From: an uncultured delta proteobacterium
Lineage (GTDB): Bacteria > Myxococcota > Myxococcia > Myxococcales > 40CM-4-68-19
Assembly (NCBI GenBank): GCA_903911145.1
Contig: CAIWCD010000039.1
Location: 1-64,000, forward strand
Length of the DNA stretch: 64,000 nucleotides
Direction: 5' to 3'
Part shown: positions 1 to 64,000 of the stretch, in pieces
Layout: every line of letters begins with the position of its first letter
Position numbering within the stretch: position 1 is the stretch's first letter
Translations under genes and position numbers: made by a program
The notes under the pieces: model-generated
The model's input: the letters and a program-made list of their open reading frames with translations, nothing else
Database searches by the model: none
Told to the model about the DNA's origin: nothing

Positions 1-141
1 CGCAGCGGATGCCGCGATGGCACCCGCGAATCCGTCGACACCGTGCTCAACATCGTCGCCTGTTGCTCGACCGGTCCGCGCATGCAGCAACTCGATCACA
101 GCCGAAGATCCCCGTCGATCAGAAAATCAACACCCTGCTAG
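1..141 (+). CDS. 3' end of an unidentified gene (partial)
   Basis: The frame open from base 1 ends at TAG 139-141. About the first 30 codons have strong G/C third positions like the window's real genes, and read as a plausible soluble segment (ESVDTVLNIVACCS). The last 15 codons are poorer in G/C at the third position, and the final five overlap the start of the palindromic element at 127. I recognise no family, and one of the other two plus-strand frames cannot be excluded. The 5' part lies outside the window. Confidence 0.3.
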   Translation, partial: RSGCRDGTRESVDTVLNIVACCSTGPRMQQLDHSRRSPSIRKSTPC

Positions 142-290
142 TGCGCCGCGCGGCACGGGCGTCGTTGGCCGTGCTCGGACATGCATCCGCGGCTGACGTA
201 GCTGCGCGCTCCGCTCCGCGTTGGGTGCGGCCGCTCCTGAACTGCGCGCGGCCAAAGACGCCCGCTGCCGCGCGGCGCCGTCACGATTGA
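127..290. repeat. 164-bp palindromic element, copy 1
   Basis: Starts TCAA (127-130) and ends TTGA (287-290). Left arm 143-174 pairs with right arm 244-278 through about 30 base pairs with one bulged base and two or three mismatches. The interior carries TCGGACATGCATCCGCGG near the left arm and GCCGCTCCTGAACTGCGC near the right. A second copy of exactly the same length lies at 47656-47819. The two copies share the interior blocks but have different, still self-complementary, stems. No open reading frame of its own is convincing. It could be a non-autonomous mobile element (MITE/REP-like) or a structured RNA or DNA hairpin. Confidence 0.8.
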
Positions 291-313
291 AGCGAGATGA
301 TGCGAGAGACCGG

Positions 314-1168
314 TCAATGGCTCTTGCGCGCGTTCGGTGCGGTCGGGCTGTGCATTCCCGGGTATTCGGGGACGAGCGGATCGCGGCCGGGCGCGCTGTG
401 CGTGCCTGAGCGGGATTCAATGATGAGCGGGTAGCCGGTCGGGGTGCGGAGGATCTGCAGTGCGCCCGCCTCGTCGAGCGTGAGCGCGGTGATGAATGCG
501 CGGCTGCCATCGGCGGAGATCGCGACGTAGAGATCTCCGGGGAGATCGCCAGCGCTGCGGCGCGGGATGCCTTGGGCGCGCTCGGCGTTTTCGATGAGGC
601 GGGCGCGCAGAGGGAGTTCCTGTCCGCGATACACGAAGCCTGTCCGGCCGACGAGCGAGAGTGTATCGGTGAGCAGCTTGTCGTCGGGTGCATAGCGCGC
701 GCGATCAGGATAGGCGCGGTCGAGCGCATCGGCGGCGCTGCGCATCGCGGTCACCAACGTCGGCACAGCAGAAGCTGGCGGAAGCGGCTCTCCGGCGATG
801 GTGCGCGACGCGAACGCGCCGATCACGAGCAGAAGAAGCGGGATGCGATTGCGCGCGCGCAGTCGCTGCGCGGACGAGACCGCGAGGCCGAGGCGAAGCG
901 TCTCGAAGGCGAGCAGGGCGGCCAGCAGCATGAACAGGCGGCCGAGAGGGACGTCCCAGGGGCGTGTCGGGGCAAAGAGACCGAGGCCGGCGAACGCCAG
1001 CAGAGCGGGCCGCGCAACCAGACCGAATCCGATCACTGCGAACGCGCCGAAGAGAACAGCCGAGAGAGCGCGCAACGCGGGGCGCGCAGGCTTTCGTGCA
1101 GGCGGCGTCGCTGCGGCGTTGCTCGTCTCTGCTGGGGCCGGCCGTGGTGTCACGGGCCCATTCTGCAC
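314..1168 (-). CDS. Inner-membrane protein of unknown function
   Basis: A 284-residue protein with about three membrane segments between residues 30 and 125, followed by a soluble C-terminal half of about 160 residues that I do not recognise. The first 25 residues are Pro/Ala-rich. The apparent start is GTG at 1166-1168; a second in-frame GTG follows five codons later and neither has a clear ribosome site. It is divergent from the exported protein at 1207, with only about 40 bp between them, so the two probably share a promoter region. Codon use is typical of the window. No function can be assigned. Confidence 0.7.
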   Translation of the reverse strand: MQNGPVTPRPAPAETSNAAATPPARKPARPALRALSAVLFGAFAVIGFGLVARPALLAFAGLGLFAPTRPWDVPLGRLFMLLAALLAFETLRLGLAVSSAQRLRARNRIPLLLLVIGAFASRTIAGEPLPPASAVPTLVTAMRSAADALDRAYPDRARYAPDDKLLTDTLSLVGRTGFVYRGQELPLRARLIENAERAQGIPRRSAGDLPGDLYVAISADGSRAFITALTLDEAGALQILRTPTGYPLIIESRSGTHSAPGRDPLVPEYPGMHSPTAPNARKSH

Positions 1169-1206
1169 GAGCCGAGCGGAGGGGGCGATGAGGTAGATTC
1201 ACCGCG

Positions 1207-2082
1207 ATGATCGCGCGCGCCTCCTCGGTTCTTGCTCTTGCTGCGCTGCTCGCGGCCCCGTCGCTCACGGTCGCCGCTCCTGTGGACCCGCCCGCCAGCG
1301 TGTTCCCCGACGGAGGGACGATTCACGCGAGCGGGATCTTCGTTCCGCAGGCGGTCAAGGATCGCCGCGAGAAGACGGTTGCGCAGCCGCCGCCGCAGAA
1401 GCTGATCAATTTCGCGTCCCCCGATGTGCTCGCCGCGCTCGGCGCATTTCGTCCCGAAATCGGCGCGTGGGCCGAATACGTCGTCTCGCAGAACAAGCGC
1501 CTGCTCAGTCGCGTCCTCGTCTCGGTTCTGCCGCCGCCGATGCCGGACGGTTCGTTCTGGCTCGAGATCGACAGCGCAGGTGAAGGCGAGGCGCCGACCG
1601 CGCTGCGCCTGCTCGTGCACGGGAATCCCGGCGAGCTCTCCGCGATCGACCGCGCAATTGTCTACGTCGCCGGCCAGACCGCCTTTGAGTTGCCGATGCA
1701 GGCGCTGGAGAAAGAGCACGCGCGACCGCGCCCAGAGCGGTCGGGCGCAGATCTCAAAGCGCAGCATCACGTCGCGATTCGGGTCAAGGCAGGCAACTAC
1801 GACACCGATCGCATCCAACTCTCGAAGGGGAAGGAGACGAATCTCGTCTGGCGCTCGGACGCCGTGCCGCTTTTCGGGCTCGTCAAGAGCGAGGTGGGCG
1901 GCCGAGTGACGGAACTCTCCGCGTGCGGCCATACCGGCGCGCATACGCTGATGACAACGCCGATCCTCGATGAAGGGATCCCCGCGGCGATGCTGAATGG
2001 CCGCGCGCCCGGAAGCTCAACAGGCGGTGCGAAGGCCGACGAGCCCGGCGATGCTCAGGGGAATGGCAGCGAGAGCAGGTAA
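1207..2082 (+). CDS. Exported protein of unknown function
   Basis: A 291-residue protein with a clear N-terminal signal peptide (Ala/Leu-rich core at residues 5-23, likely cleaved near TVAAP). The mature part has a mixed beta/alpha composition without cysteine pairs or known motifs. It ends in a Gly/Ser-rich, low-complexity tail. A GAGGT stretch lies a little far upstream of the ATG. It converges with the pilin-like gene on the other strand, and the two 3' ends overlap by 28 bp (2055-2082). It probably sits in the periplasm; no family recognised. Confidence 0.75.
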   Translation: MIARASSVLALAALLAAPSLTVAAPVDPPASVFPDGGTIHASGIFVPQAVKDRREKTVAQPPPQKLINFASPDVLAALGAFRPEIGAWAEYVVSQNKRLLSRVLVSVLPPPMPDGSFWLEIDSAGEGEAPTALRLLVHGNPGELSAIDRAIVYVAGQTAFELPMQALEKEHARPRPERSGADLKAQHHVAIRVKAGNYDTDRIQLSKGKETNLVWRSDAVPLFGLVKSEVGGRVTELSACGHTGAHTLMTTPILDEGIPAAMLNGRAPGSSTGGAKADEPGDAQGNGSESR

Positions 2083-2297
2083 TAGAAACTGTGGATATGA
2101 ATGCTCAGCGCATTCAGCCAGGCCGGATGCGAGTTCATCAGCCAGCCGCCGACGCCGGTCGATACGACGCAGACCGTGAAGAGAAGGACAGCGCTCTCAC
2201 TTGTCGCCTGACCGCTCTGGGCGCGGATTTGCGCGATCGCACCCACCAGGCGCCTGTGCAGAGCAGCGCGATTCGCGGGCATTGAAATCGCGGTCAT
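2055..2297 (-). CDS. Small TadE/Flp pilin-like protein
   Basis: An 80-residue protein with a basic N-terminus followed by SGQATSESAVLLFTVCVV, which resembles the processing-site-plus-hydrophobic-stem start of type IVb pseudopilins (G-x-x-x-x-E then a membrane helix). The C-terminal 30 residues are aromatic and hydrophobic. Its ATG overlaps the stop of the upstream gene (TAATG), so translation is probably coupled. It is the last gene of the minus-strand TadE/TadG-like cluster. The short length and odd C-terminus make the pilin assignment tentative. Confidence 0.6.
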   Translation of the reverse strand: MTAISMPANRAALHRRLVGAIAQIRAQSGQATSESAVLLFTVCVVSTGVGGWLMNSHPAWLNALSIHIHSFYYLLSLPFP

Positions 2298-3130
2298 TAC
2301 GCGCCGCCTTCGACGCGATTGACGAATACCGCCGCGCCGGACTTGGTATCGAGCTGCTGGATCGCAACCGAAATGCTGACCTTCCCGTGCGTGAAGACCG
2401 TGAGCGCGCCGCCACCCGGCTGCTCCTGGAACCCGGCCGGGGTGAGCTCCTTGCGATAGAACGCGATGACCTCCGCGACGGATAACGAGCTCATATATTG
2501 ACCGCTCTGGGCGCGGGCGCCCGCGTCTTCCGAAGCATAGCCGAGATATCCCCGATTCTCTTTCGGGACGGGGAAGGGTGCGTCCTCGGCCGCATTGAGC
2601 AGCTTGGGGAGATTGCGTGGATTGGTAATGCCCACCATCACCAGCGTCTGCCCGTCCGCCTGCGGGAGGGCATTAATGAACCGCTGCATTCCATCTTTCG
2701 GGCTGAAGACGGAGACGTGCCCGGCCGACGCGTTCGCATAGGCGATCGGCGTGAGGCCGCGCTTTTCGAAGGCGTCTCGATAGTATTGAATTACCTGCTG
2801 CGGCCCGTCGCCGGTGGTGAAGATCGAGAGCTGCATCGGCTGCCCATTGACCGCGAGCACATCGCCGAGCGGGATCTCTCCGTTGATATCTGCTGACGGA
2901 TCGGCGCGCGGCCGCTTCCCATTGGGTGATAGCGGCGGCTCGGTCGACTTATGCGGATATCCCTGCGACTCATCTTGCGTCGCGCGCGGCATTCGCTGGC
3001 CGAATCCACCCGTCGCGCGCGCAGGGTGGAGTGCGCCGCCGAAGAAGGCCCCGAGCGCGAGCACGCCTGTCGCGCCGCCCAAACCAAGGAGCATGCGGCC
3101 TGCGCGGCGGAGAATGGTGAGTGCGCTCAT
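2297..3130 (-). CDS. Membrane-anchored protein with two similar alpha/beta modules
   Basis: 277 residues from the ATG at 3128-3130. The first 35 residues form a signal anchor (hydrophobic 15-32). After a Pro-rich linker come two modules with the same plan: V-I-x-Y/F-Y-R followed by a strand pair. The first is at roughly residues 90-160 (VIQYYRDAFEKRGL) and the second at roughly 210-277 (VIAFYRKELTPAGF). This suggests an internal duplication. The gene lies within the TadE/TadG-like cluster and is coupled to the pilin-like gene downstream. An earlier start is possible but would overlap the upstream gene. Function unknown; probably a periplasmic partner of the pseudopilins. Confidence 0.75.
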   Translation of the reverse strand: MSALTILRRAGRMLLGLGGATGVLALGAFFGGALHPARATGGFGQRMPRATQDESQGYPHKSTEPPLSPNGKRPRADPSADINGEIPLGDVLAVNGQPMQLSIFTTGDGPQQVIQYYRDAFEKRGLTPIAYANASAGHVSVFSPKDGMQRFINALPQADGQTLVMVGITNPRNLPKLLNAAEDAPFPVPKENRGYLGYASEDAGARAQSGQYMSSLSVAEVIAFYRKELTPAGFQEQPGGGALTVFTHGKVSISVAIQQLDTKSGAAVFVNRVEGGA

Positions 3131-3152
3131 ATCGGGTCTCGAATCGAACTGG

Positions 3153-4517
3153 TTAATAAGTGCAGTTGCCGAGCAGGTGGTAACGCGAGTGGGGATCGGC
3201 AACCTGCGCAGTGGCTCCACCTGCGAAGTAGTGGCCACGGCAGGCATAGGCCGCGACATACTTGTTATTGGTGGTCTGGCTCGCGGGCGGAGGAGCGACC
3301 ATCGCGCCGAAGGTGGTGCCCTTCGTCCCGCCGTCATTGGTCCAATACTTGGTGTTGATTCGATACGGGACGGTGTAGCGCGAGTTGTCCGAACCGGCGC
3401 CCATATCGGAATAGTCGTCCGCGGTGAAGACGCTGGTGGTGCTCGTGCCCTTGTCTCCGAGGCGATTGGACATCAATCCGCCGCCAGGAACGAACGCCGC
3501 GTCGGGCTGGCTGACGGGGAGAATCGTGATCGGGCCTCGCGAGAAGTTCACATTGCCCGTGTGCTCGCCGCTCGCGACATCGCCGAGCTTGTGATCCATT
3601 GGATCGGTCGAGAAGATATTCGGCAGGTTTCCTCCGAGCACCGCCTGCGTGAAGCCGGAGCTGAGGATCGCGTCCATGACATGGTTGATCGAGTTGATGA
3701 AGCCAACCTGTCCCATTCCGAAGAAGGCGATCTTGTTCACCTGATTTGAGACCATTGATTCGACGACCGGATAGGTATTGCTCGGCGAGATCGACGGGTC
3801 CATCAACGACGCTGGCGTCTGGTGCGTCTTCGTATAGGCCGCGGGCTTGGGCCACGCCTTCCACGAGTCATAGACCAGCCGCATCGGGCGCTCGCTGGCG
3901 AACGGCGTCTCGAACATGAAGTTCGACAGGGTATTGGTCGCGGCGAGATCCTGGCCGCCGTTCGGGTGCCCGGCGAAATCTCCGCCATTCATGATGATCG
4001 ATCCGGCGTGCGATGAATGCGTGAGCGATACCGTCGCCGAGGCTGAGCCGGAGGTATTGAACTGTTGGCGGTGCACGGCCCCGTTCACCGTTGAGACGAA
4101 GGCATTCAGGATGGTATTGGCCGCGTCGTCGATGAACCCCTGCCCGGTCGTGGGCAGGTGAATCTGCCCGTTCATATTCACGACTTCATAATTCGGATCG
4201 ATCGTCGCCTTCCAGCTGATCTGCGACGACTGCGGATACATCAAGAGGCCGGTATTCGCGCTGTGCGTCTTCAATCCGCTCTTCATATCGGCGAAGCGGG
4301 TCTGCACGTCGGCGGAGATGTCTGTCGGCGACCGGAAGACGGTCATCTCCCAGAGCGCGAAGCGCGCAGCCTCCTGCGCCTTGATCTTCAACACCATCAC
4401 GTCGGTCATCGCCGAGGACCAGTACATGATGAGGATTAAAATCGGGATGAGGATGGCCGCCTCGGTCATCGCCGAGCCCTCTTCGCCGCCGATCTGGGTC
4501 TTGCCGAGACGAGTCAT
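3153..4517 (-). CDS. TadE/TadG-like pseudopilin family protein
   Basis: 454 residues. The N-terminus has the TadE/TadG signature: GEEGSAMTEAAILIPILILI, a short cytoplasmic piece with a conserved Glu followed by a single membrane helix (residues ~18-36). The long remainder is extracytoplasmic, rich in Asn, Ser, Thr and Gly, and has no domain I recognise. Known TadE/F/G proteins are minor pseudopilins of the Flp/Tad pilus. No TadA ATPase, TadB/C or TadV peptidase gene is visible in this window. Asn and Tyr codons ending in T are more frequent here than in neighbouring genes. Confidence 0.75.
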   Translation of the reverse strand: MTRLGKTQIGGEEGSAMTEAAILIPILILIMYWSSAMTDVMVLKIKAQEAARFALWEMTVFRSPTDISADVQTRFADMKSGLKTHSANTGLLMYPQSSQISWKATIDPNYEVVNMNGQIHLPTTGQGFIDDAANTILNAFVSTVNGAVHRQQFNTSGSASATVSLTHSSHAGSIIMNGGDFAGHPNGGQDLAATNTLSNFMFETPFASERPMRLVYDSWKAWPKPAAYTKTHQTPASLMDPSISPSNTYPVVESMVSNQVNKIAFFGMGQVGFINSINHVMDAILSSGFTQAVLGGNLPNIFSTDPMDHKLGDVASGEHTGNVNFSRGPITILPVSQPDAAFVPGGGLMSNRLGDKGTSTTSVFTADDYSDMGAGSDNSRYTVPYRINTKYWTNDGGTKGTTFGAMVAPPPASQTTNNKYVAAYACRGHYFAGGATAQVADPHSRYHLLGNCTY

Positions 4518-4535
4518 GATTCGTCCGATCGCGGG

Positions 4536-6152
4536 TTAATGCAGGAGGAACTGCTTGAGGGCGGGGATCGTCTGGAGTCCGTCAGCGGCGCCGGCGTTCG
4601 ACTCCATCACCGGCATTAACCGGGCAGCCCAGAGGGGATTAAAGAAGTTGGGCATCTCCTTCCAGTCGCCGGGGCGGTGATAGTAGGTCTGCGCAGCGCA
4701 GAGGGCATTAAACCCCTCGTGCAGCTCGTGCTGGCCGCTTAATCCCGGAACGGTCGGCCAATCGTTTCCGTTGTAGGAAAAATCAACCTCGCCAGCGTTG
4801 GTGCCGCCGCCGATGATGTTCTTGAACTGGCCGCCGAACGCCTGCGGGTTGCGATTAAAATCGGCGCGCTGTCGAGCGAGGCCGAAGATCACATCGGGTT
4901 GGCCGAAGTTGCCCAGGCCCGTCGTGATCGCGGAGACGCCGCCTGCGGGACCGGCCTTGGTGCTGGGTGCGAAGAAGACATAGGGGCTGATCCACATGAT
5001 GCGCACGCCGTGCACCGGTGCGCTGCTCTGCGCGTCGGAGACCAGCGTGTCGGTGGCGCCGCTGAGGATCCAGCCCAGGACGGTCGCGACGACACCGCCG
5101 CTTGCCTGCACGCCCTGCCAGGTCGATTGAGCGCCGATGGGAATCATCTGATCGAGTGTGGTCAGGCTGAAAAGACTGACCACGCCGCCAACCGGGAAGC
5201 CGAAAATACTGCAGTGATAGGAGAGCTGCAGGCGATCGCCAGTATAGATTTCGCCTCCCATCTTGGCCGCGCCCATCAACGTGAACGGCGCCCAGGTTCC
5301 CAGCTCGGTGCGCGCGACGGTGCCCACCGAGGCATTACAGGCAAAGCTCGCCGGCCAGGCGAAGTGGCGCGCGATCGGCGAGTAGCTGGGATTGGAGTAG
5401 CGATCGCCATAGGCCGTCCAGGGCGAGCGGGCGGAGTTTGCGATCTCGATCATATGCAGCCGCGCTTCTTGAACGGTCGGATTGGTCGATAGGTTGGTGA
5501 GCACGAGCAACGACTGAAGTGTGCTCTGGCCGAGCGTCACGTTGCCGCGCGCCTGCGCGAAGACCATCTGGTTGGCCGCGGGAATCTTGTTCGGCCAGAT
5601 CGGTCGATAGGCGTCGCTATTGGAATCACCCGAATGGGCCTCTGGTGGAATCATCGAGAGTCGATTGAGCGAGAGCCCAAGCCACGCGCCCTCCTGCAAT
5701 GCCCAGAGAACGATATTCGCAGCCGAGATCACCGGCGTCATCAGCGCCATCGCGATATCCATGATGTACATTAAATCATAGAGGACCTGGTTGACCGCGG
5801 AGACCGCCGCAGAGATCGGCGGGATCGCTTCCAGGATCGTCGCGAAGAGGTTGATCCAGGCATAGGCGTAATGAATCCACGTCAGATAAGCCGAGGCCGC
5901 CATGATCGAGGCGTAATGAACGACCATCGCCCGGTTGGTATAGGCGGTTAAGTTTAATACCCGCGCCTCGACCGCGGCCTGGCTATAGGCTCCGTTATCG
6001 CAGGCGGTCTGCACCTGCATCTTCTCGTAGACGGCGCGGCCCATATTGACGGTGCCGAGAACGCAGAGCGCGAGGATGATTCCGAAGACGGCGCCGAGCA
6101 CCAGGGTCTGGCCCTCTTCGTCGTCGCGCAGTCGATGCATCCAGAGAATCAT
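4536..6152 (-). CDS. TadG-like pilus-associated protein
   Basis: 538 residues from the ATG at 6150-6152, which overlaps the upstream TGA in an ATGA arrangement; that is why I prefer it to the ATG four codons earlier. The N-terminus (DDEEGQTLVLGAVFGIILAL) matches the TadG-type start with one membrane helix. Further hydrophobic stretches lie around residues 80-165. The rest is a large Asn/Gly/Ser-rich exported region. It lies in a run with two other TadE/G-like genes. In known Tad systems TadG is an envelope-spanning accessory; a von Willebrand A domain is not evident here. Confidence 0.75.
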   Translation of the reverse strand: MILWMHRLRDDEEGQTLVLGAVFGIILALCVLGTVNMGRAVYEKMQVQTACDNGAYSQAAVEARVLNLTAYTNRAMVVHYASIMAASAYLTWIHYAYAWINLFATILEAIPPISAAVSAVNQVLYDLMYIMDIAMALMTPVISAANIVLWALQEGAWLGLSLNRLSMIPPEAHSGDSNSDAYRPIWPNKIPAANQMVFAQARGNVTLGQSTLQSLLVLTNLSTNPTVQEARLHMIEIANSARSPWTAYGDRYSNPSYSPIARHFAWPASFACNASVGTVARTELGTWAPFTLMGAAKMGGEIYTGDRLQLSYHCSIFGFPVGGVVSLFSLTTLDQMIPIGAQSTWQGVQASGGVVATVLGWILSGATDTLVSDAQSSAPVHGVRIMWISPYVFFAPSTKAGPAGGVSAITTGLGNFGQPDVIFGLARQRADFNRNPQAFGGQFKNIIGGGTNAGEVDFSYNGNDWPTVPGLSGQHELHEGFNALCAAQTYYHRPGDWKEMPNFFNPLWAARLMPVMESNAGAADGLQTIPALKQFLLH

Positions 6153-6955
6153 GGCGCCGCCCACTGCAAGTAGGGGTTTGACTGCATGCGCATCGTGAAC
6201 CAGGCGTCGACCGGCATATAGAAGCGCCCGCCCGCGCCCAGAGCGGCCAGCGTGCTGACGTTTAATCCGCCCTCCATTCCATCTTGAATGACGCCGGGCG
6301 CGCCGGTGGGGCCGATATTCGTGAGGAGAAATCCGTCCCAGGTATTGAGCAGGCCGACCTGCGACGCGAGCCAGATCGATTGAAGCATCTTGTTGGCAAA
6401 CGGCACGCGCAGCTCGAAGAGATATCGGACCTGAATGGAGAGGAGAGTCTTCGCGGCAGCGTCGGGGCGCATATCGTCGAAGTCGATCTCCTTGCCATTC
6501 AAGTGGCCGCCGAACGCGGCGAAGTCGGCCTTGTGCGGATTGAGCACAGTGACTTGCACGGTCGGGACACCACGCGCACGCATCGAGGAGTCGTCGGTCT
6601 CATACTTCGCGAGAGTCGTTGTAATCGCGTTCAATGAGTCGGCGCGGCCATAAGAAGCGAGGACTGAATAGACCGCAGCGTTGCGCATCACGCTGGTCGG
6701 GTCGGCGCCATAGACGCCGTTGTTCTGGCTCCCGTTGTTCATGTTGTGGACGATGCCCGCGCGCGCGGCATTGAACGCGGCGTATTCAACCGAGAGGCGC
6801 GCCTGCTGCAGAAGCGTGAGCTGCAGGATGCAGAGGATCATGAAGATCATCGCCGGGAGGATGATCGCGGCCTCGACGACAGCCTGGCCCTCTTCGGACG
6901 CGGCGCCGCGCTGCTGGCGCTCTCTGCATTCAATCGCGGGCGGGACGAAGGCCAT
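6149..6955 (-). CDS. TadE-like pseudopilin
   Basis: 268 residues from ATG 6953-6955. The segment SEEGQAVVEAAIILPAMIFMIL near residues 20-42 is a clear TadE motif (GQA-x-x-E then hydrophobic helix). The remainder is exported and includes the fairly conserved QxRLSVEYAAFNAARAG, a region common to TadE proteins. The upstream in-frame ATG at 6988 would add eleven residues of unlikely composition. It is translationally coupled to the TadG-like gene. It is probably the major pseudopilin of this small cluster. Confidence 0.8.
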   Translation of the reverse strand: MAFVPPAIECRERQQRGAASEEGQAVVEAAIILPAMIFMILCILQLTLLQQARLSVEYAAFNAARAGIVHNMNNGSQNNGVYGADPTSVMRNAAVYSVLASYGRADSLNAITTTLAKYETDDSSMRARGVPTVQVTVLNPHKADFAAFGGHLNGKEIDFDDMRPDAAAKTLLSIQVRYLFELRVPFANKMLQSIWLASQVGLLNTWDGFLLTNIGPTGAPGVIQDGMEGGLNVSTLAALGAGGRFYMPVDAWFTMRMQSNPYLQWAAP

Positions 6956-7015
6956 TGTCCCAGAGCATAGATCGGACGCGGGGCGCACCCATCGGTCGAG
7001 TGGACGCGCGACCTC

Positions 7016-7576
7016 CTAGAATCCGCTCGCGGGAGACGGGCGATTGTCGATCGCCGTCGGCAGCGCGGTGTAGGTCGGGTCGCCGCTCGGGAGCCCCGGC
7101 GGTACCTCGACCTCCACGTGGGTCTTGTCGTCCGTGAAGTAGGCGAGCTGGCCGACACACTGCTCTGCGTCCTGGCGCTCCTGCGCGACCTTGCGCGCGG
7201 CCAGCGAAGCCTTGGTGTAGAGGCGCAGGCTCGTGTCGTCGTCGCCGCGCGCAGTCGCTTCGCGCAGGTCGACCGCCGTCTGCTCGGTGATGCGCAGAAG
7301 CCCCTTGGTCTGGTTGACCTTCGCGTTCACGCAGTCGAGGCGGATGATGTCCTTCTCCTGGCGGGCTCTCTGCACAAGCCTCTCCATCGCCGCCATCTGG
7401 CCGTGCATCTGCTCGAGCGCGTGATCGATCCGGCTCGTGCGCTCGCCGGGGGAGAGCTTCTCCTCGGGGAGCGGCGTTGCGGGCTTGGTCGCGGAGCTCG
7501 CGATCGTCTCCGCGCCCGCGCCCAGCGCGGTCGAGAGGAACAGCGCGACGACCCAAGGACGCTGGTGCATCGGCAT
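7016..7576 (-). CDS. Exported coiled-coil protein
   Basis: 186 residues. An excellent ribosome site (AGGAGGT six bases before ATG) fixes the start. The signal peptide covers residues 1-22 (cleavage near GAGAE). Residues ~45-140 are helical and rich in Gln, Arg, Glu and Ala, and probably form a coiled coil. Two cysteines (C82, C142) may form a disulfide. It precedes the TadE-like gene on the same strand with a 60-bp gap and may be the first gene of that transcription unit. Function unknown. Confidence 0.75.
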   Translation of the reverse strand: MPMHQRPWVVALFLSTALGAGAETIASSATKPATPLPEEKLSPGERTSRIDHALEQMHGQMAAMERLVQRARQEKDIIRLDCVNAKVNQTKGLLRITEQTAVDLREATARGDDDTSLRLYTKASLAARKVAQERQDAEQCVGQLAYFTDDKTHVEVEVPPGLPSGDPTYTALPTAIDNRPSPASGF

Positions 7577-7662
7577 GTGCGGACCTCCTGTCGAGTGCGT
7601 TCATCCGGTTTGTTCCACGAGCCCCCCTGCGCATTCATTCGCGCCTCTCGTCCGCGTGCCGC

Positions 7663-8790
7663 TCACTGCGTGCTGGCGGTCGCGATCTCGTGCTGCGGAA
7701 CCTGCGCGGAGAGCGCGTCGAGGCCGAGCGCGGAGAGAATCTCGGGGCGAATGGCGGTCGCGCGCAGTCGTGCCGTCGCTTGAATCGGCGCGGTCAGCTG
7801 CGCGGGCGTGTCGACGGAGATCGAACGAGTTGCGCCGGGCTGCAGCGTGCGCACGTCGACCGCATCGGCGTCCGTGATGAGCGCGACAGGGGCGCCTGCG
7901 CGAGTCGGTTGCGCGCGCAGATCGATGACGGCGGTCCGCTCGATCTGTTGCCCGTCCGCTCCTGCGAAGGCGACGTCGACCCAGATCCTGCGCAGCGCTG
8001 CCGCGCCCGTGGGGACGGCGTGTCCGGCGAGATTGGTGAGGCTGACGACGATCCCGGCCGACGAGCGGGAGACCGAGAGCGTGAGCCCGCTGGCGAGGAG
8101 CTGGCGCGTGCGCTCGGTGGCTGCGGCCGCGTCCGTTTCGCTCGCGCCCCAGAGCGGATCGAATCCGATGAACGCGTGATCGGCGCGCGGCCGCGCTGCT
8201 TCGCCGAGTGGCGCGACCGGTCCGGGCGCGAGTGCCGGCATGTGACAGGAGACGCAGCCCGCGCCCTGCTTGCCGGCCGATGACGAGAGATATTCATCGA
8301 ACGTCGTCTCGTGCAGGAGGCCCGGACCTGTGACCTGGTGACAGGTCGCGCAGAGTTCCGGCGCGACGAGGAAGCCGTAGACGCGAGTGGCGTGCGGCGC
8401 GTCCGGCGACGGGTTTGCGAAGGAGCCGCTCAGTGGCGCATCGGTGTCGACGACGAGCAGCCCATCGCGCGTTTCGAGATTTCCCATCGCCGCGTGGCAG
8501 GCAACGCAGCCGATGCCGTGATCGCCTGCGAATCCTGGCTGGTGACAGGCGACGCAGCGGGCCTGCGCCGCGCTTCCCCACGCAAGGCCCGCCCGCGCGG
8601 AGAGCGCGACGAAGACCGGCGAGCTCGTGCTGCTGGCTTGTCCCGAGGCGGCCCACGCTGCGTGCTCGACGACATGGCAGGCACCGCACGCCTCGGCGTT
8701 CGATGCGGCGCCGCCGGTCGCGACCCCTGCACCGCAGGCGGCGATGAGGCCGCACGCGAGAACACCGGCGGTCGCGCGGGCGCGACTCAT
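7663..8790 (-). CDS. Five-haem c-type cytochrome lipoprotein
   Basis: 375 residues. The N-terminus ends in a lipobox (LIAAC, Cys19), implying a lipid-anchored protein. Five CXXCH haem sites follow between residues ~35 and 185: CGACH, CVACH, CVACH, CATCH, CVSCH. The C-terminal ~170 residues have no haem motif and look like a beta-rich domain. Its ATG overlaps the stop of the beta-barrel-like gene in ATGA fashion, so the two are co-translated. Known multihaem cytochromes carry periplasmic or outer-membrane electron transfer; the electron donor and acceptor here are unknown. It lies directly downstream of the arsenic genes, but no arsenic oxidase or respiratory reductase is present. Confidence 0.9.
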   Translation of the reverse strand: MSRARATAGVLACGLIAACGAGVATGGAASNAEACGACHVVEHAAWAASGQASSTSSPVFVALSARAGLAWGSAAQARCVACHQPGFAGDHGIGCVACHAAMGNLETRDGLLVVDTDAPLSGSFANPSPDAPHATRVYGFLVAPELCATCHQVTGPGLLHETTFDEYLSSSAGKQGAGCVSCHMPALAPGPVAPLGEAARPRADHAFIGFDPLWGASETDAAAATERTRQLLASGLTLSVSRSSAGIVVSLTNLAGHAVPTGAAALRRIWVDVAFAGADGQQIERTAVIDLRAQPTRAGAPVALITDADAVDVRTLQPGATRSISVDTPAQLTAPIQATARLRATAIRPEILSALGLDALSAQVPQHEIATASTQ

Positions 8791-9395
8791 CCGAAGTGAA
8801 CCTGCAGGCCGGTCGTCGGCTGGATGGAAAACGTCGAGGCGAGCGAGCCGCTGACTGCGCCGCTCCAGACCCCTGCTGTTCGCGCGTGTCCGACGTACCA
8901 GATCGCCTGCGCGTCGATGAACCAGGTCAACGGGCCGATCGCCGCGACCTCCAGGCCCGCTCCCGCGTGCAGGCCGAAGAGGACGTCGTTCGACGAGGGT
9001 GCTCCCGACTGCTCGGGTGCGATGAAGCTGAAGTTCACGCAGGCGCCGAAGAGTGGCCGCAAGCGCACGCGGGCAGAGAGAGAGAAGGGCGAATAGAGGC
9101 TGAAGCCGATGATGTGATCGTGCCTGAACGCGCCCGGCCAATCGACGACCATCGCGTCCATGTAGAGGTCCACACCGAGGCGCTGCGGCAGAAACTCCCA
9201 GCGGACGCGGCCGCCGACGCCCGCCGATTCGTAGCTCCCAGCGCCGCCGAGCGCGTAGCTTGAGAGTGCGGCGGGATGATCGAATGCAGTCGCCGATGCA
9301 GCCGGTTCCGCCTCGGCCCGCGCGCCCTGCAGCAGCGACAACACAACTCCGCAGAGGATGAAACGCCGAGCAGCGAGAGCTGTCCTGACCATCAT
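8787..9395 (-). CDS. Small outer-membrane beta-barrel-like protein
   Basis: 202 residues with a signal peptide (residues 1-28, cleaved near ARAEA). The mature protein alternates short hydrophobic and polar stretches rich in Gly, Tyr, Trp and Phe, as in small beta-barrels, and ends LQVHFG. It is coupled by a 4-base overlap to the multihaem cytochrome. That pairing recalls porin-cytochrome conduits, but at about 175 mature residues this is too small to be a classical 20-plus-strand porin. An OmpW/OmpA-like barrel is the simplest reading. Confidence 0.7.
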   Translation of the reverse strand: MMVRTALAARRFILCGVVLSLLQGARAEAEPAASATAFDHPAALSSYALGGAGSYESAGVGGRVRWEFLPQRLGVDLYMDAMVVDWPGAFRHDHIIGFSLYSPFSLSARVRLRPLFGACVNFSFIAPEQSGAPSSNDVLFGLHAGAGLEVAAIGPLTWFIDAQAIWYVGHARTAGVWSGAVSGSLASTFSIQPTTGLQVHFG

Positions 9396-9452
9396 GCGCG
9401 CACTCCGTTCGTTGAGCCGTTGTTGCTTGGTGCCGGCTCAACGCCCGCGCAT

Positions 9453-9581
9453 TCATCTCTGCGGCGAACGCCCCCGCTGCCGCGCCGAGAACAGCCACTC
9501 GACGCAGACCACGAACACGGCCGCCGCGAGCGGCACCAGCAGGAGGCTCAAGGCGTGGTCGGTGCGGTCGACGAGCTTCAT
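9453..9581 (-). CDS. Tiny single-pass membrane protein (42 residues)
   Basis: Reads MKLVDRTDHALSLLLVPL..., with one strong membrane helix (residues ~10-31) and a basic tail ending GRSPQR. Third codon positions are almost all G or C, which supports translation. There is no good ribosome site before the ATG. It lies between arsJ (55 bp upstream on the same strand) and the beta-barrel/cytochrome pair. It could be an accessory membrane subunit; no family recognised. Confidence 0.5.
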   Translation of the reverse strand: MKLVDRTDHALSLLLVPLAAAVFVVCVEWLFSARQRGRSPQR

Positions 9582-9635
9582 AGAGAGAAGATCGACACAG
9601 GCGCGCTGGCCGATAACCCGCGCGCGGCGCCGCGA

Positions 9636-10880
9636 CTACTCTCCGCCCGATTCGATCAACGACTCCAGCGCCACCGGCGTCGCGGTTCGCGCAAGCCCCA
9701 GCGAGAGACCGCCTGCGAGCGCAGAGAAGAGCACCGAGCCCCAGAGGCAGCCGGGCACTCCGGCGCGCTGGAAGAGAAGACCGGAGAGCAGCGTTCCGAC
9801 GAGCCGTCCCGCCGCGTTGCTCATGTAATAGAAGCCGACGTTCATCGCGACCTTGTCTCCGTCCGAGTAGGCCAGGATCAGGTACGAGTGGACCGAGGAG
9901 TTCAGCGCGAAGAGTGCGCCGAACGCGGCAAGGCCTCCGACGATCATGGGCACCGCCGGGGCGCCCTGGTGCAGCCCGATTGCGATCGCGGCCGTTGCAC
10001 CCGATAGCGCGAAGGCAAGCACGGCGAGCGTGCTTCCGCCTGGCGCTGCGCCCGCCTGCCATCGGCGGATCAGCAGCGGGGCGAACGACTGCACGACGCC
10101 GTAGCCAATCACCCAGAGCGCGAGGAACGCACCCACCTGCGTGAACGACCAGCCGAGTTCGTAGAGGAAGACGGGAACGCCGACGACAAACCAGACATCG
10201 CGCGCGCCGAAGAGGAAAAAGCGCGCGGCCGAGAGGAGATTCACCTCGCGGTTCTTCGAGAACATCCCCTTGAACTTCGCCTTCGCTTTGGTGCGCCCCA
10301 AGCCAGCTGGCAGGGAGAGCTGCGCGGCGACGAAGACCAGCGCGATGGAGATCGCCATCGCGAACAGCGCGCCCTTGAATCCGAGCACGGTGAGCAGGAG
10401 TCCGCCGAGAAAGAAGCCGCACCCTTTGAGCGCGTTTTTGCTGCCGGTCAGGAGCGCGACCCACTTGAACAGCGCGCCGTTGCCGTCCTCGGGGATGAGC
10501 ACCTTGATGAACGACTTTGCGCTCATCTTGGTCAGGTCTTTCGCGATGCCGGAGAGCGCCTGCGCGGCCATCACCCAGGCGACCGAGAGCGCGACGCTCC
10601 ACTCTGGCTGCAGCCCGCAGAGAGCCCCGAGCGCCGCGACCTGCACGAGCAGACCCGCGGTGAGCGTGACCTTGAGACCCAGTTGGGCTGCGAGGTAGCC
10701 GCCGAGGAGGTTGGTGACGATCCCGAAGAATTCGTAGAAGAGAAAGAGGAACGCGAGCGAGACGGGCGAATAGCCGAGCGCGTGGAAGTGCAGGAGCACC
10801 AGCATGCGCAGCGCGCCATCGGTGAGCGTGAAGGCCCAGTAGGCTGCCGTGACGAGCGCGTAGTTGCGCAACTGGCTCAT
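9636..10880 (-). CDS. arsJ: ArsJ, MFS exporter of 1-arseno-3-phosphoglycerate
   Basis: 414 residues with about twelve hydrophobic helices and the major-facilitator fold. The N-terminus [17 protein letters not shown] and the [12 protein letters not shown] region are typical of ArsJ. In characterised systems ArsJ extrudes the unstable organoarsenical made when GAPDH uses arsenate in place of phosphate, giving net arsenate efflux. The adjacent, 4-base-overlapping GAPDH gene is the expected partner. The start is ATG 10878-10880, inside the ATGA overlap. Last gene of the arsenic operon. Confidence 0.9.
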
Positions 10881-11890
10881 CGCAGCGACTGCCCGACCTT
10901 GCGCGCGAGCTCGACCATGCGGTTCACGTAGCCCCACTCGTTGTCGTACCAGGCGACGATCTTCACGCAGGTGCCGTCGACGACCATCGTCGAGAGCGCA
11001 TCGATGATGGCGCTGCGCGGATCGCCCTTGTAATCGACCGACACCAGCGGCCTCTCCTCGTATCCGAGGATCCCCTTGAGCGGGCCGCCGTCGGACGCGG
11101 CCTTCAGGAGCGCGTTGACCTCGTCGACCGATGTGGGCCGCGCCACCTCGAACACGCAGTCGGTCAGGGAGGCGTTGAGCAGCGGCACGCGCACGGCCAT
11201 CCCGTTCAGCTTGCCCTTGAGCTCGGGATAGATGAGCGCGATCGCCGTGGCGCTTCCCGTCGTCGTGGGAATGAGCGAGACGCCCGCGGCCCGCGCGCGG
11301 CGCAGATCCTTGTGCGGTGTATCGACGACGAACTGCGTGCCGGTCGCATCGTGCACAGTCGTGATTGCGCCGTGCTTGATGCCCAGCCCCTCGTGAATCA
11401 CCTTCACGACAGGCGCGAGGCAGTTCGTCGTGCACGAGGCCGCAGTGAGCAGACGATGCTTGTCTGCGTCGTAGAGCTGATCGTTCACGCCCATCACGAT
11501 ATTGAGCGCCTCCTCTTTGACGGGCGCCGCGACGATCACCTTCTTCACGCCGCGATCGAAGTAGCCGGAGAGCGTCGCGGGCGTGAGGAACTTGCCCGTC
11601 GCTTCGAGCACGATGTCGACCTGGGCCGCGTCCCAGGGGACCTCTCGGGGCGTTGGCTGCGAGGAGAAGTTGATCGACTTGCCATCGATCGCGAGAGCGT
11701 TCTCCTCGGGCTTCACATCGTGCTGCCAGCGGCCGTGCACCGAGTCGAAGACAAGCAGATGCGCGGCGGCCTGCGGGCCACCCTTGAGCTCGTTGATCTG
11801 CACGAACTCGAGGTCGGTCGCGCCCCACGCGGCCCGCAGCGCGAGCCGGCCCATGCGGCCGAATCCGTTGATGCCGATGCGTGTGGTCAT
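10877..11890 (-). CDS. gapdh (ars-associated): ArsJ-associated glyceraldehyde-3-phosphate dehydrogenase
   Basis: 337 residues. Rossmann start [12 protein letters not shown] (residues 4-15). The catalytic cysteine lies in ASCTTNC (Cys153) and the catalytic histidine in TTVHDATG (His180). The C-terminal helix [15 protein letters not shown] is characteristic. Its place between arsC and arsJ, with 4-base overlaps on both sides, argues that it is dedicated to arsenate rather than glycolysis. The reaction is glyceraldehyde-3-phosphate + arsenate + NAD+ to 1-arseno-3-phosphoglycerate. Confidence 0.93.
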
Positions 11891-12300
11891 GGTGCCTTCT
11901 TTCGCGCCCAGCCTTCGCGCTCGACGAGTTGTTGCACGCGCTCGCGAACCGCGTCGCGAATGGTGCGCACGACTGCGAGCGATTGGCCCATCGGGTCCGC
12001 GAGCGGCCAGTCGTCGCGGCGCAGACCGGGCACGACAGGACACGCTTCACCGCAGCCCAGGGTGATGAGCAGGCTCGCGCGTTGTGCGATCTCCTGCGTG
12101 AGGAGCCTCGGCGCGGCGCTGCCGAGATCGATCCCGACTTCGCCCATCGCGGCTCGGAATTCCGGGTAGATCGCCTCGCCCGGTTTCGTGCCCGCAGAGA
12201 TCGCGCAGGCGATCGCGGGATCCGCGAGCTGGTTGAAGAGAGCGCAGGCCATCTGCGAGCGACCGGCGTTGTGCACGCAGGCGAAGAGAATCGTCTTCAC
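11887..12300 (-). CDS. arsC: Arsenate reductase, low-molecular-weight phosphatase type
   Basis: 137 residues. Begins [16 protein letters not shown] with the C-x5-R-S phosphatase loop (Cys8 to Arg14). Further redox cysteines are in GCGEACP (Cys83, Cys87), as in thioredoxin-linked ArsC. It reduces arsenate to arsenite for export by Acr3. Translation starts at GTG 12298-12300, overlapping the acr3 stop as GTGA. It lies second in the acr3-arsC-gapdh-arsJ run. Confidence 0.93.
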
Positions 12301-13388
12301 GGAATTCGCGTCTCCAGGACCGGTTCGGTGCCGAAGTATCGACGCCGCAGCCAGAGCGAGACGTTCACGAGGCCGATCAATGCCGGCACCTCGACGAGCG
12401 GTCCGATGACCGCCGCGAAGGCCGCGCCATGCGCGACACCGAACGTCGCGACGGCGACAGCGATCGCCAGCTCGAAATTGTTCGAGGCCGCAGTGAACGA
12501 GAGTGTCGCGGCCTCCGGATAGCTCGCCCCCGCGGCCTTTGCGGCGAAGAAGGAGAGGAAGAACATCGCGACGAAGTAGACGAGCAGCGGGGCCGCGATG
12601 CGAAGGACATCGAGCGGCAACCGGACGATCGCGTCGCCCTTGAGTGAGAACATCACGACGATGGTGAAGAGCAGAGCGACGAGAGTGATCGGTGCTGTGC
12701 GTGGAACAAATCGCGTCTGGTACCAGCTGTCGCCCATCGCTCGACGCAGCAGGAAGCGAGTGACGAATCCGGCGAGAAACGGGATGCCCAGATAGACGGC
12801 GACGCTCCTGGCGATCTCGCCCATCCCGATGTTCACCGTGGCGCCGTGCAGCCCGAGCAGCGCAGGAATCCAGGTGATGAAGAGCCAGGCGTAGAGCGGG
12901 AAGAAGAGCACCTGGAAGATCGAGTTGAGCGCGACGAGACCCGCGCAATACTCGGCGTCGCCGTCTGCGAGTTCGTTCCAGACGATCACCATCGCGATGC
13001 AGCGCGCGAGGCCGATCATGATCAGGCCCACCATGTACTCCGGCTTGTCGCGCAGGAAGATCACGGCGAGGCCGAACATCAGCACCGGCCCGATGATCCA
13101 GTTCAGGACGAGCGAAAGCACGAGCACGCGCCTGTTGCGCAAGACCCGGCCGAGCTCCTCGTAGCGAACCCGTGCGAGCGGCGGATACATCATGAGGATG
13201 AGGCCGAGCGCGAGAGGCAACGACGTGGTGCCGATGCTCAGTCGCGCCAGGGCGGTGACGACGCCCGGGACCGCCCGTCCCAGCAGAACGCCCACCACCA
13301 TCGCGGCAAAGATCCAGCCGGTCAGGTAGCGATGAAGAAAAGAGAGGCGCCGCGTGGTTGCAAGCGGATGGCGTGGGCCTGAATCCAT
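12297..13388 (-). CDS. acr3: Acr3 arsenite efflux permease
   Basis: 363 residues with about ten membrane helices. The conserved Acr3 block [19 protein letters not shown] contains the essential cysteine. It exports As(III) across the inner membrane using the proton gradient. The ATG at 13386-13388 lies inside an operator-like palindrome and only a few bases beyond a predicted -10 box, so the transcript may be almost leaderless. First gene of the four-gene operon, separate from arsR by about 110 bp. Confidence 0.95.
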
Positions 13389-13427
13389 ATTCGCCGAGCA
13401 AGATATCCGCTCAGGCAAATATAACAA
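13385..13427 (-). promoter_or_regulatory. acr3 promoter and ArsR-type operator
   Basis: On the minus strand TTGTTA (13422-13427) and TATCTT (13400-13405) are spaced by 16 bases. ATATTC (13387-13392) and AGATAT (13401-13406) form an imperfect inverted repeat with an 8-base centre. A wider hyphenated palindrome pairs ATATTCGCCGAGC (13387-13399) with GCTCAGGCAAATAT (13409-13422). The same ATATTC-N8-RGATAT unit recurs at the arsR start. The operator covers the -10 region and start codon, which suits repression by ArsR. Confidence 0.7.
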
Positions 13428-13500
13428 GTGACATCGAAGTGTCGGCCCGACTCCGCTGGCGGCCCTCCGCTGGATGCTGCCGCGGCGCGCAGCCTGTTCG

Positions 13501-13914
13501 TTACCTGCGCGCGCGCGGCGTGGTGTGCTCGGGGCAGCAACCGCCCTTGGTCTGGAGCTTGCGGAGCGCGGCACTGTCGCGTTCCGCCTCGGGGATCTCT
13601 TCCGCGGCAGCATCGAGCAACTCGAGCAGCTTGCGGTGAAAGCCGGGACGGGCTGGTGCGAGCGCGTAGAACATGAAGCCGCTGCGCCGCTCGCCGTCGA
13701 TCAGCCGTGCGCGCTGCAGATACGCGAGGTGGCGCGAGGCCTTGGGCTGCAGCACCTTGAGGACGGCAGCGAGATCGCCGACGCAGAGCGCGCCCCCGCG
13801 AAGCAGATGCAGGATGCGGACGCGGGTCGGGTCCGCGAGCGCACTGAGCGCATCGATGATTGCGGGGGGCGTCGGGCGGGGCGCAACGGTGGGGGCAGCA
13901 GACTTGGTAGCCAT
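13501..13914 (-). CDS. arsR: ArsR-family arsenic-responsive repressor
   Basis: 137 residues from ATG 13912-13914. The winged-helix domain (residues ~20-90) starts [12 protein letters not shown] and has the recognition region [17 protein letters not shown]. Cys44 sits in ALCVGDL, where classical ArsR has two cysteines. A vicinal pair, Cys126-Cys127 (GGCCPEH), lies near the C-terminus. These are candidate As(III) ligands of a non-classical site. It lies immediately upstream of acr3 on the same strand and probably represses both itself and the operon. Confidence 0.92.
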
Positions 13915-13933
13915 ATTCGCGAAGCAGGATATC
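13911..13933 (-). promoter_or_regulatory. arsR operator
   Basis: ATATTC (13913-13918) and GGATAT (13927-13932), separated by 8 bases, repeat the operator at acr3. Seen across 23 bases, the two sites differ at only about four positions. As at acr3, the site spans the start codon. Together they indicate that one regulator controls both units. Confidence 0.65.
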
Positions 13934-14054
13934 GCGCCGCACGAATTCGCGAAAGTGACAATCGCGAGCACGAGCCCTCTTCGCGGTCGGTGCGTCCACG
14001 AAAGCGCCACGAGGGCGCGCTCCGCAGGGGCGCAGCGGTGACCCGCGCAGAGCG

Positions 14055-14144
14055 CTTCCCGGAGCGCTCCATCTCGAGTACACGGTCGCGCTCTGCATGC
14101 CGCTTGCTGGGGCGTCGTCTAACGGCAGGACGCGGGACTTTGAA
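14055..14144 (+). repeat. Direct repeat A: tRNA-Gln leader plus 5' half
   Basis: 90 bases matching 15199-15288 at roughly 90 percent. The repeat contains about 53 bases of upstream flank, including TTCCCG and TACACG with a 17-base spacer (a possible weak promoter), plus the tRNA-Gln sequence from its first base to the anticodon loop. The match stops at 14144. The 14.0-15.3 kb stretch is thus bracketed by these repeats. The 363 bases between arsR and the dehydrogenase gene hold only this repeat, the tRNA remnant and short flanks. Confidence 0.8.
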
Positions 14145-14161
14145 CCGAAGACTGCGCCCCA
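14108..14161 (+). pseudogene. Degenerate tRNA-Gln remnant
   Basis: The first 37 bases (14108-14144) equal the intact tRNA-Gln through the anticodon loop. After that the anticodon 3' strand, variable loop and T arm are missing. The bases CGCCCCA at 14155-14161 could still pair with the 5' acceptor strand TGGGGCG, so the lesion may be an internal deletion rather than a simple truncation. No CCA follows. It is not expected to be functional as tRNA. Confidence 0.7.
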
Positions 14162-14277
14162 TGCCCCTGTAGAATCAGGCTACACGGCGCGCAGACGTCG
14201 CCGTTCGACCCACTCCTGCCACGAAGGGGCCGCAACGGCGGGCGCGAACGCATCACGCAGTCAGAAAGGTTCCCGTC

Positions 14278-15105
14278 ATGAAAGAGGTCATCGTCGTCAT
14301 TGGCGCCGGACAGATCGGACAGGCCATCGCGCGGCGGGTCGGTGTTGGCAAGCAGATCGTCCTCGCCGATCTGCGCCAGGAGAATGCGAGTGCAGCAGCG
14401 ACTGTCTTGGCGAACGCCGGCTACGAGGTGAGCACGGCGGAGGTCGATGCGTCATCGCGGGCCGCAGTGGAGAAGCTGGTTGCGACCGCCTCGGCACTTG
14501 GCCCCATCACGGGACTCATCCATGCGGCGGGCGTCTCTCCCTCGCAGGCCTCGCCGGCGACGATTCTCAAGGTTGATCTGTACGGCACTGCGCTCATCCT
14601 CGAGGAGTTCGGCAAAGTCATCGCGCCCGGCGGTTCGGGCGTCGTCATCGCATCGCAGTCGGGACATCGACTTGCGCCGCTGGCTGTCGAGCAGAACAAG
14701 GCTCTCGCGACGACGCCGGTCGAAGCGCTCCTCGGGCTCGCATTCCTGCAGCCGGATCAGGTCACCGATTCGCTGCACGCCTACCAACTCGCCAAGCGCG
14801 GCAACTCTCTGCGCGTGATGGCCGAGGCGGTGCGTTGGGGCAGGCGGGGCGCGCGGATCAACACGATCAGCCCGGGCATCATCATCACGCCGCTCGCCAA
14901 TGATGAGCTCAGGGGCCCGCGCGGGGACGGCTATCGACGCATGATCGAACTCTCCCCGGCCAAACGCGCGGGTACGCCAGACGAGGTTGGCTCGGTCGCC
15001 GCGCTCTTGATGGGTCCGGACGGTGGATTCATCACCGGGAGCGACTTCTTGATGGATGGTGGCGTCACCGCCTCCTACTGGTACGGCGAACTGGCGCCGC
15101 GATGA
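14278..15105 (+). CDS. Short-chain dehydrogenase/reductase
   Basis: 275 residues of the classical SDR type. Glycine-rich cofactor loop GAGQIG (residues 9-14), VDAS at the adenine-binding position, HAAG (82-85), a Ser region (GVVIASQSGH) and the catalytic YxxxK at Tyr169/Lys173. The C-terminus GSDFLMDGGVTA is standard. A ribosome site AAAGG precedes ATG. Substrate cannot be told from sequence. It is the only gene between the two tRNA-Gln copies, and may have been brought in or retained by a duplication event there. Confidence 0.9.
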   Translation: MKEVIVVIGAGQIGQAIARRVGVGKQIVLADLRQENASAAATVLANAGYEVSTAEVDASSRAAVEKLVATASALGPITGLIHAAGVSPSQASPATILKVDLYGTALILEEFGKVIAPGGSGVVIASQSGHRLAPLAVEQNKALATTPVEALLGLAFLQPDQVTDSLHAYQLAKRGNSLRVMAEAVRWGRRGARINTISPGIIITPLANDELRGPRGDGYRRMIELSPAKRAGTPDEVGSVAALLMGPDGGFITGSDFLMDGGVTASYWYGELAPR

Positions 15106-15198
15106 CGGCGTCGGCTTTTTGCGGCTGTGTGTTCAGTCTGGCCCCGACGGGGCCACATGGGCCCGGGACGGTTTCGCGGCGTTCAACATGGCCGCGTG

Positions 15199-15288
15199 CT
15201 TCCCGGCGCGCATCAACTCGAGTACAAGGTCGCGCTCTGCAAGCCGCTTGATGGGGCGTCGTCTAACGGCAGGACGCGGGACTTTGAA
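15199..15288 (+). repeat. Direct repeat B: tRNA-Gln leader plus 5' half
   Basis: Partner of 14055-14144. It carries the flank preceding the intact tRNA-Gln, including TTCCCG and TACAAG spaced by 17 bases, ending about 13 bases before the tRNA. Identity with copy A is highest from CTCGAGTAC onward. Some similarity continues upstream of 15199 but fades. Confidence 0.8.
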
Positions 15289-15325
15289 TCCCGCTATCTT
15301 GGTTCGAATCCAAGCGCCCCAACCA
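15252..15325 (+). tRNA. tRNA-Gln (anticodon TTG)
   Basis: A complete cloverleaf: acceptor stem TGGGGCG with CGCCCCA, D arm with TCTAACGGCAGGA, anticodon stem CGGGA/TCCCG enclosing CTTTGAA (anticodon TTG at 15284-15286), and T arm CTTGG-TTCGAAT-CCAAG. The discriminator A and the CCA end (15323-15325) are encoded. It lies 20 bases upstream of ychF and may be co-transcribed with it. Confidence 0.97.
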
Positions 15326-15345
15326 CACTCTCCCTCGAGGACGCT

Positions 15346-16476
15346 TTGGGTCTCTCCATCGGTATTGTCGGTCTGCCCAACGTGGGCAAGAGCACCCTCT
15401 TCAACGCGCTCTCGGGCGCGAATGTCCTCGCTGCGAACTATCCGTTCGCGACGAAGGATCCGAACGTCGGCGTGGTGCCGGTGCCCGATGCGCGCCTCGC
15501 GAAGCTTGCGACGGTGCACAAGAGCAAGAAGATCCTCGCGGCCGCGCTGGAGTTCGTCGACATCGCGGGCCTCGTGAAGGGCGCGTCGAAGGGTGAAGGG
15601 CTCGGGAACAAGTTCCTCGCCAACATTCGCGAGGCCTCTGCGATCGCGCACGTGCTGCGTTGCTTCGAGGACGGCGACGTCGTGCACGTCGATGGCGCGG
15701 TCGATCCCGAGCGCGACAAGGACGTCGTCGACACCGAGCTGATGCTCAAGGATCTCGAGGCGCTCGACAAGAAGCGCGAGCGCGCGGCGAAAGACGCCAA
15801 GGGCCTGGGCAAGCCGGCCGAAGAGGCGAAGCTCGACATCGCGATCATCGATCGCATCCGCGAGGCGCTCAACTCCGGCAAGCCCGCGCGCAGCCTGAAG
15901 TACACGGATGACGAGCTGCCGCGCGTGCGCGAGATGTTCCTGCTCTCGGCGAAGCCGGTGCTCTATGTCGCGAACGTCGATGAGAACCAGCTGGCGCGCA
16001 TCGGCGAGGATCCGGCCAACGCGAAGAAGGACCCCACCGTCGCGAAAGTGGTCGCGATCGCCGAGCGCGAGAACGCCCGCTGGGTCGCGATCTGCTCGAA
16101 GGTCGAGGCGGAGATCTCGGAGCTTCCTCTCGAGGAGCGCACCGAATTTCTCGGCTCCATCGGGCTCACCGAGCCCGGTCTGCACAAGCTCGCCCGCGCG
16201 GGCTTCGATCTGCTCGGCCTGATGAGCTACTTCACCGCCGGTCCGGAAGAGACGCGCGCGTGGGTGATCCAGAAGGGCTGGCGCGCACCGGCGGCGGCTG
16301 GCGTCATCCACACCGACTTCGAGCGCGGCTTCATCAAGGCGGAAGTGATTCGCTGGGACCTGCTGCTCGAGTACGGGAGCGAAGCAGCCGCCCGCGCGAA
16401 GGGCGCGCTGCGCATCGAGGGCAAGGAGTACGTCGTGCAGGACGGCGACGTGATGCACTTCATGTTCAATGTGTAG
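15346..16476 (+). CDS. ychF: Ribosome-binding ATPase YchF/OLA1
   Basis: 376 residues. I place the start at TTG 15346-15348 because it gives the canonical MGLSIGIVGLPNVGKST and follows GAGG by six bases; reading further upstream would run through the tRNA. P-loop GLPNVGKST (residues 9-17), NYPFATKDPNVGVVPVPD, a coiled-coil insertion (~130-200) and the C-terminal TGS domain ending VQDGDVMHFMFNV. YchF prefers ATP and associates with ribosomes. Length is normal for the family. Confidence 0.97.
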   Translation: MGLSIGIVGLPNVGKSTLFNALSGANVLAANYPFATKDPNVGVVPVPDARLAKLATVHKSKKILAAALEFVDIAGLVKGASKGEGLGNKFLANIREASAIAHVLRCFEDGDVVHVDGAVDPERDKDVVDTELMLKDLEALDKKRERAAKDAKGLGKPAEEAKLDIAIIDRIREALNSGKPARSLKYTDDELPRVREMFLLSAKPVLYVANVDENQLARIGEDPANAKKDPTVAKVVAIAERENARWVAICSKVEAEISELPLEERTEFLGSIGLTEPGLHKLARAGFDLLGLMSYFTAGPEETRAWVIQKGWRAPAAAGVIHTDFERGFIKAEVIRWDLLLEYGSEAAARAKGALRIEGKEYVVQDGDVMHFMFNV

Positions 16477-16542
16477 GGGGGCGCACCTGTGTAGCCAAGC
16501 GTAAAGAGATCTTCCCGCGCATTGACGACGGGCGTGGTGTCT

Positions 16543-17127
16543 CTACTGCGCGGTCGTCGCTTCTGCGCGTGCGTCTTTCGTGAACCGCTTGACGAGCAGA
16601 GGGATCGCGATCGTCACGATCAGCACGAGGGCCACGACGACGCCGTCGATGATGCGCAGGCGATGCGTGTGCGCGTCGGAGGGGCCGAGCAGGTAGCCGG
16701 TGCCGACGACGAGGCCGACTTCGGCCATTCCGACCAGTCCGTTGATGATGAGGAACTTCGCGGTGCCGTAGTTCGAGGCGCCGATCGCGAGATAGACGGG
16801 GCCGCGCAGTGCGACGAGAAATCTTCCGATCACGATCGTGCGCGCGCCGTACTTGTGCACGAGCGCCGAGGCCCAGGCCTGGCGGTCCGGCTTGATCATC
16901 CGCTGCCCAAGCCGGCTCGCGAGCAGCCGCGGCAGGAAGGCCTTGCCGGCGAAGAAGGTCAGCCAGTCGCCGAGCATGATCGCCGCCCACGCGACGAGAA
17001 GGGCAAGCCAGAGATTCGCGGCGCCGCTGCGTGCGCTGTAGCCGGCGCCGAGGAGCGTGATCTCCTCGGGCAGCGGGATGAAGAGTGTCGAGAAGTTGGC
17101 GGCGAAGATCAGGAAGTAGACGCGCAT
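16543..17127 (-). CDS. DedA/VTT-domain membrane protein
   Basis: 194 residues with four to five hydrophobic segments. DedA features include PLPEEITLLGAG near residue 20, GDWLTFFAG, the basic stretch KYGARTIVIGRFLVALRGP and GASNYGTAKF. Family members scramble or flip phospholipids, including undecaprenyl phosphate in some. The start is ATG 17125-17127, with a TTG directly before it as an alternative. It follows a CsgG-like gene on the same strand by 19 bp. Confidence 0.85.
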   Translation of the reverse strand: MRVYFLIFAANFSTLFIPLPEEITLLGAGYSARSGAANLWLALLVAWAAIMLGDWLTFFAGKAFLPRLLASRLGQRMIKPDRQAWASALVHKYGARTIVIGRFLVALRGPVYLAIGASNYGTAKFLIINGLVGMAEVGLVVGTGYLLGPSDAHTHRLRIIDGVVVALVLIVTIAIPLLVKRFTKDARAEATTAQ

Positions 17128-17146
17128 CAAGTGCCGCGCGCCCGAC

Positions 17147-18220
17147 CTAGAACAGCCCGGTCAGGTCCCAGCGCTGCAGCACCGCGCCGCTCTTGTCGAG
17201 CGCCTGCACTTCGATGACGCGGTGTCCGCGCGCGCCGCCGATGCGTCCGACGAAGCTGACCTGCGCGTCGTCGCCGACGATGAAGGTGGGCTGGTTCTTG
17301 AGCGACTCGCGCGTCTCCTGCGAGAGGATCTGGCCGACCTGCGGATCGGTCCCGGCGCCCACGGCGAGCGCAGCCATGCTGACCTTGAGCGGCATCGACC
17401 GGATCAGATCGCCATTGGAGACTTCATCGCCGCCTGTGCGCTTGACGCGGCCCGAGCAGCCCTTTTCCGAGACGCTGGTGACGAGAAAGATCCCTTTCTC
17501 CGACTCGCGCTCCATCACCGAATCGTGACCGGCGACGAGGAAGTGCTGCCCGACGAAGGCGGACTTGGGATCGGTGAAGCGGCAGGTCGCGGTGTTGTCG
17601 GGGAGCACCTCGCCGAGGCGCCCCTCGAGCTTGGGGAAGCGCACGGCGATCTGCTGCGCGAGCTGGCGCGCGGCCTCTTTGAGCTGCGGGACATCGAACT
17701 CATCGACCGCCGAGGACGCGGTGCTGCTGCCGACGAGCGCGTCCTGCAGCTTGTGCGCAAGCTGGCGTGCGCCCGCGGTGAGTTCGCCATTCTGCTTGAG
17801 CTGCACGGTGTCGGCGAAGGCGACCTGCCCCGTCGAGGATTCGATCGCGCGGCCGCTGATGACGAACGCGTGGCTGGTCTCCTGGATGCTTCCCACCAGC
17901 ACCCAGTGCGCGCCGACGAGCTGCGCAACCTTGATCTGCACCGCGTCGCTCATCATCCCGGAGGTCGCGAGAGACTGCTCCTTGATCACCTTGGCGATCT
18001 GCGTGCGCTCGACAACGCGCACCTTCCCGTCGTTGACCAGCGTGGCCGTGAGGATGTCGGCACAGAGTGCGGCGTCGTCCGCCGTGGCACCGCCGCGCGC
18101 ATCGAAGGCCGCAATCGCCAGCGTTGCATCCGCGGACGGGGCCGCCGCGGCCGCGAGCGCCGTGCAGCAAAGAGCAGGAAGGAGAGCGGACACGATCGAT
18201 TTGCGAAACGCTTCGGACAT
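17147..18220 (-). CDS. Exported CsgG-domain protein
   Basis: 357 residues from ATG 18218-18220. Signal peptide to about residue 28 (ALAAAAAPS). Residues ~30-170 match the CsgG/LpoB-type fold: TLAIAAFDARGG, ADILTATLVNDGKVRVVERTQIAKVIKEQ, and GAHWVLVGSIQE. The C-terminal half (~190-357) is beta-rich and unidentified. CsgG-fold proteins act in the periplasm or outer membrane as channel subunits or synthase activators. It is divergent from a second CsgG-type lipoprotein gene at 18435. Confidence 0.85.
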   Translation of the reverse strand: MSEAFRKSIVSALLPALCCTALAAAAAPSADATLAIAAFDARGGATADDAALCADILTATLVNDGKVRVVERTQIAKVIKEQSLATSGMMSDAVQIKVAQLVGAHWVLVGSIQETSHAFVISGRAIESSTGQVAFADTVQLKQNGELTAGARQLAHKLQDALVGSSTASSAVDEFDVPQLKEAARQLAQQIAVRFPKLEGRLGEVLPDNTATCRFTDPKSAFVGQHFLVAGHDSVMERESEKGIFLVTSVSEKGCSGRVKRTGGDEVSNGDLIRSMPLKVSMAALAVGAGTDPQVGQILSQETRESLKNQPTFIVGDDAQVSFVGRIGGARGHRVIEVQALDKSGAVLQRWDLTGLF

Positions 18221-18327
18221 GGATCCAGGCCCCGCGGCAGAGAAACGATGGCCTCTCGTTACTGCATGGCCATCCTGCGAGGCAAGCGGCCACCGGTTTG
18301 TCTCGCACCGTTCGCGCGTCCGTTCTG

Positions 18328-18356
18328 TTGACCTCGGTGCGGGCGCGCGGTAGCGA
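18328..18356 (+). promoter_or_regulatory. Candidate promoter for the lipoprotein cluster
   Basis: TTGACC (18328-18333) and TAGCGA (18351-18356) are separated by 17 bases. They lie about 80 bases upstream of the lipoprotein gene at 18435 in the 214-bp divergent intergenic region. The -35 is close to consensus and the -10 is weak. I see no other clear signal there. Confidence 0.4.
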
Positions 18357-18434
18357 TCTCGCCACTGCGTTCGCGGCCATTCGCACCAGTTCCGCGCGCG
18401 CGTCTCTCCTTCTTCTGCGCCAGGGGTTTCCTTC

Positions 18435-19436
18435 ATGCAGCAGACCATCGTTCTCCGCGGGCTCGTCGCCGCGTCCCTCTTCGTTTGCGTCACCGCCTGC
18501 GGCACCGTCTCCGTGAAGGTTCCGGTGATGCGCCCCGCCGAGATCAACATGGCGCCCTACACGAGCGTCGGTCTCGGCGAGTTTCACTACGGCGGTAACG
18601 GCAACTCTCCGCGCGCGCTCGCCGATGCGGTCGAGGAGCAGCTCGTCGCAGCCCAGCGCTTCCAGGTGATCGATCGGCAGCGGATGGCCGACGTGATGCA
18701 CGAACTCAAGCTCTCCGCGAGCGATCTGGCCGATCCGCACTCGGCATCCAAGCTGGGCAAGCTGGTGACTGCGGGCGCGCTCGTGTTCGGCGACGTCGAG
18801 GAGCGCTACCAGGAGCAGGCGAACGACGAGCATTCCAACGACAAGGACGGCAAGCCGCACACGCAGCACCGTCTGCGCGGAGATGCGCGCGTGATCTGCA
18901 ACTTCAAGATCGTCGACGTGGCGACGGGCTCGCTGCTCATCGCCAAGCGTTACGAGGAGCAGCGCAGCGATACCAACTACGGCAACGACGCGCAGCGTCC
19001 GCAGGCGATCGATCGCGAAGCGCTCTTCAGCGCCGCGCGCCGCGAGGTGGTCGGCCGCTTCTTGAAGGCGATCGTCCCGCACCAGGAGTACCAGAACGCG
19101 AGCTTCGAGAAGGACGGCGACATCCCGCAACTCGAGGGCGGCATCGGCTGGGCCGAGCGCGGCGAGTGGCAGAAGGCACAGGACGCTTTCACCGCGGCCA
19201 TCGGCGAATGCGAGAAGAATCCGAAGATCAAGTCGGCCCAGCTCGCCAAGGCCTATGGAAACCTCGGCCTCTCATATGGGTTCGCGGGCGCCTACGACAA
19301 GGCCTATCCGATGTTCGACAAGGCCTACCTGCTCTCGAACAACCAGAGCTATCTGGATGAGCGCGACCAGGTGAAGCAGATCCAGTCGGACGCGGCGAAG
19401 GTCCAGACGCAGACGGCCGCGCCGAGCGGGAGCTAG
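18435..19436 (+). CDS. CsgG/LpoB-like lipoprotein with C-terminal TPR region
   Basis: 333 residues. Lipobox VTAC at Cys22. Residues ~35-190 resemble the CsgG/LpoB nucleotide-less alpha/beta fold (VGLGEFHYGG, RALADAVEEQLVAAQRFQVIDRQRM, TAGALVFGDVEERYQEQ). Residues ~235-320 look like two TPR units (GWAERGEWQKAQDAFTAAI; YGNLGLSYGFAGAYDKAY). It leads a run of four plus-strand lipoprotein genes, with five bases between its stop and the next start. Likely an outer-membrane assembly factor; the exact client is unknown. Confidence 0.85.
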   Translation: MQQTIVLRGLVAASLFVCVTACGTVSVKVPVMRPAEINMAPYTSVGLGEFHYGGNGNSPRALADAVEEQLVAAQRFQVIDRQRMADVMHELKLSASDLADPHSASKLGKLVTAGALVFGDVEERYQEQANDEHSNDKDGKPHTQHRLRGDARVICNFKIVDVATGSLLIAKRYEEQRSDTNYGNDAQRPQAIDREALFSAARREVVGRFLKAIVPHQEYQNASFEKDGDIPQLEGGIGWAERGEWQKAQDAFTAAIGECEKNPKIKSAQLAKAYGNLGLSYGFAGAYDKAYPMFDKAYLLSNNQSYLDERDQVKQIQSDAAKVQTQTAAPSGS

Positions 19437-19441
19437 CGAAC

Positions 19442-20590
19442 ATGCGCGGGAAGATCGTTGGTGTACCAATGATTGCTATGCCAAATATTGCCATGCCAAC
19501 GATCTCGGCGCTGCTGCTTGTGGCCGCGTGCGGTCTCGTCTCCTGCGCGGCCGAGGTGCCGTCGGTGATTCACACCTCGAGCACGCCGAAGTCGCCCTCG
19601 TGGCTGATCAAGCCTCCGCAGGCGCCCGATGCGCTCTACTTCAGCGGGATGAAGGCGGGCGCGGAGACGCTCGATGACGGCAAGAACGCCGCGACCGATC
19701 GCGCGCGCGACGAGGCGTCGAAGTTTGTCGGCGTCGAGGTCTCGAGCAAGCACATCGACGTGCAGTCGAGCGATCTGGGCGCCGAGTCGCAGTCGATGAC
19801 GGACACCGTGCAGAGCCGCGCGCAGGCGCTCATCCGCTCGGCGGAGATCGTCGACGTCTATTGGGAGAAGAATTCGCGCAGCGCGGGCGCGACGACGATC
19901 GATCAGTTCGACGTCTCCGTGCTCATCAAGCTTCCGCGTGCGGAGGTCGAGGCGGAGCGCAAGCGGCAGGCCGACGAGGCGAAGAGCACGGTCGCGGCGA
20001 TGCTCGCGCGCTATCGCGAGGGAGCCGGGCAGGAGAAGTCGGGCAACGCGCTCGCCGCGCTTGTGCGCTATCGCGACGCCATCAAGCAGCTGCTCGGCGT
20101 GTCGCGCGAGGTTGCCACCGACGACGCGCAGATCCCCAATGCGGGCCAGCTGCGCTCGCTCGCGCAGGACGCGGCCAATCGGGTGCAGCAGAAGGCCCGC
20201 CGCGCCGTGCTCATCGGCTCTGATCTCGCGTTCGGTCCGCTCACGCAGGCGCTCTCGAAGAAGGGCTTCTCGGCGCGCACGCAGCCGCAGAGCGGTCCTG
20301 AGGCTGCGCTGGCGGCTGCACGCAATGATGGGCTCCCGTATGTGATCCAGGTCACGCTCAACACGGCCCAGGGAGGGCATGTATTTTCTCAAGTGGCCGC
20401 TACGGTCTCGCTGGATGTCCGTGTGTTAGACAGCCAGTCGGGAGCGCTGGTGGCTTCAGTGCAGAAAGCAGCGAAGGGCGTGGGGAGGACGCCGGACGCG
20501 GCTGAGCGCGCAGGTGCAGAGGACGCAGGAATGGGTGCGGGGGCGGATCTCGCAGCGGCGTTGCTGGCGAGGGAAAACAGCGGGCTGTAG
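19442..20590 (+). CDS. LPP20-like lipoprotein
   Basis: 382 residues. Two cysteines could be lipidated, Cys30 (LVAAC) or Cys35 (LVSC). Residues ~50-165 contain the LPP20-type arrangement: PSWLIKPPQAPDALYFSGMKAG, then ATDRARDEASKF and a DVYWEK/VSVLIKLP pair. A helical segment (~170-250) and a second alpha/beta domain (~260-370) follow. GGGAG lies nine bases before the ATG, so the long N-terminus is likely real. Short repeats of ATGCCAA-like sequence occur in its first 20 codons. Part of the lipoprotein operon. Confidence 0.8.
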   Translation: MRGKIVGVPMIAMPNIAMPTISALLLVAACGLVSCAAEVPSVIHTSSTPKSPSWLIKPPQAPDALYFSGMKAGAETLDDGKNAATDRARDEASKFVGVEVSSKHIDVQSSDLGAESQSMTDTVQSRAQALIRSAEIVDVYWEKNSRSAGATTIDQFDVSVLIKLPRAEVEAERKRQADEAKSTVAAMLARYREGAGQEKSGNALAALVRYRDAIKQLLGVSREVATDDAQIPNAGQLRSLAQDAANRVQQKARRAVLIGSDLAFGPLTQALSKKGFSARTQPQSGPEAALAAARNDGLPYVIQVTLNTAQGGHVFSQVAATVSLDVRVLDSQSGALVASVQKAAKGVGRTPDAAERAGAEDAGMGAGADLAAALLARENSGL

Positions 20591-20656
20591 AGGCCCGACG
20601 ATTTGCAGGACAAACAAACTGCGGCGGCGCTGCCACCGCGTAACGGAGGAGTGAAC

Positions 20657-21235
20657 GTGAAGAAAATGATCGGTCTGATGGCAGTGGTGGTCCTCGCGTC
20701 CTGTGGCAGCAGCACGCCGCAGCAGTCCAACCAGGTCCTGCATGCGAATGGTCCGGACTGGGTGAACAAGGGCTCGGGCGCATTCGGCGGCGACAAGGGC
20801 AAGGTCTTCTACGGCGTCGGAATCACCTCGGGCGTCCACAACGCGGCGCTGCGCCGCTCGACGGCCGACTCGCGTGCACGCGCGGAAATCTCGAAGATCC
20901 TCGACTCGTATGTCTCGGTGCTCAACAAGAGCTACCAGGCGTCGACGACCGCGGGCGACATGAGCGCCTCGTCGGAAGAGCAGCACGTGCAGGAAGCGCT
21001 CAAGACCTACAGCCAGATGGAGCTCTCGGGCGTCCTCATCGTCGATCACTGGGTCGACAACGACGGCACCGAGTACGCGCTCGCGCAGCTCGACATGGCT
21101 TCGTTCAGCGACAACATGAGCAAGATGAAGGAGCTCAACGCCAAGGTTCGCGATGCGGTTCGCGCGAATGCCGACAAGGCGTTCGATGAGCTCTCCGGCG
21201 AAGAGGCCAAGCACAACCAGGGCCCGAGCAACTAG
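20657..21235 (+). CDS. LPP20 family lipoprotein
   Basis: 192 residues from GTG 20657, which sits six bases after the ribosome site GGAGGA; an in-frame GTG at 20651 is too close to it. Lipobox LASC at Cys16. The core (GPDWVNKGSGAF, KVFYGVGI, STADSRARAEISKIL) is the standard LPP20 domain. It is followed by a strong terminator. Known LPP20 proteins are outer-membrane lipoproteins, often near flagellar or envelope genes. Confidence 0.88.
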   Translation: MKKMIGLMAVVVLASCGSSTPQQSNQVLHANGPDWVNKGSGAFGGDKGKVFYGVGITSGVHNAALRRSTADSRARAEISKILDSYVSVLNKSYQASTTAGDMSASSEEQHVQEALKTYSQMELSGVLIVDHWVDNDGTEYALAQLDMASFSDNMSKMKELNAKVRDAVRANADKAFDELSGEEAKHNQGPSN

Positions 21236-21261
21236 TTCAACAGTCTGGATCAAGTCCGATT

Positions 21262-21300
21262 GCGGGTCGGTCCAGAACAGGGGCCGACCCGCTTTTGTTT
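21262..21300 (+). terminator. Intrinsic terminator after the LPP20 gene
   Basis: GCGGGTCGG (21262-21270) pairs with CCGACCCGC (21284-21292), a perfect 9-bp stem with a 13-base loop, followed directly by TTTTGTTT. It closes the lipoprotein unit that starts at 18435. Confidence 0.9.
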
Positions 21301-21330
21301 GTGGGCAGGGACGTCAGTGAGGTTCTCATC

Positions 21331-22566
21331 ATGGTGCTGAACGTGATTCTCCAGAAGTTCGCAAACCCGCGCCCAGCAAGGCTCGCAGCGATCTCTGTCT
21401 CGCTGTCTCTCGTTGCGTGCGGCGGGCACGCCGTCGTCAAGCAGGAGGAGAAGCTCAATCGCTTCGGACGGCCGCTGAAAGATGCGACGCCCGTGCCGAG
21501 GTGGGTTGATGCGGCGCCCGAGAGCACACGCGCGCGCTACGTCGCGGTGGGTTTCTGCAAGCCGACCTTCTGGCCGCAGGACGCGCTCGCCAATGCCGCG
21601 GAGGACGCGCGCGGCAAGCTTGCGCTTTCGCTCTCGTCGCACGTCGAGGCGCTGACCAAGCTCGCCGAATCAAACCAGGGGCGGCTCACGCAGCTCGACA
21701 TCACCAAGGAGGCGACCGATCTGGTCGTGCAGAACTCGCGCATCGAGGCGACGTGGACGGATGAGGCCGGCACGCGCGATGAGTCGGGAGCGGTCTGGGC
21801 GCTGGCCGTGATCGATCTGACGCAGGCAGGGAGCGGCTCCGCGGTCGATCAGACGAACGGGAAGAACGGAAACAAGATGCCCGGCTGGCTCGATCGGCTG
21901 CCGGCCGCGTCGTCGCGAATCTACGCGGCGGGCTACTCGGGTCCGACCTTCAGCGCCGACGATTCGCTGCAGTACGCGGGAGACGCGGCGGTGCAGAATC
22001 TCGCCGCGTCGCTGCGCAGCCACGTGCAGGCCTACGCGCTGCTCGTGCAGACCAAGACGGGAATGTCGATCGACGACTTCTCGCACTCGGACGATCCCGA
22101 TGCGGCCTTCCTCGATCTCGTTCGCAAGAGCGCGCGCGTCGAGCAGGTCTGGGTCGACGAGGAGGGGAATCGGCCGGGCGATCCGCCGGGCGCGGTCTGG
22201 GCGCTCGCGGGGATCGACGTCGGGTCCGACAAGGGCGGCTACCAGAGCCAGCAGAACGACGCGCTCGGACCCGCGCTGGATGCGCACGGGAACATTTCCG
22301 CGAATGCGAAGGATGATCACTCCGGACCGACGCTGCAGCAGCAGATCGCAGCCCACGCGCAGCAGGCGCAGGCCCAGACGCAGGCGAAAGCGCAGGAGAC
22401 GAAAGCGGCTGTCGATGCGCACAACGCCGAGGTGAGCAAGGCGGTGCAGCAGGAGCAGAGCGACTATCGCAAAGAGACGCAAACGGGTGTGAAGCCCGAC
22501 GGGCAGGGCGGCGCGCAAAGCGTTGCTGGGGGCGGCTCCCAGAGCGGTTCATCGACGGGGAAGTAG
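21331..22566 (+). CDS. Lipoprotein with two LPP20-like modules
   Basis: 411 residues from ATG 21331, preceded by GAGG. Lipobox LVAC at Cys30. Two tandem modules share the pattern PxWxDxxP, RYVAVGF/RIYAAGY, PTF, a helix with ADD/EDA, and VWALAxIDL: residues ~55-170 and ~185-305. The C-terminal ~110 residues are low-complexity Gln/Ala/Gly with a long Gln-rich helix. It starts after the terminator, so it has its own promoter, but it belongs functionally with the preceding lipoproteins. Confidence 0.8.
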   Translation: MVLNVILQKFANPRPARLAAISVSLSLVACGGHAVVKQEEKLNRFGRPLKDATPVPRWVDAAPESTRARYVAVGFCKPTFWPQDALANAAEDARGKLALSLSSHVEALTKLAESNQGRLTQLDITKEATDLVVQNSRIEATWTDEAGTRDESGAVWALAVIDLTQAGSGSAVDQTNGKNGNKMPGWLDRLPAASSRIYAAGYSGPTFSADDSLQYAGDAAVQNLAASLRSHVQAYALLVQTKTGMSIDDFSHSDDPDAAFLDLVRKSARVEQVWVDEEGNRPGDPPGAVWALAGIDVGSDKGGYQSQQNDALGPALDAHGNISANAKDDHSGPTLQQQIAAHAQQAQAQTQAKAQETKAAVDAHNAEVSKAVQQEQSDYRKETQTGVKPDGQGGAQSVAGGGSQSGSSTGK

Positions 22567-22618
22567 CAGCGCCGGAGAGCGGATGGGCACACCGTTGCTC
22601 CGTTGATACGCGTCGACA

Positions 22619-23983
22619 ATGATCAACGCGCGCATCGTTGCGGCAATCGCGGGCCTCGCACTCGCAGCCTGCACCCAGACCGTTCCGCAGACAGGAGGGA
22701 CGACTGGCCCCACCGGTCCGCAGGGGGAGCCCGGCACGCCGGGAGCCACTGGTCCCGCCGGCGCAACCGGATCGACAGGCGCCACTGGCGCGCAGGGAGC
22801 GACCGGCAACCAGGGTGATCCAGGCGTGCAGGGGCCGCAAGGTCTTCAGGGGCCGCAGGGCGCGGTGCTCGTGCTTGATGGTGGCGTGGTGTCCGGCCCG
22901 CCGGGATCGTCGGTCGTGGTCTCGCCGATCACCGCGGGCGGCGCGATCTGTCCTCTGGGCGGCGTGCGCGTCACGCAGCTCTCCGATGGAGGCATCTCGA
23001 ACGTCTGCAATGGCGCGGTCGGCGCGACGGGTCCACAGGGCGCCACTGGCCCGCAAGGCACGACGGGTCTGCAAGGGCCGAGCGGTCCGCTGGGCGGCGT
23101 CGGCCCGCAAGGGGCCACAGGAGGTCCGGGAGCGACCGGCCCGCAAGGAGCAACCGGTGCGGGTATCGCCGGTGCGACGGGTGCAACCGGACCGACCGGC
23201 CTCGTCGGCTCGATGGGGCCTCCGGGCGTGCCTGGCGCTGTGCTCTACCTCGACGGCGGCGTCGCCATCGCGAGCAACGCAGTCTCCTTCGCCGGGTTCA
23301 CTACCGTCACGGCGAATGGAAATCTCGGCGGCGCAGCTGGAGCGAATCAGATCTGCCAGAACCAGTTCCCCGGCGCGTATCTCTGCACGCTCGCCGATTA
23401 CGATCTCGCCAACCCGCCGGTCGCGCCGCCCTCTGCCGCCGGAGCGTGGATCGACTATGTCCGAAACAGCGATGGCCGGCGCAACCAGGGTTCATGCGGA
23501 AGCGCCACCGGAGGCTGGAGTTCGGCGAGCTCGAACGACAGTGGCTACGATCTCAATTCGCTGGGAGCCTACACGGGGGCGTTGGCGAGCTGCGACAGTA
23601 TGAAGCCGCTCGCCTGCTGCCGAGGCGGCTCCACGGTGATCTTCCGCGGCTTCACCGCTGCCACCTACAACGGAAATCTCAGCGGCACACCCGGCGCAAA
23701 TCAAAAGTGCGCGAGCGAATTTCCCGGCTCGTTCCTCTGCACGCTCTCCGACTACGATCTCGCGAACACGGGCGCGATACCGGGCGCGAATGGCGCATGG
23801 ATCGACTTCATCCGAAACAGCGACGGACGACGCAACCAGGGTTCGTGTGGAAGCGCCACCGGGGGCTGGAGCTCGGCGACCTCGAACGGCAGTGGCTACG
23901 ACCTCAATTCGCTGGGCATCTACACGGGATTTTTGGCGCCCTGCAACAGCGTCAAGCCGCTCGCCTGCTGCCAGAATCGGTAG
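22619..23983 (+). CDS. Collagen-like lipoprotein with two lectin-like C-terminal modules
   Basis: 454 residues. Lipobox LAAC at Cys18. Two collagen-type Gly-X-Y tracts, rich in GATGPQG, occupy residues ~26-82 and ~131-215, separated by a Gly/Val-rich spacer with a cysteine. Two ~110-residue modules follow (~230-336, ~344-453). Each has GF-T-x-x-x-NGNLxGxxGAN, CTLxDYDLAN, GAWID and [15 protein letters not shown], with several cysteines, resembling DUF1554/C-type-lectin-like domains. The modules are also similar at DNA level, indicating recent duplication. Likely a trimeric surface adhesin or display protein. Confidence 0.88.
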
Positions 23984-24091
23984 CGCGACAATTTCTCGAG
24001 CAGGATTTCTCACGAGGGCGTGCAAAGCCGTGCCCAGCATGGTCGGGAGCGTCTCGCAGGCGCGCGAGCGCACCGAGTCCGCTCGCTCGTG

Positions 24092-25087
24092 TCAGCCGCG
24101 CACGAGCTTCGCCGCGAGCAGCAGCGCCGAGATCATCGGCTCCGCGTCGGCCACGCCCTTGCCCGCGAGATCGTCCGCCGTCCCATGATCGGGGCTCGTG
24201 CGCGGATAAGGCAGGCCCAGCGTGACGTTCACCGTCTCGCGGAAGTCGAGCAGCTTGGCCGGGATCAAGCCCTGGTCGTGATAGAGCGCGATCACCGCGT
24301 CGAAGTCGCCGCGCGCCGCTCGAGGAAAGAGCCCGTCAGCCGGATGCGGCCCGCTCGCGTCGATGCCTTCTTCGCGCGCGCGTATGACAGCCGGTATGAC
24401 AATGCGCCCCTCTTCGTCGCCGAAGATCCCGCCGTCGCCGGCGTGGGGATTGAGCCCGCAGACGGCGATGCGCGGCTTCGACAATCCGAATCTGATCGAA
24501 AGCTCTCGATTCGTTAACCGAATCACGAAGGCGATCTTCTCCGGAGTGAGCTTCGTCGAAACGTCAGACAGCGCGACGTGATTGGTCGCGAGCGTTACGC
24601 GCAGGCGAGGCCCGGCCATCATCATCGCGACGTCGGCGTGGAAGCGCGCGGCGAGATGCTCGGTGTGTCCGGCGAAGCCTGCGTGCGAGAGCGAGACGCG
24701 ATGCTTCGAGAGCGGCGCCGTGCAGATCGCGTCGGCATTTCCGGAGAGCACGCAGTCGATCGCGGCATCGACATAGGCGAGCGACGCGGCTCCCTGCGCG
24801 CGGCCATCTTCATGCACGCGACCGAACGTGCGCAGATCGCGAGGGAGATCCGTGACGGCGACGAGCTGCTCCGCGCGGAGCGGCGAATCGATCCCGCGCA
24901 GGCTGCATGCGGCGGAAAACGCCTCGCGATCACCGAAGAGGATCGGCGTCAGCGCGCTCCGCACGCGTGGATCGGCGAGCGCAACCGCGACCACCTCGGG
25001 CCCGATGCCGCACGGATCGCCAAGCGAGATTGCGACGCGCGGCCGACGCGCGCTGTCGTCCGTTGGCGCCAATCCGCGTTTGTTCAT
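24092..25087 (-). CDS. pdxA: 4-hydroxythreonine-4-phosphate dehydrogenase
   Basis: 331 residues of the PdxA family: SLGDPCGIGPEV near residue 20, TAPLSKHR, AGHTEHLA with the metal-binding histidine, GLNPHAGDGG, and ALYHDQGLIPAK, ending with LPYPRTSPDHGTADDLAG. It catalyses an NAD-dependent step in pyridoxal phosphate synthesis. In many proteobacteria pdxA follows surA, and here it lies 67 bp downstream of a SurA-like gene. Confidence 0.96.
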   Translation of the reverse strand: MNKRGLAPTDDSARRPRVAISLGDPCGIGPEVVAVALADPRVRSALTPILFGDREAFSAACSLRGIDSPLRAEQLVAVTDLPRDLRTFGRVHEDGRAQGAASLAYVDAAIDCVLSGNADAICTAPLSKHRVSLSHAGFAGHTEHLAARFHADVAMMMAGPRLRVTLATNHVALSDVSTKLTPEKIAFVIRLTNRELSIRFGLSKPRIAVCGLNPHAGDGGIFGDEEGRIVIPAVIRAREEGIDASGPHPADGLFPRAARGDFDAVIALYHDQGLIPAKLLDFRETVNVTLGLPYPRTSPDHGTADDLAGKGVADAEPMISALLLAAKLVRG

Positions 25088-25154
25088 CGATGCGCTCGTC
25101 CGCGCCCAGTGAGGCCCGCAGGCATTCTCTGGTTCGCGAGGGCGTGCATGCTCG

Positions 25155-26144
25155 CTACAGCTTCACGTCGATCTGCGCGTTCTTGCGCAGCGCGTGCAGA
25201 TAGTTCTCGCGCTCCTTGAGGATCGACTCGTTGGCGAGCCGCACGCGGATCTCCTCCTGCACTTCCGAGAGCGGACGCGGCGGGATCGGGCGGCGTTCGG
25301 CGACGAAGAAGACGTGATAGCCGGCCGGATCGTGGCTCTGGTCGTGGATGAGAGGCGTGCGCTCGTTCGCCTTGAGCGCCCAGACCGCGCGATCGGCCTC
25401 GGGCCAGAGCGTTCCGCGGCGCAGGTAACCCAAGTCGCCGCCGTCGTGTGCAGAGGGTGCGGTCGAGAGATCGCGCGCCACCACCGCGAACTCCTCGCCC
25501 GCGCGCAGCCGCGCGTCGGCCTTCTCCGCGAGCGCCTTCGACTGGGCTTGAGCCTCAAGCGTCGTGCCCTCGGGGATGAAGATGTTGCGCAGCCGCAGCT
25601 CGACCTCGGCGTTCGCGTTGTCCTGCGCGTAGGCGGCCTGGACCTCTTCGTCGCTCACCTTGCGCGGCTTGACCTTGAACTGAAGCAGACGCAGCTCGAG
25701 CGCCTGTCGCCGCAGCGAATCGCGCAGCGTCTCGAAGGTGGTCCCCTGCGACTCGACCGCCTCCTTGAACTGCGGAACCTCCATGTGGTTCTGCTTGGCG
25801 AGCGCTTCGATCTGTCGCTGCAGCTCGTCTTCGGTGACGTCGATCTCGTTCTGCGTCGCCTCGGATTCGACGAGCCGCTCGTCGATCAGCTGATCGAGTC
25901 CGCGGCGTCGATATTCGTTGCTCTGCTTCTCGAGTTCCGCGCCGACGAGTCCGCTCGCAGCCAGCTGCCGCAGCTCCTGGCCGACCCGCTCGTTGACCTC
26001 CGAGAGCGTGATCGGCTGGCCGTTCACCACCGCGCCGATGCGATCCTTGATCTCTGCGTGTGCGGGGCGCGCAGCAACGAGCACGCAGGCGAGAAAGGCT
26101 GCGACGACAACGAGGGAGCGATGGCTGGACGTGCAATGCGGCAT
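25155..26144 (-). CDS. SurA-like periplasmic peptidyl-prolyl isomerase
   Basis: 329 residues from ATG 26142-26144, chosen because it gives a clean signal peptide (cleaved after AHA) and follows AAGGA. The N-terminal chaperone region begins IKDRIGAVVNGQPITLSEV and runs to ~residue 165. One parvulin domain (~170-285) contains RNIFIP, GGDLGYLRRG and GYHVFFVAERR. SurA-type proteins fold outer-membrane proteins; E. coli SurA has two parvulin domains, this one has one. It is third in a run of three such genes and precedes pdxA. Confidence 0.92.
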   Translation of the reverse strand: MPHCTSSHRSLVVVAAFLACVLVAARPAHAEIKDRIGAVVNGQPITLSEVNERVGQELRQLAASGLVGAELEKQSNEYRRRGLDQLIDERLVESEATQNEIDVTEDELQRQIEALAKQNHMEVPQFKEAVESQGTTFETLRDSLRRQALELRLLQFKVKPRKVSDEEVQAAYAQDNANAEVELRLRNIFIPEGTTLEAQAQSKALAEKADARLRAGEEFAVVARDLSTAPSAHDGGDLGYLRRGTLWPEADRAVWALKANERTPLIHDQSHDPAGYHVFFVAERRPIPPRPLSEVQEEIRVRLANESILKERENYLHALRKNAQIDVKL

Positions 26145-26230
26145 GTGCGGCGTTCCTTCTTGCAGAGTCATCGAGTGCGGGCGGCGGCGCACTCTACTCG
26201 ATTGTTCCACGGCACCGCGTTTCGTGGCGC

Positions 26231-27190
26231 TCAGTGAATCATCGCCAGCTGCGACTCGTCGACGACGACCGTAGCCTTCGCGCGCAGAGCCGAGAGCAGC
26301 GCCCGCTCGGCCTCCGCGCGCTGTTCGAGCAGCAGGCGCAAGCCGATGCCGGGCGCGAGTTCCTCGAGTGTGCGCCGATGGGCGGGGCGCCTCTCGAGCA
26401 GCTTGAAGATGTGGAAGCCGTAGCTCGAGCGAACGATGCCGGAGAGTTGGCCGGGCTTGAGCGAGAAGCAGATCTCATCGAAGGGCGCAGGCATCACGCC
26501 GCGCGGGAAGAAGCCGAGATCGCCTCCGGCGCGTGCGTCGGGCGAGAGGCTCTCCTTGCGGGCGAGCGCTGCGAACGAGGCGCCCGCGCGGAGCTGATCG
26601 AGCAGGCTCTTGGCCTCCTCGGGCGAGGCGACGAGGATCTGCTGCGCGTGCACTTCGTCGGGCAGCGTGAACTCGCTGCGGTGGGCCTCGGCGTACTCCT
26701 TGATCGCGGCAGGATCCGGCTGCGGAACATGCAGCGCGTGCGCGAGTTCCCGCTCGGCCAGGAGGCGCTCGCGCGTCTCGTCGTGGAGGAGCGCGGCGGT
26801 CTCGCCGTCCTGCGCGAGGTGTTCGGGGAAGCTTTCGCCGGCCTTCTGCGTGTCATCGGCGAGCGCGTCTGTGGCGCGTTGGATGTCTGCCTCCGAGACG
26901 ACGAGCTGATCAGCCTTGGCCTGCGCGGCGAGGACCTGCCGATCGACGAGCGAGCCGAGGACTGCGCGCGCGAGCTCCTGCGGCGTCGCGCTGGTGTCGG
27001 CCTTCTCGCGCTCTCCGCGGCGCAGCCGGTCGACCTCTCGCTGCACCATCGCGAGCGAGATCGGCGCGCCATCGACGCGTGCGACAGCGGGGGCTGCGGG
27101 GGCTTGCGTGGGCGCGGGCCGCTTGCACGACGACGCGGAGACGACGAGCGCGAGCGCGAGAGCGAGACGATCGGATCGCGTGCGCGTCAA
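26231..27190 (-). CDS. Parvulin-type peptidyl-prolyl isomerase lipoprotein
   Basis: 319 residues. Lipobox SASSC (Cys22), so it is probably membrane-anchored like PrsA. N-terminal helices begin VARVDGAPISLAMVQREVDRL. The parvulin domain (~180-275) includes EVHAQQILV, GGDLGFFPRG and SYGFHIFKLLERR. Its start lies 110 bp after the previous isomerase gene, downstream of a strong terminator, so it may have its own promoter. Likely role: folding of exported or outer-membrane proteins. Confidence 0.9.
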   Translation of the reverse strand: MTRTRSDRLALALALVVSASSCKRPAPTQAPAAPAVARVDGAPISLAMVQREVDRLRRGEREKADTSATPQELARAVLGSLVDRQVLAAQAKADQLVVSEADIQRATDALADDTQKAGESFPEHLAQDGETAALLHDETRERLLAERELAHALHVPQPDPAAIKEYAEAHRSEFTLPDEVHAQQILVASPEEAKSLLDQLRAGASFAALARKESLSPDARAGGDLGFFPRGVMPAPFDEICFSLKPGQLSGIVRSSYGFHIFKLLERRPAHRRTLEELAPGIGLRLLLEQRAEAERALLSALRAKATVVVDESQLAMIH

Positions 27191-27218
27191 AGCGAAAGCT
27201 CACTCGAGAAGGGTGGAG

Positions 27219-27274
27219 AAAAAGGAAGCGGCGAAGCCCGGGGAGAGCAGTGACGCTCTCTCGCGCTTCGCCGC
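27219..27274 (-). terminator. Intrinsic terminator between two isomerase genes
   Basis: On the minus strand GCGGCGAAGC (27265-27274) pairs perfectly with GCTTCGCCGC (27228-27237). A nested inner stem pairs GAGAGC with GCTCTC. The run TTCCTTTTTCTCC follows. It lies just after the stop of the isomerase gene at 27300 and should stop its transcript. Confidence 0.88.
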
Positions 27275-27299
27275 GGGTGATGCGACAGCCGCTTGAAGA

Positions 27300-28349
27300 C
27301 TACTTCTGCGGAGCGGGCGCCGGCGCGATCGGAGCGGGGCGCGGCATCTGCATTCCCGGCATCCCCGGAGCGCCAGGCGCGCCCGGCATTCCCGGCGCAC
27401 CAGCCGGAACCTCCGATGCGGAGACCTTGTCGAGCGCGGCCTCGTCGATCTTCACGTTCGCCTTCTCGCGCAGCCCCTTGATGAAGTCGTCGTACTCCTT
27501 GCTGCGACGCTCGCGCGCCATGCGGCCACGGATCTGCTCCTTCGCCTCGTCGAACTTGCGATCGAGCGCGGCCGTCTTGACCTGGAGCTTGACGAGCTCG
27601 AAGCCCTGCGGAGTCTCGATGGGGCCGGCGACGTCGCCCGGCGCCTTGAGATCGAACGAGGCCGCGGCCAGCTCAGCCGAGTAGGTCTTCGTCATCTCAT
27701 CCTTCGAGAGGAAGCGCAGGTCGCCGGCCATCGGCGCCGAGAGCTTGTCCTGGCTCTCCTTCTTCGCGGCGTCCTGAAAGGCGTTGGCGTTGCCCTTCTT
27801 CGCGTCGGCCGCGATCGCCGCCGAAACCTCAGCGGCCTTCTTCTTCGCGGCGGCGTGCGCCTTCGCGTCGTCCTTCGCGCCCGCGATCAGCAGGCGGAAG
27901 ACGCGCGCGCGCTCGGGCTTGAGGAAGTCGTCCTGGTGCGTGTCGTAGAACTTCTTGAGATCGGCCTCGGCGATGTCCGAGCCCGAGAGTCGCTCGTCGA
28001 GTTGCTGGCGGAGCAGCTCGGTGACCAGCGCGCGCTTGACCTGCTCGCGCACAGCCGGCGAGTTCTCCAGTCCGCGCTTCTCGGCCTCCTGCACGAGGAG
28101 CTCATTGCGAATCAGGTTCTCGAGGAACTCCTTCTTGCGCTCGACCGTGTTGTAGCGCGCGCGGAGGAAGGGGCTGGTCTCGTCGAGCTTCTTCTTGAAC
28201 TCGTCGGCGGTGATCGTGTCCTCACCGACGTTGGCGACCACCGGACCCGTCTTGGTTTCCGTGTGCGAGGACTTCTTGCCGCCGCCGCAGCCGAGCACAA
28301 AGGCGCAGACGGAGGCAACGGCGAGCATGGAGAGCGAAGTTGTCTTCAT
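27300..28349 (-). CDS. Parvulin-type isomerase lipoprotein with collagen-like tail
   Basis: 349 residues. Lipobox VLGC (Cys21) followed by a Gly/Lys/Ser spacer. The N-terminal region VVANVGEDTITADEFKKKL and a Lys-rich helical middle precede a parvulin domain (~145-275, ARVFRLLI, GDLRFLSKDEM, TPQGFELVKLQVK). The C-terminal ~35 residues are Gly-Ala-Pro-Met repeats (GAPGMPGAPGAPGMPGMQ), collagen-like but short. Some canonical active-site residues are hard to align, so isomerase activity is uncertain and a chaperone role is possible. Confidence 0.88.
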   Translation of the reverse strand: MKTTSLSMLAVASVCAFVLGCGGGKKSSHTETKTGPVVANVGEDTITADEFKKKLDETSPFLRARYNTVERKKEFLENLIRNELLVQEAEKRGLENSPAVREQVKRALVTELLRQQLDERLSGSDIAEADLKKFYDTHQDDFLKPERARVFRLLIAGAKDDAKAHAAAKKKAAEVSAAIAADAKKGNANAFQDAAKKESQDKLSAPMAGDLRFLSKDEMTKTYSAELAAASFDLKAPGDVAGPIETPQGFELVKLQVKTAALDRKFDEAKEQIRGRMARERRSKEYDDFIKGLREKANVKIDEAALDKVSASEVPAGAPGMPGAPGAPGMPGMQMPRPAPIAPAPAPQK

Positions 28350-28493
28350 CGTGGATTTCCTGGTTCGAAGTTGTTTGCGCAGAGGGCGTGGCAGTGCAGA
28401 ACGCAGATGCCCGCTTCACCATTCCCCGGCTGCGGGGAGAGGCAGATATCAGAGATCGGGTTCGAGGGGGAAGCCCACGACCGCGCGAGGAGG

Positions 28494-29132
28494 TCAACTC
28501 GATCGCGGGCGGCGCGTCGACGGGTCCGCGGGGCCCTCGAGCTCATAGAGCGCGATGGGGCCGTCCTTGCGCACCCAGAAGCCGGCCCCGACCTGCGTGA
28601 AGTGTGACGAAAGGCGCGTTCGATAGAAGCGGCCCGTGCGCAGGTGAACGTCGGCATCGGTGCCGTTCTGGTCGCAGACCGTGCGCAGATCGCGCGCAGT
28701 GAGCACCTCGAGATAGAGCAGGCCCGACGACATCGCGGCGATGTTCTCGAGCGCGCGCGAGCATGCCGCGTCGTCGAGGTACTGCAGAACGCCCTGGCAG
28801 ATGATGAGGTCGAACGTTCCGCGCAGGCGCGTGGCGCCGACGTCGAGGCGGCGGTGACGATAGATCGTGCAGGCGTGGGCACTCACGTCCGTCGAGACGA
28901 AGCGTGTGCGCGGGCGCTCTCTGGCGAACCAGTCGCGGACGAATCCAGGGCCGGAGCCGATCTCGAGCACCGACTTGAGCGGCCGCTGGAAGAGCCACGA
29001 GGAGAGTCCGTCGATCCCCTGCGCGAGGCGGGCGATCTCCTCTGCGGTGTGCGTGCGGGCCTCGCCGTAGAAGCGCCGATAGTAGGCCGCATCGAACCGC
29101 TCGGCCGCACTGGGCGCGGGTTTGCGCGTCAC
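28494..29132 (-). CDS. Class I SAM-dependent methyltransferase
   Basis: 212 residues. Motif I is VLEIGSGPGFVRDWF (residues ~55-70), with an acidic VSTDVS at the ribose-binding position and DLIICQGVLQYLDD as motif IV. The start is GTG 29130-29132, overlapping the mfd stop as GTGA, so it is coupled to mfd. Overall it resembles NodS/UbiE-type small-molecule methyltransferases. Substrate unknown. Confidence 0.85.
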   Translation of the reverse strand: MTRKPAPSAAERFDAAYYRRFYGEARTHTAEEIARLAQGIDGLSSWLFQRPLKSVLEIGSGPGFVRDWFARERPRTRFVSTDVSAHACTIYRHRRLDVGATRLRGTFDLIICQGVLQYLDDAACSRALENIAAMSSGLLYLEVLTARDLRTVCDQNGTDADVHLRTGRFYRTRLSSHFTQVGAGFWVRKDGPIALYELEGPADPSTRRPRSS

Positions 29133-32100
29133 GGGTTCACCATGCAGTTGCGCAGTTCAGCCAGGAGCCGGCGCGCGCCGTCGAGGAGAGCGCTGCCTTC
29201 CGCCACCTGCTCCGCGACGGTCGGGCCGTTCATCGCGCGATTGGCGTTGAACTCCGGCGCGGGCAGCGTCTCGATCAGCTCCATGTTCGGCGTCAGCCGA
29301 TAGCGCCCCTTCCCGCGCGCAACCAGCGTCGCAAGCCGCTCGGGTGAGAGCAGCGCGTCGTGGCCGAGTTGCACGATGAGGCGGCCCGGCCCGCTCTTGA
29401 GGCCGCGCATCCGCATCGCGCGCAGCTGGTTCTTCAGGCCCATCACCTCGACGAGCGCATCGACCTCGCCGGGCGCTTCTCCGCACTGGTCGCGCAGCTC
29501 GCCCTTGATGTCGTAGAGCTCGTCCTCGCTCTGTGCATTCGCGAGCCGCTTGTAGAAGACGAGCCGCTGCGACACCTCGGGCACGTACTCCTCGGGGATG
29601 AGCGCGGCGATCGGCAGCTCGACATCCGGCTCGATCTCCTCGGAGAGCGGCTGGCCTTTGAGCTCTGCGACGGCCTCTTCCATCATCTGCGTGTAGAGAT
29701 CGAAGCCGACCGACGCGATGGTGCCGGACTGATCGGGCCCGAGGAGATTTCCCGCGCCGCGCATCTCGAGATCGTGCGACGCGATCTGGAAGCCCGCGCC
29801 GAGTTCGGTGAACTGCTGCAGCACCGAGAGCCGCTGCTGAGCATCGCGCGTCATCGGGCGGCGCGCCGGCACGAGCAGATACGCATACGCGCGCTCGCGC
29901 GAGCGGCCGACGCGTCCGCGGATTTGATAGAGCTGCGCGAGTCCAAACGTGTCGGCGCGATTGACGAGGATCGTGTTCGCAGAGGGGATGTCGAGGCCGC
30001 TCTCGATGATCGTCGTACAAAGTAATACGTCGTGTTTCTTGTCGACGAACTCGGTCATCACCTCTTCAAGTTTCCCCTCGGCCATCTGCCCGTGCGCGAC
30101 GGCGATCTTCGCCTGGGGCACGAGCTTCTTCACGTACTCGTAGACTCCGCCGATGCTCTGCACGCGGTTGTGCAGGAAGAAGACCTGGCCGCCGCGCGAG
30201 AGCTCGCGCTCGATCGCCTCCTTGATCGTCTGCGCCTCGAACTTGCACACGAACGTGCGGATCGCGCGGCGATCGACGGGCGGCGTCGAGATGATCGAGA
30301 GATCGCGCACGCCGGTCATCGCCATGTGCAGCGTGCGCGGGATGGGCGTGGCCGAGAGCGTGAGCACGTCGACGAGCGTGCGCAGTTTCTTCAGCGCCTC
30401 TTTGTGCTTCACGCCAAATCTCTGCTCCTCGTCGACGACGATGAGTCCGAGATCCTTGAACGTGACGTCTGACGAGAGCAGCCGATGCGTTCCGACGAGC
30501 ACGTCGACTTTTCCCTCGCGCGTGCGCTGCAGAATCTCGCGAGTCTTGGCCGGATCGTTGAAGCGCGAGATCACTTCGACCGTGATCGGATAGTCGAAGA
30601 AGCGCTTCGCGAAGGTCCGGTAGTGCTGCGCGGCGAGCACGGTCGTGGGCACGAGAACCGCGACCTGCTTCTTGTCCTCGACCGCCTTGAAGGCCGCGCG
30701 CAGAGCCACTTCCGTCTTGCCGTAGCCGACGTCGCCGCAGACGAGGCGATCCATCGGGCGCTTCTTCTGCATGTCGCCGAGGACGTCCTCGATCGCCTTC
30801 GCCTGATCGATCGTCTCGTCAAACTCGAACGCCGCTTCGAACTGCCGGTACATCTCGTCGGGCGGCGTGAATGCGTGGCCCTCGTGCGCCTCGCGCGCGG
30901 CGTAGAGCTCGAGCAGGCCCGCGGCCATCTTGAGCAGCTCCTCTTTGACGCGCGTCTTGCGCTTGAGGAAGGTCTGGCTCTTGAGCGAGTCGAGGCGCGC
31001 CGTCGCGGGATCGCCGCCGACGTACTTCTGCATCTGCCGCAGACGACCGACGGGGAGGTAGAGTTTGTCCTTCCCCGCGAACTGCAGAAGAATGAAATCG
31101 GCGGCGTGACCGCGCACAGCAAGGCGCGTGAGTCCCTCGTAGCGCGCGATGCCGTGCTCGACGTGGATGACGAGATCGCCGTTCTTCAGATCGCGGAAAT
31201 CGGCGCCGTCGGAGCCGAACGATTTCGGACGTCGCGAGACGGTGCGCACGCGGGCGCGCGGTCCGAAGACATCCTCGTCGGAGAAGACCGCGATGCGAGA
31301 ATTGGTGTCGATGAAGCCGGCCGAGACCTCGGCGACGGCGAGATGCGCGTGCACGCTCGCGTCGAAGAGGACCGCGCCCAGCGCAGCTGGATTGTCGCTG
31401 CCTGCAGCAATTCCACTCTTGCGGATGAGCTGCGGATCGGGCGGCTCTGCGATCTGCGCCATCAGGCGGCGATCGAGCAGCAGGCGGCGAAGCCGCTCGG
31501 CTTGCGCTGAGCTGTGGCAGGCGATGAACGCCGAGATCCCGCGCTCGCGCAGAGACGTGAGCCGGCCACAGAGCGGTTCGAGCGCGCCGCTCTCTCCCTG
31601 GTGCCCCGCGATCTCCGCACGCAACTCGGCCGTGGGCGTGAGATCAAACGCGATCTGCACCTCTCCGCGCGTCTGGTCGTCGCCCTCGTGGCGCGCGAAT
31701 TGATCTCGCGTCTCGTTCGCGCGCAGAGAGCGGATCTGCGGCGCCAGCGTGCCCTCGGCGTTGTCGCCCGCATCGTCGTCCGGCCGCGACTTCGCCTGGA
31801 AGATCGAAAGCTCGGGTGCCTCGTGGTGGATATCCTCGAGGAACTCGCCGGCAAGCTGCGGCGAGAGCACCGCGAGGCCGGAGAGCGCGAGTTGCGAGTG
31901 CGATTCGATCGCGAGCCGCACTTCCCGCTCATGCAGATAGTGCTGCTCGGGCGGAAGCGCGAGCTCGCCCTTCTCCCGCGCCGACGCGAACGACGTCGAC
32001 AGCTCGCTCCAGAGTTCGCTCCAGCGGCGCTCGAGCTCGAGCGGATCGTCGAGCACGAAGATCGCGTCGCGAGGCAGATAGTCGGTGAGCGGACTCAGGC

Positions 32101-33079
32101 CCTTCTCGAAGAAGCCGGGCAACAGCGGCGCGAGCGAGGCGGCGAAGAGCGCGTCGTCGACACCCTTGTCCTGCAGCTCGTCGATGCGCGCGCGCACCGA
32201 GCGGGTCGGCAGATCGGCGAGATCCGCGGCGGTGCGGATCGCGGCCACCGCGGCCTTGCGCCCCGCCTCGTCGAGCACGATCTCGCGCGCGGGGCAGAGC
32301 GCGATCTCGCCAAGGTCAGTCGAGGAGCGCTGCGTGGTCGGATCGAACAGCTTGATGGTTTCGATCAGGTCGCCAAAGAACTCGATGCGCGCCGGAAGTG
32401 CCGAGAGCGGGCTCCAGACGTCGAAGATTCCGCCGCGCACCGCGAACGTTCCCGGGTCTTCGCAGAGAGGAGATTTCGAGTAGCCCGCGGCGATCAGGCT
32501 GCGTGCGAGAGCATCGCGATCCTGCTCCATCTCGCGCGAGAGGATCAGCGAGCGGGCATCGAGGATGTCGCGCGGAATGGCGCGCCGTGCGAGCGCGCGC
32601 AGAGAGAGAACGATCGCGCGCACGCCCGTCTTCGGCAGATCGCCGAGGTGGAGATGAAAGAGCGCAGTGAGGCGCTGCTGGCCGACGAGACGATCGGGCG
32701 TCAGGCCGTCGTAGGGGAGCAGCTCCTCGCCGGGCAGTCGGAGAATGCGCGGCGCGCCCTCGGTGCTCGGTCCCGCGAAGAAGCGCAGATCGCGCTCGAG
32801 CCCCTCGGCGGCCTCTTCATCGGCGACGACGCAGACGAGAGGCCGGCCGCTGGCGAGACTGAGCTGCGAGAGCGCAAAGCCGCGCCCAGCGCCGAAGAGA
32901 CCGCGCGCACGGACGCGCAGCGGCGCGGTCTGTCCGGCAGGGAAGGCCGCGCACAGCTCGGAGATCGCGGTCGGGCTTCCGCGAGAGATTCGCGGCAGGG
33001 CAGGCGGCGGAAGCTTTGCGTCGGGCTGCAAGAAGACCCCAGCGCGGAGCTCCCCGCGCAACTGCGCACTCAACGACAA
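29129..33079 (-). CDS. mfd: Transcription-repair coupling factor Mfd
   Basis: 1316 residues, longer than the ~1150 usual. The UvrB-like N-terminal part holds RILRLPGEELLPYDGLTPD and AVRGGIFDVWSP. The RNA-polymerase-interacting region has VHVEHGIARYEGL-type sequence (VIHVEHGIARYEGL). The helicase has Walker A GDVGYGKTE (~781), the DEEQRFG box (~884), SATPIPRTLHMA and GRVGRS. A poorly conserved insertion around residues 420-480 accounts for some of the extra length. The start is probably TTG 33077-33079, with another TTG two codons later. Mfd removes stalled polymerase and recruits UvrA. Confidence 0.96.
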   Translation of the reverse strand: MSLSAQLRGELRAGVFLQPDAKLPPPALPRISRGSPTAISELCAAFPAGQTAPLRVRARGLFGAGRGFALSQLSLASGRPLVCVVADEEAAEGLERDLRFFAGPSTEGAPRILRLPGEELLPYDGLTPDRLVGQQRLTALFHLHLGDLPKTGVRAIVLSLRALARRAIPRDILDARSLILSREMEQDRDALARSLIAAGYSKSPLCEDPGTFAVRGGIFDVWSPLSALPARIEFFGDLIETIKLFDPTTQRSSTDLGEIALCPAREIVLDEAGRKAAVAAIRTAADLADLPTRSVRARIDELQDKGVDDALFAASLAPLLPGFFEKGLSPLTDYLPRDAIFVLDDPLELERRWSELWSELSTSFASAREKGELALPPEQHYLHEREVRLAIESHSQLALSGLAVLSPQLAGEFLEDIHHEAPELSIFQAKSRPDDDAGDNAEGTLAPQIRSLRANETRDQFARHEGDDQTRGEVQIAFDLTPTAELRAEIAGHQGESGALEPLCGRLTSLRERGISAFIACHSSAQAERLRRLLLDRRLMAQIAEPPDPQLIRKSGIAAGSDNPAALGAVLFDASVHAHLAVAEVSAGFIDTNSRIAVFSDEDVFGPRARVRTVSRRPKSFGSDGADFRDLKNGDLVIHVEHGIARYEGLTRLAVRGHAADFILLQFAGKDKLYLPVGRLRQMQKYVGGDPATARLDSLKSQTFLKRKTRVKEELLKMAAGLLELYAAREAHEGHAFTPPDEMYRQFEAAFEFDETIDQAKAIEDVLGDMQKKRPMDRLVCGDVGYGKTEVALRAAFKAVEDKKQVAVLVPTTVLAAQHYRTFAKRFFDYPITVEVISRFNDPAKTREILQRTREGKVDVLVGTHRLLSSDVTFKDLGLIVVDEEQRFGVKHKEALKKLRTLVDVLTLSATPIPRTLHMAMTGVRDLSIISTPPVDRRAIRTFVCKFEAQTIKEAIERELSRGGQVFFLHNRVQSIGGVYEYVKKLVPQAKIAVAHGQMAEGKLEEVMTEFVDKKHDVLLCTTIIESGLDIPSANTILVNRADTFGLAQLYQIRGRVGRSRERAYAYLLVPARRPMTRDAQQRLSVLQQFTELGAGFQIASHDLEMRGAGNLLGPDQSGTIASVGFDLYTQMMEEAVAELKGQPLSEEIEPDVELPIAALIPEEYVPEVSQRLVFYKRLANAQSEDELYDIKGELRDQCGEAPGEVDALVEVMGLKNQLRAMRMRGLKSGPGRLIVQLGHDALLSPERLATLVARGKGRYRLTPNMELIETLPAPEFNANRAMNGPTVAEQVAEGSALLDGARRLLAELRNCMVNP

Positions 33080-33141
33080 GCGCGCGTTCTCTTAGAGAGC
33101 GATGGCGCGGCCGTCAAGCCGCAGCGCCGCCGCATGCCACG

Positions 33142-33621
33142 TCACGCGCTCTTGCCTGCGAGCGTCTCGATGAGTTGCCTGACGCCATCGGTGTGCGCGC
33201 CCGCGCGCAGCATGCTGTCGAAGATCCCCGCGATCACTCCCTGCTTGTCGATCACGTAGGTGATGCGCGAGGTGCTCCCCGTCAGCTTCGCGACGAGGCC
33301 GCTGGTCGCGCCATAGGTCGTCGCCAGCTTCTTCTCTGAGTCGGAGATCAGCGCGAAGGGGACGCCGTACTCCGCGGTGAACTTGCGGTGGGTCTCGTCG
33401 CTGTCGACGGAGACGCCGATCACCTCCGTGTCGAGCGTGCCGAGCGCGGCGTACTGGTCGCGAAAGCCGCAGGTCTCGCGCGTGCACACGGTGGTGAAGT
33501 CGCCCGGATAGAAATAGAGGACGACGTTCTTCTTCCCCTTGAGCTTTGCAAGATGAAGCGTCCGGCCATCGCTGGCGGTGAGCTCGAAATCGGGGGCCTG
33601 GTCGCCGATGTGCAGAGTCAT
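33142..33621 (-). CDS. bcp: Peroxiredoxin, BCP/PrxQ type
   Basis: 159 residues. DFTTVCTRETCGF carries the peroxidatic Cys46 and the resolving Cys51, the spacing typical of BCP/PrxQ. YFYPGDFT and the C-terminal region GVIAGIFDSM fit the family. It reduces hydroperoxides with thioredoxin. It lies 63 bp upstream of mfd on the same strand. Confidence 0.95.
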   Translation of the reverse strand: MTLHIGDQAPDFELTASDGRTLHLAKLKGKKNVVLYFYPGDFTTVCTRETCGFRDQYAALGTLDTEVIGVSVDSDETHRKFTAEYGVPFALISDSEKKLATTYGATSGLVAKLTGSTSRITYVIDKQGVIAGIFDSMLRAGAHTDGVRQLIETLAGKSA

Positions 33622-33690
33622 GCGAGAAGAGATGCTCGGAGCGCCCGCGCGCTTCTCTCTGCGGCATCGGGCGCGGGGCGGATGTGGCGG

Positions 33691-34749
33691 TCAGCGCGCG
33701 AGGTGATCGTGTCCGAGCCGCTCTGGGAGCGGGATTGCGCGATCCTGATCCCAAAGAGTGATCGCGTTCGGCGTCCGAGAAAAACGCTTCGGTGTCGCCA
33801 GCGAGCCAATCACGTTCGAGTCGATCTGCTCGCGCGCGAGTCGGGCGCGAAGGGTCGCTACATGCTTGCGCGGCACCGCGAGAAGCAGCGCGTACTCCTC
33901 GCCGCCGGAGAGCGAGAGTGCGTAGGGATGGGCGCCGCGTGTTGCCGCCTTCGCTTCGTGCGCGCGTACAGCCGGGGAGCGGGGCAGCGACGCGAGCTGA
34001 AGCTCTGCCGTGCAGCCGCTGCGTGCGCAGAGATGACCGAGATCCTGAAGCAGGCCGTCGGAGAGATCGATCGCGGCCGAGGCGAGGCGAGCGGCGATCT
34101 GGCCGGCGCGTGCTTGCGGCACGGGGCGTAGCTGGGCCTGCACCGCCGCGCGCTCGTCCTTACCCAGCGCGGGTTTGCGGCGCTTGCGCAGCAGAATCAA
34201 TCCGAGCGCTGCCGCGCCAAGCTCACCGACGAGCAGCAGCCGATCTCCCGGCTTGCCACCTGCGCGCGAGAGCGGATGTGCTGTCTCGCCGAGCGCGGTG
34301 ATCGTGATCGACCAGTCGCGCGCGCGCGTGACGTTGCCGCCGACCAGCGTGCAGCCGCTTGCCTTCGCGAGCTGGGCCATGCCGCGAGCGAATCCCTGCG
34401 CCGTCGCGATCGCTTGTGCACGCGCAAGCTTCGGAACCGACAGCGCGCAGAGAAACCAGCGCGGGACCGCCCCCGCTGCCGCCAGATCGCTCAGGTTCAT
34501 CGCCAGCGCCTTCCAGCCCGCGTCCTCTGCGGACGAGCGCGCAAGGTCGAAGTGCACGCCGTCGACAGCGGCGTCGGTGGTGGCGATGAGCTGCTTGCCG
34601 CGCGACGGAAGGAGCCTCGCGCAGTCGTCTCCCGGTCCGAGGATCACGCCGGCCGCACCGGGAGCCATCGCCCGCGATTCGCGCGACAGTCCGAACGGCG
34701 CGAGAAAGGCGTCGATCAGCGCGAACTCACCCGCCCGCGTGCTGCTCAT
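33691..34749 (-). CDS. thiL: Thiamine-monophosphate kinase
   Basis: 352 residues. Motifs GPGDDCA (~38-44), TTDAAVDGVHFD, KALAMNLSDLAAAGA, GGNVTRA and IDLSDGLLQDLGHL with SGGEEYALLL are diagnostic of ThiL. It phosphorylates thiamine monophosphate to the diphosphate. The ATG overlaps the stop of the kinase gene before it (ATGA). Confidence 0.95.
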   Translation of the reverse strand: MSSTRAGEFALIDAFLAPFGLSRESRAMAPGAAGVILGPGDDCARLLPSRGKQLIATTDAAVDGVHFDLARSSAEDAGWKALAMNLSDLAAAGAVPRWFLCALSVPKLARAQAIATAQGFARGMAQLAKASGCTLVGGNVTRARDWSITITALGETAHPLSRAGGKPGDRLLLVGELGAAALGLILLRKRRKPALGKDERAAVQAQLRPVPQARAGQIAARLASAAIDLSDGLLQDLGHLCARSGCTAELQLASLPRSPAVRAHEAKAATRGAHPYALSLSGGEEYALLLAVPRKHVATLRARLAREQIDSNVIGSLATPKRFSRTPNAITLWDQDRAIPLPERLGHDHLAR

Positions 34750-36152
34750 CGCGGCAGCCCGCTCTTCGCCTCCATTGCGAGCGGCGAGGTCTGCGGCTCG
34801 ACCGGCAGGAGCATGGTGAAGCGGCTGCCCTTGCCCAGCGTGCTCTGGACCGAGACTTCGCCGCCGTGCGCCTCGACGTAGCTCTTGACGATCGAGAGCC
34901 CCAGGCCCGCGCCGCCGTATTCGCGGGCCGCGCTCGAGTCGGCCTGGAAGAAGGTCTCGAAGACTCGCGGCTGCAGCTCGTCAGCGATACCGATGCCGCT
35001 GTCCTCGACTTCGATCTGGAAATATCCGGCAGCGCCGAACGGCCCCGCCGCGCGCGGCGCGTGCGCGGCAGGCCCCGCGCGCACGACGATCGTTCCGTCT
35101 TCGGGCGTGAACTTCACCGCGTTCGAGAGAAGGTTCACCACGCACTGCCGCAGCTTGTCGGGATCGACGACGACCTTGTTGAGGTGTGGTGAGAGCTCCG
35201 TCGTGAGGCGCAGCCGCTTCTTGAAACTCTGCGGCACGATCGACTCGACCGCGCTCTGCACCAGATCGCTGATGTTGGTCGGCTGCCGATCGAGCTGTAC
35301 GCCCCGCGCCTCGATGCGCGACAGATCGAGGATGCTCGAGATGAGACGAAGCAGAGACTCGCCCTTCTCGAGGATCGTCTTCACATACTCCTGCTGCTCG
35401 CCGTTCATCTCGCCGGCGAGTCCCGCCAGCAGCATCTCGCTGTAGCCGATCACCGACGTGAGCGGTGTTCGCAGCTCGTGGCTGACGGTGGCGAGGAAGT
35501 TCGATTTCAGCCGCGCCAGCTCCTGGAGCCGCTGCAGCGCCTCGCCGAGCTTGCGGTTCTTCTCGTTCACCTCGCGCGAGCTCTCGGTGATCGCCTCGAT
35601 GTGCAGCTGCGACGACAAGAGCGCCCGGTGCGACGTGAAGAGCACGACGTCGACGATTCGCGCGAAATGCTCGATCACGCGAAGCACCGAGCTTTCCGGC
35701 GCGCGGCAGATGCGATCGATGAGCTCCTGCGCACGAGCGAGATCGAACTCGCCCGAGAGCGCCAGCAGCCCCTCGGAGGTCGTGCGCGCGTCGTCGGGCA
35801 GGAACGGTCCGAAGACGATTCTTCCCAGCGCGTCCCCCTCGTAGATGATCGGCAGCATCACGTAGCGCAGGCCCGAGAAGCAGTTGCGCGTCTCGGGGTG
35901 CGTCGCGGCCAGCGCCGAGGTGCGCAGGTGCGTCACCGTCTCGGTGCAGAGCTTGCGGCCGCTCTGTCCGCTGAACATGTACGCGCAGAAATCGCCGCTC
36001 GCGATCTTGAGGTCGACGAGCTTGTTCCCTTGTGCGTCGAAGATCTTCAGGCCGATCCGATAGAGGTCGACGAACGACTTGCAGAGATTGGTGAACGAGC
36101 CGAGGTCGAGCAGCTCGCCCATGGTCGGTCGTCGCTCGAGCGGGCTCTCCAC
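34746..36152 (-). CDS. Histidine kinase with PocR sensory domain
   Basis: 468 residues from GTG 36150-36152, which lies just past the stop of the GTPase gene; ATG 36122 is the alternative. Residues ~12-180 form a PocR domain with Cys24, Cys56, Cys69 and Cys91 (FCAYMF, GRKLC, RNCFSG). There are no obvious membrane helices, so sensing is cytoplasmic. HisKA has the SHELRTP box with His225; the ATPase has LLSNAVKF, DSGIGI and GAGLGLSIV. No response regulator gene is nearby. It lies between an MglA-like GTPase and thiL in one unit. Confidence 0.92.
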   Translation of the reverse strand: MESPLERRPTMGELLDLGSFTNLCKSFVDLYRIGLKIFDAQGNKLVDLKIASGDFCAYMFSGQSGRKLCTETVTHLRTSALAATHPETRNCFSGLRYVMLPIIYEGDALGRIVFGPFLPDDARTTSEGLLALSGEFDLARAQELIDRICRAPESSVLRVIEHFARIVDVVLFTSHRALLSSQLHIEAITESSREVNEKNRKLGEALQRLQELARLKSNFLATVSHELRTPLTSVIGYSEMLLAGLAGEMNGEQQEYVKTILEKGESLLRLISSILDLSRIEARGVQLDRQPTNISDLVQSAVESIVPQSFKKRLRLTTELSPHLNKVVVDPDKLRQCVVNLLSNAVKFTPEDGTIVVRAGPAAHAPRAAGPFGAAGYFQIEVEDSGIGIADELQPRVFETFFQADSSAAREYGGAGLGLSIVKSYVEAHGGEVSVQSTLGKGSRFTMLLPVEPQTSPLAMEAKSGLPR

Positions 36153-36156
36153 GGCT

Positions 36157-36846
36157 CTACGTCTCCGGCCTGCTGCCAGCCTGCTCAAGCGCGGGCGGAT
36201 CGATCAGACAACGGCGCACCTCTTCGATGAACTCCTGCCGCGTCAGCCCGAGCTTGTCGGCGAGACCGTAGACGCGATCGATCCGCGCGAAGGTGAGATC
36301 GACGAGCCCGAGGAACGTCTCGACCACTCCGATTCCCTGCACCGCGATCGCCTCGAACACCGGCTGGCGCCCCTCGCGCCGCATCGTCTCGATCGCCTTG
36401 CGGCTTGTCTCATCCGCGAGGTCGGCCTTGTTCCACTGCACGACGTGGGGAAGGTCCTCGATCGCGAGCCCGTTGGTCCGCAGGTTCTCGACCATGTTCA
36501 TCCAGTACCGATAATTCTCCTCGCGCTTGCTCGGCTGGCTATCGGCGATGAAGGCGATCGCGTCGGTGTGCTGCAGCACGATGCGCCGCGTGGAGTTGTG
36601 GATGACCTGCCCCGGAACGGTGAAGAGCCGCAGGCGGACCTTGAGGTTGCCTGCGCGAAAGACGATCGGCAGCGTATCGAAGAAGAGTGTTCGGTCGTCG
36701 GCGGTGTCGAGCGTCATCAACTGCTCGCGCAGCGTCGGCTGGACCCGCTGGTAGAGCGCGCGCAGGTTGGTCGTCTTCCCCGACAGACCAGGGCCGTAAT
36801 AGACGAACTTGAGAGTCAGTTCGCGCTGTGCGGTGTTGAACTGCAA
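36157..36846 (-). CDS. MglA-like Ras-superfamily GTPase
   Basis: 229 residues. P-loop GPGLSGKTT (residues 18-26), switch region TVPGQVIHNSTRR (MglA carries TVPGQ where Ras has DTAGQ), and WNKAD for guanine recognition. Starts at TTG 36844-36846 after GAGGG. In Myxococcus, MglA sets cell polarity with its activator MglB, but many bacteria carry MglA-like GTPases without motility roles, and no mglB is present here. The C-terminal ~35 residues extend past the usual length. It is followed directly by the PocR-kinase gene, which suggests linked signalling. Confidence 0.92.
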   Translation of the reverse strand: MQFNTAQRELTLKFVYYGPGLSGKTTNLRALYQRVQPTLREQLMTLDTADDRTLFFDTLPIVFRAGNLKVRLRLFTVPGQVIHNSTRRIVLQHTDAIAFIADSQPSKREENYRYWMNMVENLRTNGLAIEDLPHVVQWNKADLADETSRKAIETMRREGRQPVFEAIAVQGIGVVETFLGLVDLTFARIDRVYGLADKLGLTRQEFIEEVRRCLIDPPALEQAGSRPET

Positions 36847-36918
36847 GTGACCCTCTGGTTGCGCAGTGATGCCGTGCGGCGCAGGGCCGGCAGGATAGGC
36901 ACAACCTTGCCGCCGCGC

Positions 36919-39057
36919 CTACTCGGTGGTTTCCCGATGCGACCCACTCCAGAACGCCGCGACTTCCTCGGGGCTGCGCAGCACGCGGCACTTCGGCAAC
37001 GTCGCGATGAAGGTGCGGCCGTAGCTGCGCGTGGTCAGGCGCGCGTCGAGCAGTGCGACGATGCCGCGATCCTGCGCCGAGCGGATGAGCCGACCGAACC
37101 CCTGCTTGAGCGCGAGAGCTGCCTGCGGGACCTGCCAGCGCGAGAAGGGATCCTCGCCTTGCGCGCGCAGCCGCTCGATGCGCGCGGCGGTGAGCGGCTC
37201 CTGCGGCGACGCGAAGGGAAGCTTATCAATGACAACTAAACTCAGAGCGTCGCCCGGTACATCAACGCCCTCCCAGAAGCTCTGGCTCGCGAAGAGCACC
37301 GACGGGCGCTCCTTGAACTCGCGCAGGAGTTGCGACTTGCCGGCCTCGCCCTGTAGCAGCACGCCGAGGCCACTCGCGCGCAGCTCTTTCTCGAGAAGGC
37401 CGTGGACGGCGCGCATGTTGCGCAGAGAGGTGAAGAGCGCGAACGCACGCCCGCCCGTGATCGGCAAGAGGCGGCGCAGCTCATCGGCCACCGCTTCGGG
37501 AAAGCGCGGATCGATCGGATCGGGCATCGAGCGCGGCAGGTAGAGCGCAGCGCGCGTCTCGTAATCGAAGGGCGACGCGAGCAGCGCCTGGCCGGTCGGG
37601 TAGAGCGGGCCGTCTGCGTCGACGAGACCGACCGCGCGCGCGAAGTACTCGAGCGAACCCGCGACCGCGAGCGTCGCGGAGGTGAAGATCACCGGGCCGA
37701 TCCGATCGTAGAGCCGGTCCTGCAGCAGCTTCGCGACGTCGAGCGGGGAGGCGTGAAGCGCGACGTTCCCGCCGCGGTGTTCGGCCCAGCGGACCAGCTC
37801 TGGGGGCGGCTTTGCGCGATCGTCGTGCGCATCGGGATCGCTCGCCTTCGCTTCCGCCTCGGGCGCGAACAGCTCGACATCAGAGAGCAGATCGACGCAG
37901 CGACGCTCGAGAAGCCCGAGCTCCTCGTCGGGCGTTTCGCCACCTGCCGAGAGCGCCGCCGAGAGGGAACGCAACAGCTCGATGAGGCCCAGCCGTTCGG
38001 TCTCGGCGGGAACCAGCGCGCGATGCGTGACCGTCCATCGCTCGCCCTCGGGCCGCGTGTTCGATGCGCGAGGGCCGGCCGCTTTCGCCGTCGCGCCTGC
38101 TCGAGAAGCAGGGCGCAAGTTGCGCGCGCGGGGATCGGGCGGGAGTTGCGCGACGACGCTCTCGTGCAGTGCCAGTGCGGCCTGGAAGAAGTCCGGACCT
38201 TCGCGGCCGAGGCGCGCGGCGAGATCTTTCGCGGGCGCCATCGCGCTGCGCGAAGCGAGAGCGGCGAGCAGATCGCGCGACAACTCCTGCACGCGCCGGC
38301 TCGAGACCTGGCTGCCGAAATGCTCGATGGCGACCTCTTCGATCGCATGCGCCTCGTCGAAGATCACCGCGTCGTAGCGAGGGAGCACGGCTGCCGCGCC
38401 CGAGTCGCCCGCCGATGAACTGCGCAGCTTGAGGTCCGCAAAGAAGAGGTGGTGATTGACGACGACGACATCCGCATCTGCCGCGCGCCGCCGCATCTTG
38501 AAGACGAAGCACGGGTCGTAGTGCGGACACTTCGGCCCCGTGCAGGTCTCGGCGGTCGAGGTGATCTGCGCGAGCACCGGCGTGTTCTCCGGCACATCTT
38601 CGAGCTCGCTCTTGTCGCCCGTCTCGGTGCTCTCGGCCCACGCGTCGAGCCTGGCGAGCAGCGACGTCTCCTCGCGCGTCGAGAACATCGGCGCGCGATC
38701 GAACTGCTCCTTACGCAAGAGGCAGAGATAGTTCTGCCGGCCTTTGAGGAACGCGAACTTCGCGTCGACGCCCAGGCGGCGCAAGAGCGGTACGTCTTTG
38801 TCGCGCAGCTGTTCCTGCAGGTTCTTCGTCGCCGTCGAGATGATCACGCGCAGGCCGCTCTTCGCCGCCGGCACGAGATAGGCGAGCGTCTTGCCCGTGC
38901 CGGTGCCCGCCTCGAGAACGAGCGCCTGGCCTTTCGACAACGCCTCGCCCACCTTCTCGGCCATCTCCAGCTGCGGCGCTCGCGCCTCATAGCCGGGCAG
39001 CGCCTCCGCGAGCTTTCCCGCGGGCCCCAGCAGCGCGGCCAGATCGCTCGTCTTCAT
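36919..39057 (-). CDS. DinG/XPD-family ATP-dependent DNA helicase
   Basis: 712 residues. Walker A GTGTGKT (51-57), DEAH (234-237), SATL, and the C-terminal GFGRLIRS box. Four cysteines (112, 172, 177, 183) are placed as the Fe-S cluster ligands of the XPD/DinG/YoaA group. These enzymes unwind 5'-3' and clear R-loops or stalled structures. Its ATG overlaps the stop of the M50 protease gene. Confidence 0.94.
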   Translation of the reverse strand: MKTSDLAALLGPAGKLAEALPGYEARAPQLEMAEKVGEALSKGQALVLEAGTGTGKTLAYLVPAAKSGLRVIISTATKNLQEQLRDKDVPLLRRLGVDAKFAFLKGRQNYLCLLRKEQFDRAPMFSTREETSLLARLDAWAESTETGDKSELEDVPENTPVLAQITSTAETCTGPKCPHYDPCFVFKMRRRAADADVVVVNHHLFFADLKLRSSSAGDSGAAAVLPRYDAVIFDEAHAIEEVAIEHFGSQVSSRRVQELSRDLLAALASRSAMAPAKDLAARLGREGPDFFQAALALHESVVAQLPPDPRARNLRPASRAGATAKAAGPRASNTRPEGERWTVTHRALVPAETERLGLIELLRSLSAALSAGGETPDEELGLLERRCVDLLSDVELFAPEAEAKASDPDAHDDRAKPPPELVRWAEHRGGNVALHASPLDVAKLLQDRLYDRIGPVIFTSATLAVAGSLEYFARAVGLVDADGPLYPTGQALLASPFDYETRAALYLPRSMPDPIDPRFPEAVADELRRLLPITGGRAFALFTSLRNMRAVHGLLEKELRASGLGVLLQGEAGKSQLLREFKERPSVLFASQSFWEGVDVPGDALSLVVIDKLPFASPQEPLTAARIERLRAQGEDPFSRWQVPQAALALKQGFGRLIRSAQDRGIVALLDARLTTRSYGRTFIATLPKCRVLRSPEEVAAFWSGSHRETTE

Positions 39058-40160
39058 GGCGTCAGCATCGCGATCGGCACGGGTGAAAATGAGACGATGA
39101 AGACCAGCAGGCTGGCGGCGACGATCAGCGCCCGCCCGCGCCCCATCAGGCTTTCCGGTTCACGCAGCGGCGGATGACGCGAGAGAACAGTGCCCGTGAG
39201 CAGGCCCCAGATCATCCAGCCGATGAACGGAGTGAAGACGCCGAGCGCGAGCAGCAGTGCGGAGAGCGGCGCGCCGAGCAGCCGGTGCAGTCGCGGCGAG
39301 ACGGCGTAGAGGATGTGGCCTCCGTCGAGTTGCCCGAGCGGGAGCAGATTGAGTGCGGTGACGAAGAGGCCGAACCAGCCGGCGACGGCGACCGGGTGAA
39401 AGAGGATCGTCTGCGTGTCGCTGAGAGCGCCGAATCGCAGGTACTCCAGGAGCTGCAACAGGAGCGGTTCGCCGAGATCGACGCCGTCGCGCAGCGCAGG
39501 AAAGTCGCCGGTGCGCTGCCAGATGCTGAGCGCGTCGAAGAGCGTCCAGTGGTGAAGCGTCTCGGTGAGCGGCACGACCTGCGAGAGGCGCAGGCCGATG
39601 ACGAGCACCGGCAGCGTGACGAGAAAGCCGCAGAGCGGACCGGCGGCGCCGATGTCGATCAGCGCGTTCTTCGTGCGCGGCAGCGTGCGCAGCTGGATCA
39701 TCGCGCCGAGCGTGCCGATGAAGGAGATGAGCGGCGCGGGCAGAAAGAACGGCCAGGTTGCGTCGACGCGGTGACGGCGTGCGAGCAGGAAATGCCCCAT
39801 CTCGTGCGCGAGCAGAATGCCGAGGAGCGATGCTGCAAACGCGATCGCGCGCGGGAGCGCAGGAATCAGCTGGGCCGCACTGGTGGCGGTTTCCGGCGAG
39901 ACCCCCAACCGCTGCAGGAGCTGCACAACGGCTGGCGCGGCAGGGCGCTGGACGTCGTCGAGCAGAAGACCCGCGAGGATCGTTGAGGCGAACGTCAGCG
40001 CGAAGAGACCGAGGTTGAGCGCCGGCGGAAAGGGCGCCCCAAGCGTGCCAGGTGCCTGAGGCGCAGGCGAGGCGGACTGCGCGCGTGCCGCCTCGTCCGT
40101 CGCCGCGCCGTCGCCGGGCGTCTCCTCCTGCGGAGCTTCCATACGCGGATCTGGCGTCAT
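39054..40160 (-). CDS. M50-family intramembrane metalloprotease
   Basis: 368 residues. A disordered Pro/Ala N-terminus (~1-45) precedes about seven membrane helices. The zinc site is HEMGH (119-123) and the third ligand is in LDGGH (278-282). There is no PDZ domain, unlike RseP. The family cuts transmembrane regulators or signal peptides. It is coupled to the helicase gene downstream and the TPR gene upstream (8-base gap). Confidence 0.92.
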   Translation of the reverse strand: MTPDPRMEAPQEETPGDGAATDEAARAQSASPAPQAPGTLGAPFPPALNLGLFALTFASTILAGLLLDDVQRPAAPAVVQLLQRLGVSPETATSAAQLIPALPRAIAFAASLLGILLAHEMGHFLLARRHRVDATWPFFLPAPLISFIGTLGAMIQLRTLPRTKNALIDIGAAGPLCGFLVTLPVLVIGLRLSQVVPLTETLHHWTLFDALSIWQRTGDFPALRDGVDLGEPLLLQLLEYLRFGALSDTQTILFHPVAVAGWFGLFVTALNLLPLGQLDGGHILYAVSPRLHRLLGAPLSALLLALGVFTPFIGWMIWGLLTGTVLSRHPPLREPESLMGRGRALIVAASLLVFIVSFSPVPIAMLTP

Positions 40161-40168
40161 CGATCGAG

Positions 40169-41383
40169 TCAGCGCGGCGACGTCGTCAGGCGGCGCACGA
40201 ACGCGGTGAGCGCGCGCAACCCGGCGGTCAACAGGAAGCGCGGCTTGCCTGTCTGTTGCGCGACCTTCTGCTGGTGCGCGCGTGCTTCATCGTGGCGGCC
40301 GAGAGCGGTGAGCGCCTGCGCGAGCTGCTCGTGCAGCTCCGTGCGCGACGGATCGAGTGCGAGAGCGCGGGTCCAGGACTCGACCGCCTCCTCGCGGCGG
40401 GCGAGCTTGTCGAGAGCAGTCCCACGGCCGATGAGCGCGTTCGCATCCGCCGGCCGTTCACGCAGCGCCGCGTCGAGCCAGACGAGCGCGTGCGCCGGAT
40501 CTCCGAGCGCGAGCAGCGCAGCGCCGAGGCGCGGGAAGGCCGGCGTCCAGTCGGGACGCAGAGCGAGCACGTGCTCGAGATGGTCCTTCGCGATCGCGGG
40601 CAGCCCTTGCGAGAGCGCGATTTCGGCGAGCGCGGCATAGGCCCGATGCGCACCCGGCGCATGCACCAGCAGCCGCTCGCACGCCTCCTGCGCGGCCTTG
40701 CGTGGTCCTCGACCGTCGAGTGCGAAGTCGAGCGCGAGCGCCAAGAGCCGCTCCTGCGCCTCGGCGAACAGCGGATCGCGCCGCACCGCCTCGAGATATC
40801 CGTCGAAGCTGCGCGCGGGCTCGAGCACGTGCACGCCCGCTTCGTGCGCGGCGCTCATGTCTCGCCCGCGCATGTACGCGACGTAGGCCTCGACATCGGC
40901 GGTCGGCCACTCCTGCTCAGGCAGCTCTCGACCGAGCGCTCGCGAAACGACCTCCGCGGCTTCATCGAGCGCCTCGAACAGTTCGCCGCGCGGGCGCAGC
41001 ACGATGTGATCGAGCGCGAGAGCCTCGCGGGGCTGATCGACGAGAAGCAGTCGCAGGCGAACGCGATCGGTCAACTCGGCGCTGCCGTGCAGGAGATGCT
41101 CGGTGCCGTCGGGCAGCGGGATCGCGCACGCTTCAGAGAGAGTCCAGGGCTGGCTCGCGACCACCCAGCCGTTCTCGTGCTGGTCGGCGCTCTCACCGTC
41201 TCCGGGTGCACCCTGCGACGTGAGCGTGGCGCAGTTGCCGTTGATTTTGCCGCCGCTCGACAGGCGATCAGCGAGTGCCCGCGCCATCGCGCGTGCGTAG
41301 ATCCCCTGCGCCGGATCGCGCATCTTCCCCGCGCCGTCGAGCGGCACAGTGAACGGGAAGATCAGGAGCGGCAAGGGCTGCAT
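40169..41383 (-). CDS. TPR-repeat protein
   Basis: 404 residues. No signal peptide is clear; the N-terminal ~180 residues form an alpha/beta region of unknown type. From about residue 185 to 385 there are roughly six TPR units (for example AHRAYAALAEIALSQGLPAIAKDHLEHVLAL and ADANALIGRGTALDKLARREEAVESW). TPRs mediate protein contacts. It lies between the LpoA-like gene and the M50 protease, with 11- and 8-bp gaps, so all are probably one transcript. Confidence 0.85.
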   Translation of the reverse strand: MQPLPLLIFPFTVPLDGAGKMRDPAQGIYARAMARALADRLSSGGKINGNCATLTSQGAPGDGESADQHENGWVVASQPWTLSEACAIPLPDGTEHLLHGSAELTDRVRLRLLLVDQPREALALDHIVLRPRGELFEALDEAAEVVSRALGRELPEQEWPTADVEAYVAYMRGRDMSAAHEAGVHVLEPARSFDGYLEAVRRDPLFAEAQERLLALALDFALDGRGPRKAAQEACERLLVHAPGAHRAYAALAEIALSQGLPAIAKDHLEHVLALRPDWTPAFPRLGAALLALGDPAHALVWLDAALRERPADANALIGRGTALDKLARREEAVESWTRALALDPSRTELHEQLAQALTALGRHDEARAHQQKVAQQTGKPRFLLTAGLRALTAFVRRLTTSPR

Positions 41384-41394
41384 CGTCTCGGCTC

Positions 41395-43509
41395 TTAATG
41401 CGCGGGTGCGGCCGGTGCCACAGGGAGCGTTGCTGCCGGAGGCACTGGCGGCGGTCCGTCGGGGTCGAACTCGGAGATGACGCCGCGATTGATCCAGAGC
41501 CAGAAGAAGCCCTTCTGCGCTTCGCGATCGCTGCTGAACTTCGTGTCTCCCGCGGCTCCCGCAAACGGCTGCTCCATGCCAAGAAGCGCGTCGCGCATCG
41601 CCTCTCGCGTCTGCGGATGCTTCTTCTCGACGATGGTGCGGACGATGCCCGCGACGTCGTGCGCGTGCGCCTCGATGTAGCTCGGCACGCGGTGGTACGC
41701 GGAGTCATACTCCTCGACGAACGCCTTGGTCGCCGTCCGCTGGCTCTGCGGAAAAAATCCGTCGGCGAAGATCGCGCACTGCACATAGCGCGCGGCCCCC
41801 ATCCGCTCATCGACGAGATCGTTGGAGTCCCAGAGATTCGTTCCCAGGAGCTGCACCGTGCGCAGATCGTCGCGCCCTGTCGTCTTCTTGATCACCGAGA
41901 TCTCGCGCGTATCGCAGCCCGAGGTGATGACATCTTCCGCAGCCACGGCTGGCGCGATCAGGCGGATCTTGCGCGCGGCATCGGGGATGAAAAGCGCGTC
42001 GAACTCGATGAGCGGCGCGGTCTGGTTCTTCAACTGCGAGAGCGCCTTGCGCTTGCGATACGGGTCGGTGATCTCGGCAGCGATCTTGCGCTCCTCCTCG
42101 AGATATTCGCCGCGCTCGCCCATGTTGAACTTGCCGACCATCTTCGCGATGAACGGTTTGAACGTGGTGCTCTCGACGGGATAGCGCTCGTAGGCGCGCA
42201 CCTCGCCGCCCTCTGCATCGAGCGTGTCCCAGAAGTAGCGGACCATCTCGTCGCCGTAGTTCGAGTCGGGCTGCAGGACGCCGAAGGTCTTCGCGTTCAA
42301 CTTCTTGATCGCGTAGTCGGCGACCGCGCGGCCCTGGGCGCTGTTGGTGAGCATGTCGCGGAAGATGAACGAGCCGATGCCGGTGAGGCCCTCTGCGCGG
42401 GAGAGCGAGATCATCGGGACGCCAAGCTGCTGCGCGCGCACGGCGGCGGCGGGCCCTTCGACGAGACCGATCGGGCCGATGATCGCGATCGCGCCTTCGC
42501 GGGCGAGCTCCTCGACTGCCTTCGCGGCACCATCGGGATCGCTCTTGGTATCCTTGACCGAGACGGTGATCGGCCCCTTGCCAGCGGGATCGAGCAGGAG
42601 CGCGATCGCGTCCATCGTGGGGGCTGCGAACTGCTTCAGGTCTCCCGTGAGCGGCAGCGCGACGCCGATCAGCAGCGGCTTGACGGCGGCGGTCGCGCTC
42701 ATCGCTTGAAGCAGCGCGTGCGCGTCGTTGGCTACGTTGATCGGTGGCTGCGCGTCGATGAGCTGCTGCGCGAGCGCCTGCGCGTGGAGGCGATCGCCGA
42801 TGTGCAGCTCAAGCGTGGCGAGCCGCAGCGCCGCCAGCGGCCAGGCCGGGCTGTGCGGATCGAGCTCGGTCATCAGGGCAGAGAGGTCGGCGACGGGCGC
42901 GTGCGAGAGCTGCTGCGTGTAGTTGGGAACGAGCGCATCGCGCGCAGCTCCACTCTGTGCGCTCTCGATCGCCTTGGCCGCATCGTGCAGTCCGCTCGGC
43001 ACGGTGGCGCTGATCGGCGTGAAGGCAGCCGAGAGCGTCTGCGCTGCTTCCTGCTGTTCCGCCTGCGTCATCGGCGCGATGGTCGGCGCCTTCGCTGCCG
43101 CGGCCGGGCCGCTCTGCTTGCGAAGGCGCTCCTGCACGGTCGTGAGCTCGAGTGCGGCGGGATGCTTGAAGCGCGTGGTGGGAAACTGTTCGAGGAACTC
43201 CTGCAGCACGGCCTGCGCCTCGTCGAGACGGCCCGCGCGCTCAAGCGCCTGGCCGCGCCGCAGACGGGCCTCATCGCACTCCTCGCGATCAGGAAAGCTC
43301 TCGAGGAATTTCGCGAAGAGCTCCGCAGCGTCGTCGAAGTTGCTGGCGGCGAGCGCGGCGCGGGCGCGTGAGAACGAATCGACCGCGGCCTCATCGTAGG
43401 GGACGGCGTGGCCATCGACCATCGCGGTGCGGCCGCTTGCGCAGCAGAGCATCGAGGTGAGCGCGAAGGAGAATCCGAGCAGGGCAAACCGCGGCGCGCG
43501 CGCAATCAT
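41395..43509 (-). CDS. LpoA-like/periplasmic-binding-protein-fold envelope protein
   Basis: 704 residues. Signal sequence with two cysteines (22, 23), possibly lipidated though the lipobox is poor. Residues ~40-130 hold TPR-like helices (ASNFDDAAELFAKFLESFPD). Residues ~275-680 have the Leu/Ile/Val-binding-protein fold (LLIGVALPLTGDLKQFA, AIIGPIGLVEG, GVPMISLSRA). This TPR plus binding-protein order is that of LpoA, the activator of penicillin-binding protein 1A. It is coupled by a 4-base overlap to lolA. An amino-acid transporter subunit is less likely, since no transporter genes are nearby. Confidence 0.85.
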   Translation of the reverse strand: MIARAPRFALLGFSFALTSMLCCASGRTAMVDGHAVPYDEAAVDSFSRARAALAASNFDDAAELFAKFLESFPDREECDEARLRRGQALERAGRLDEAQAVLQEFLEQFPTTRFKHPAALELTTVQERLRKQSGPAAAAKAPTIAPMTQAEQQEAAQTLSAAFTPISATVPSGLHDAAKAIESAQSGAARDALVPNYTQQLSHAPVADLSALMTELDPHSPAWPLAALRLATLELHIGDRLHAQALAQQLIDAQPPINVANDAHALLQAMSATAAVKPLLIGVALPLTGDLKQFAAPTMDAIALLLDPAGKGPITVSVKDTKSDPDGAAKAVEELAREGAIAIIGPIGLVEGPAAAVRAQQLGVPMISLSRAEGLTGIGSFIFRDMLTNSAQGRAVADYAIKKLNAKTFGVLQPDSNYGDEMVRYFWDTLDAEGGEVRAYERYPVESTTFKPFIAKMVGKFNMGERGEYLEEERKIAAEITDPYRKRKALSQLKNQTAPLIEFDALFIPDAARKIRLIAPAVAAEDVITSGCDTREISVIKKTTGRDDLRTVQLLGTNLWDSNDLVDERMGAARYVQCAIFADGFFPQSQRTATKAFVEEYDSAYHRVPSYIEAHAHDVAGIVRTIVEKKHPQTREAMRDALLGMEQPFAGAAGDTKFSSDREAQKGFFWLWINRGVISEFDPDGPPPVPPAATLPVAPAAPAH

Positions 43510-44243
43510 GGCAACTCCTGAACGTTGGCACCGGCAGGCGGCGTGAACTGGAAGAGCGCGTCGCCGAGTTTCTGATCGATCTTCGCGTCGCCGAAGACGA
43601 GCCGGTTCTCGTTTCCCTGCCCGTCGGTCACCTGCGATGCGAGCACGCGTCCGCTCTTGTCGACGCAGAAGAGGATCTTCTGCACGCTGCCGCCGTCCTT
43701 CTTGGGAACCAGCTCGATCGCGTCGCCGGAGGGAAGGCCATCAGGCAGCGAAACTGCGCGGGGCGTGAACTCGGTGAGCAGATCGCCCTTGCCCCAGAGG
43801 AAGGTGAAGGCCGCGGAGAGCTGCTCTCCGTGAAGGTCGCGCTTGACGGTGACCTGGTTGTCGTCGGGCACCCATTGCCAGAACGACTTGCCGTCGAGGA
43901 TGAGCAGCTTCTTGTCGGGCACGAGATATTCCCAGCGCAGAAGGCCCGGGCGCTTGACTTGAACGGTGCCCGACTTCTCCTCTGTGCGGCCGAGCGCTGC
44001 GTAGGTGTAACGCTGCGCGAAGGTGGCCGAGAAGTCGCGGCGCTTGCCGTAGTACCGCTGGATCCGCTCGGCGATCTTCCGACCTCGTCCGACCTCGTCC
44101 GGTTCCGCTGCGGCGCTCTTCGCGTGGCCCGTCTTCGCCGGAGTTGGAGCTGCCGCCTGCGCCTGCGCAAGCGTGCTCCCGAGCAGGCTGAGCGCGAGCG
44201 CGCCGATTGCGAGACGAAGAAAATGAGCGGTCGGGCGCGGCAC
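43506..44243 (-). CDS. lolA: Outer-membrane lipoprotein carrier protein LolA
   Basis: 245 residues with a signal peptide to ~residue 29. The mature protein has DFSATFAQRY, KSGTVQVKRPGLLRWEY, LLILDGKSFWQWVPD, and a C-terminal FQFTPPAGANV, all typical of LolA. It ferries lipoproteins across the periplasm, in line with the many lipoprotein genes in this window. The direct repeat CCGACCTCGT occurs twice near codon 50. Confidence 0.93.
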   Translation of the reverse strand: MPRPTAHFLRLAIGALALSLLGSTLAQAQAAAPTPAKTGHAKSAAAEPDEVGRGRKIAERIQRYYGKRRDFSATFAQRYTYAALGRTEEKSGTVQVKRPGLLRWEYLVPDKKLLILDGKSFWQWVPDDNQVTVKRDLHGEQLSAAFTFLWGKGDLLTEFTPRAVSLPDGLPSGDAIELVPKKDGGSVQKILFCVDKSGRVLASQVTDGQGNENRLVFGDAKIDQKLGDALFQFTPPAGANVQELP

Positions 44244-44366
44244 CGGGAACTCCGATTCAAGGCAGCAGTGCGAAGAGAGGAGAGCCTTCTAGCAGGCCTG
44301 CGAAGATCTGCTCCAGCGCCTCAGCGGGCCGCTTCGTGGAACAGCCGTGGAACAATGAATGAGCCC

Positions 44367-45245
44367 TCATTCATTTTGTTCGGGATCCGTCTGAGCCGCG
44401 CCCTGTGCGGTCGCGAGCGCTTTTGGGAGGTTGCGGATTCGGCGGGCGAGCTTGGCGCCGAGGCGCAGGAACCGTGAACGAAGCCGGGCGCGCGCGGCGA
44501 GGTCTAGATCTCCTGGTGCACCGAGGTGCGCCCGCCTTCGCTGCGCCACGCCGAAGAGCGCGATCGCGGCAGCCACCGAGACGTTGAAGCTCTGCGTGAA
44601 GCCGGCCATGGGGATCCGGAAGCTTCCCGTGCAGGCCGAGATCGTCTCAGCCGAGGGCCCCTCGTGCTCGTTTCCAAAGAGCAGCGCGATGGGCCGATCG
44701 ACAGGCAGGTCCTGGACGAGCAGCGAATCCTCGCCGAGGTGCCCGGCGTAGACGGCGAACCCTTGCGCGCGCAGAGCCAGAGCGGCCGCAGCGCCCGTCG
44801 GTTGCAGCGTGAGCGAGAGCCACTTGTCCGCGTCGCGCGTCACGCGCCGGTGGGTCGTCGGGTCGCCGTCTGCGTGCGCGACAATCGACGCAGAGCCGAT
44901 CCCCATCCCTTCCGCGGTCCGCAGAATCGCGGCCACGTTGTGCGGATCGAGCAGGCGATCGAGCACCACGGTGACAGACGAGAGGCGCGCCGCGATCACG
45001 GATTCGATGCGCGAGAGCCGCTGCTCAGACATCAGCGAGCGATGAAACGCATCCTCGGCAGACTCGGCCGGAGCTGCCGCAAACCCTTGCTGGGAGCCAT
45101 CGGCAGCGATCTCTGGCGAATCTTCCGGCTCCGCGAGCAGCTCCTCGGTGAGCCCGCGCGGCCCGAGCAACTCCGCCGGATCGACCGGACGGATCGGCCC
45201 GATCCATGCGCGCGGCGGCCTGCGTGCTCGCGGCTGCTTGCTCAT
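44367..45245 (-). CDS. TrmH/SpoU-family RNA 2'-O-methyltransferase
   Basis: 292 residues. A variable N-terminal ~75 residues precedes the SPOUT domain: VVLDRLLDPHNVAAILRTAEGMG, LFGNEHEGPS and IPMAGFTQSFNVSVAAAIAL. The C-terminal ~55 residues are basic. It resembles TrmH, which methylates G18 in tRNA, but an rRNA target is possible. Its ATG overlaps the obg stop, so it is translated with obg. Confidence 0.92.
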   Translation of the reverse strand: MSKQPRARRPPRAWIGPIRPVDPAELLGPRGLTEELLAEPEDSPEIAADGSQQGFAAAPAESAEDAFHRSLMSEQRLSRIESVIAARLSSVTVVLDRLLDPHNVAAILRTAEGMGIGSASIVAHADGDPTTHRRVTRDADKWLSLTLQPTGAAAALALRAQGFAVYAGHLGEDSLLVQDLPVDRPIALLFGNEHEGPSAETISACTGSFRIPMAGFTQSFNVSVAAAIALFGVAQRRRAHLGAPGDLDLAARARLRSRFLRLGAKLARRIRNLPKALATAQGAAQTDPEQNE

Positions 45246-46834
45246 TCGTTCGGCTTGCGGCGCGCCTTGGCGGAGTGGCGCTTGCTCGGCGGGAGGATCT
45301 TCTTCTTGTTCTTCTTGCTCCGCTTGATCTTGTCGAGGCGCGCCTTCTCCTTGTCGGCCTCGTTGCGCAGGCGCGTCTTCTCGTCGACCGGCTTCTTCTT
45401 CTTGCCCGCGAGAACCGACGGCTCGTCGATCTCTGTGCCCCGCGCTGGCCGGCGCTTCTTCGCGAGCGGCTCCTTCACCTCGCGCACCTTCGGGACGACC
45501 CGCTTCTCGTTGCCATCGGCGCGCGCGGCCGCTGCCAGCAAGGCCGCGGCAGCTTCGGACGTCGGGCGGAACTTGTTGCCGAGCGGCTGCTCGGAGCGCG
45601 CGGCCTTCTCCTTGAACATGCCGTCCTTGCGCCGCCCGGTGAGCGCCGGCGCGCGCTTGACCTTCTCGGCCGCGGCCTCTTCGCGCTCATCCACTGCGTC
45701 GCTGTGGATCGCGTCGTCGTTCTCGTCGAAGTCGTCGGGCGTGAGCATCTCGCCGCTCTCGCGATCACGCGCACGCTCTTCGGCCAGCTCTCGCTCGAGC
45801 GCTTCGACATCGAACGGCGACGGCAAGGGCGCCCCTTCGAGCGCGCGCATCATCGCGTCGACGAGCCGCTCGACGCCTTCGCCCGTTGCGCCCGAGAGCA
45901 GGTGCACGTGCAGTCCGCGCTTGGCGAGCTTTGCTGCGAACTCCTCGGCCGCCATGCGGGCCTCGGGGACGTCGATCTTGTTCGCCGCGATCACCTGCGA
46001 CTTCTGGGCGAGCTCGCGATCGAACATGAAGAGCTCGCGGTTGATCGCATCAAAATCGGCGACGAGATCCCGCCCGGCGATGGGAGCAGCAGAGGCATCG
46101 ACGAGATGAACGATCGCGCGGCAGCGCTGCATGTGGCGCAGGAAGCGCACGCCCAGCCCGTTCCCGCGGTGCGCGCCCTCGATGAGACCGGGCAGATCGG
46201 TGAGCACGAAGCTCTTGCCGTCCTTGTACTGAACGACGCCCAGGTGCGGCTGCAGCGTGGTGAACGGATAGTCGGCGATCTTCGGGCGCGCGCGCGAAAG
46301 GCGGGCCACAAGCGTGCTCTTGCCCGCGTTGGGAAAGCCGACGAGGCCGACGTCCGCGAGCAGCCGCAGCTCGAGCTTGATCGTCTTCTCTTCGCCCTCG
46401 GTCCCCGGCTGCGCGAAGCGCGGCGCCTGCAGCGTCGGCGTCGCGAAGTTCATGTTGCCCAGGCCCCCGCGACCCCCCTTGGCGATGATGAACCGCTCGC
46501 CTGCGAGTCGCATGTCGATCAGCGTCTCGCCCGTGTTCGCGTCGCGCACCATCGTGCCGGGTGGAACGCGCAGCACCAACTCGGGCGCAGCGTGACCGTT
46601 CTGATCTCGCCCGCGCCCCGGCTCTCCGTTCTTCGCGCGGTACTCGCGCTTGAAGCGGAAGTCGAGCAGCGTGGTGAGTCGCTCGTCGCTCTCGAGGACG
46701 ATGTCCGCGCCGTTCCCGCCGTCGCCGCCAGACGGGCCGCCGCGCGGGATGAACTTCTCGCGCCGGAACGCGACCGCTCCAGCGCCGCCATCGCCGGCCT
46801 TCAAGTACACCTCGGCTTCGTCGATGAACTGCAT
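45242..46834 (-). CDS. obgE: GTPase Obg with long basic C-terminal extension
   Basis: 530 residues against about 340-430 usually. The glycine-rich Obg fold covers residues 1-158. The G domain has GFPNAGKST (166-174), DLPGLIEGA and NKID. From about residue 340 to the end runs ~190 residues of charged, low-complexity sequence. It starts acidic (EMLTPDDFDENDDA) and becomes very Lys/Arg-rich (DKIKRSKKNKKK). This replaces the usual OCT domain. AGGAG lies six bases before ATG. It follows rpmA as in most bacteria. It acts in ribosome assembly. Confidence 0.96.
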   Translation of the reverse strand: MQFIDEAEVYLKAGDGGAGAVAFRREKFIPRGGPSGGDGGNGADIVLESDERLTTLLDFRFKREYRAKNGEPGRGRDQNGHAAPELVLRVPPGTMVRDANTGETLIDMRLAGERFIIAKGGRGGLGNMNFATPTLQAPRFAQPGTEGEEKTIKLELRLLADVGLVGFPNAGKSTLVARLSRARPKIADYPFTTLQPHLGVVQYKDGKSFVLTDLPGLIEGAHRGNGLGVRFLRHMQRCRAIVHLVDASAAPIAGRDLVADFDAINRELFMFDRELAQKSQVIAANKIDVPEARMAAEEFAAKLAKRGLHVHLLSGATGEGVERLVDAMMRALEGAPLPSPFDVEALERELAEERARDRESGEMLTPDDFDENDDAIHSDAVDEREEAAAEKVKRAPALTGRRKDGMFKEKAARSEQPLGNKFRPTSEAAAALLAAAARADGNEKRVVPKVREVKEPLAKKRRPARGTEIDEPSVLAGKKKKPVDEKTRLRNEADKEKARLDKIKRSKKNKKKILPPSKRHSAKARRKPNE

Positions 46835-46872
46835 CGGGCGCTCCTCAACTGCGATGAGAAAATCGGATGCTG

Positions 46873-46914
46873 AAAAAAGAGTCGAGCCGGCCCGGGCAAA
46901 CCCGAACCGGCTCG
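46873..46914 (-). terminator. Intrinsic terminator after rpmA
   Basis: On the minus strand CGAGCCGG (complement of 46907-46914) pairs with CCGGCTCG (complement of 46883-46890), an 8-bp stem with an internal GGG/CCC option, followed by ACTC and TTTTTT (46873-46878). It ends the rplU-rpmA transcript ahead of obgE. Confidence 0.88.
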
Positions 46915-46948
46915 GCGTACAGAACGCGAGCAGCGAACTGCGGCTGCG

Positions 46949-47227
46949 CTACGCCTTTGCTTCTGCCTTCGCCGCGATCGGCGTGACGTGAACGAAGACG
47001 CGGTCGTTCTGCTTCTTCTGGTACTTCACGTGGCCTTCGACGATCGCGAAGATCGTGAAGTCGCGCCCCATCCCGACGCCCGTGCCCGGGTGCACCTTGG
47101 TGCCCACCTGGCGGACGATGATGTTGCCCGGAATGACGTGCTGGCCGCCGTAGATCTTGATCCCGCGGTGCTGCCCCGGTGAGTCACGACCGTTGCGAGA
47201 AGAGCCCTGTCCTTTTTTGTGTGCCAT
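46949..47227 (-). CDS. rpmA: 50S ribosomal protein L27
   Basis: 92 residues starting [15 protein letters not shown], with [15 protein letters not shown] and [12 protein letters not shown]; canonical L27. There is no cleavable N-terminal extension as in Firmicutes. The tail AAKAEAKA is slightly longer than average. It lies 18 bp after rplU. Confidence 0.99.
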
Positions 47228-47245
47228 GTCAGTTCTCCTTCGCGG

Positions 47246-47551
47246 TTAGGCAGAGATGGTGGAAATCTTCAGCTCGGTGAACGGCTGGCGGTGGCCACGG
47301 ATGCGGTCCCAGCCCTCTTCCTGCGTGCGGAAGTGCCAGAGCTTCTTGTGCAGACCGTGCGAGACGACCTCGGCCTCGACCTTGGCGCCCGCGAGGATCG
47401 GCGCGCCGACCTTCACGTCTGCACCTGAGCCGACGAGGAGAACTTCGAGCGCGATCTTGGCGCCGACGGCCTGCTCGAGCTTCTCGACCTTGAGCCGGTC
47501 TCCCGACTTCACGCGGTACTGCTTCCCGCCTGTCTTGATGACTGCGTACAT
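47246..47551 (-). CDS. rplU: 50S ribosomal protein L21 (divergent C-terminal region)
   Basis: 101 residues from ATG 47549-47551, preceded by GAGG. MYAVIKTGGKQYRVKSGDRL and GHRQPFTELKI are L21 signatures. The usual basic stretch before GHRQ (typically like KRRKNYRRKQ) is replaced by HKKLWHFRTQEEGWDRIR, which has fewer basic residues and two tryptophans. Length and position (rplU-rpmA-obg) are standard, so this is the functional gene. Confidence 0.97.
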   Translation of the reverse strand: MYAVIKTGGKQYRVKSGDRLKVEKLEQAVGAKIALEVLLVGSGADVKVGAPILAGAKVEAEVVSHGLHKKLWHFRTQEEGWDRIRGHRQPFTELKISTISA

Positions 47552-47630
47552 GTGAAACCTCGACTTCTTTCCGTCTGTGATGCCCGTCAAAGCAGGGGTG
47601 ACCCGCCGCCGGGCGCGGAAAGGGAGGGGC

Positions 47631-47659
47631 GATCTATTGGATCGGGGAGGGTGTGTCAA
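47631..47659 (-). promoter_or_regulatory. rplU promoter
   Basis: A perfect -35 TTGACA (complement of 47654-47659) and TAGATC (complement of 47631-47636) with a 17-base spacer. The leader to the rplU ATG is about 75 bases. The -35 box coincides with the left end of the palindromic element (TCAA at 47656-47659). Confidence 0.8.
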
Positions 47660-47819
47660 GATTCGAGGGCGCCGCGGCGCACTCGTGTCTGCTGGCCGTG
47701 CTCGGACATGCATCCGCGGTCGGCGCAAAAGCCTGCTCGGTTCGGGGTTGGGTGGGGCCGCTCCTGAACTGCGCGCGGCCAGCAGACACGGGCTGCGCCG
47801 CGGCTACGCACGATCTTGA
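47656..47819. repeat. 164-bp palindromic element, copy 2
   Basis: TCAA at 47656-47659 and TTGA at 47816-47819 bound an element of exactly the length of copy 1. Left arm 47671-47702 (containing GTGTCTGCTGGCCGTGC) pairs with right arm 47771-47804. The outer TCAAGAT/ATCTTGA also pair, and the complementarity extends beyond the ends as GGGTGT/ACACCC. Interior blocks CGGACATGCATCCGCGG and GCCGCTCCTGAACTGCGC match copy 1, while the stems differ from copy 1 on both arms together. It fills the gap between rplU and the pyrophosphatase gene. Confidence 0.8.
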
Positions 47820-47858
47820 GACACCCGCTGATTGGACAGGTCAAGAGCGCGTGATCGG

Positions 47859-48485
47859 CTACGTGTACTTCTCGTCGTAATCGTCGCGCGTGCGGCGGAT
47901 CACCTCGTGGGCCTCGGCGCGATCGTAGAGCTCGGGGATCTCGATCATGCGCTGCGCGCCGCTGCCGTCGGGGATCTGCTTGTAGGTGAGGAAGTAGTGG
48001 CGCAGGCGATCGCGCAGCGACTGGGGCAGCTCGGAGAGTTCGCGCAGGCTGCCGTAGACGGCGTCGCCCTTCATCACTGCGATGATCTTGTCGTCGGCTT
48101 CGCCCTTGTCGATCATCCGCAGGCCGCCGATCGGGATCGCCTCGATGAGGATCCCGCCGTGCGTGATCGTCTTCTCGCTGAGCACGCAGATGTCGAGCGG
48201 GTCGCCATCGCCGCGGATGTTCTGTTTGCCCGTGCGCTCCTCGCATCGCCGCGCGAGCCGCTCGCCGCACCAGGTGCGCGGGACGAATCCGTAGAGTGAC
48301 GGGATGACGTTGGAGAAGAGCTGCGGGCGATCGACCTTGAGCAGACCGCTCTCCTTGTCGAGCTCGTACTTCACGGCGTCGGTGGGGACGATCTCGATGT
48401 AGCTCGTCACCAGCTCGGGACAGGCCTTGCCGGGCGAGACGCCGTGCCACGGATGCGCCGCGAGCTGCGAAGGAAGCGTCTTCAT
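47859..48485 (-). CDS. ppa: Inorganic pyrophosphatase, family I
   Basis: 208 residues. The metal-site block DGDPLDICVL and DKGEADDKIIAV, plus KYELDKESGLLKVDR and YGFVPRT, identify a soluble family I enzyme. It carries a few extra residues around RRCEERTGKQNIRG. It hydrolyses pyrophosphate to drive biosynthesis. Upstream of its ATG is a short GC-rich inverted repeat containing the recurrent GCGGGTTTGC motif. Confidence 0.96.
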   Translation of the reverse strand: MKTLPSQLAAHPWHGVSPGKACPELVTSYIEIVPTDAVKYELDKESGLLKVDRPQLFSNVIPSLYGFVPRTWCGERLARRCEERTGKQNIRGDGDPLDICVLSEKTITHGGILIEAIPIGGLRMIDKGEADDKIIAVMKGDAVYGSLRELSELPQSLRDRLRHYFLTYKQIPDGSGAQRMIEIPELYDRAEAHEVIRRTRDDYDEKYT

Positions 48486-48527
48486 CGGATCTCTCCAGGC
48501 CGCACCCAGTGCGGGTTTGCGGCGTTT

Positions 48528-49580
48528 CTAGCGGGACTGTGCGAGCGCGCGGAGCGTCTCTGCATACGGCGCGCGCGCGACTCCTCGCTCGGTGATGATC
48601 GCGGAGACGAGCGCTGCGGGCGTGACGTCAAAGGCGGGATTGAAGACAGAGACGCCCTCTGCCGCGGTGCGCACCGAGCCGACGTGCGTGACCTCGTGCG
48701 CAGCGCGCTGCTCAATGGGAATGGCGCGTCCATCGGCTGCGCGGAGATCGAACGTGCTGATCGGCGCGGCGACGAAGAGCGGAACCCCTGCAGCATGGGC
48801 CGCGAGCGCGACGCCATAGGTGCCGACCTTGTTCGCGACGTCTCCGTTCGCGGCGATCCGATCCGCGCCGACAATGACGCAGCCGATCTTCCCCGAGGCG
48901 AGAAGCGACGGCGCGGCGACGTCGGGCAAAAGCGTCACGGGGATGCCGTCCTGCATGAGCTCCCACGCGGTCAGGCGCGCGCCCTGCAGCCAGGGACGGG
49001 TCTCGTCGGCATAGACGTCGCACTTCTTGCCCGCGCCCAGAGCCGCCCGGATGACTCCGAGCGCAGTTCCATATCCGGCTGTCGCGAGGCCGCCAGCGTT
49101 GCAGTGCGTGAGGATCCCCTTCCCCTCGGGAACGAGCGGCGCACCGTGCGCGCCGATCGCTTTGCACGCTGCGAGATCCTCGGCGGTGACCGCATGGGCC
49201 TCTGCGAGAAGGTGGGCGGCGATCTCGTCGGCAGGTCGTTGCTGCGCAGCCAGACCCGCGCGCAGCGTCGAGAGCCGCTCGAGTGCCCAGGCGAGGTTCA
49301 CCGCGGTCGGGCGCGATGCGTGAAGCGTCTCCCGCGCGCGCAGGAAGATGGCCTCCTGCGCGGCCGCGCTGCTCTCGCGTGCAGCTTCGCGAGCGCCGAG
49401 CGCGAGCCCGTAGGCCGCCGCGCACCCGATCGCGGGAGCGCCGCGCACGACCATCTCGCGGATCGCGTCCGCGCAGGCCGCCGCCGTCTCGATGCGCATC
49501 ATCTCCTGCGCGCCGGGCAGCTTGCGCTGGTCGAGGAGGTAGAGCGCACCGTCGCGATAGCAGAGAGTCTCGAAGGACAT
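48528..49580 (-). CDS. mtnA: S-methyl-5-thioribose-1-phosphate isomerase
   Basis: 350 residues. RGAPAIGCAAAYG (near residue 46), HCNAGGLATAGYGTALG, ETRPWLQGARLTAWEL and VGADRIAANGDVANKVGTY, including the catalytic Cys and Asp contexts, are diagnostic of MtnA. It acts in methionine salvage; no other salvage gene is nearby. eIF2B-like proteins share the fold but not these motifs. Confidence 0.95.
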   Translation of the reverse strand: MSFETLCYRDGALYLLDQRKLPGAQEMMRIETAAACADAIREMVVRGAPAIGCAAAYGLALGAREAARESSAAAQEAIFLRARETLHASRPTAVNLAWALERLSTLRAGLAAQQRPADEIAAHLLAEAHAVTAEDLAACKAIGAHGAPLVPEGKGILTHCNAGGLATAGYGTALGVIRAALGAGKKCDVYADETRPWLQGARLTAWELMQDGIPVTLLPDVAAPSLLASGKIGCVIVGADRIAANGDVANKVGTYGVALAAHAAGVPLFVAAPISTFDLRAADGRAIPIEQRAAHEVTHVGSVRTAAEGVSVFNPAFDVTPAALVSAIITERGVARAPYAETLRALAQSR

Positions 49581-49631
49581 GGCCCGCGCTTGTAGCAGAG
49601 CTCACCGTTGCAGGAATAAATGACCCGCCGG

Positions 49632-50474
49632 TCAGGAATCGGCGCGAACCGAATCGCGCTCGAAGAACAGCGAGCATGCGGAAGGGGCGCTGCTGTCGGG
49701 CGTGCGCTCGGTGAAGCCCAGCGAGCGGTAGAGGCCGATCGCTTCGCGCATCGCTGGAAGCGTGTCGAGGCGTGTTCGCGGGTGCCCGAGCTCGCTCGCG
49801 GCGCTGAGCGCGGCTTCGGCAAGCGTGCGTCCGAGACCCGCGTGACGGAAATCGGGGCGGACGAAGAGTCGCTTCATCTCGGCGAATCCGTCGCCGCCGA
49901 GCAGCGCGACGCAGCCGGCGGGCTGCCCGTTGATGCGCGCGAGCAGCAGCCGTCCGCGCGGCGCTGAATAGCTTCCGGGCAGCGTGCGGATCTCCTCTTG
50001 GAATCCCTCGAGCGGCAGTCCGAGTTCGAAGTCGAGTGCGCGCGCGTACTCCTCGAAGAGCTGCTTGACGTCATCGAGATCGCGGCCCGGAACCTGAACG
50101 ATCGAGAGCTTCGCCGCGAGTCGTTTGCGCTTCTTCTCGACAGGCGCGGCCCCTTTTTCCCTCGAGGCAAGCAGCGCCCAGAGGCAGAGCGCAGTGACCA
50201 GGAGCAGCGGGCCTCCGAGCGAAACGAGCAGCGTACCGACCTGTCCGACGGCGCCGTCGACAAGCTGCGGCTGGCGGGCCGCGCCGCGCGTGACGACGGT
50301 GAGCGCGGTGCGTTGCCCGATCTGAAGGAGAGAGAAGGCGAACGTCAGCCAGACAAGCAGCAGCTCACCGCGAAGCACCCAGCGCAGCCGCGTCCGTTGA
50401 CCGTCGGCCACGAAAGCGAGGGCGGCCGCCGTCACCAACGCGGCGAACAGCAGCAGGGCGAAGAGCGAAGACAC
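49632..50474 (-). CDS. GNAT acetyltransferase with membrane-anchor domain
   Basis: 280 residues. Three hydrophobic helices (~1-22, 34-56, 78-105) precede a GNAT domain (~120-275). That domain contains GCVALLGGD, EMKRLFVRPDFRHAGLGRTLAEAAL (the acetyl-CoA loop R-x-x-G-x-G/A is RHAGLG), and AIGLYRSLGF. Fusion of a GNAT domain to an N-terminal membrane part is uncommon. The soluble domain would face the cytoplasm. Substrate unknown. Confidence 0.85.
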   Translation of the reverse strand: MSSLFALLLFAALVTAAALAFVADGQRTRLRWVLRGELLLVWLTFAFSLLQIGQRTALTVVTRGAARQPQLVDGAVGQVGTLLVSLGGPLLLVTALCLWALLASREKGAAPVEKKRKRLAAKLSIVQVPGRDLDDVKQLFEEYARALDFELGLPLEGFQEEIRTLPGSYSAPRGRLLLARINGQPAGCVALLGGDGFAEMKRLFVRPDFRHAGLGRTLAEAALSAASELGHPRTRLDTLPAMREAIGLYRSLGFTERTPDSSAPSACSLFFERDSVRADS

Positions 50475-50549
50475 AGGCGGTGTTGCTCCTTCGTTGGTTC
50501 GTGCGCACTGGGCGAACCTGCGCAGGCTGCCGCGGTTCGGTGGCGTGCG

Positions 50550-52409
50550 CTACTTCTGCGCCTCGAGCGCGTCGGCGTCGGCGCACAGCTTCGCGGCGCG
50601 CGCTGCAGCCAGCTGGAAATCCATGTGCGGCGCAAAGCCAAGCCGGGCGGCCACGTCATCGACCGAGAGCGCCATCCCCTGCGAGAAGAGCTGCTCGCGC
50701 AGGAACGTCCCGACCGAATGGTTGGTGTACCAATCATCTCCGAACTTGCGCCGCATCCCCTCGTGCATCATCCCCGCGAGCACAAAGGCGCGCGTGTAGT
50801 CGGCCGAGTAGAACGTGTCGTCGACGTCAGCGCGGAAGCGCATCGACTCTTCGTCCGTGAGCGGGAACGTCAGCGCGCGCGAGAAGAGCTGCTGGAAGAG
50901 CGAGCGCAGCCCCGCTTCCGAGCCATCTCGCGCGGTCTCGGCGTGCGCAAGCAGCGCGAGCGCCGGCTCGATCTCACTCGTGGGACGACCGTGCAGACGC
51001 AGCTCGTACGCCGTCTTCGCAAACGCATAGCGGCGCAGGTAGCTCATCTCGACGAGCGCTGTGTGGCGCAGCACCGAAGCGAGCTCGGCGTTGCTGGGCG
51101 CGGGTTTCCCGCTCTTGCGCAAGAACTCCCGATAGCGCACGAGGAAGCGCGCGTCGCTGAAGGCGTGGCGGAAGAACTCGCCGAACCCTTCCGTCGGCGC
51201 GCCGTATCCGAGCAGCACGTTCTCCCACGGCGTGATGGTGCTCGACGCGAAGTGCACCGCGTGGCCCGCCTCGTGGAAGAGGGTCCAGTAGTCGTCGAGG
51301 CCGCCCGAAGGCTTGACCGAGAGGCGCACGTCGCCGGGTGGATCAACCGGCTGCACAAAGGCGCGCGGACGCTTCTTCGGATTCACGCTGTCGTCGACCT
51401 GCACCTCGCCGCCCACGACTGTCTTGAGGTCGAGCCCGATCCCGCCGAGGAAGAAATCGAGCGCCTTGAGTTCGAGCGTCTGATCGAACAGGGCCGCGAG
51501 CTTCGGGCTTTTCCAGATGCGGCCCATGTCTGCTGTCCGCAGCTTCTCGCGCGGCGTGTTGAGCTCCTCGCGCGCGACGCGATCGAGCGTCTTCTCGAAG
51601 AGCGCATCGGTGGCCTTGAGGTAGCCAACTCCCTCGGTGAGCAGCGTGTGCAGATCGACCTGCCGCAGATCCTCGGAGAGCGCGACGTAGTCGGTGAAGC
51701 CCGCGGCGTGCGCGGCCTCCTGCGCGGCGGCCTCCTTGCGCGCGAGGATCGGGTTGAGCTTCTCGCCGAGCACCTTTGTGCTTGCGGCATAGAGCTGCGC
51801 GCGTTTCGCCGGATCGGCCTCGGCGGCGATGAGCAGCAAGAGGTTTCGATAGGGCACCGCATCCTTGATGAACGGCACGACCACGTTCGTCGACGCCTCG
51901 ACGTCGGAGAACTCATCGTCGAACTTCGCGGTCGCCAGGCCCACCGACTCGCCCGCGAGCGCGCGCCGAAGAAAACGCCACGCGAGCCGCTCGTTCGCGC
52001 CCAGCGCGGGTTTCCCGATCTCCGCGTCGATCAGAGCGAGCGAGGCGGGCGTGAAGAGATGCTCGTGCCCGAGGTAGGTCAGCGCGCCCAGCGAGGTGTC
52101 ACCTTGCGTCGCGCTGTACCAACCGAGCACCGCTTGCACGCGCTGGAGCGCTCGATACTCGTCGGCGATCGAAGCGGCCGAATCGCGCGCACCCGCTCCA
52201 GGCGCGGCCGGGAGAGTCGCAGCGCCAGGTGCGGGCTCGGCGGTCTTTGCGCTCCCGGCAGCATCGCGGCTCACCGTTGAGCTGGTCGTCGCGCAGGCGA
52301 ACAGCGCGAGTGCGGCCACAAGCGTGGCGCGCGGAAAACGCGCCGGGCATTGCTGGGTGCGGGATTGCGCGATTCGAGACGAAGCGGGCCGGGACGAAAT
52401 CGAGACCAT
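50550..52409 (-). CDS. M3-family metallopeptidase lipoprotein
   Basis: 619 residues from ATG 52407-52409, set by AAGGAG six bases upstream. Lipobox LFAC (Cys39) after an unusually long basic n-region, then an Ala/Pro-rich linker to residue ~80. The zinc motif HEAGHAVHF begins near residue 379, and the catalytic domain continues to the end. M3 enzymes (oligopeptidases) are usually cytoplasmic, so a lipid-anchored form would work in the periplasm. Confidence 0.9.
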   Translation of the reverse strand: MVSISSRPASSRIAQSRTQQCPARFPRATLVAALALFACATTSSTVSRDAAGSAKTAEPAPGAATLPAAPGAGARDSAASIADEYRALQRVQAVLGWYSATQGDTSLGALTYLGHEHLFTPASLALIDAEIGKPALGANERLAWRFLRRALAGESVGLATAKFDDEFSDVEASTNVVVPFIKDAVPYRNLLLLIAAEADPAKRAQLYAASTKVLGEKLNPILARKEAAAQEAAHAAGFTDYVALSEDLRQVDLHTLLTEGVGYLKATDALFEKTLDRVAREELNTPREKLRTADMGRIWKSPKLAALFDQTLELKALDFFLGGIGLDLKTVVGGEVQVDDSVNPKKRPRAFVQPVDPPGDVRLSVKPSGGLDDYWTLFHEAGHAVHFASSTITPWENVLLGYGAPTEGFGEFFRHAFSDARFLVRYREFLRKSGKPAPSNAELASVLRHTALVEMSYLRRYAFAKTAYELRLHGRPTSEIEPALALLAHAETARDGSEAGLRSLFQQLFSRALTFPLTDEESMRFRADVDDTFYSADYTRAFVLAGMMHEGMRRKFGDDWYTNHSVGTFLREQLFSQGMALSVDDVAARLGFAPHMDFQLAAARAAKLCADADALEAQK

Positions 52410-52473
52410 CGACAGCTCCTTGAGCGGGGCGGCGCGCGAACATTGCCAGAGTTGATGAAGCGGGAGGGGCGGT

Positions 52474-52947
52474 TCAACTGTGGAGCGCGACGAAGGCCCA
52501 GTTGGCCGCCGCGGCCGCAGCGAAGATGAAGCGCGCCCGGCGCAGATCAGGAGGCGAGAGTTCAGGCAGCCCGAGCGTCCAGCGCAGGCCCGCGACGCGC
52601 GCGATCGTGAACAACGTGTGAGCCGCGAGGATCGCTGCGACGAGCGCCCAGAGCGGGTTTGCGGCGATCGCGGCGAAGAGGCGGCCGTGCGCGAGATGGA
52701 CGAACGCGTGGGTCGCGCCGCAGCCGAGGCAGGGCAGGCCGGTCGCCGCGCGGAACGGGCAGGCGAAGAGGGAGAGCCAGCGGCCGGTCTCTCCATCGAA
52801 CTGCAGACGCGAGGCGATCGCGAAGGAGAGAAGGCCGACCGCTGCGACGATGATCGAAACGCTCGACGGTGCTCCCGACCGCACCAGGCGCGGTCGGGAG
52901 AGCTTCACCGGCTCCGCGATCGGCACGCTCTCGAACGTCATGCTCAT
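52474..52947 (-). CDS. DUF2752 membrane protein
   Basis: 157 residues with about three membrane helices. The block CPFRAATGLPCLGCGATHAFVHLAHG matches the DUF2752 signature (C-P-x-x-x-x-T-G-x-x-C-x-G-C-G). The cysteines may bind metal or heme-like cofactors; function is unknown. Two ATGs are available (52947 and 52941). It lies 14 bp downstream of the Yip1-like gene; these two families commonly co-occur. Confidence 0.88.
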   Translation of the reverse strand: MSMTFESVPIAEPVKLSRPRLVRSGAPSSVSIIVAAVGLLSFAIASRLQFDGETGRWLSLFACPFRAATGLPCLGCGATHAFVHLAHGRLFAAIAANPLWALVAAILAAHTLFTIARVAGLRWTLGLPELSPPDLRRARFIFAAAAAANWAFVALHS

Positions 52948-52961
52948 GCAGAGCTCTTGAG

Positions 52962-53840
52962 CTACTTCGAGAGCAACTGCGGGATCGCGCTCGCCCCGGC
53001 GGAGAGGAGCATCATGAGCATGCCGCAGGTGAGGCAGCAGAAGACGAGATAGGGGCCGAGCGTGGTCGCGGTCGCGCCGCCGGGCGTGATCCCGTGCGTC
53101 TCTTTGAGGCCGATGCCCGTGAGCACGATGATCCAGAGCACTCCGATGATGCTGCCGCAGGCGGGGATCGGGGAGAGCACCATTGGTGCCATCGCGTAGG
53201 CGCAGGCCGCGAACGTCGCCGCGAAGCCCTTGCGATTCTGGCCGAAGAGCATCGCGCAGAGGTGGGTCACGCCCGCGTTGGCCCAGAGGAAGATGAAGGC
53301 GACGGCCGGCGCGACGAGCATCGCGATGATGGCGGTGGCGGGCGTCGGGTGCGTGCTCGAGTCGAGGAGCTTGAGCAGCGCGGGCGGGATGCGATCGCCC
53401 ATCGTCTGCTTGAACGTCTCGAGCATGTGCTGCTGCTGCGGCCCGACGAAGAGCCGCTCGATCAGCTGTCCGACGATTGAGAAGATGGAGAAGGTGATCA
53501 CCGCGTAGCTCGTCTGCGCTCCGCGCTGGTCGAGGCGTGCGCGCGAGTAGAGCTTGCGCGGTTCGAAGAGGGCGAGCTTCGTCGTCTCGAGCCAGGCCGC
53601 GAAGGCGGACAACTCGGGGCGCCGCTCCCACGGCGTGCCCTCCTTCGCCTCTGCGGCGTCTGCCGGGGCTTCGCCGAATCGCGGAAAGCCGCTCCCAGCG
53701 CCGCTTTGCGGGCCGCTCACGGAGGCGAGCACGGGCGCGGGCTCGGGCACGAACAGGGGCTTGCCGCACGAGGGGCAGGCTTGTTGTCCGGACTTCTCGG
53801 TGCTGAAGGTGGCGCGGCAGGTCGGGCAGCGTGCGAGCAT
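52962..53840 (-). CDS. Zinc-ribbon plus Yip1-like membrane protein
   Basis: 292 residues. N-terminal zinc ribbon CPTCRATF...CPSCGKPLF (residues 5-30). After a linker, a Yip1-like domain (~90-285) has five helices, with GxxYAMAPMVLSPIPACG-like sequence. Yip1-type proteins shape membranes or traffic lipids in eukaryotes; in bacteria the role is unclear. It is divergent from the large unknown gene at 53910. Confidence 0.85.
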   Translation of the reverse strand: MLARCPTCRATFSTEKSGQQACPSCGKPLFVPEPAPVLASVSGPQSGAGSGFPRFGEAPADAAEAKEGTPWERRPELSAFAAWLETTKLALFEPRKLYSRARLDQRGAQTSYAVITFSIFSIVGQLIERLFVGPQQQHMLETFKQTMGDRIPPALLKLLDSSTHPTPATAIIAMLVAPAVAFIFLWANAGVTHLCAMLFGQNRKGFAATFAACAYAMAPMVLSPIPACGSIIGVLWIIVLTGIGLKETHGITPGGATATTLGPYLVFCCLTCGMLMMLLSAGASAIPQLLSK

Positions 53841-53909
53841 GGGGCTGCTTCTAGCATCCGTGCAGCGCCGCCGCGACGCGGAGCCAAGGTGCGGTAGGGT
53901 TCGAGCCCG

Positions 53910-55541
53910 ATGACCATTCTTGATTCGCTCCGCAAAGAGAAGTGGGGCGTCTGGAAGACGAACGACGAGCTCTTCACGGCTCTGCGCGCACGCGATGTGG
54001 CCGCGTTATCGGCGCTCGCGGCGGTGCTTGGTCTCGAGGCGAGCGAGCAGAAGGAGCTCGCGTTCGGCGAAGGCGCCGAGGTTCTGACTGGTGTGGTCGC
54101 GGATCTGCGCCAGCAGAAAGGGGCGCGTCTGGCTGCGGCCCGCTGCTGCATCGAGGCGCAGCTTCCACCGGAAAAACTCGCGACACTCTTTCTCTGCGCG
54201 GCCGATCTGCTGACCGATCCGCGGCTCGGCGGCAAGGCGCGAGTGCTCGCGGAGACGGGTCTCACGGCAGCGCTCGCCAAGCGCGAGGATCTGCACGCGG
54301 TCGGGCAGCCCGCGGGAGACTTTGCGCGCGGCGCGCAAGCGGCGGCTTCTGTGCTCGGGACCGCGCGGGTCAAGGAGTTGCTCGCGGCTGCTCCCCCGGC
54401 CCACTCAGGCGCGCTCGCGGCTCTCTTTGCGATCGGCGAGGAGCTGCCCGCCGGCGCGAAGGAGAGCTGGGAGAAGGTGCTCGTCGAGCAGTGCGCGGCC
54501 AATCGCAAGGCGCCCGCTGCGGCAAAGCGGATGGGCCTGGCGGTTCCCTGGCCGCCGTTTCTGCCCGACGCCTTCGCGCCCCTGATCAAATTCGCCGAGG
54601 AGCAGACGGCGACGGTGGTGACGACTGACGCACTTGCGAAAGGCCCGACGCGCGCCGGTGCGCCCACGGCGATGCCGTCGAATGCGGCGGGTTCGCAAGC
54701 TGCGCGAGGAGCGTCCCGGGCCGCGCCTGGCGCGGACTTCCCGACGACGGCCGGGAAAGCAGCCCCCGAATCTCCGCAGCGGCGCACGACCACCGAGTAC
54801 CTCGGCACGCGCAAGATGGAAGCGCCCATCCAGCGCCAGCGATCGCGGCAGGCAGGCGCGCAACTCGAAGAAAAGCCGGTGGTGCACGAGACCCGCTCGA
54901 TGCCGCCGGTGGTCGGTCGCCCGCCGACTCCCGAAGGGCTGGTTCCGGACATGGATCCGGTCGCGCTTGCCGCGCGTGCAGCCAAGGCGGGAGTCGCACC
55001 GGAAGCGCTCGCCGAGACCGAGCGGCTCGCCTCGCGGCTTCCCGCGAACGTGCTCGCCGCGCTCGCGGCCGATCGCGGAATCGTGCTTCCCGATGGACGC
55101 TTCTACAAAGGTGATGAGCCACTGCGGTTCGATCCCCAGGGCAAGCGCATCCCGCGCGTCGATCGCTGGGACGAGTTTGATTTCGAATGGCAGGACCCGG
55201 TGCTGCCGGCGTCGGAGTTGCGCGCGCCCATTCGAGCACAGCCCCTTTCCGGACCATTCGCCTCGAGGCTCAAGTCGCTCTACGAGGATCGCCCCGAGGC
55301 TGTGGAGCGGCTGTGCGCGGCGGCTGAGGCGCGCGCGGCGATCTCGGGCGAAGAGAAGCTGCTCACCGAGTTGACTCTCGAGATGGCGAGCGCCCGTTGG
55401 CGCGGCAAGAGAATCTCTGCGGGGCAGCGCGCGCGGCTGATCGCGGTGGTCGACGATGCTGCGCGCCCGAGTTCGTGGCGCCGCTGCGCTGAATCGATCC
55501 TCGCGATGGATGCGCGCCCGCGCGCTGCTGGCGAACACTGA
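53910..55541 (+). CDS. Large soluble protein of unknown function
   Basis: 543 residues without signal peptide or membrane segments. Residues ~1-220 are helical and Leu/Ala-rich, with repeat-like units (LRARDVAALSALAAVLGL and similar). Residues ~240-330 are low-complexity Ala/Pro/Thr/Arg and probably disordered. The C-terminal ~200 residues (DRGIVLPDGRFYKGDEPLRFD, WDEFDFEWQDPVLP) form a distinct domain ending in another helical repeat. Strong GC3 bias supports it. I recognise no family. Confidence 0.75.
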   Translation: MTILDSLRKEKWGVWKTNDELFTALRARDVAALSALAAVLGLEASEQKELAFGEGAEVLTGVVADLRQQKGARLAAARCCIEAQLPPEKLATLFLCAADLLTDPRLGGKARVLAETGLTAALAKREDLHAVGQPAGDFARGAQAAASVLGTARVKELLAAAPPAHSGALAALFAIGEELPAGAKESWEKVLVEQCAANRKAPAAAKRMGLAVPWPPFLPDAFAPLIKFAEEQTATVVTTDALAKGPTRAGAPTAMPSNAAGSQAARGASRAAPGADFPTTAGKAAPESPQRRTTTEYLGTRKMEAPIQRQRSRQAGAQLEEKPVVHETRSMPPVVGRPPTPEGLVPDMDPVALAARAAKAGVAPEALAETERLASRLPANVLAALAADRGIVLPDGRFYKGDEPLRFDPQGKRIPRVDRWDEFDFEWQDPVLPASELRAPIRAQPLSGPFASRLKSLYEDRPEAVERLCAAAEARAAISGEEKLLTELTLEMASARWRGKRISAGQRARLIAVVDDAARPSSWRRCAESILAMDARPRAAGEH

Positions 55542-55760
55542 CAACGTGTCGCAGAGCCGCTCCGGGCGCGGTCGGGAAGCTCGCCGCGGCCGGTGGCGGA
55601 TCGCGTGCGTGAACTATTTTTCATCGCAGCGGTCACATCCGTGCGGCACTGAAGTCTGGCTGTTTGATGTGGCGCCCGATCGGTCGCTCGTCATTGCAAG
55701 ACCCACCCACGGGTGCTAACGACAGCGCCCTTCGCAAGTCGTCGCAGGAGCCAGACCAAG

Positions 55761-56729
55761 ATGAAGATCGCGCTGACCCCGATGGAGAAGTTCCGCGCTG
55801 CGGGCAAGTTCCTCGACGTGAAGTTCAACCAGCGTCCGTTGAGCGTCTCGATTGAAGTGACCAAGCGCTGCAACGCGCGCTGCGACTTCTGCGACTACTG
55901 GAAGATCACCGATCGCGACGAGATGGCCGACTACGTCGATGTCGTCCGCCGCTTCGATCCTCTCGTGGTCGTCTTCACCGGCGGCGAGCCGCTGCTGCGC
56001 CGCGATCTCGTCCCGCTCATCACGCAGATTCGCGACATCCCGGGCTTTCGCTACCTCACGGTGCTCACGCACGGTGGCTTCCTGAGCGAGACGAAGATCA
56101 AGGAGCTCGTCGGCGCCGGCGTGCACCAGATCAACATCTCGATGAACTATCCCGACGCGCGCCAGGACAAGGAGCGCGGCATCCCGGGCCTCTTCGCGCG
56201 CCTCGAGAAGACGGTGCCGGAGATGGTGAAGCAGGGCTACAACGTCTTCACCTTCGCCTCGATGCTGATGGTCGACAACATGCACGACGCGGAGCCGCTC
56301 ATCCGGCTCGCCCACTCGTGGGGCATCAACATCGCGTTCAGCGGCTACAACGACATGAAGAACGGAAATCAGAATCACTTCGTCGCGCCGGAGAAGCTCG
56401 AGGAGTTCCGCAAAGTCTGCCAGCACATCAAGAAGCTCAAGCGCGAGCTCGGCAACGTGATGACGTCGGACTACTTCTTCGACACGCTCCCGACCTTCTA
56501 CAAGGAGCGCGAGATCACCGGCTGCCAGGCCGGCAAGATCATGATCCACGTCTCGCCCAAGGGCATGGTGCAGCCGTGCGCCGAGCTGCCCGCGGTCGCG
56601 CACTACACGGAGTTCGTGCCCACGGCGTATGCGGGGCCGAACTGCAGCAAGTGCTTCGACTCGTGCCGCGCGGAGCCGCAGGCGCCGCTCAATCTGCGCC
56701 GTCTCGCGGAGCTGACCGGGCTCGTGTAG
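55761..56729 (+). CDS. Radical SAM protein
   Basis: 322 residues from ATG 55761, with AGGAG ten bases upstream. The Fe-S motif is CNARCDFC (C-x3-C-x2-C, residues ~34-41), followed by FTGGEPLLR, the SAM-binding region. C-terminal cysteines (GCQAGK, QPCAEL, NCSKCFDSC) resemble a SPASM-like auxiliary cluster. Such enzymes often modify peptides or cofactors; no peptide substrate gene is evident. It is followed directly by an in-frame reading frame encoding a membrane segment. The 219 bp upstream show no other gene. Confidence 0.9.
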   Translation: MKIALTPMEKFRAAGKFLDVKFNQRPLSVSIEVTKRCNARCDFCDYWKITDRDEMADYVDVVRRFDPLVVVFTGGEPLLRRDLVPLITQIRDIPGFRYLTVLTHGGFLSETKIKELVGAGVHQINISMNYPDARQDKERGIPGLFARLEKTVPEMVKQGYNVFTFASMLMVDNMHDAEPLIRLAHSWGINIAFSGYNDMKNGNQNHFVAPEKLEEFRKVCQHIKKLKRELGNVMTSDYFFDTLPTFYKEREITGCQAGKIMIHVSPKGMVQPCAELPAVAHYTEFVPTAYAGPNCSKCFDSCRAEPQAPLNLRRLAELTGLV

Positions 56730-56876
56730 CTGGCGGGGTATTCACCGGGAGGGCCCACCCAATCTGAAACGCTGGTCTTCCTGCTGCTGCTGTTCAATCT
56801 GCCAGCGATGATCGTCGGTGGGATCGTCGGCGCGTTCGTCTACCGCAAGCGTCGAAGGATGCACCGCGAGTCGTGA
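56730..56876 (+). CDS. Candidate small membrane protein or in-frame extension after the radical SAM stop
   Basis: Reading on past the TAG stop (56727-56729) in the same frame gives 48 sense codons ending TGA 56874-56876. These include a strong membrane helix (LVFLLLLFNLPAMIVGGIVGAFV) and a basic tail YRKRRRMHRES. Codon bias looks coding. No ATG/GTG/TTG precedes the helix, so initiation would need CTG 56730, or readthrough of the TAG. A degraded or mis-sequenced fused gene is the alternative. Confidence 0.35.
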   Translation: MAGYSPGGPTQSETLVFLLLLFNLPAMIVGGIVGAFVYRKRRRMHRES

Positions 56877-56895
56877 GACTCGGCGCGCCCGAGCC

Positions 56896-57690
56896 TCAGT
56901 GCTTCTCTGGCTCGGCCTTCGAGAGGATCGAGAAGCCTGCGAAGTCTGCCGCGCTGATGCTCTTGGTCTGATCGCCATCGCTCATCAGGCCGACGCCGAC
57001 GAAGTCCGGCACCTCTGCGTTCGGGTCGCCATTCTCGAAGTGGGCGCGGAACTCCGCGGCCGGATCGATCTCCTCGGTGATCCAGACGCCGGTGGGCGCG
57101 CCCGACTCGCGGATGATGGTGTCCTGCACGACGAAGAGGTTGCGCTTCTGATCGCAGACCTTGCCCTTCTCACCGACCGCGCTCCAGACGTACTTGAGCG
57201 CGTACCATTTCAGGCCGCGCTTCCACGAGACGTAGATCGATGCGGCCGAATCACCGTAGCCGTCGCGGCACTCGTCGCCGCCCTTGGGCAGCGCCTGCGC
57301 GCGCCACTTCCAGCGCAGCCTCTTGGTCGCCTGGCGCAGGTTCTCGGGAACCTCGATGCCGAGCGTGACGGTCTCGAGCGGGTAACGATAGGTCGCGCGG
57401 ATGAACGGCTCGGCCGGATCCTGGACGAGATGGTAGTAGCTCTGCGAACCGGAGTAGCTCTCGACGACCTTGAAGCCGTCGACCTTCAGCCTGGTCTCTT
57501 TGAATCCCAGGCCCGGCGCGGCCGGCAACTGCTTCGGCTCGACTGCGCGCACGACTTCGGGCAACGCCGGACCGTGCGCATCCTCAGCGAGGGCACGCGC
57601 GCTTGCGACTGCCGTGAGCGCGCAGACAGCCGAGCCAGCGATCGCGAAGAAGCGCGACAAGAGATTGAGTCCGAGTCGTTTGGATTGCAC
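56896..57690 (-). CDS. DUF3047 exported protein
   Basis: 264 residues starting at GTG 57688-57690. Signal peptide to ~residue 35 (cleaved near ALAED). The mature protein has LRWKWRAQALPKGGDECRDGYGDSAASIYVSW, WITEEIDPAAEF and DFVGVGLMSDGDQT, which match DUF3047. Function unknown; the fold is likely a jelly-roll in the periplasm. It converges with the membrane-segment reading frame on the other strand. Confidence 0.88.
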   Translation of the reverse strand: MQSKRLGLNLLSRFFAIAGSAVCALTAVASARALAEDAHGPALPEVVRAVEPKQLPAAPGLGFKETRLKVDGFKVVESYSGSQSYYHLVQDPAEPFIRATYRYPLETVTLGIEVPENLRQATKRLRWKWRAQALPKGGDECRDGYGDSAASIYVSWKRGLKWYALKYVWSAVGEKGKVCDQKRNLFVVQDTIIRESGAPTGVWITEEIDPAAEFRAHFENGDPNAEVPDFVGVGLMSDGDQTKSISAADFAGFSILSKAEPEKH

Positions 57691-57830
57691 CGTTTCGCAC
57701 CCTAGCAGGCTGTCGCGTTGGCCTCAGCAATTTGATGCGCTCAAAGACCTCGCCGCGCGCACATCGGCTGTCTGGATCGCCGACAGGCTGTCTTGCGTTT
57801 GCGCCGAGAACCGCCCTACAAGGCGCGCCC

Positions 57831-59531
57831 ATGTCAGAGCAGAGTTCGCACGCGCACCTCACCTCGGCGGCGCTCACCGGAAAGACCGAGCGCTGGAACA
57901 CGCAGGCGCGCCTCCTGCTCTTCGCGCTCTTCGCGCTGGGCCTCGCGCTGCGCGTGACGCATCTGTCGGCCGAGGGGTTCGGCGACGACGAGGTGCACAA
58001 GTGGCTGGCGGTCAATCGCTACCTGGCCGGTGATTTCGGCGGCGACGACGTCGAGCACCCGATGCTGATGAAGTGGCTGATCTCGCTCTGCCTGCTCATC
58101 GGCCGTCCTCTCGGCTGGGCACCGGAGACGATCACGCGCTTGCCCAATGCGGTCGCGGGCGGCGTGACGGTGCTGGTGATCGCGCAACTCGGGCGGCGCC
58201 TCTTCGGCAACACCGTCGGCCTTGTCGCCGCGGCGCTCTCTTCGGTCTGCTGCACGCTCATCGGCTACCAGCGCGTCGCGAAGGAGGACACGCTGCTCGG
58301 CCTCTTCATCATGCTGCTGTGCTGGACTCTTGCGGAGGCGAAGGCGGCGGCCGATGATGCTGCGGGCATTGCTGGGAGCGGTCCGGATGGCTCTTCGCGC
58401 CTGCGCGATCAGCGCCGCGCTGAACTCTTCGGCGCGCTCTCTCTGGCTGGAATGCTCGCGAGCAAATACTTCGCCTGGCACGTTCTGCTCGCGCCGATCT
58501 TCGTCTTGTCGATCCGCCGCCAGTCGTCGTTCCGCGTACCGCTTGCGCGCTGGCTGCAGCTGGGCGCGATCGCCTTCGCGGCGTGGGTCTGCGTGAACTG
58601 GTCGCCGTTTCTTCCCAGCACGTGGGTCTATTTCAAGAGCTACACGAGCGGCCAGCAGACGGTGCACGGCAGCCTCTTCTTCATGGGCCGCATCTTCCAC
58701 AACCTCGTCGAGTACGGCTGGAACGGCACGCCGCCCTGGTTCTACCTTGTCTTCACTGCGGTGAAGCTCGCGCCAGGCACGTTCCTGCTCGCGCTCGTCG
58801 GGCTCGGCATCGCCTTCTTCCAACGGCAGGCCGCGCACAAGCTGCTCTTCTCCTGGATGGGCGTCTGGTTCTTCATCCACTCGCTCTCCGGGTCGAAGTG
58901 GGGTCGCTTCTACGTCTCTGTGCTGCCCGCGTTTCTCCTCCTCGCAGCCTTCGCAGCGGTGCTGCTGGCGGAGAAATTCGCGCGCGGCTCGCAATCGGGG
59001 ACACGCTTCTGGGCCGCGCTGGGCGCGCTTGTTCTCGTCTCGGTGGGCGGCGAAGCGCAGGCCACCATCACGCACGCGCCGCACGAACGGCTCTACATCT
59101 CTGCGCTCGGTGGCGGCGACGTGAACGTCGACTGGTACTTCCCTCACTGCGACTACTTCGACGCGGGCTTCCGCGAGGCTGTGCAGTACGTGTCTGCGCA
59201 CGCGGAGCCGAACGCCGAACTCTCGACGGAGATCGACTGGCCCGCGAAGCTCTATGCGGGTTGGGCCGGGCGCGACGATCTGCTCCAGACGCTCGATCGC
59301 CGTGGGCGCGCCTGCCGCGCGGGACGGGTCTGCTACGTCGTCGTGCAGACGGGCCGCTGGTACTTCCTCAACCAGGACGCGGTGGCGAATCTTTCGAAGA
59401 AGACGCCGTGGCATGTCGAGCAGATCCGCGGCCACGACGTGGTGAAGGTCTATCGGCTTGAGCCGGGAGAGTCACCGTTCCCCGACGAAAATCCGCTCAC
59501 CCCCGCGCCAGGAGTGGGTACGCCGAGATAG
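57831..59531 (+). CDS. PMT/ArnT-type glycosyltransferase (GT39/83-like)
   Basis: 566 residues with about eleven membrane helices. The first extracytoplasmic loop has GFGDDEVHKW, the DE pair essential in this fold. VEHPMLMKW and RLPNAVAGG also match. The last ~130 residues are periplasmic. Family members transfer sugars from polyprenyl-phosphate carriers to lipids or proteins. AAGG lies seven bases before ATG. The nearby DPM1-like glycosyltransferase could make its lipid-linked donor. Confidence 0.88.
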   Translation: MSEQSSHAHLTSAALTGKTERWNTQARLLLFALFALGLALRVTHLSAEGFGDDEVHKWLAVNRYLAGDFGGDDVEHPMLMKWLISLCLLIGRPLGWAPETITRLPNAVAGGVTVLVIAQLGRRLFGNTVGLVAAALSSVCCTLIGYQRVAKEDTLLGLFIMLLCWTLAEAKAAADDAAGIAGSGPDGSSRLRDQRRAELFGALSLAGMLASKYFAWHVLLAPIFVLSIRRQSSFRVPLARWLQLGAIAFAAWVCVNWSPFLPSTWVYFKSYTSGQQTVHGSLFFMGRIFHNLVEYGWNGTPPWFYLVFTAVKLAPGTFLLALVGLGIAFFQRQAAHKLLFSWMGVWFFIHSLSGSKWGRFYVSVLPAFLLLAAFAAVLLAEKFARGSQSGTRFWAALGALVLVSVGGEAQATITHAPHERLYISALGGGDVNVDWYFPHCDYFDAGFREAVQYVSAHAEPNAELSTEIDWPAKLYAGWAGRDDLLQTLDRRGRACRAGRVCYVVVQTGRWYFLNQDAVANLSKKTPWHVEQIRGHDVVKVYRLEPGESPFPDENPLTPAPGVGTPR

Positions 59532-59545
59532 TTTGAGTACAAACG

Positions 59546-59589
59546 ATTCGATAACCCGCGTTTGCGAATTCGATAAGGTTCGCAAACGC
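59546..59589. repeat. Interleaved direct and inverted repeats upstream of the FKBP gene
   Basis: GCGTTTGCGAA (59558-59568) and TTCGCAAACGC (59579-59589) form a perfect 11-bp inverted repeat with a 10-base loop. ATTCGATAA occurs twice (59546-59554 and 59568-59576), 22 bases apart, overlapping the inverted repeat. The region lies 20 bases before the FKBP start and just after the glycosyltransferase stop. It may be an operator or an attenuator; there is no T-run to make it a terminator. Confidence 0.75.
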
Positions 59590-59609
59590 CCCCTGAAGGA
59601 GAGCTGACG

Positions 59610-59936
59610 ATGGCCGCGCTGCAGATTGAAGAGTTGGTGGTGGGAACCGGGCCGTCGCCCAAGGCTGGACAGACCGTCAGCGTGCACTACACGGGCTGGC
59701 TGACGAACGGGAAGAAGTTCGATTCGTCGGTTGATCGCCGCCAGCCGTTCGAGTTCGACGTCGGCGTCGGCCAGGTGATCAAGGGCTGGGACGAGGGCGT
59801 GCTGACGATGAAGGTCGGCGGCAAGCGCAAGCTGACGATCCCGCCGGAGCTCGGTTACGGCGCACGCGGCGCTGGCGGCGTGATCCCGGGCAACGCGACG
59901 CTCGTCTTCGAGGTCGAGCTGCTCGAGTTGCTCTGA
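59610..59936 (+). CDS. FKBP-type peptidyl-prolyl isomerase
   Basis: 108 residues, a single minimal FKBP domain without signal peptide: [41 protein letters not shown] and [15 protein letters not shown]. All principal active-site aromatic residues are present. A strong AAGGAG precedes ATG. Cytoplasmic proline isomerase. Confidence 0.97.
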
Positions 59937-59944
59937 GCGTCGAG

Positions 59945-60910
59945 CTAGATCCAGTCCGCGCCCTCGCCGCGAATCCACGCGGCGAACTTCTCGATGCCCT
60001 GGTCGATCGGCGTGCTCGGTGAATAGCCGAGCCTCTCGCTCGAGTGGGTGACGTCCGCGCTGGTGAGCGGAACATCTCCCGGCTGCTCGGGCTGGCGGTC
60101 GAGGATCGCCGTCACGCCGAGCGATTTCTCGAGCAGCGCGATCATTTCGCGCAGCGTGGTGGTGCGCGCGCCGCCGAGATTGAAGACGTCGTAGGTGAGC
60201 GGAATCGTGAGCGAGGCGAGGATCCCCTTCACGATGTCGTCGACGTAGGTGTAGTCGCGCCGCGTCTCGCCCGTGCCGAAGAAGGGGAGCGATTGTCCCG
60301 CGAGCATGCGGCGCGCGAACTTGTGGATGGCGAGGTCGGGCCGCTGGCGCGGGCCGTAGACGGTGAAGAAACGTAAGGACGCGATCTCCATTCCGTAGAG
60401 GTTGTGCCAGGTGCGCGCGAGCGCTTCGCTGGCGACTTTGCTCGCCGCGTACGGGCTCTGCGGCGAGTCGATGCGCGCAGTCTCCTTGAACGGAGGCGTC
60501 GCCTGCGCGCCATACACGGAGGAGCTCGAGCCGAGCGCGAAGCGTCGCGCGCCCGCCTTGCGAGCGGCCTCGAGCACGTTCGCGGTTCCTCGCACGTTGA
60601 CGTCCATGTAGCCGGCGGGATCTTCGAGAGAGGGACGCACGCCGGCGCGCGCGGCGAGGTGGACGACGCAGTCGGGGCGCGTTTCGGCGAAGGCCGCAGA
60701 GAGCGCATCGCCGTCGCGGATGTCGAGTTCGACGAAGCGCGCGCCCGCGTCCAGCAAGGGTTTGAGCGCGCGCCGCTTGACCCGCTCCGGATAGAAGGGA
60801 TCGAAGTTGTCGACGATGACGAGCTCATCGCCGCGCTTCTGCAATGCGGCGCCGAGGTGGCTTCCGATGAAGCCCGCACCACCCGTGACCAGCGTCTTTC
60901 GTGCGCTCAT
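59945..60910 (-). CDS. NAD-dependent sugar-nucleotide epimerase
   Basis: 321 residues from ATG 60908-60910, in an ATGA overlap with the amidotransferase gene. GGAGFIGS (cofactor loop), LAARAGVRPS, SSSSVYG, YAASKVASE (catalytic YxxxK) and the C-terminal RDYTYVDDIV. It is closest to UDP-glucuronate 4-epimerases of the extended SDR group. It likely supplies a nucleotide sugar for surface polysaccharide. Confidence 0.9.
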   Translation of the reverse strand: MSARKTLVTGGAGFIGSHLGAALQKRGDELVIVDNFDPFYPERVKRRALKPLLDAGARFVELDIRDGDALSAAFAETRPDCVVHLAARAGVRPSLEDPAGYMDVNVRGTANVLEAARKAGARRFALGSSSSVYGAQATPPFKETARIDSPQSPYAASKVASEALARTWHNLYGMEIASLRFFTVYGPRQRPDLAIHKFARRMLAGQSLPFFGTGETRRDYTYVDDIVKGILASLTIPLTYDVFNLGGARTTTLREMIALLEKSLGVTAILDRQPEQPGDVPLTSADVTHSSERLGYSPSTPIDQGIEKFAAWIRGEGADWI

Positions 60911-62856
60911 TGACTCACTCCCCAGCGGCGCTGCCACAAGAGCAGCATGGCGATCGTCCAGAGCGGTTTGCGTAGATCGGCCTCGCCGCGCAGATGGCGA
61001 TGAAGCAGCGCGCGCGTTGGTTCAGGAGTGAAGAAGCCGCTTTCGCGCAGATTCGATTCGCTGAAGAGATCTTCGAACAGCGGCCGCAGCGGTCCGCGGA
61101 TCCAGGCGGCGACGGGGATGCCGAAGCCCTTCTTGGCGCGGTCGAGGATCTCGTCGGGGATGAGGCCGCGCGCGGCTTGTTTGAGCACGACCTTCGTGCG
61201 CGTCATCGAGAGCTTCACACGTGGAGGCAACCGGGCCGCGAACTCGACCACGTGCGTGTCGAGGAACGGCGCGCGCAGCTCGAGCGAGGCCGCCATCGAA
61301 GCGCGGTCGGCCTTCACCAGGATGTCGTCGACGAGATAGCGCTGTTGATAGAAGCGCAGCGCCTCGTCGATCGAGCCCGCGCGCACGCCGAGTTCGCGCC
61401 CGCGCGCAGCGTCCGAGAGAAGAGCCGCGAAGGCCACCTGCTCGGTCGCGAGCGGCTGCAGCGCGGGCGAAAGAATCGTCGCGAGCTCATTGGGAAGGAG
61501 CGCCGCGAGCCACTGCGCGTGGCGCAAGCTCGGGTTTCCGCGCGCGCCGCGAAGGAACTGCTTCACGCGAAAATCGAAGCTCATGTTCTTCGAGGACGAA
61601 GGCAAGAGGCGCGCGCACGCTTCCATCAGCGAGATGGCCGCGGACGGGAAAGCCGCCAGCAGCGCGGCCGGGCGGTGCGCGAGGAAGGGATCGTAGCCGG
61701 CAAAGAGCTCGTCGCCGCCATCTCCCGCGAGCGCGACCGTGACGTGCTTGCGCGTGAAGCGCGAGAGCAAGAGCGTCGGCAGCATGCTCGGATCGGCCAT
61801 CGGCTCGTCGAGCGTGTCGACGGCCGTCGGCAGGAGATCGAGGCAATCCTGGCCGGAGAGCTTGAGCGTCTGGTGGCGCGAGCCGATGCGCGCGGCGGCC
61901 ATCAGCGCGAACGGGGTCTCGTCGAACGAGGCCTCCGAGAAGCCGATCGAGAACGTATCGAGCGGCTGCTTGTGGCGGGCCGCGAGCGCCGCGATGGTGG
62001 TCGAGTCGACGCCGCCCGAGAGGAAGACGCCGACGGGAACATCGGCCGCGAGTCGGCGCGCGACTGCGCCATCAAGAAGCTTGAGCAGCTCGGCTGCGGC
62101 GTCGCGAAGATTGATCTTCGCGGTCGACGGCGCGGGCAGCTCCCAGAATCGCCGCACGCGAAATCCCTCGGCGTCGAAGATCGCGGTGCATCCCGGCGGC
62201 AGTTTGCGCGCGGCGCGGAAGATCGTGCGGGGCGCTGCGATCGCTTCATTCGCGAGGTACTGCACGACCGCAGTCTGATCAACGTCGCGAGGCAGCGCGC
62301 CATGCGCGAGCAGCGCCTTGAGCTCCGAGCCGAACAGCAGCCTCTTCGCGGGAACGCGCTCGCCGATTTGCGGCGGCTCACCCGAGAGCCAGTGCGTGCC
62401 TCCCGCGTCGTCAGAGAGTGCGTAGTGCAGCGGCTTCTTGCCGAGGCGATCGCGCGCGAGCACCAGACGCCGCGTGCGCGAATCCCAGAGCGCGATGGCG
62501 AACATCCCCTGCACCCGCTCTGCGAACTCCTCGCCCCACTCGAAGTAGGCGCGCAGCACCACCTCGGTGTCCGAGCGCGTGTGGAAAGTGTGCCCGCGTG
62601 CGCGCAGCTCTTCGCGCAGCGCATCGTGCTCGTAGGCCTGCCCGTTGAAGACGAGCGCGACGCCGTCCTGCACCATCGGCTGCACGCCGCCTGCGAGATC
62701 AAGGATCGAAAGTCGGCGATGGCCGAGCGCGGCCGGTCCGGAGGTGAAGAATCCCTCGGCGTCTGGCCCGCGGTGCGCGAGCGCGCGCGTTGCCCGCTGC
62801 ACGCCCGCCTCGTCTGGCGGCGCGCCGAATCGAATCTCGCCTGCGATGCCGCACAC
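60907..62856 (-). CDS. Asparagine synthase-like glutamine amidotransferase
   Basis: 649 residues. Cys2 nucleophile (MCGIAGEIRFG), RGPDAEGF and FNGQAYEHD in the class II glutaminase half. The synthetase half has SGGVDSTT (PP-loop) and GDGGDELFAGYDPF. AsnB-like proteins beside glycosyltransferases and epimerases usually amidate sugars or cell-surface components rather than make free asparagine, and I infer that here. Confidence 0.93.
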   Translation of the reverse strand: MCGIAGEIRFGAPPDEAGVQRATRALAHRGPDAEGFFTSGPAALGHRRLSILDLAGGVQPMVQDGVALVFNGQAYEHDALREELRARGHTFHTRSDTEVVLRAYFEWGEEFAERVQGMFAIALWDSRTRRLVLARDRLGKKPLHYALSDDAGGTHWLSGEPPQIGERVPAKRLLFGSELKALLAHGALPRDVDQTAVVQYLANEAIAAPRTIFRAARKLPPGCTAIFDAEGFRVRRFWELPAPSTAKINLRDAAAELLKLLDGAVARRLAADVPVGVFLSGGVDSTTIAALAARHKQPLDTFSIGFSEASFDETPFALMAAARIGSRHQTLKLSGQDCLDLLPTAVDTLDEPMADPSMLPTLLLSRFTRKHVTVALAGDGGDELFAGYDPFLAHRPAALLAAFPSAAISLMEACARLLPSSSKNMSFDFRVKQFLRGARGNPSLRHAQWLAALLPNELATILSPALQPLATEQVAFAALLSDAARGRELGVRAGSIDEALRFYQQRYLVDDILVKADRASMAASLELRAPFLDTHVVEFAARLPPRVKLSMTRTKVVLKQAARGLIPDEILDRAKKGFGIPVAAWIRGPLRPLFEDLFSESNLRESGFFTPEPTRALLHRHLRGEADLRKPLWTIAMLLLWQRRWGVSQ

Positions 62857-62880
62857 GAATGGCGCTCCTTGATCGTTTGC

Positions 62881-63864
62881 CTACTTCGCCGCGAGCCGCT
62901 TCGCCGCACCCGCGCCGAGCTCCTCGGCGACGAGGTACGGGCGTTTGCCCTGCGACTCGTAATAGGTGCGGATGACGAGCTCCGCGAGCAGGCCCATCAG
63001 GAGACTGAGCGCGCCGACGAGCGAGAACATCACCACCACCAGCGGCAGCGGCGTCTGGACGAAATCCTTCTGGCCGCTGAGCTTGTAGAAGAGCATCAGC
63101 GCGAACGCGCCGAACGCGGCGACCCAGCTCGCGACGCCGAAGCCGCCGAAGACGTAGATCGGCTTGGTCGAGTAGCTCGCGAGGAACTTCACGACCATCA
63201 GATCGAGCACGACCTTCACTGTGCGCGAGAAGCCGTACTTGCTCTTTCCTGCGTGGCGCGCGCGGTGATTGACGACCATCTCCGTCACGTTCGCGCCCTG
63301 CCAGCTCGCGTAGATCGGGATGAAGCGGTGCATCTCGCCGTAGAGCTTCACGTCCTGCAGCACGTCGCGTTTGTAGGCCTTGAGCGAGCAGCCGTAGTCG
63401 TGCAGGCGCACGCCGCTGATGGCGGAGATGAGCCGGTTGGCGACGCGCGAGGGGAACTTGCGGCCGAACTCGGTGTCCATCCGGTTCTTGCGCCAGCCGG
63501 AGACGACGTCAAACCCGACCTTTTCGAGCTTCTCGACCAGCGCGCCAATGTCGCGCGGATCGTTCTGCATGTCGCCGTCCATCGGGACGATGATCTTGCC
63601 CTGCGCGGCCTCGATGCCGGCGCTCATTGCGGCGGTCTGGCCGAAGTTGAGGCGGAAGCGGATCACGCGCAGGCTGGGCTCGCTCGCGCTGATGCGTGCG
63701 AGCTCCTTGAAGGTGCCGTCGCGGCTGCCGTCGTCGACGCAGATCACCTCGTGCGTGCGCCCGAGTCTGCGAAGCGCATCGAACAGCTCAGCGAGCATGG
63801 GGGCGACGTTCGGCTCTTCATTGAAGAGCGGAATGACCACGGAGATGTCAGGGGCGTCTGTCAT
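62881..63864 (-). CDS. DPM1-like polyprenyl-phosphate glycosyltransferase (GT2)
   Basis: 327 residues. The GT-A domain has DDGSRDGT, DGDMQNDP and YGCSLKAYKRDVL. Two membrane helices lie at residues ~235-260 and ~270-300, as in GtrB/ArnC-type enzymes. It should transfer a sugar from a nucleotide donor to undecaprenyl phosphate, feeding PMT-type transferases. First gene of the minus-strand GT2-amidotransferase-epimerase unit. Confidence 0.93.
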   Translation of the reverse strand: MTDAPDISVVIPLFNEEPNVAPMLAELFDALRRLGRTHEVICVDDGSRDGTFKELARISASEPSLRVIRFRLNFGQTAAMSAGIEAAQGKIIVPMDGDMQNDPRDIGALVEKLEKVGFDVVSGWRKNRMDTEFGRKFPSRVANRLISAISGVRLHDYGCSLKAYKRDVLQDVKLYGEMHRFIPIYASWQGANVTEMVVNHRARHAGKSKYGFSRTVKVVLDLMVVKFLASYSTKPIYVFGGFGVASWVAAFGAFALMLFYKLSGQKDFVQTPLPLVVVMFSLVGALSLLMGLLAELVIRTYYESQGKRPYLVAEELGAGAAKRLAAK

Positions 63865-63943
63865 ATGCGCAGACGGTGGAATAGCACACCCGCGGCGGCG
63901 AACGCCCTCTCACCGTCACGCGCGAATCAACTATGCTCCGCCA

Positions 63944-64000
63944 ATGATCGACAGCGAAGTTCTGCTCACCTTCTCGGGACGCGACGCGCCCGGCATCACG
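63944..64000 (+). CDS. serB: Start of an ACT-domain protein, probably phosphoserine phosphatase (partial)
   Basis: Nineteen codons read MIDSEVLLTFSGRDAPGIT, where the strand followed by SGRDAPGIT is the start of an ACT domain as in SerB. The gene continues beyond the window, so only the N-terminus supports the call; another ACT-domain protein is possible. It is divergent from the GT2 gene, with 79 bp between. Confidence 0.55.
   Translation, partial: MIDSEVLLTFSGRDAPGIT

Follow-up and report, generated by a model that had tools for sequence, protein, structure and literature searches.

Interspersed palindromic repeats directly behind stop codons in an uncultured delta proteobacterium

The element and its two copies in the window

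The window, a stretch of 64,000 nucleotides from contig CAIWCD010000039.1, holds two copies of a hairpin element of about 140 bases (Table 1). The outermost part of the element is a stem of about 26 bp with one bulge, the arms of which differ between copies by 44% overall and by 56% in mid-stem. Inside the stem lies an asymmetric internal bulge of near-invariant sequence (the core, with a mean difference of 4%), and inside this an inner GC stem is followed by an apex that differs by 40% between copies. Many copies end in a 3' tail of about 20 nucleotides like CTTGGACCGGACAAAAGA, which both window copies lack; this tail is A-rich or mixed in composition, and not the T run that follows the hairpin of an intrinsic terminator.

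Table 1. Positions of the hairpin element, its parts and its neighbours in the window
Feature	Coordinates	Strand	Basis
Copy 1, whole hairpin element	143..281	+	R1 120 bits
TAG immediately 5' of copy 1	139..141	+	sequence; layout as in 26 other copies
Copy 1, 5' arm of variable stem	143..170	+	alignment, pair counts
Copy 1, conserved 5' core GTGCTCGGACATGCATCCGCGGC	171..193	+	near-invariant in family; partly kept in other species
Copy 1, variable apical region	194..226	+	mean pairwise difference 40% among copies
Copy 1, conserved 3' core GCGGCCGCTCCTGAACTGCGCGC	227..249	+	alignment, cross-species comparison, core distances
Copy 1, 3' arm of variable stem	250..278	+	alignment, pair counts
rplU, neighbour of copy 2	47246-47551	-	gene call; Pfam PF00829
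Copy 2, whole hairpin element	47669..47809	+	R1 128 bits
Copy 2, 5' arm	47669..47697	+	alignment, pair counts
Copy 2, conserved 5' core	47698..47720	+	alignment, cross-species comparison
Copy 2, conserved 3' core	47754..47778	+	alignment, cross-species comparison
Copy 2, 3' arm	47779..47807	+	alignment, pair counts
ppa, neighbour of copy 2	47859-48485	-	gene call; Pfam PF00719

A 46-codon open frame, a candidate coding frame that continues past the edge of the contig, ends at the TAG in front of copy 1. Copy 2 lies between ppa and rplU, in the orientation opposite to both. Outside the family stem, a longer imperfect inverted repeat (GGGTGTGTCAAGAT / ATCTTGAGACACCC; 47630-47680 and 47800-47830) encloses copy 2.

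The first-pass annotation had described a 164-bp element in two copies (127-290 and 47656-47819), equal in length, bounded by TCAA/TTGA ends, sharing two interior blocks and each folding into a long stem. Both copies were read in the sequence, the two interior blocks are common to them, and each does fold into a long stem (RNA folding z = -4.4 and -8.3 against shuffles for copies 1 and 2). The equal length and the TCAA/TTGA ends, however, are absent from the other copies described below, and in copy 2 these ends are part of the longer flanking inverted repeat.

Copy number and distribution

Far from being limited to two copies, the element was found in 34 near-complete copies, plus fragments, in the genome to which the window belongs (5.3 Mb in 53 contigs, 99% complete), a count on which BLAST, a covariance model and a core-motif scan agree. 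The covariance model (R1) was built from 32 copies and has 138 model positions; 33 copies scored at least 112 bits and one internally deleted copy scored 67 bits. When copy 1 was used as BLAST query against the whole genome, 38 matches were returned, two of which were the element's own arms. Among the fragments are one 3' half (C14:145739) and one 5' half (C46:49328).

Two weak covariance hits brought to light a shorter sister type in the same genome, of which three copies were seen; it has CCGTGCTC and CTGCGCGCGGC in common with the main family, set inside a different variable, nearly perfect stem. These short copies lie at C39:232260, C52:31247 and C52:31587 with the core GTGCTC / CTGCGCGC, and the two on C52 face each other at a distance of about 350 bp at most. 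Two copies of the main family (C12:18745 and C30:109939) carry a duplicated 5' half-unit at a spacing of 46 bp, and both half-units are broken at CAAACATGC inside the conserved core, as though the core held a preferred break or switch point.

A divergent sister family of 13 copies is present in G001, a genome of the same genus. The GTGCTC-RR-ACA core and the AACTGCGCGCGG block are common to both families, so that the core is kept across species where apex and stem differ; the inner part of the stem is identical in most of the G001 copies. Further GC-rich partial palindromes such as CCGCCGGGCGCGCTCCGGGGGAGGGG lie beside full copies in G001, which suggests that its repeat population is larger still. 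Of the 145 genomes searched in the order (147 in the class), two contain relatives of the element family, both of the same genus, and no other gave a match; exact-core searches of GTDB contigs, viral contigs, plasmids and phages gave no match either.

Placement behind stop codons

According to the simple gene calls of a codon-usage gene caller, 27 copies lie 3' of a co-oriented gene, and 26 of these begin within about 7 bp of the stop codon. Counted from where the stop codon ends, the stem starts between -5 and +7 bp in 23 of the 27. Among the remaining four, two open with an extra 46-bp 5' half-unit which itself abuts the stop, one is the internally deleted copy, which also abuts the stop and owes its listed distance to the deletion, and one is truncated at its 5' end. 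Under uniform placement in the native spacers, the combined probability of such an arrangement is about 10^-23. At two places where genes converge, both genes of the pair have a copy of their own (C39:141955/142173 and C12:18763/19041), and seven copies, including copy 2 of the window, are oriented opposite to both neighbours. The upstream genes, read from their sequences, are varied and include rho, mreB, recN, dksA and ugd among others. The placement is thus extragenic and near the 3' ends of genes, as it is for REPs.

This close abutment of stop codons would suit a structured 3'-UTR RNA that serves the host by blocking 3' exonucleases, stalling terminating ribosomes or binding a protein via the conserved bulge, the copies having been duplicated and kept for that function. 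E. coli REPs no more than 15 nt from stop codons have been reported to stall ribosomes (a report cited in PMC12306157), the bulge sequence is conserved, and no intrinsic terminator was found after most copies. The variety of upstream genes, the seven copies opposed to both neighbours and the presence of the same genes without the element in the same-genus relative all argue against such a host function, as do the arm mismatches and the Rfam searches considered below, and we regard it as unlikely.

TAG stops are common in the window (23 of 56 genes). Nineteen copies abut a TAG, which reads GTAG in ten cases, CTAG in six, ATAG in two and TTAG in one; feet without TAG in other copies are GAG, AAG and TGAG. 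Intergenic TAGs that are not stop codons outnumber TAG stop codons in the window (33 against 23), and no clear copy was seen to abut one of them. A simple DNA target, or targeting to TAG alone, therefore fails to explain the abutment of stop codons.

Insertion after native stops

The proteins encoded by mreB, rho and dksA end at the same residue in G001 and in other members of the bacterial family, where no element follows the stop. No element was found at the sigma-region-4 gene and kdsD in G001, or at the crp-like and ugd genes in other family members. Across 30 loci of relatives, a covariance model (R2) gave no match at E <= 0.001; its best match (E = 0.007), behind rho in G001, lacks the core and is simply a palindrome. 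Since the tested proteins end as their orthologues do and the relatives lack the element, the copies appear to have been inserted after native stops, although the absence in relatives could be loss instead. The pattern of many dispersed copies missing from the same sites of relatives is that of a MITE. No target-site duplication was defined, since the divergence of the relatives prevents empty sites from being placed to the base.

At the dksA locus the stop codon comes first, then the element and then a T-tract terminator, so the element does not itself act as terminator at this locus. The dksA stop of G001 is directly followed by a hairpin and T-run.

Covariation of the stem

Across 32 aligned copies, 96.7% of the pair cells are paired compared with 80.5% in shuffles, which bears out the earlier observation, made on two copies, that the arms diverge yet stay self-complementary. 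Cells changed on both sides number 177 against 48 in shuffles, with none of 500 shuffles as high, and 21 of the 37 pairs change on both sides; when the partner was slid by one to three columns, pairing fell to 27-44%. Covariation above background is thus present in the wider set of copies, as the first-pass annotation had proposed from compensatory change. As a mark of functional RNA, however, this change did not hold up.

In a structured RNA read from the plus strand, G·U should be several times as frequent as A·C among the mismatches. When each copy's own arms were aligned, 782 of the 820 positions were Watson-Crick pairs, seven were G·T, 15 were A·C and 16 were other, transversion-type mismatches; a cruder column-based count gave 13 G·T and 13 A·C. 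If G·U were tolerated 5:1 over A·C, the probability of seven or fewer G·T would be about 1e-7. G·T is thus not preferred to A·C in the arms (7 against 15), which indicates that the palindrome is kept at the DNA level, and constraint or correction acting on DNA is the simplest reading of arm palindromy. An antisense RNA, for which each A·C counted here is a G·T on the other strand, is less firmly disfavoured, yet the ratio of 15:7 is compatible with 1:1. Three pairs of the core helix are wobble-compatible (T·G in 31 of 32 copies, A-T to G·T in nine and C-G to T·G in 18), and RNA pairing would allow them too. No known Rfam family was recognized: at the gathering threshold only a tRNA was found, and at E up to 10 the matches were all sub-threshold.

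Three readings of the element had been put forward at the outset, namely a structured RNA, a functional DNA hairpin and a family of non-autonomous mobile elements recognised by their shape. The first is not supported by the arm mismatches. The other two fit best, because relatives are without the element at the tested loci and the family is confined to one genus.

Separate histories of arms and interior

Among copies, arm distance is unrelated to apex distance (Mantel r = 0.02, p = 0.40), and the 5' and 3' arms track each other (r = 0.72). In one pair of copies the interiors are almost identical (apex 6% and core 9% different) and the arms 53% different; in another pair the arms differ by only 5% and the apex by 40%. 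The arms are therefore inherited independently of the interior. Exchange of the interior by gene conversion, or renewal of the arms, would give this decoupling. A derivation of the arms from neighbouring sequence was also considered and rejected, as each copy's own flanks match its arms hardly more closely than the arms of other copies do, with the exception of two loci that have a partial second copy.

Search for a mobilising partner

No autonomous IS with matching terminal inverted repeats was identified, and the copies are not decayed fragments of a recognisable transposon, an origin that the first-pass annotation had allowed for. A Y1_Tnp gene (PF01797) was likewise sought and not found in the 99%-complete genome; such genes do occur in G001 and in other family members. 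Their occurrence there would agree with a true relative of GTAG-type REPs that was mobilised by a RAYT, the tyrosine transposase having since been lost from this genome. ORFs beside GTAG REPs have been reported to take their TAG stop from the repeat (PMC3733652), and GTAG is the foot of ten of the 19 TAG-abutting copies. Nonetheless, such kinship is improbable, considering that the four Y1 loci checked in G001 and four others (in G002 and G004) are without the element, that the element measures about 140 bp against 20-40 bp for REPs, and that the tetranucleotide is not fixed.

Three reverse transcriptase genes were found in the genome. Retrotransposed copies of an msDNA-like retron, for which repeats of Nannocystis exedens offer a precedent (known from a title cited in PMC6868368), are nevertheless a very improbable source, since the flanks of these loci (about 2.5-3 kb) contain no element-like sequence by BLAST or unfiltered covariance search and hence no msr-msd homologue of the element. 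The reverse transcriptase gene on C6 (locus 2785-3885) lies about 1.4 kb away from an ORF whose C-terminus resembles a formylglycine-generating enzyme; judged by gene neighbourhood, the gene looks like part of a diversity-generating retroelement. The other two are paralogues of 505 and 507 amino acids (C23 locus 2366-3883; C51 locus 2738-4261), each adjoining a membrane-protein-like ORF of about 690 amino acids; these are not obviously retrons, an unsystematic look having noticed no msr-msd.

A hairpin right after a stop codon is, as a matter of general knowledge, also the cassette layout of integron attC sites. A dispersed attC-like site is scarcely credible here, and the same applies to an omega-RNA (TnpB/IscB) element. 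The attC box RYYYAAC occurs in none of 32 copies and GTTRRRY in four, and the upstream genes are native rather than cassettes; the TnpB domain PF07282 is absent from both this genome and G001, and no Rfam match was obtained, the HEARO family being part of Rfam.

Relation to known repeats and proposed origin

GTAG-type REPs and BIMEs resemble the element in being interspersed extragenic palindromes near the 3' ends of genes, with a 5' foot that is often TAG or GTAG and supplies the stop (PMC3733652, PMC12306157); exact siting behind stop codons has thus also been reported for REPs. The element differs from them in its length of about 140 rather than 20-40 bp, its conserved bulged core with free arms, its lack of a RAYT and its roughly 34 copies instead of hundreds. 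REPs are closest in behaviour, and size, core, free arms and missing RAYT keep the element outside REP membership. MITE-like repeats (ERIC, RUP, BOX) are likewise short, non-coding, dispersed, foldable and near genes, whereas the element has no identified IS-shared terminal repeats, abuts stops strictly and has copy-specific arms. The repeats of Nannocystis exedens, probably also a myxobacterial family, are dispersed and reported as msDNA-like; no linked retron accompanies the present element, the comparison being with titles alone. Integron attC sites share an imperfect hairpin directly after the stop and stem parts free in sequence. Unlike them, the element is without R and L boxes and outside cassette arrays, and its free part is the stem and its conserved part the internal bulge.

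The repeat family, unmatched in the libraries searched, is a new variety of extragenic palindromic repeat. It is probably a lineage-specific, non-autonomous, interspersed palindromic DNA element, comparable to an oversized REP or MITE. Such an element would spread, or would once have spread, as single-stranded or cruciform DNA, with the core bulges recognised by a putative mobilising enzyme. In resident copies the arms may drift and then be re-equalised by DNA-level correction between arms, through quasipalindrome template switching, which would produce compensatory changes without RNA selection; the interior would meanwhile be exchanged among copies. Published work describes how template switching between imperfect inverted repeats homogenises their arms (PMC8604942) and attributes quasipalindrome mutations in E. 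coli to template switching (PMC7202029). The transcribed hairpin in the 3' UTR may influence the upstream mRNA, probably as a secondary matter. A bolder proposal, which we put forward with considerable doubt, is that the element represents a new class of mobile hairpin DNA, guided to stop codons by a putative enzyme or a translation-coupled process, in which the bulged interior is mobile and the arms are made or reset for each copy.

Whichever of these applies to the interspersed palindromic element, the order of native stop, hairpin element and native terminator provides a clean case for asking how palindromic repeats reach stop codons. The family also indicates that strong stem covariation can arise at the DNA level without any sign of RNA selection, and it is a case for caution in covariation-based RNA discovery.
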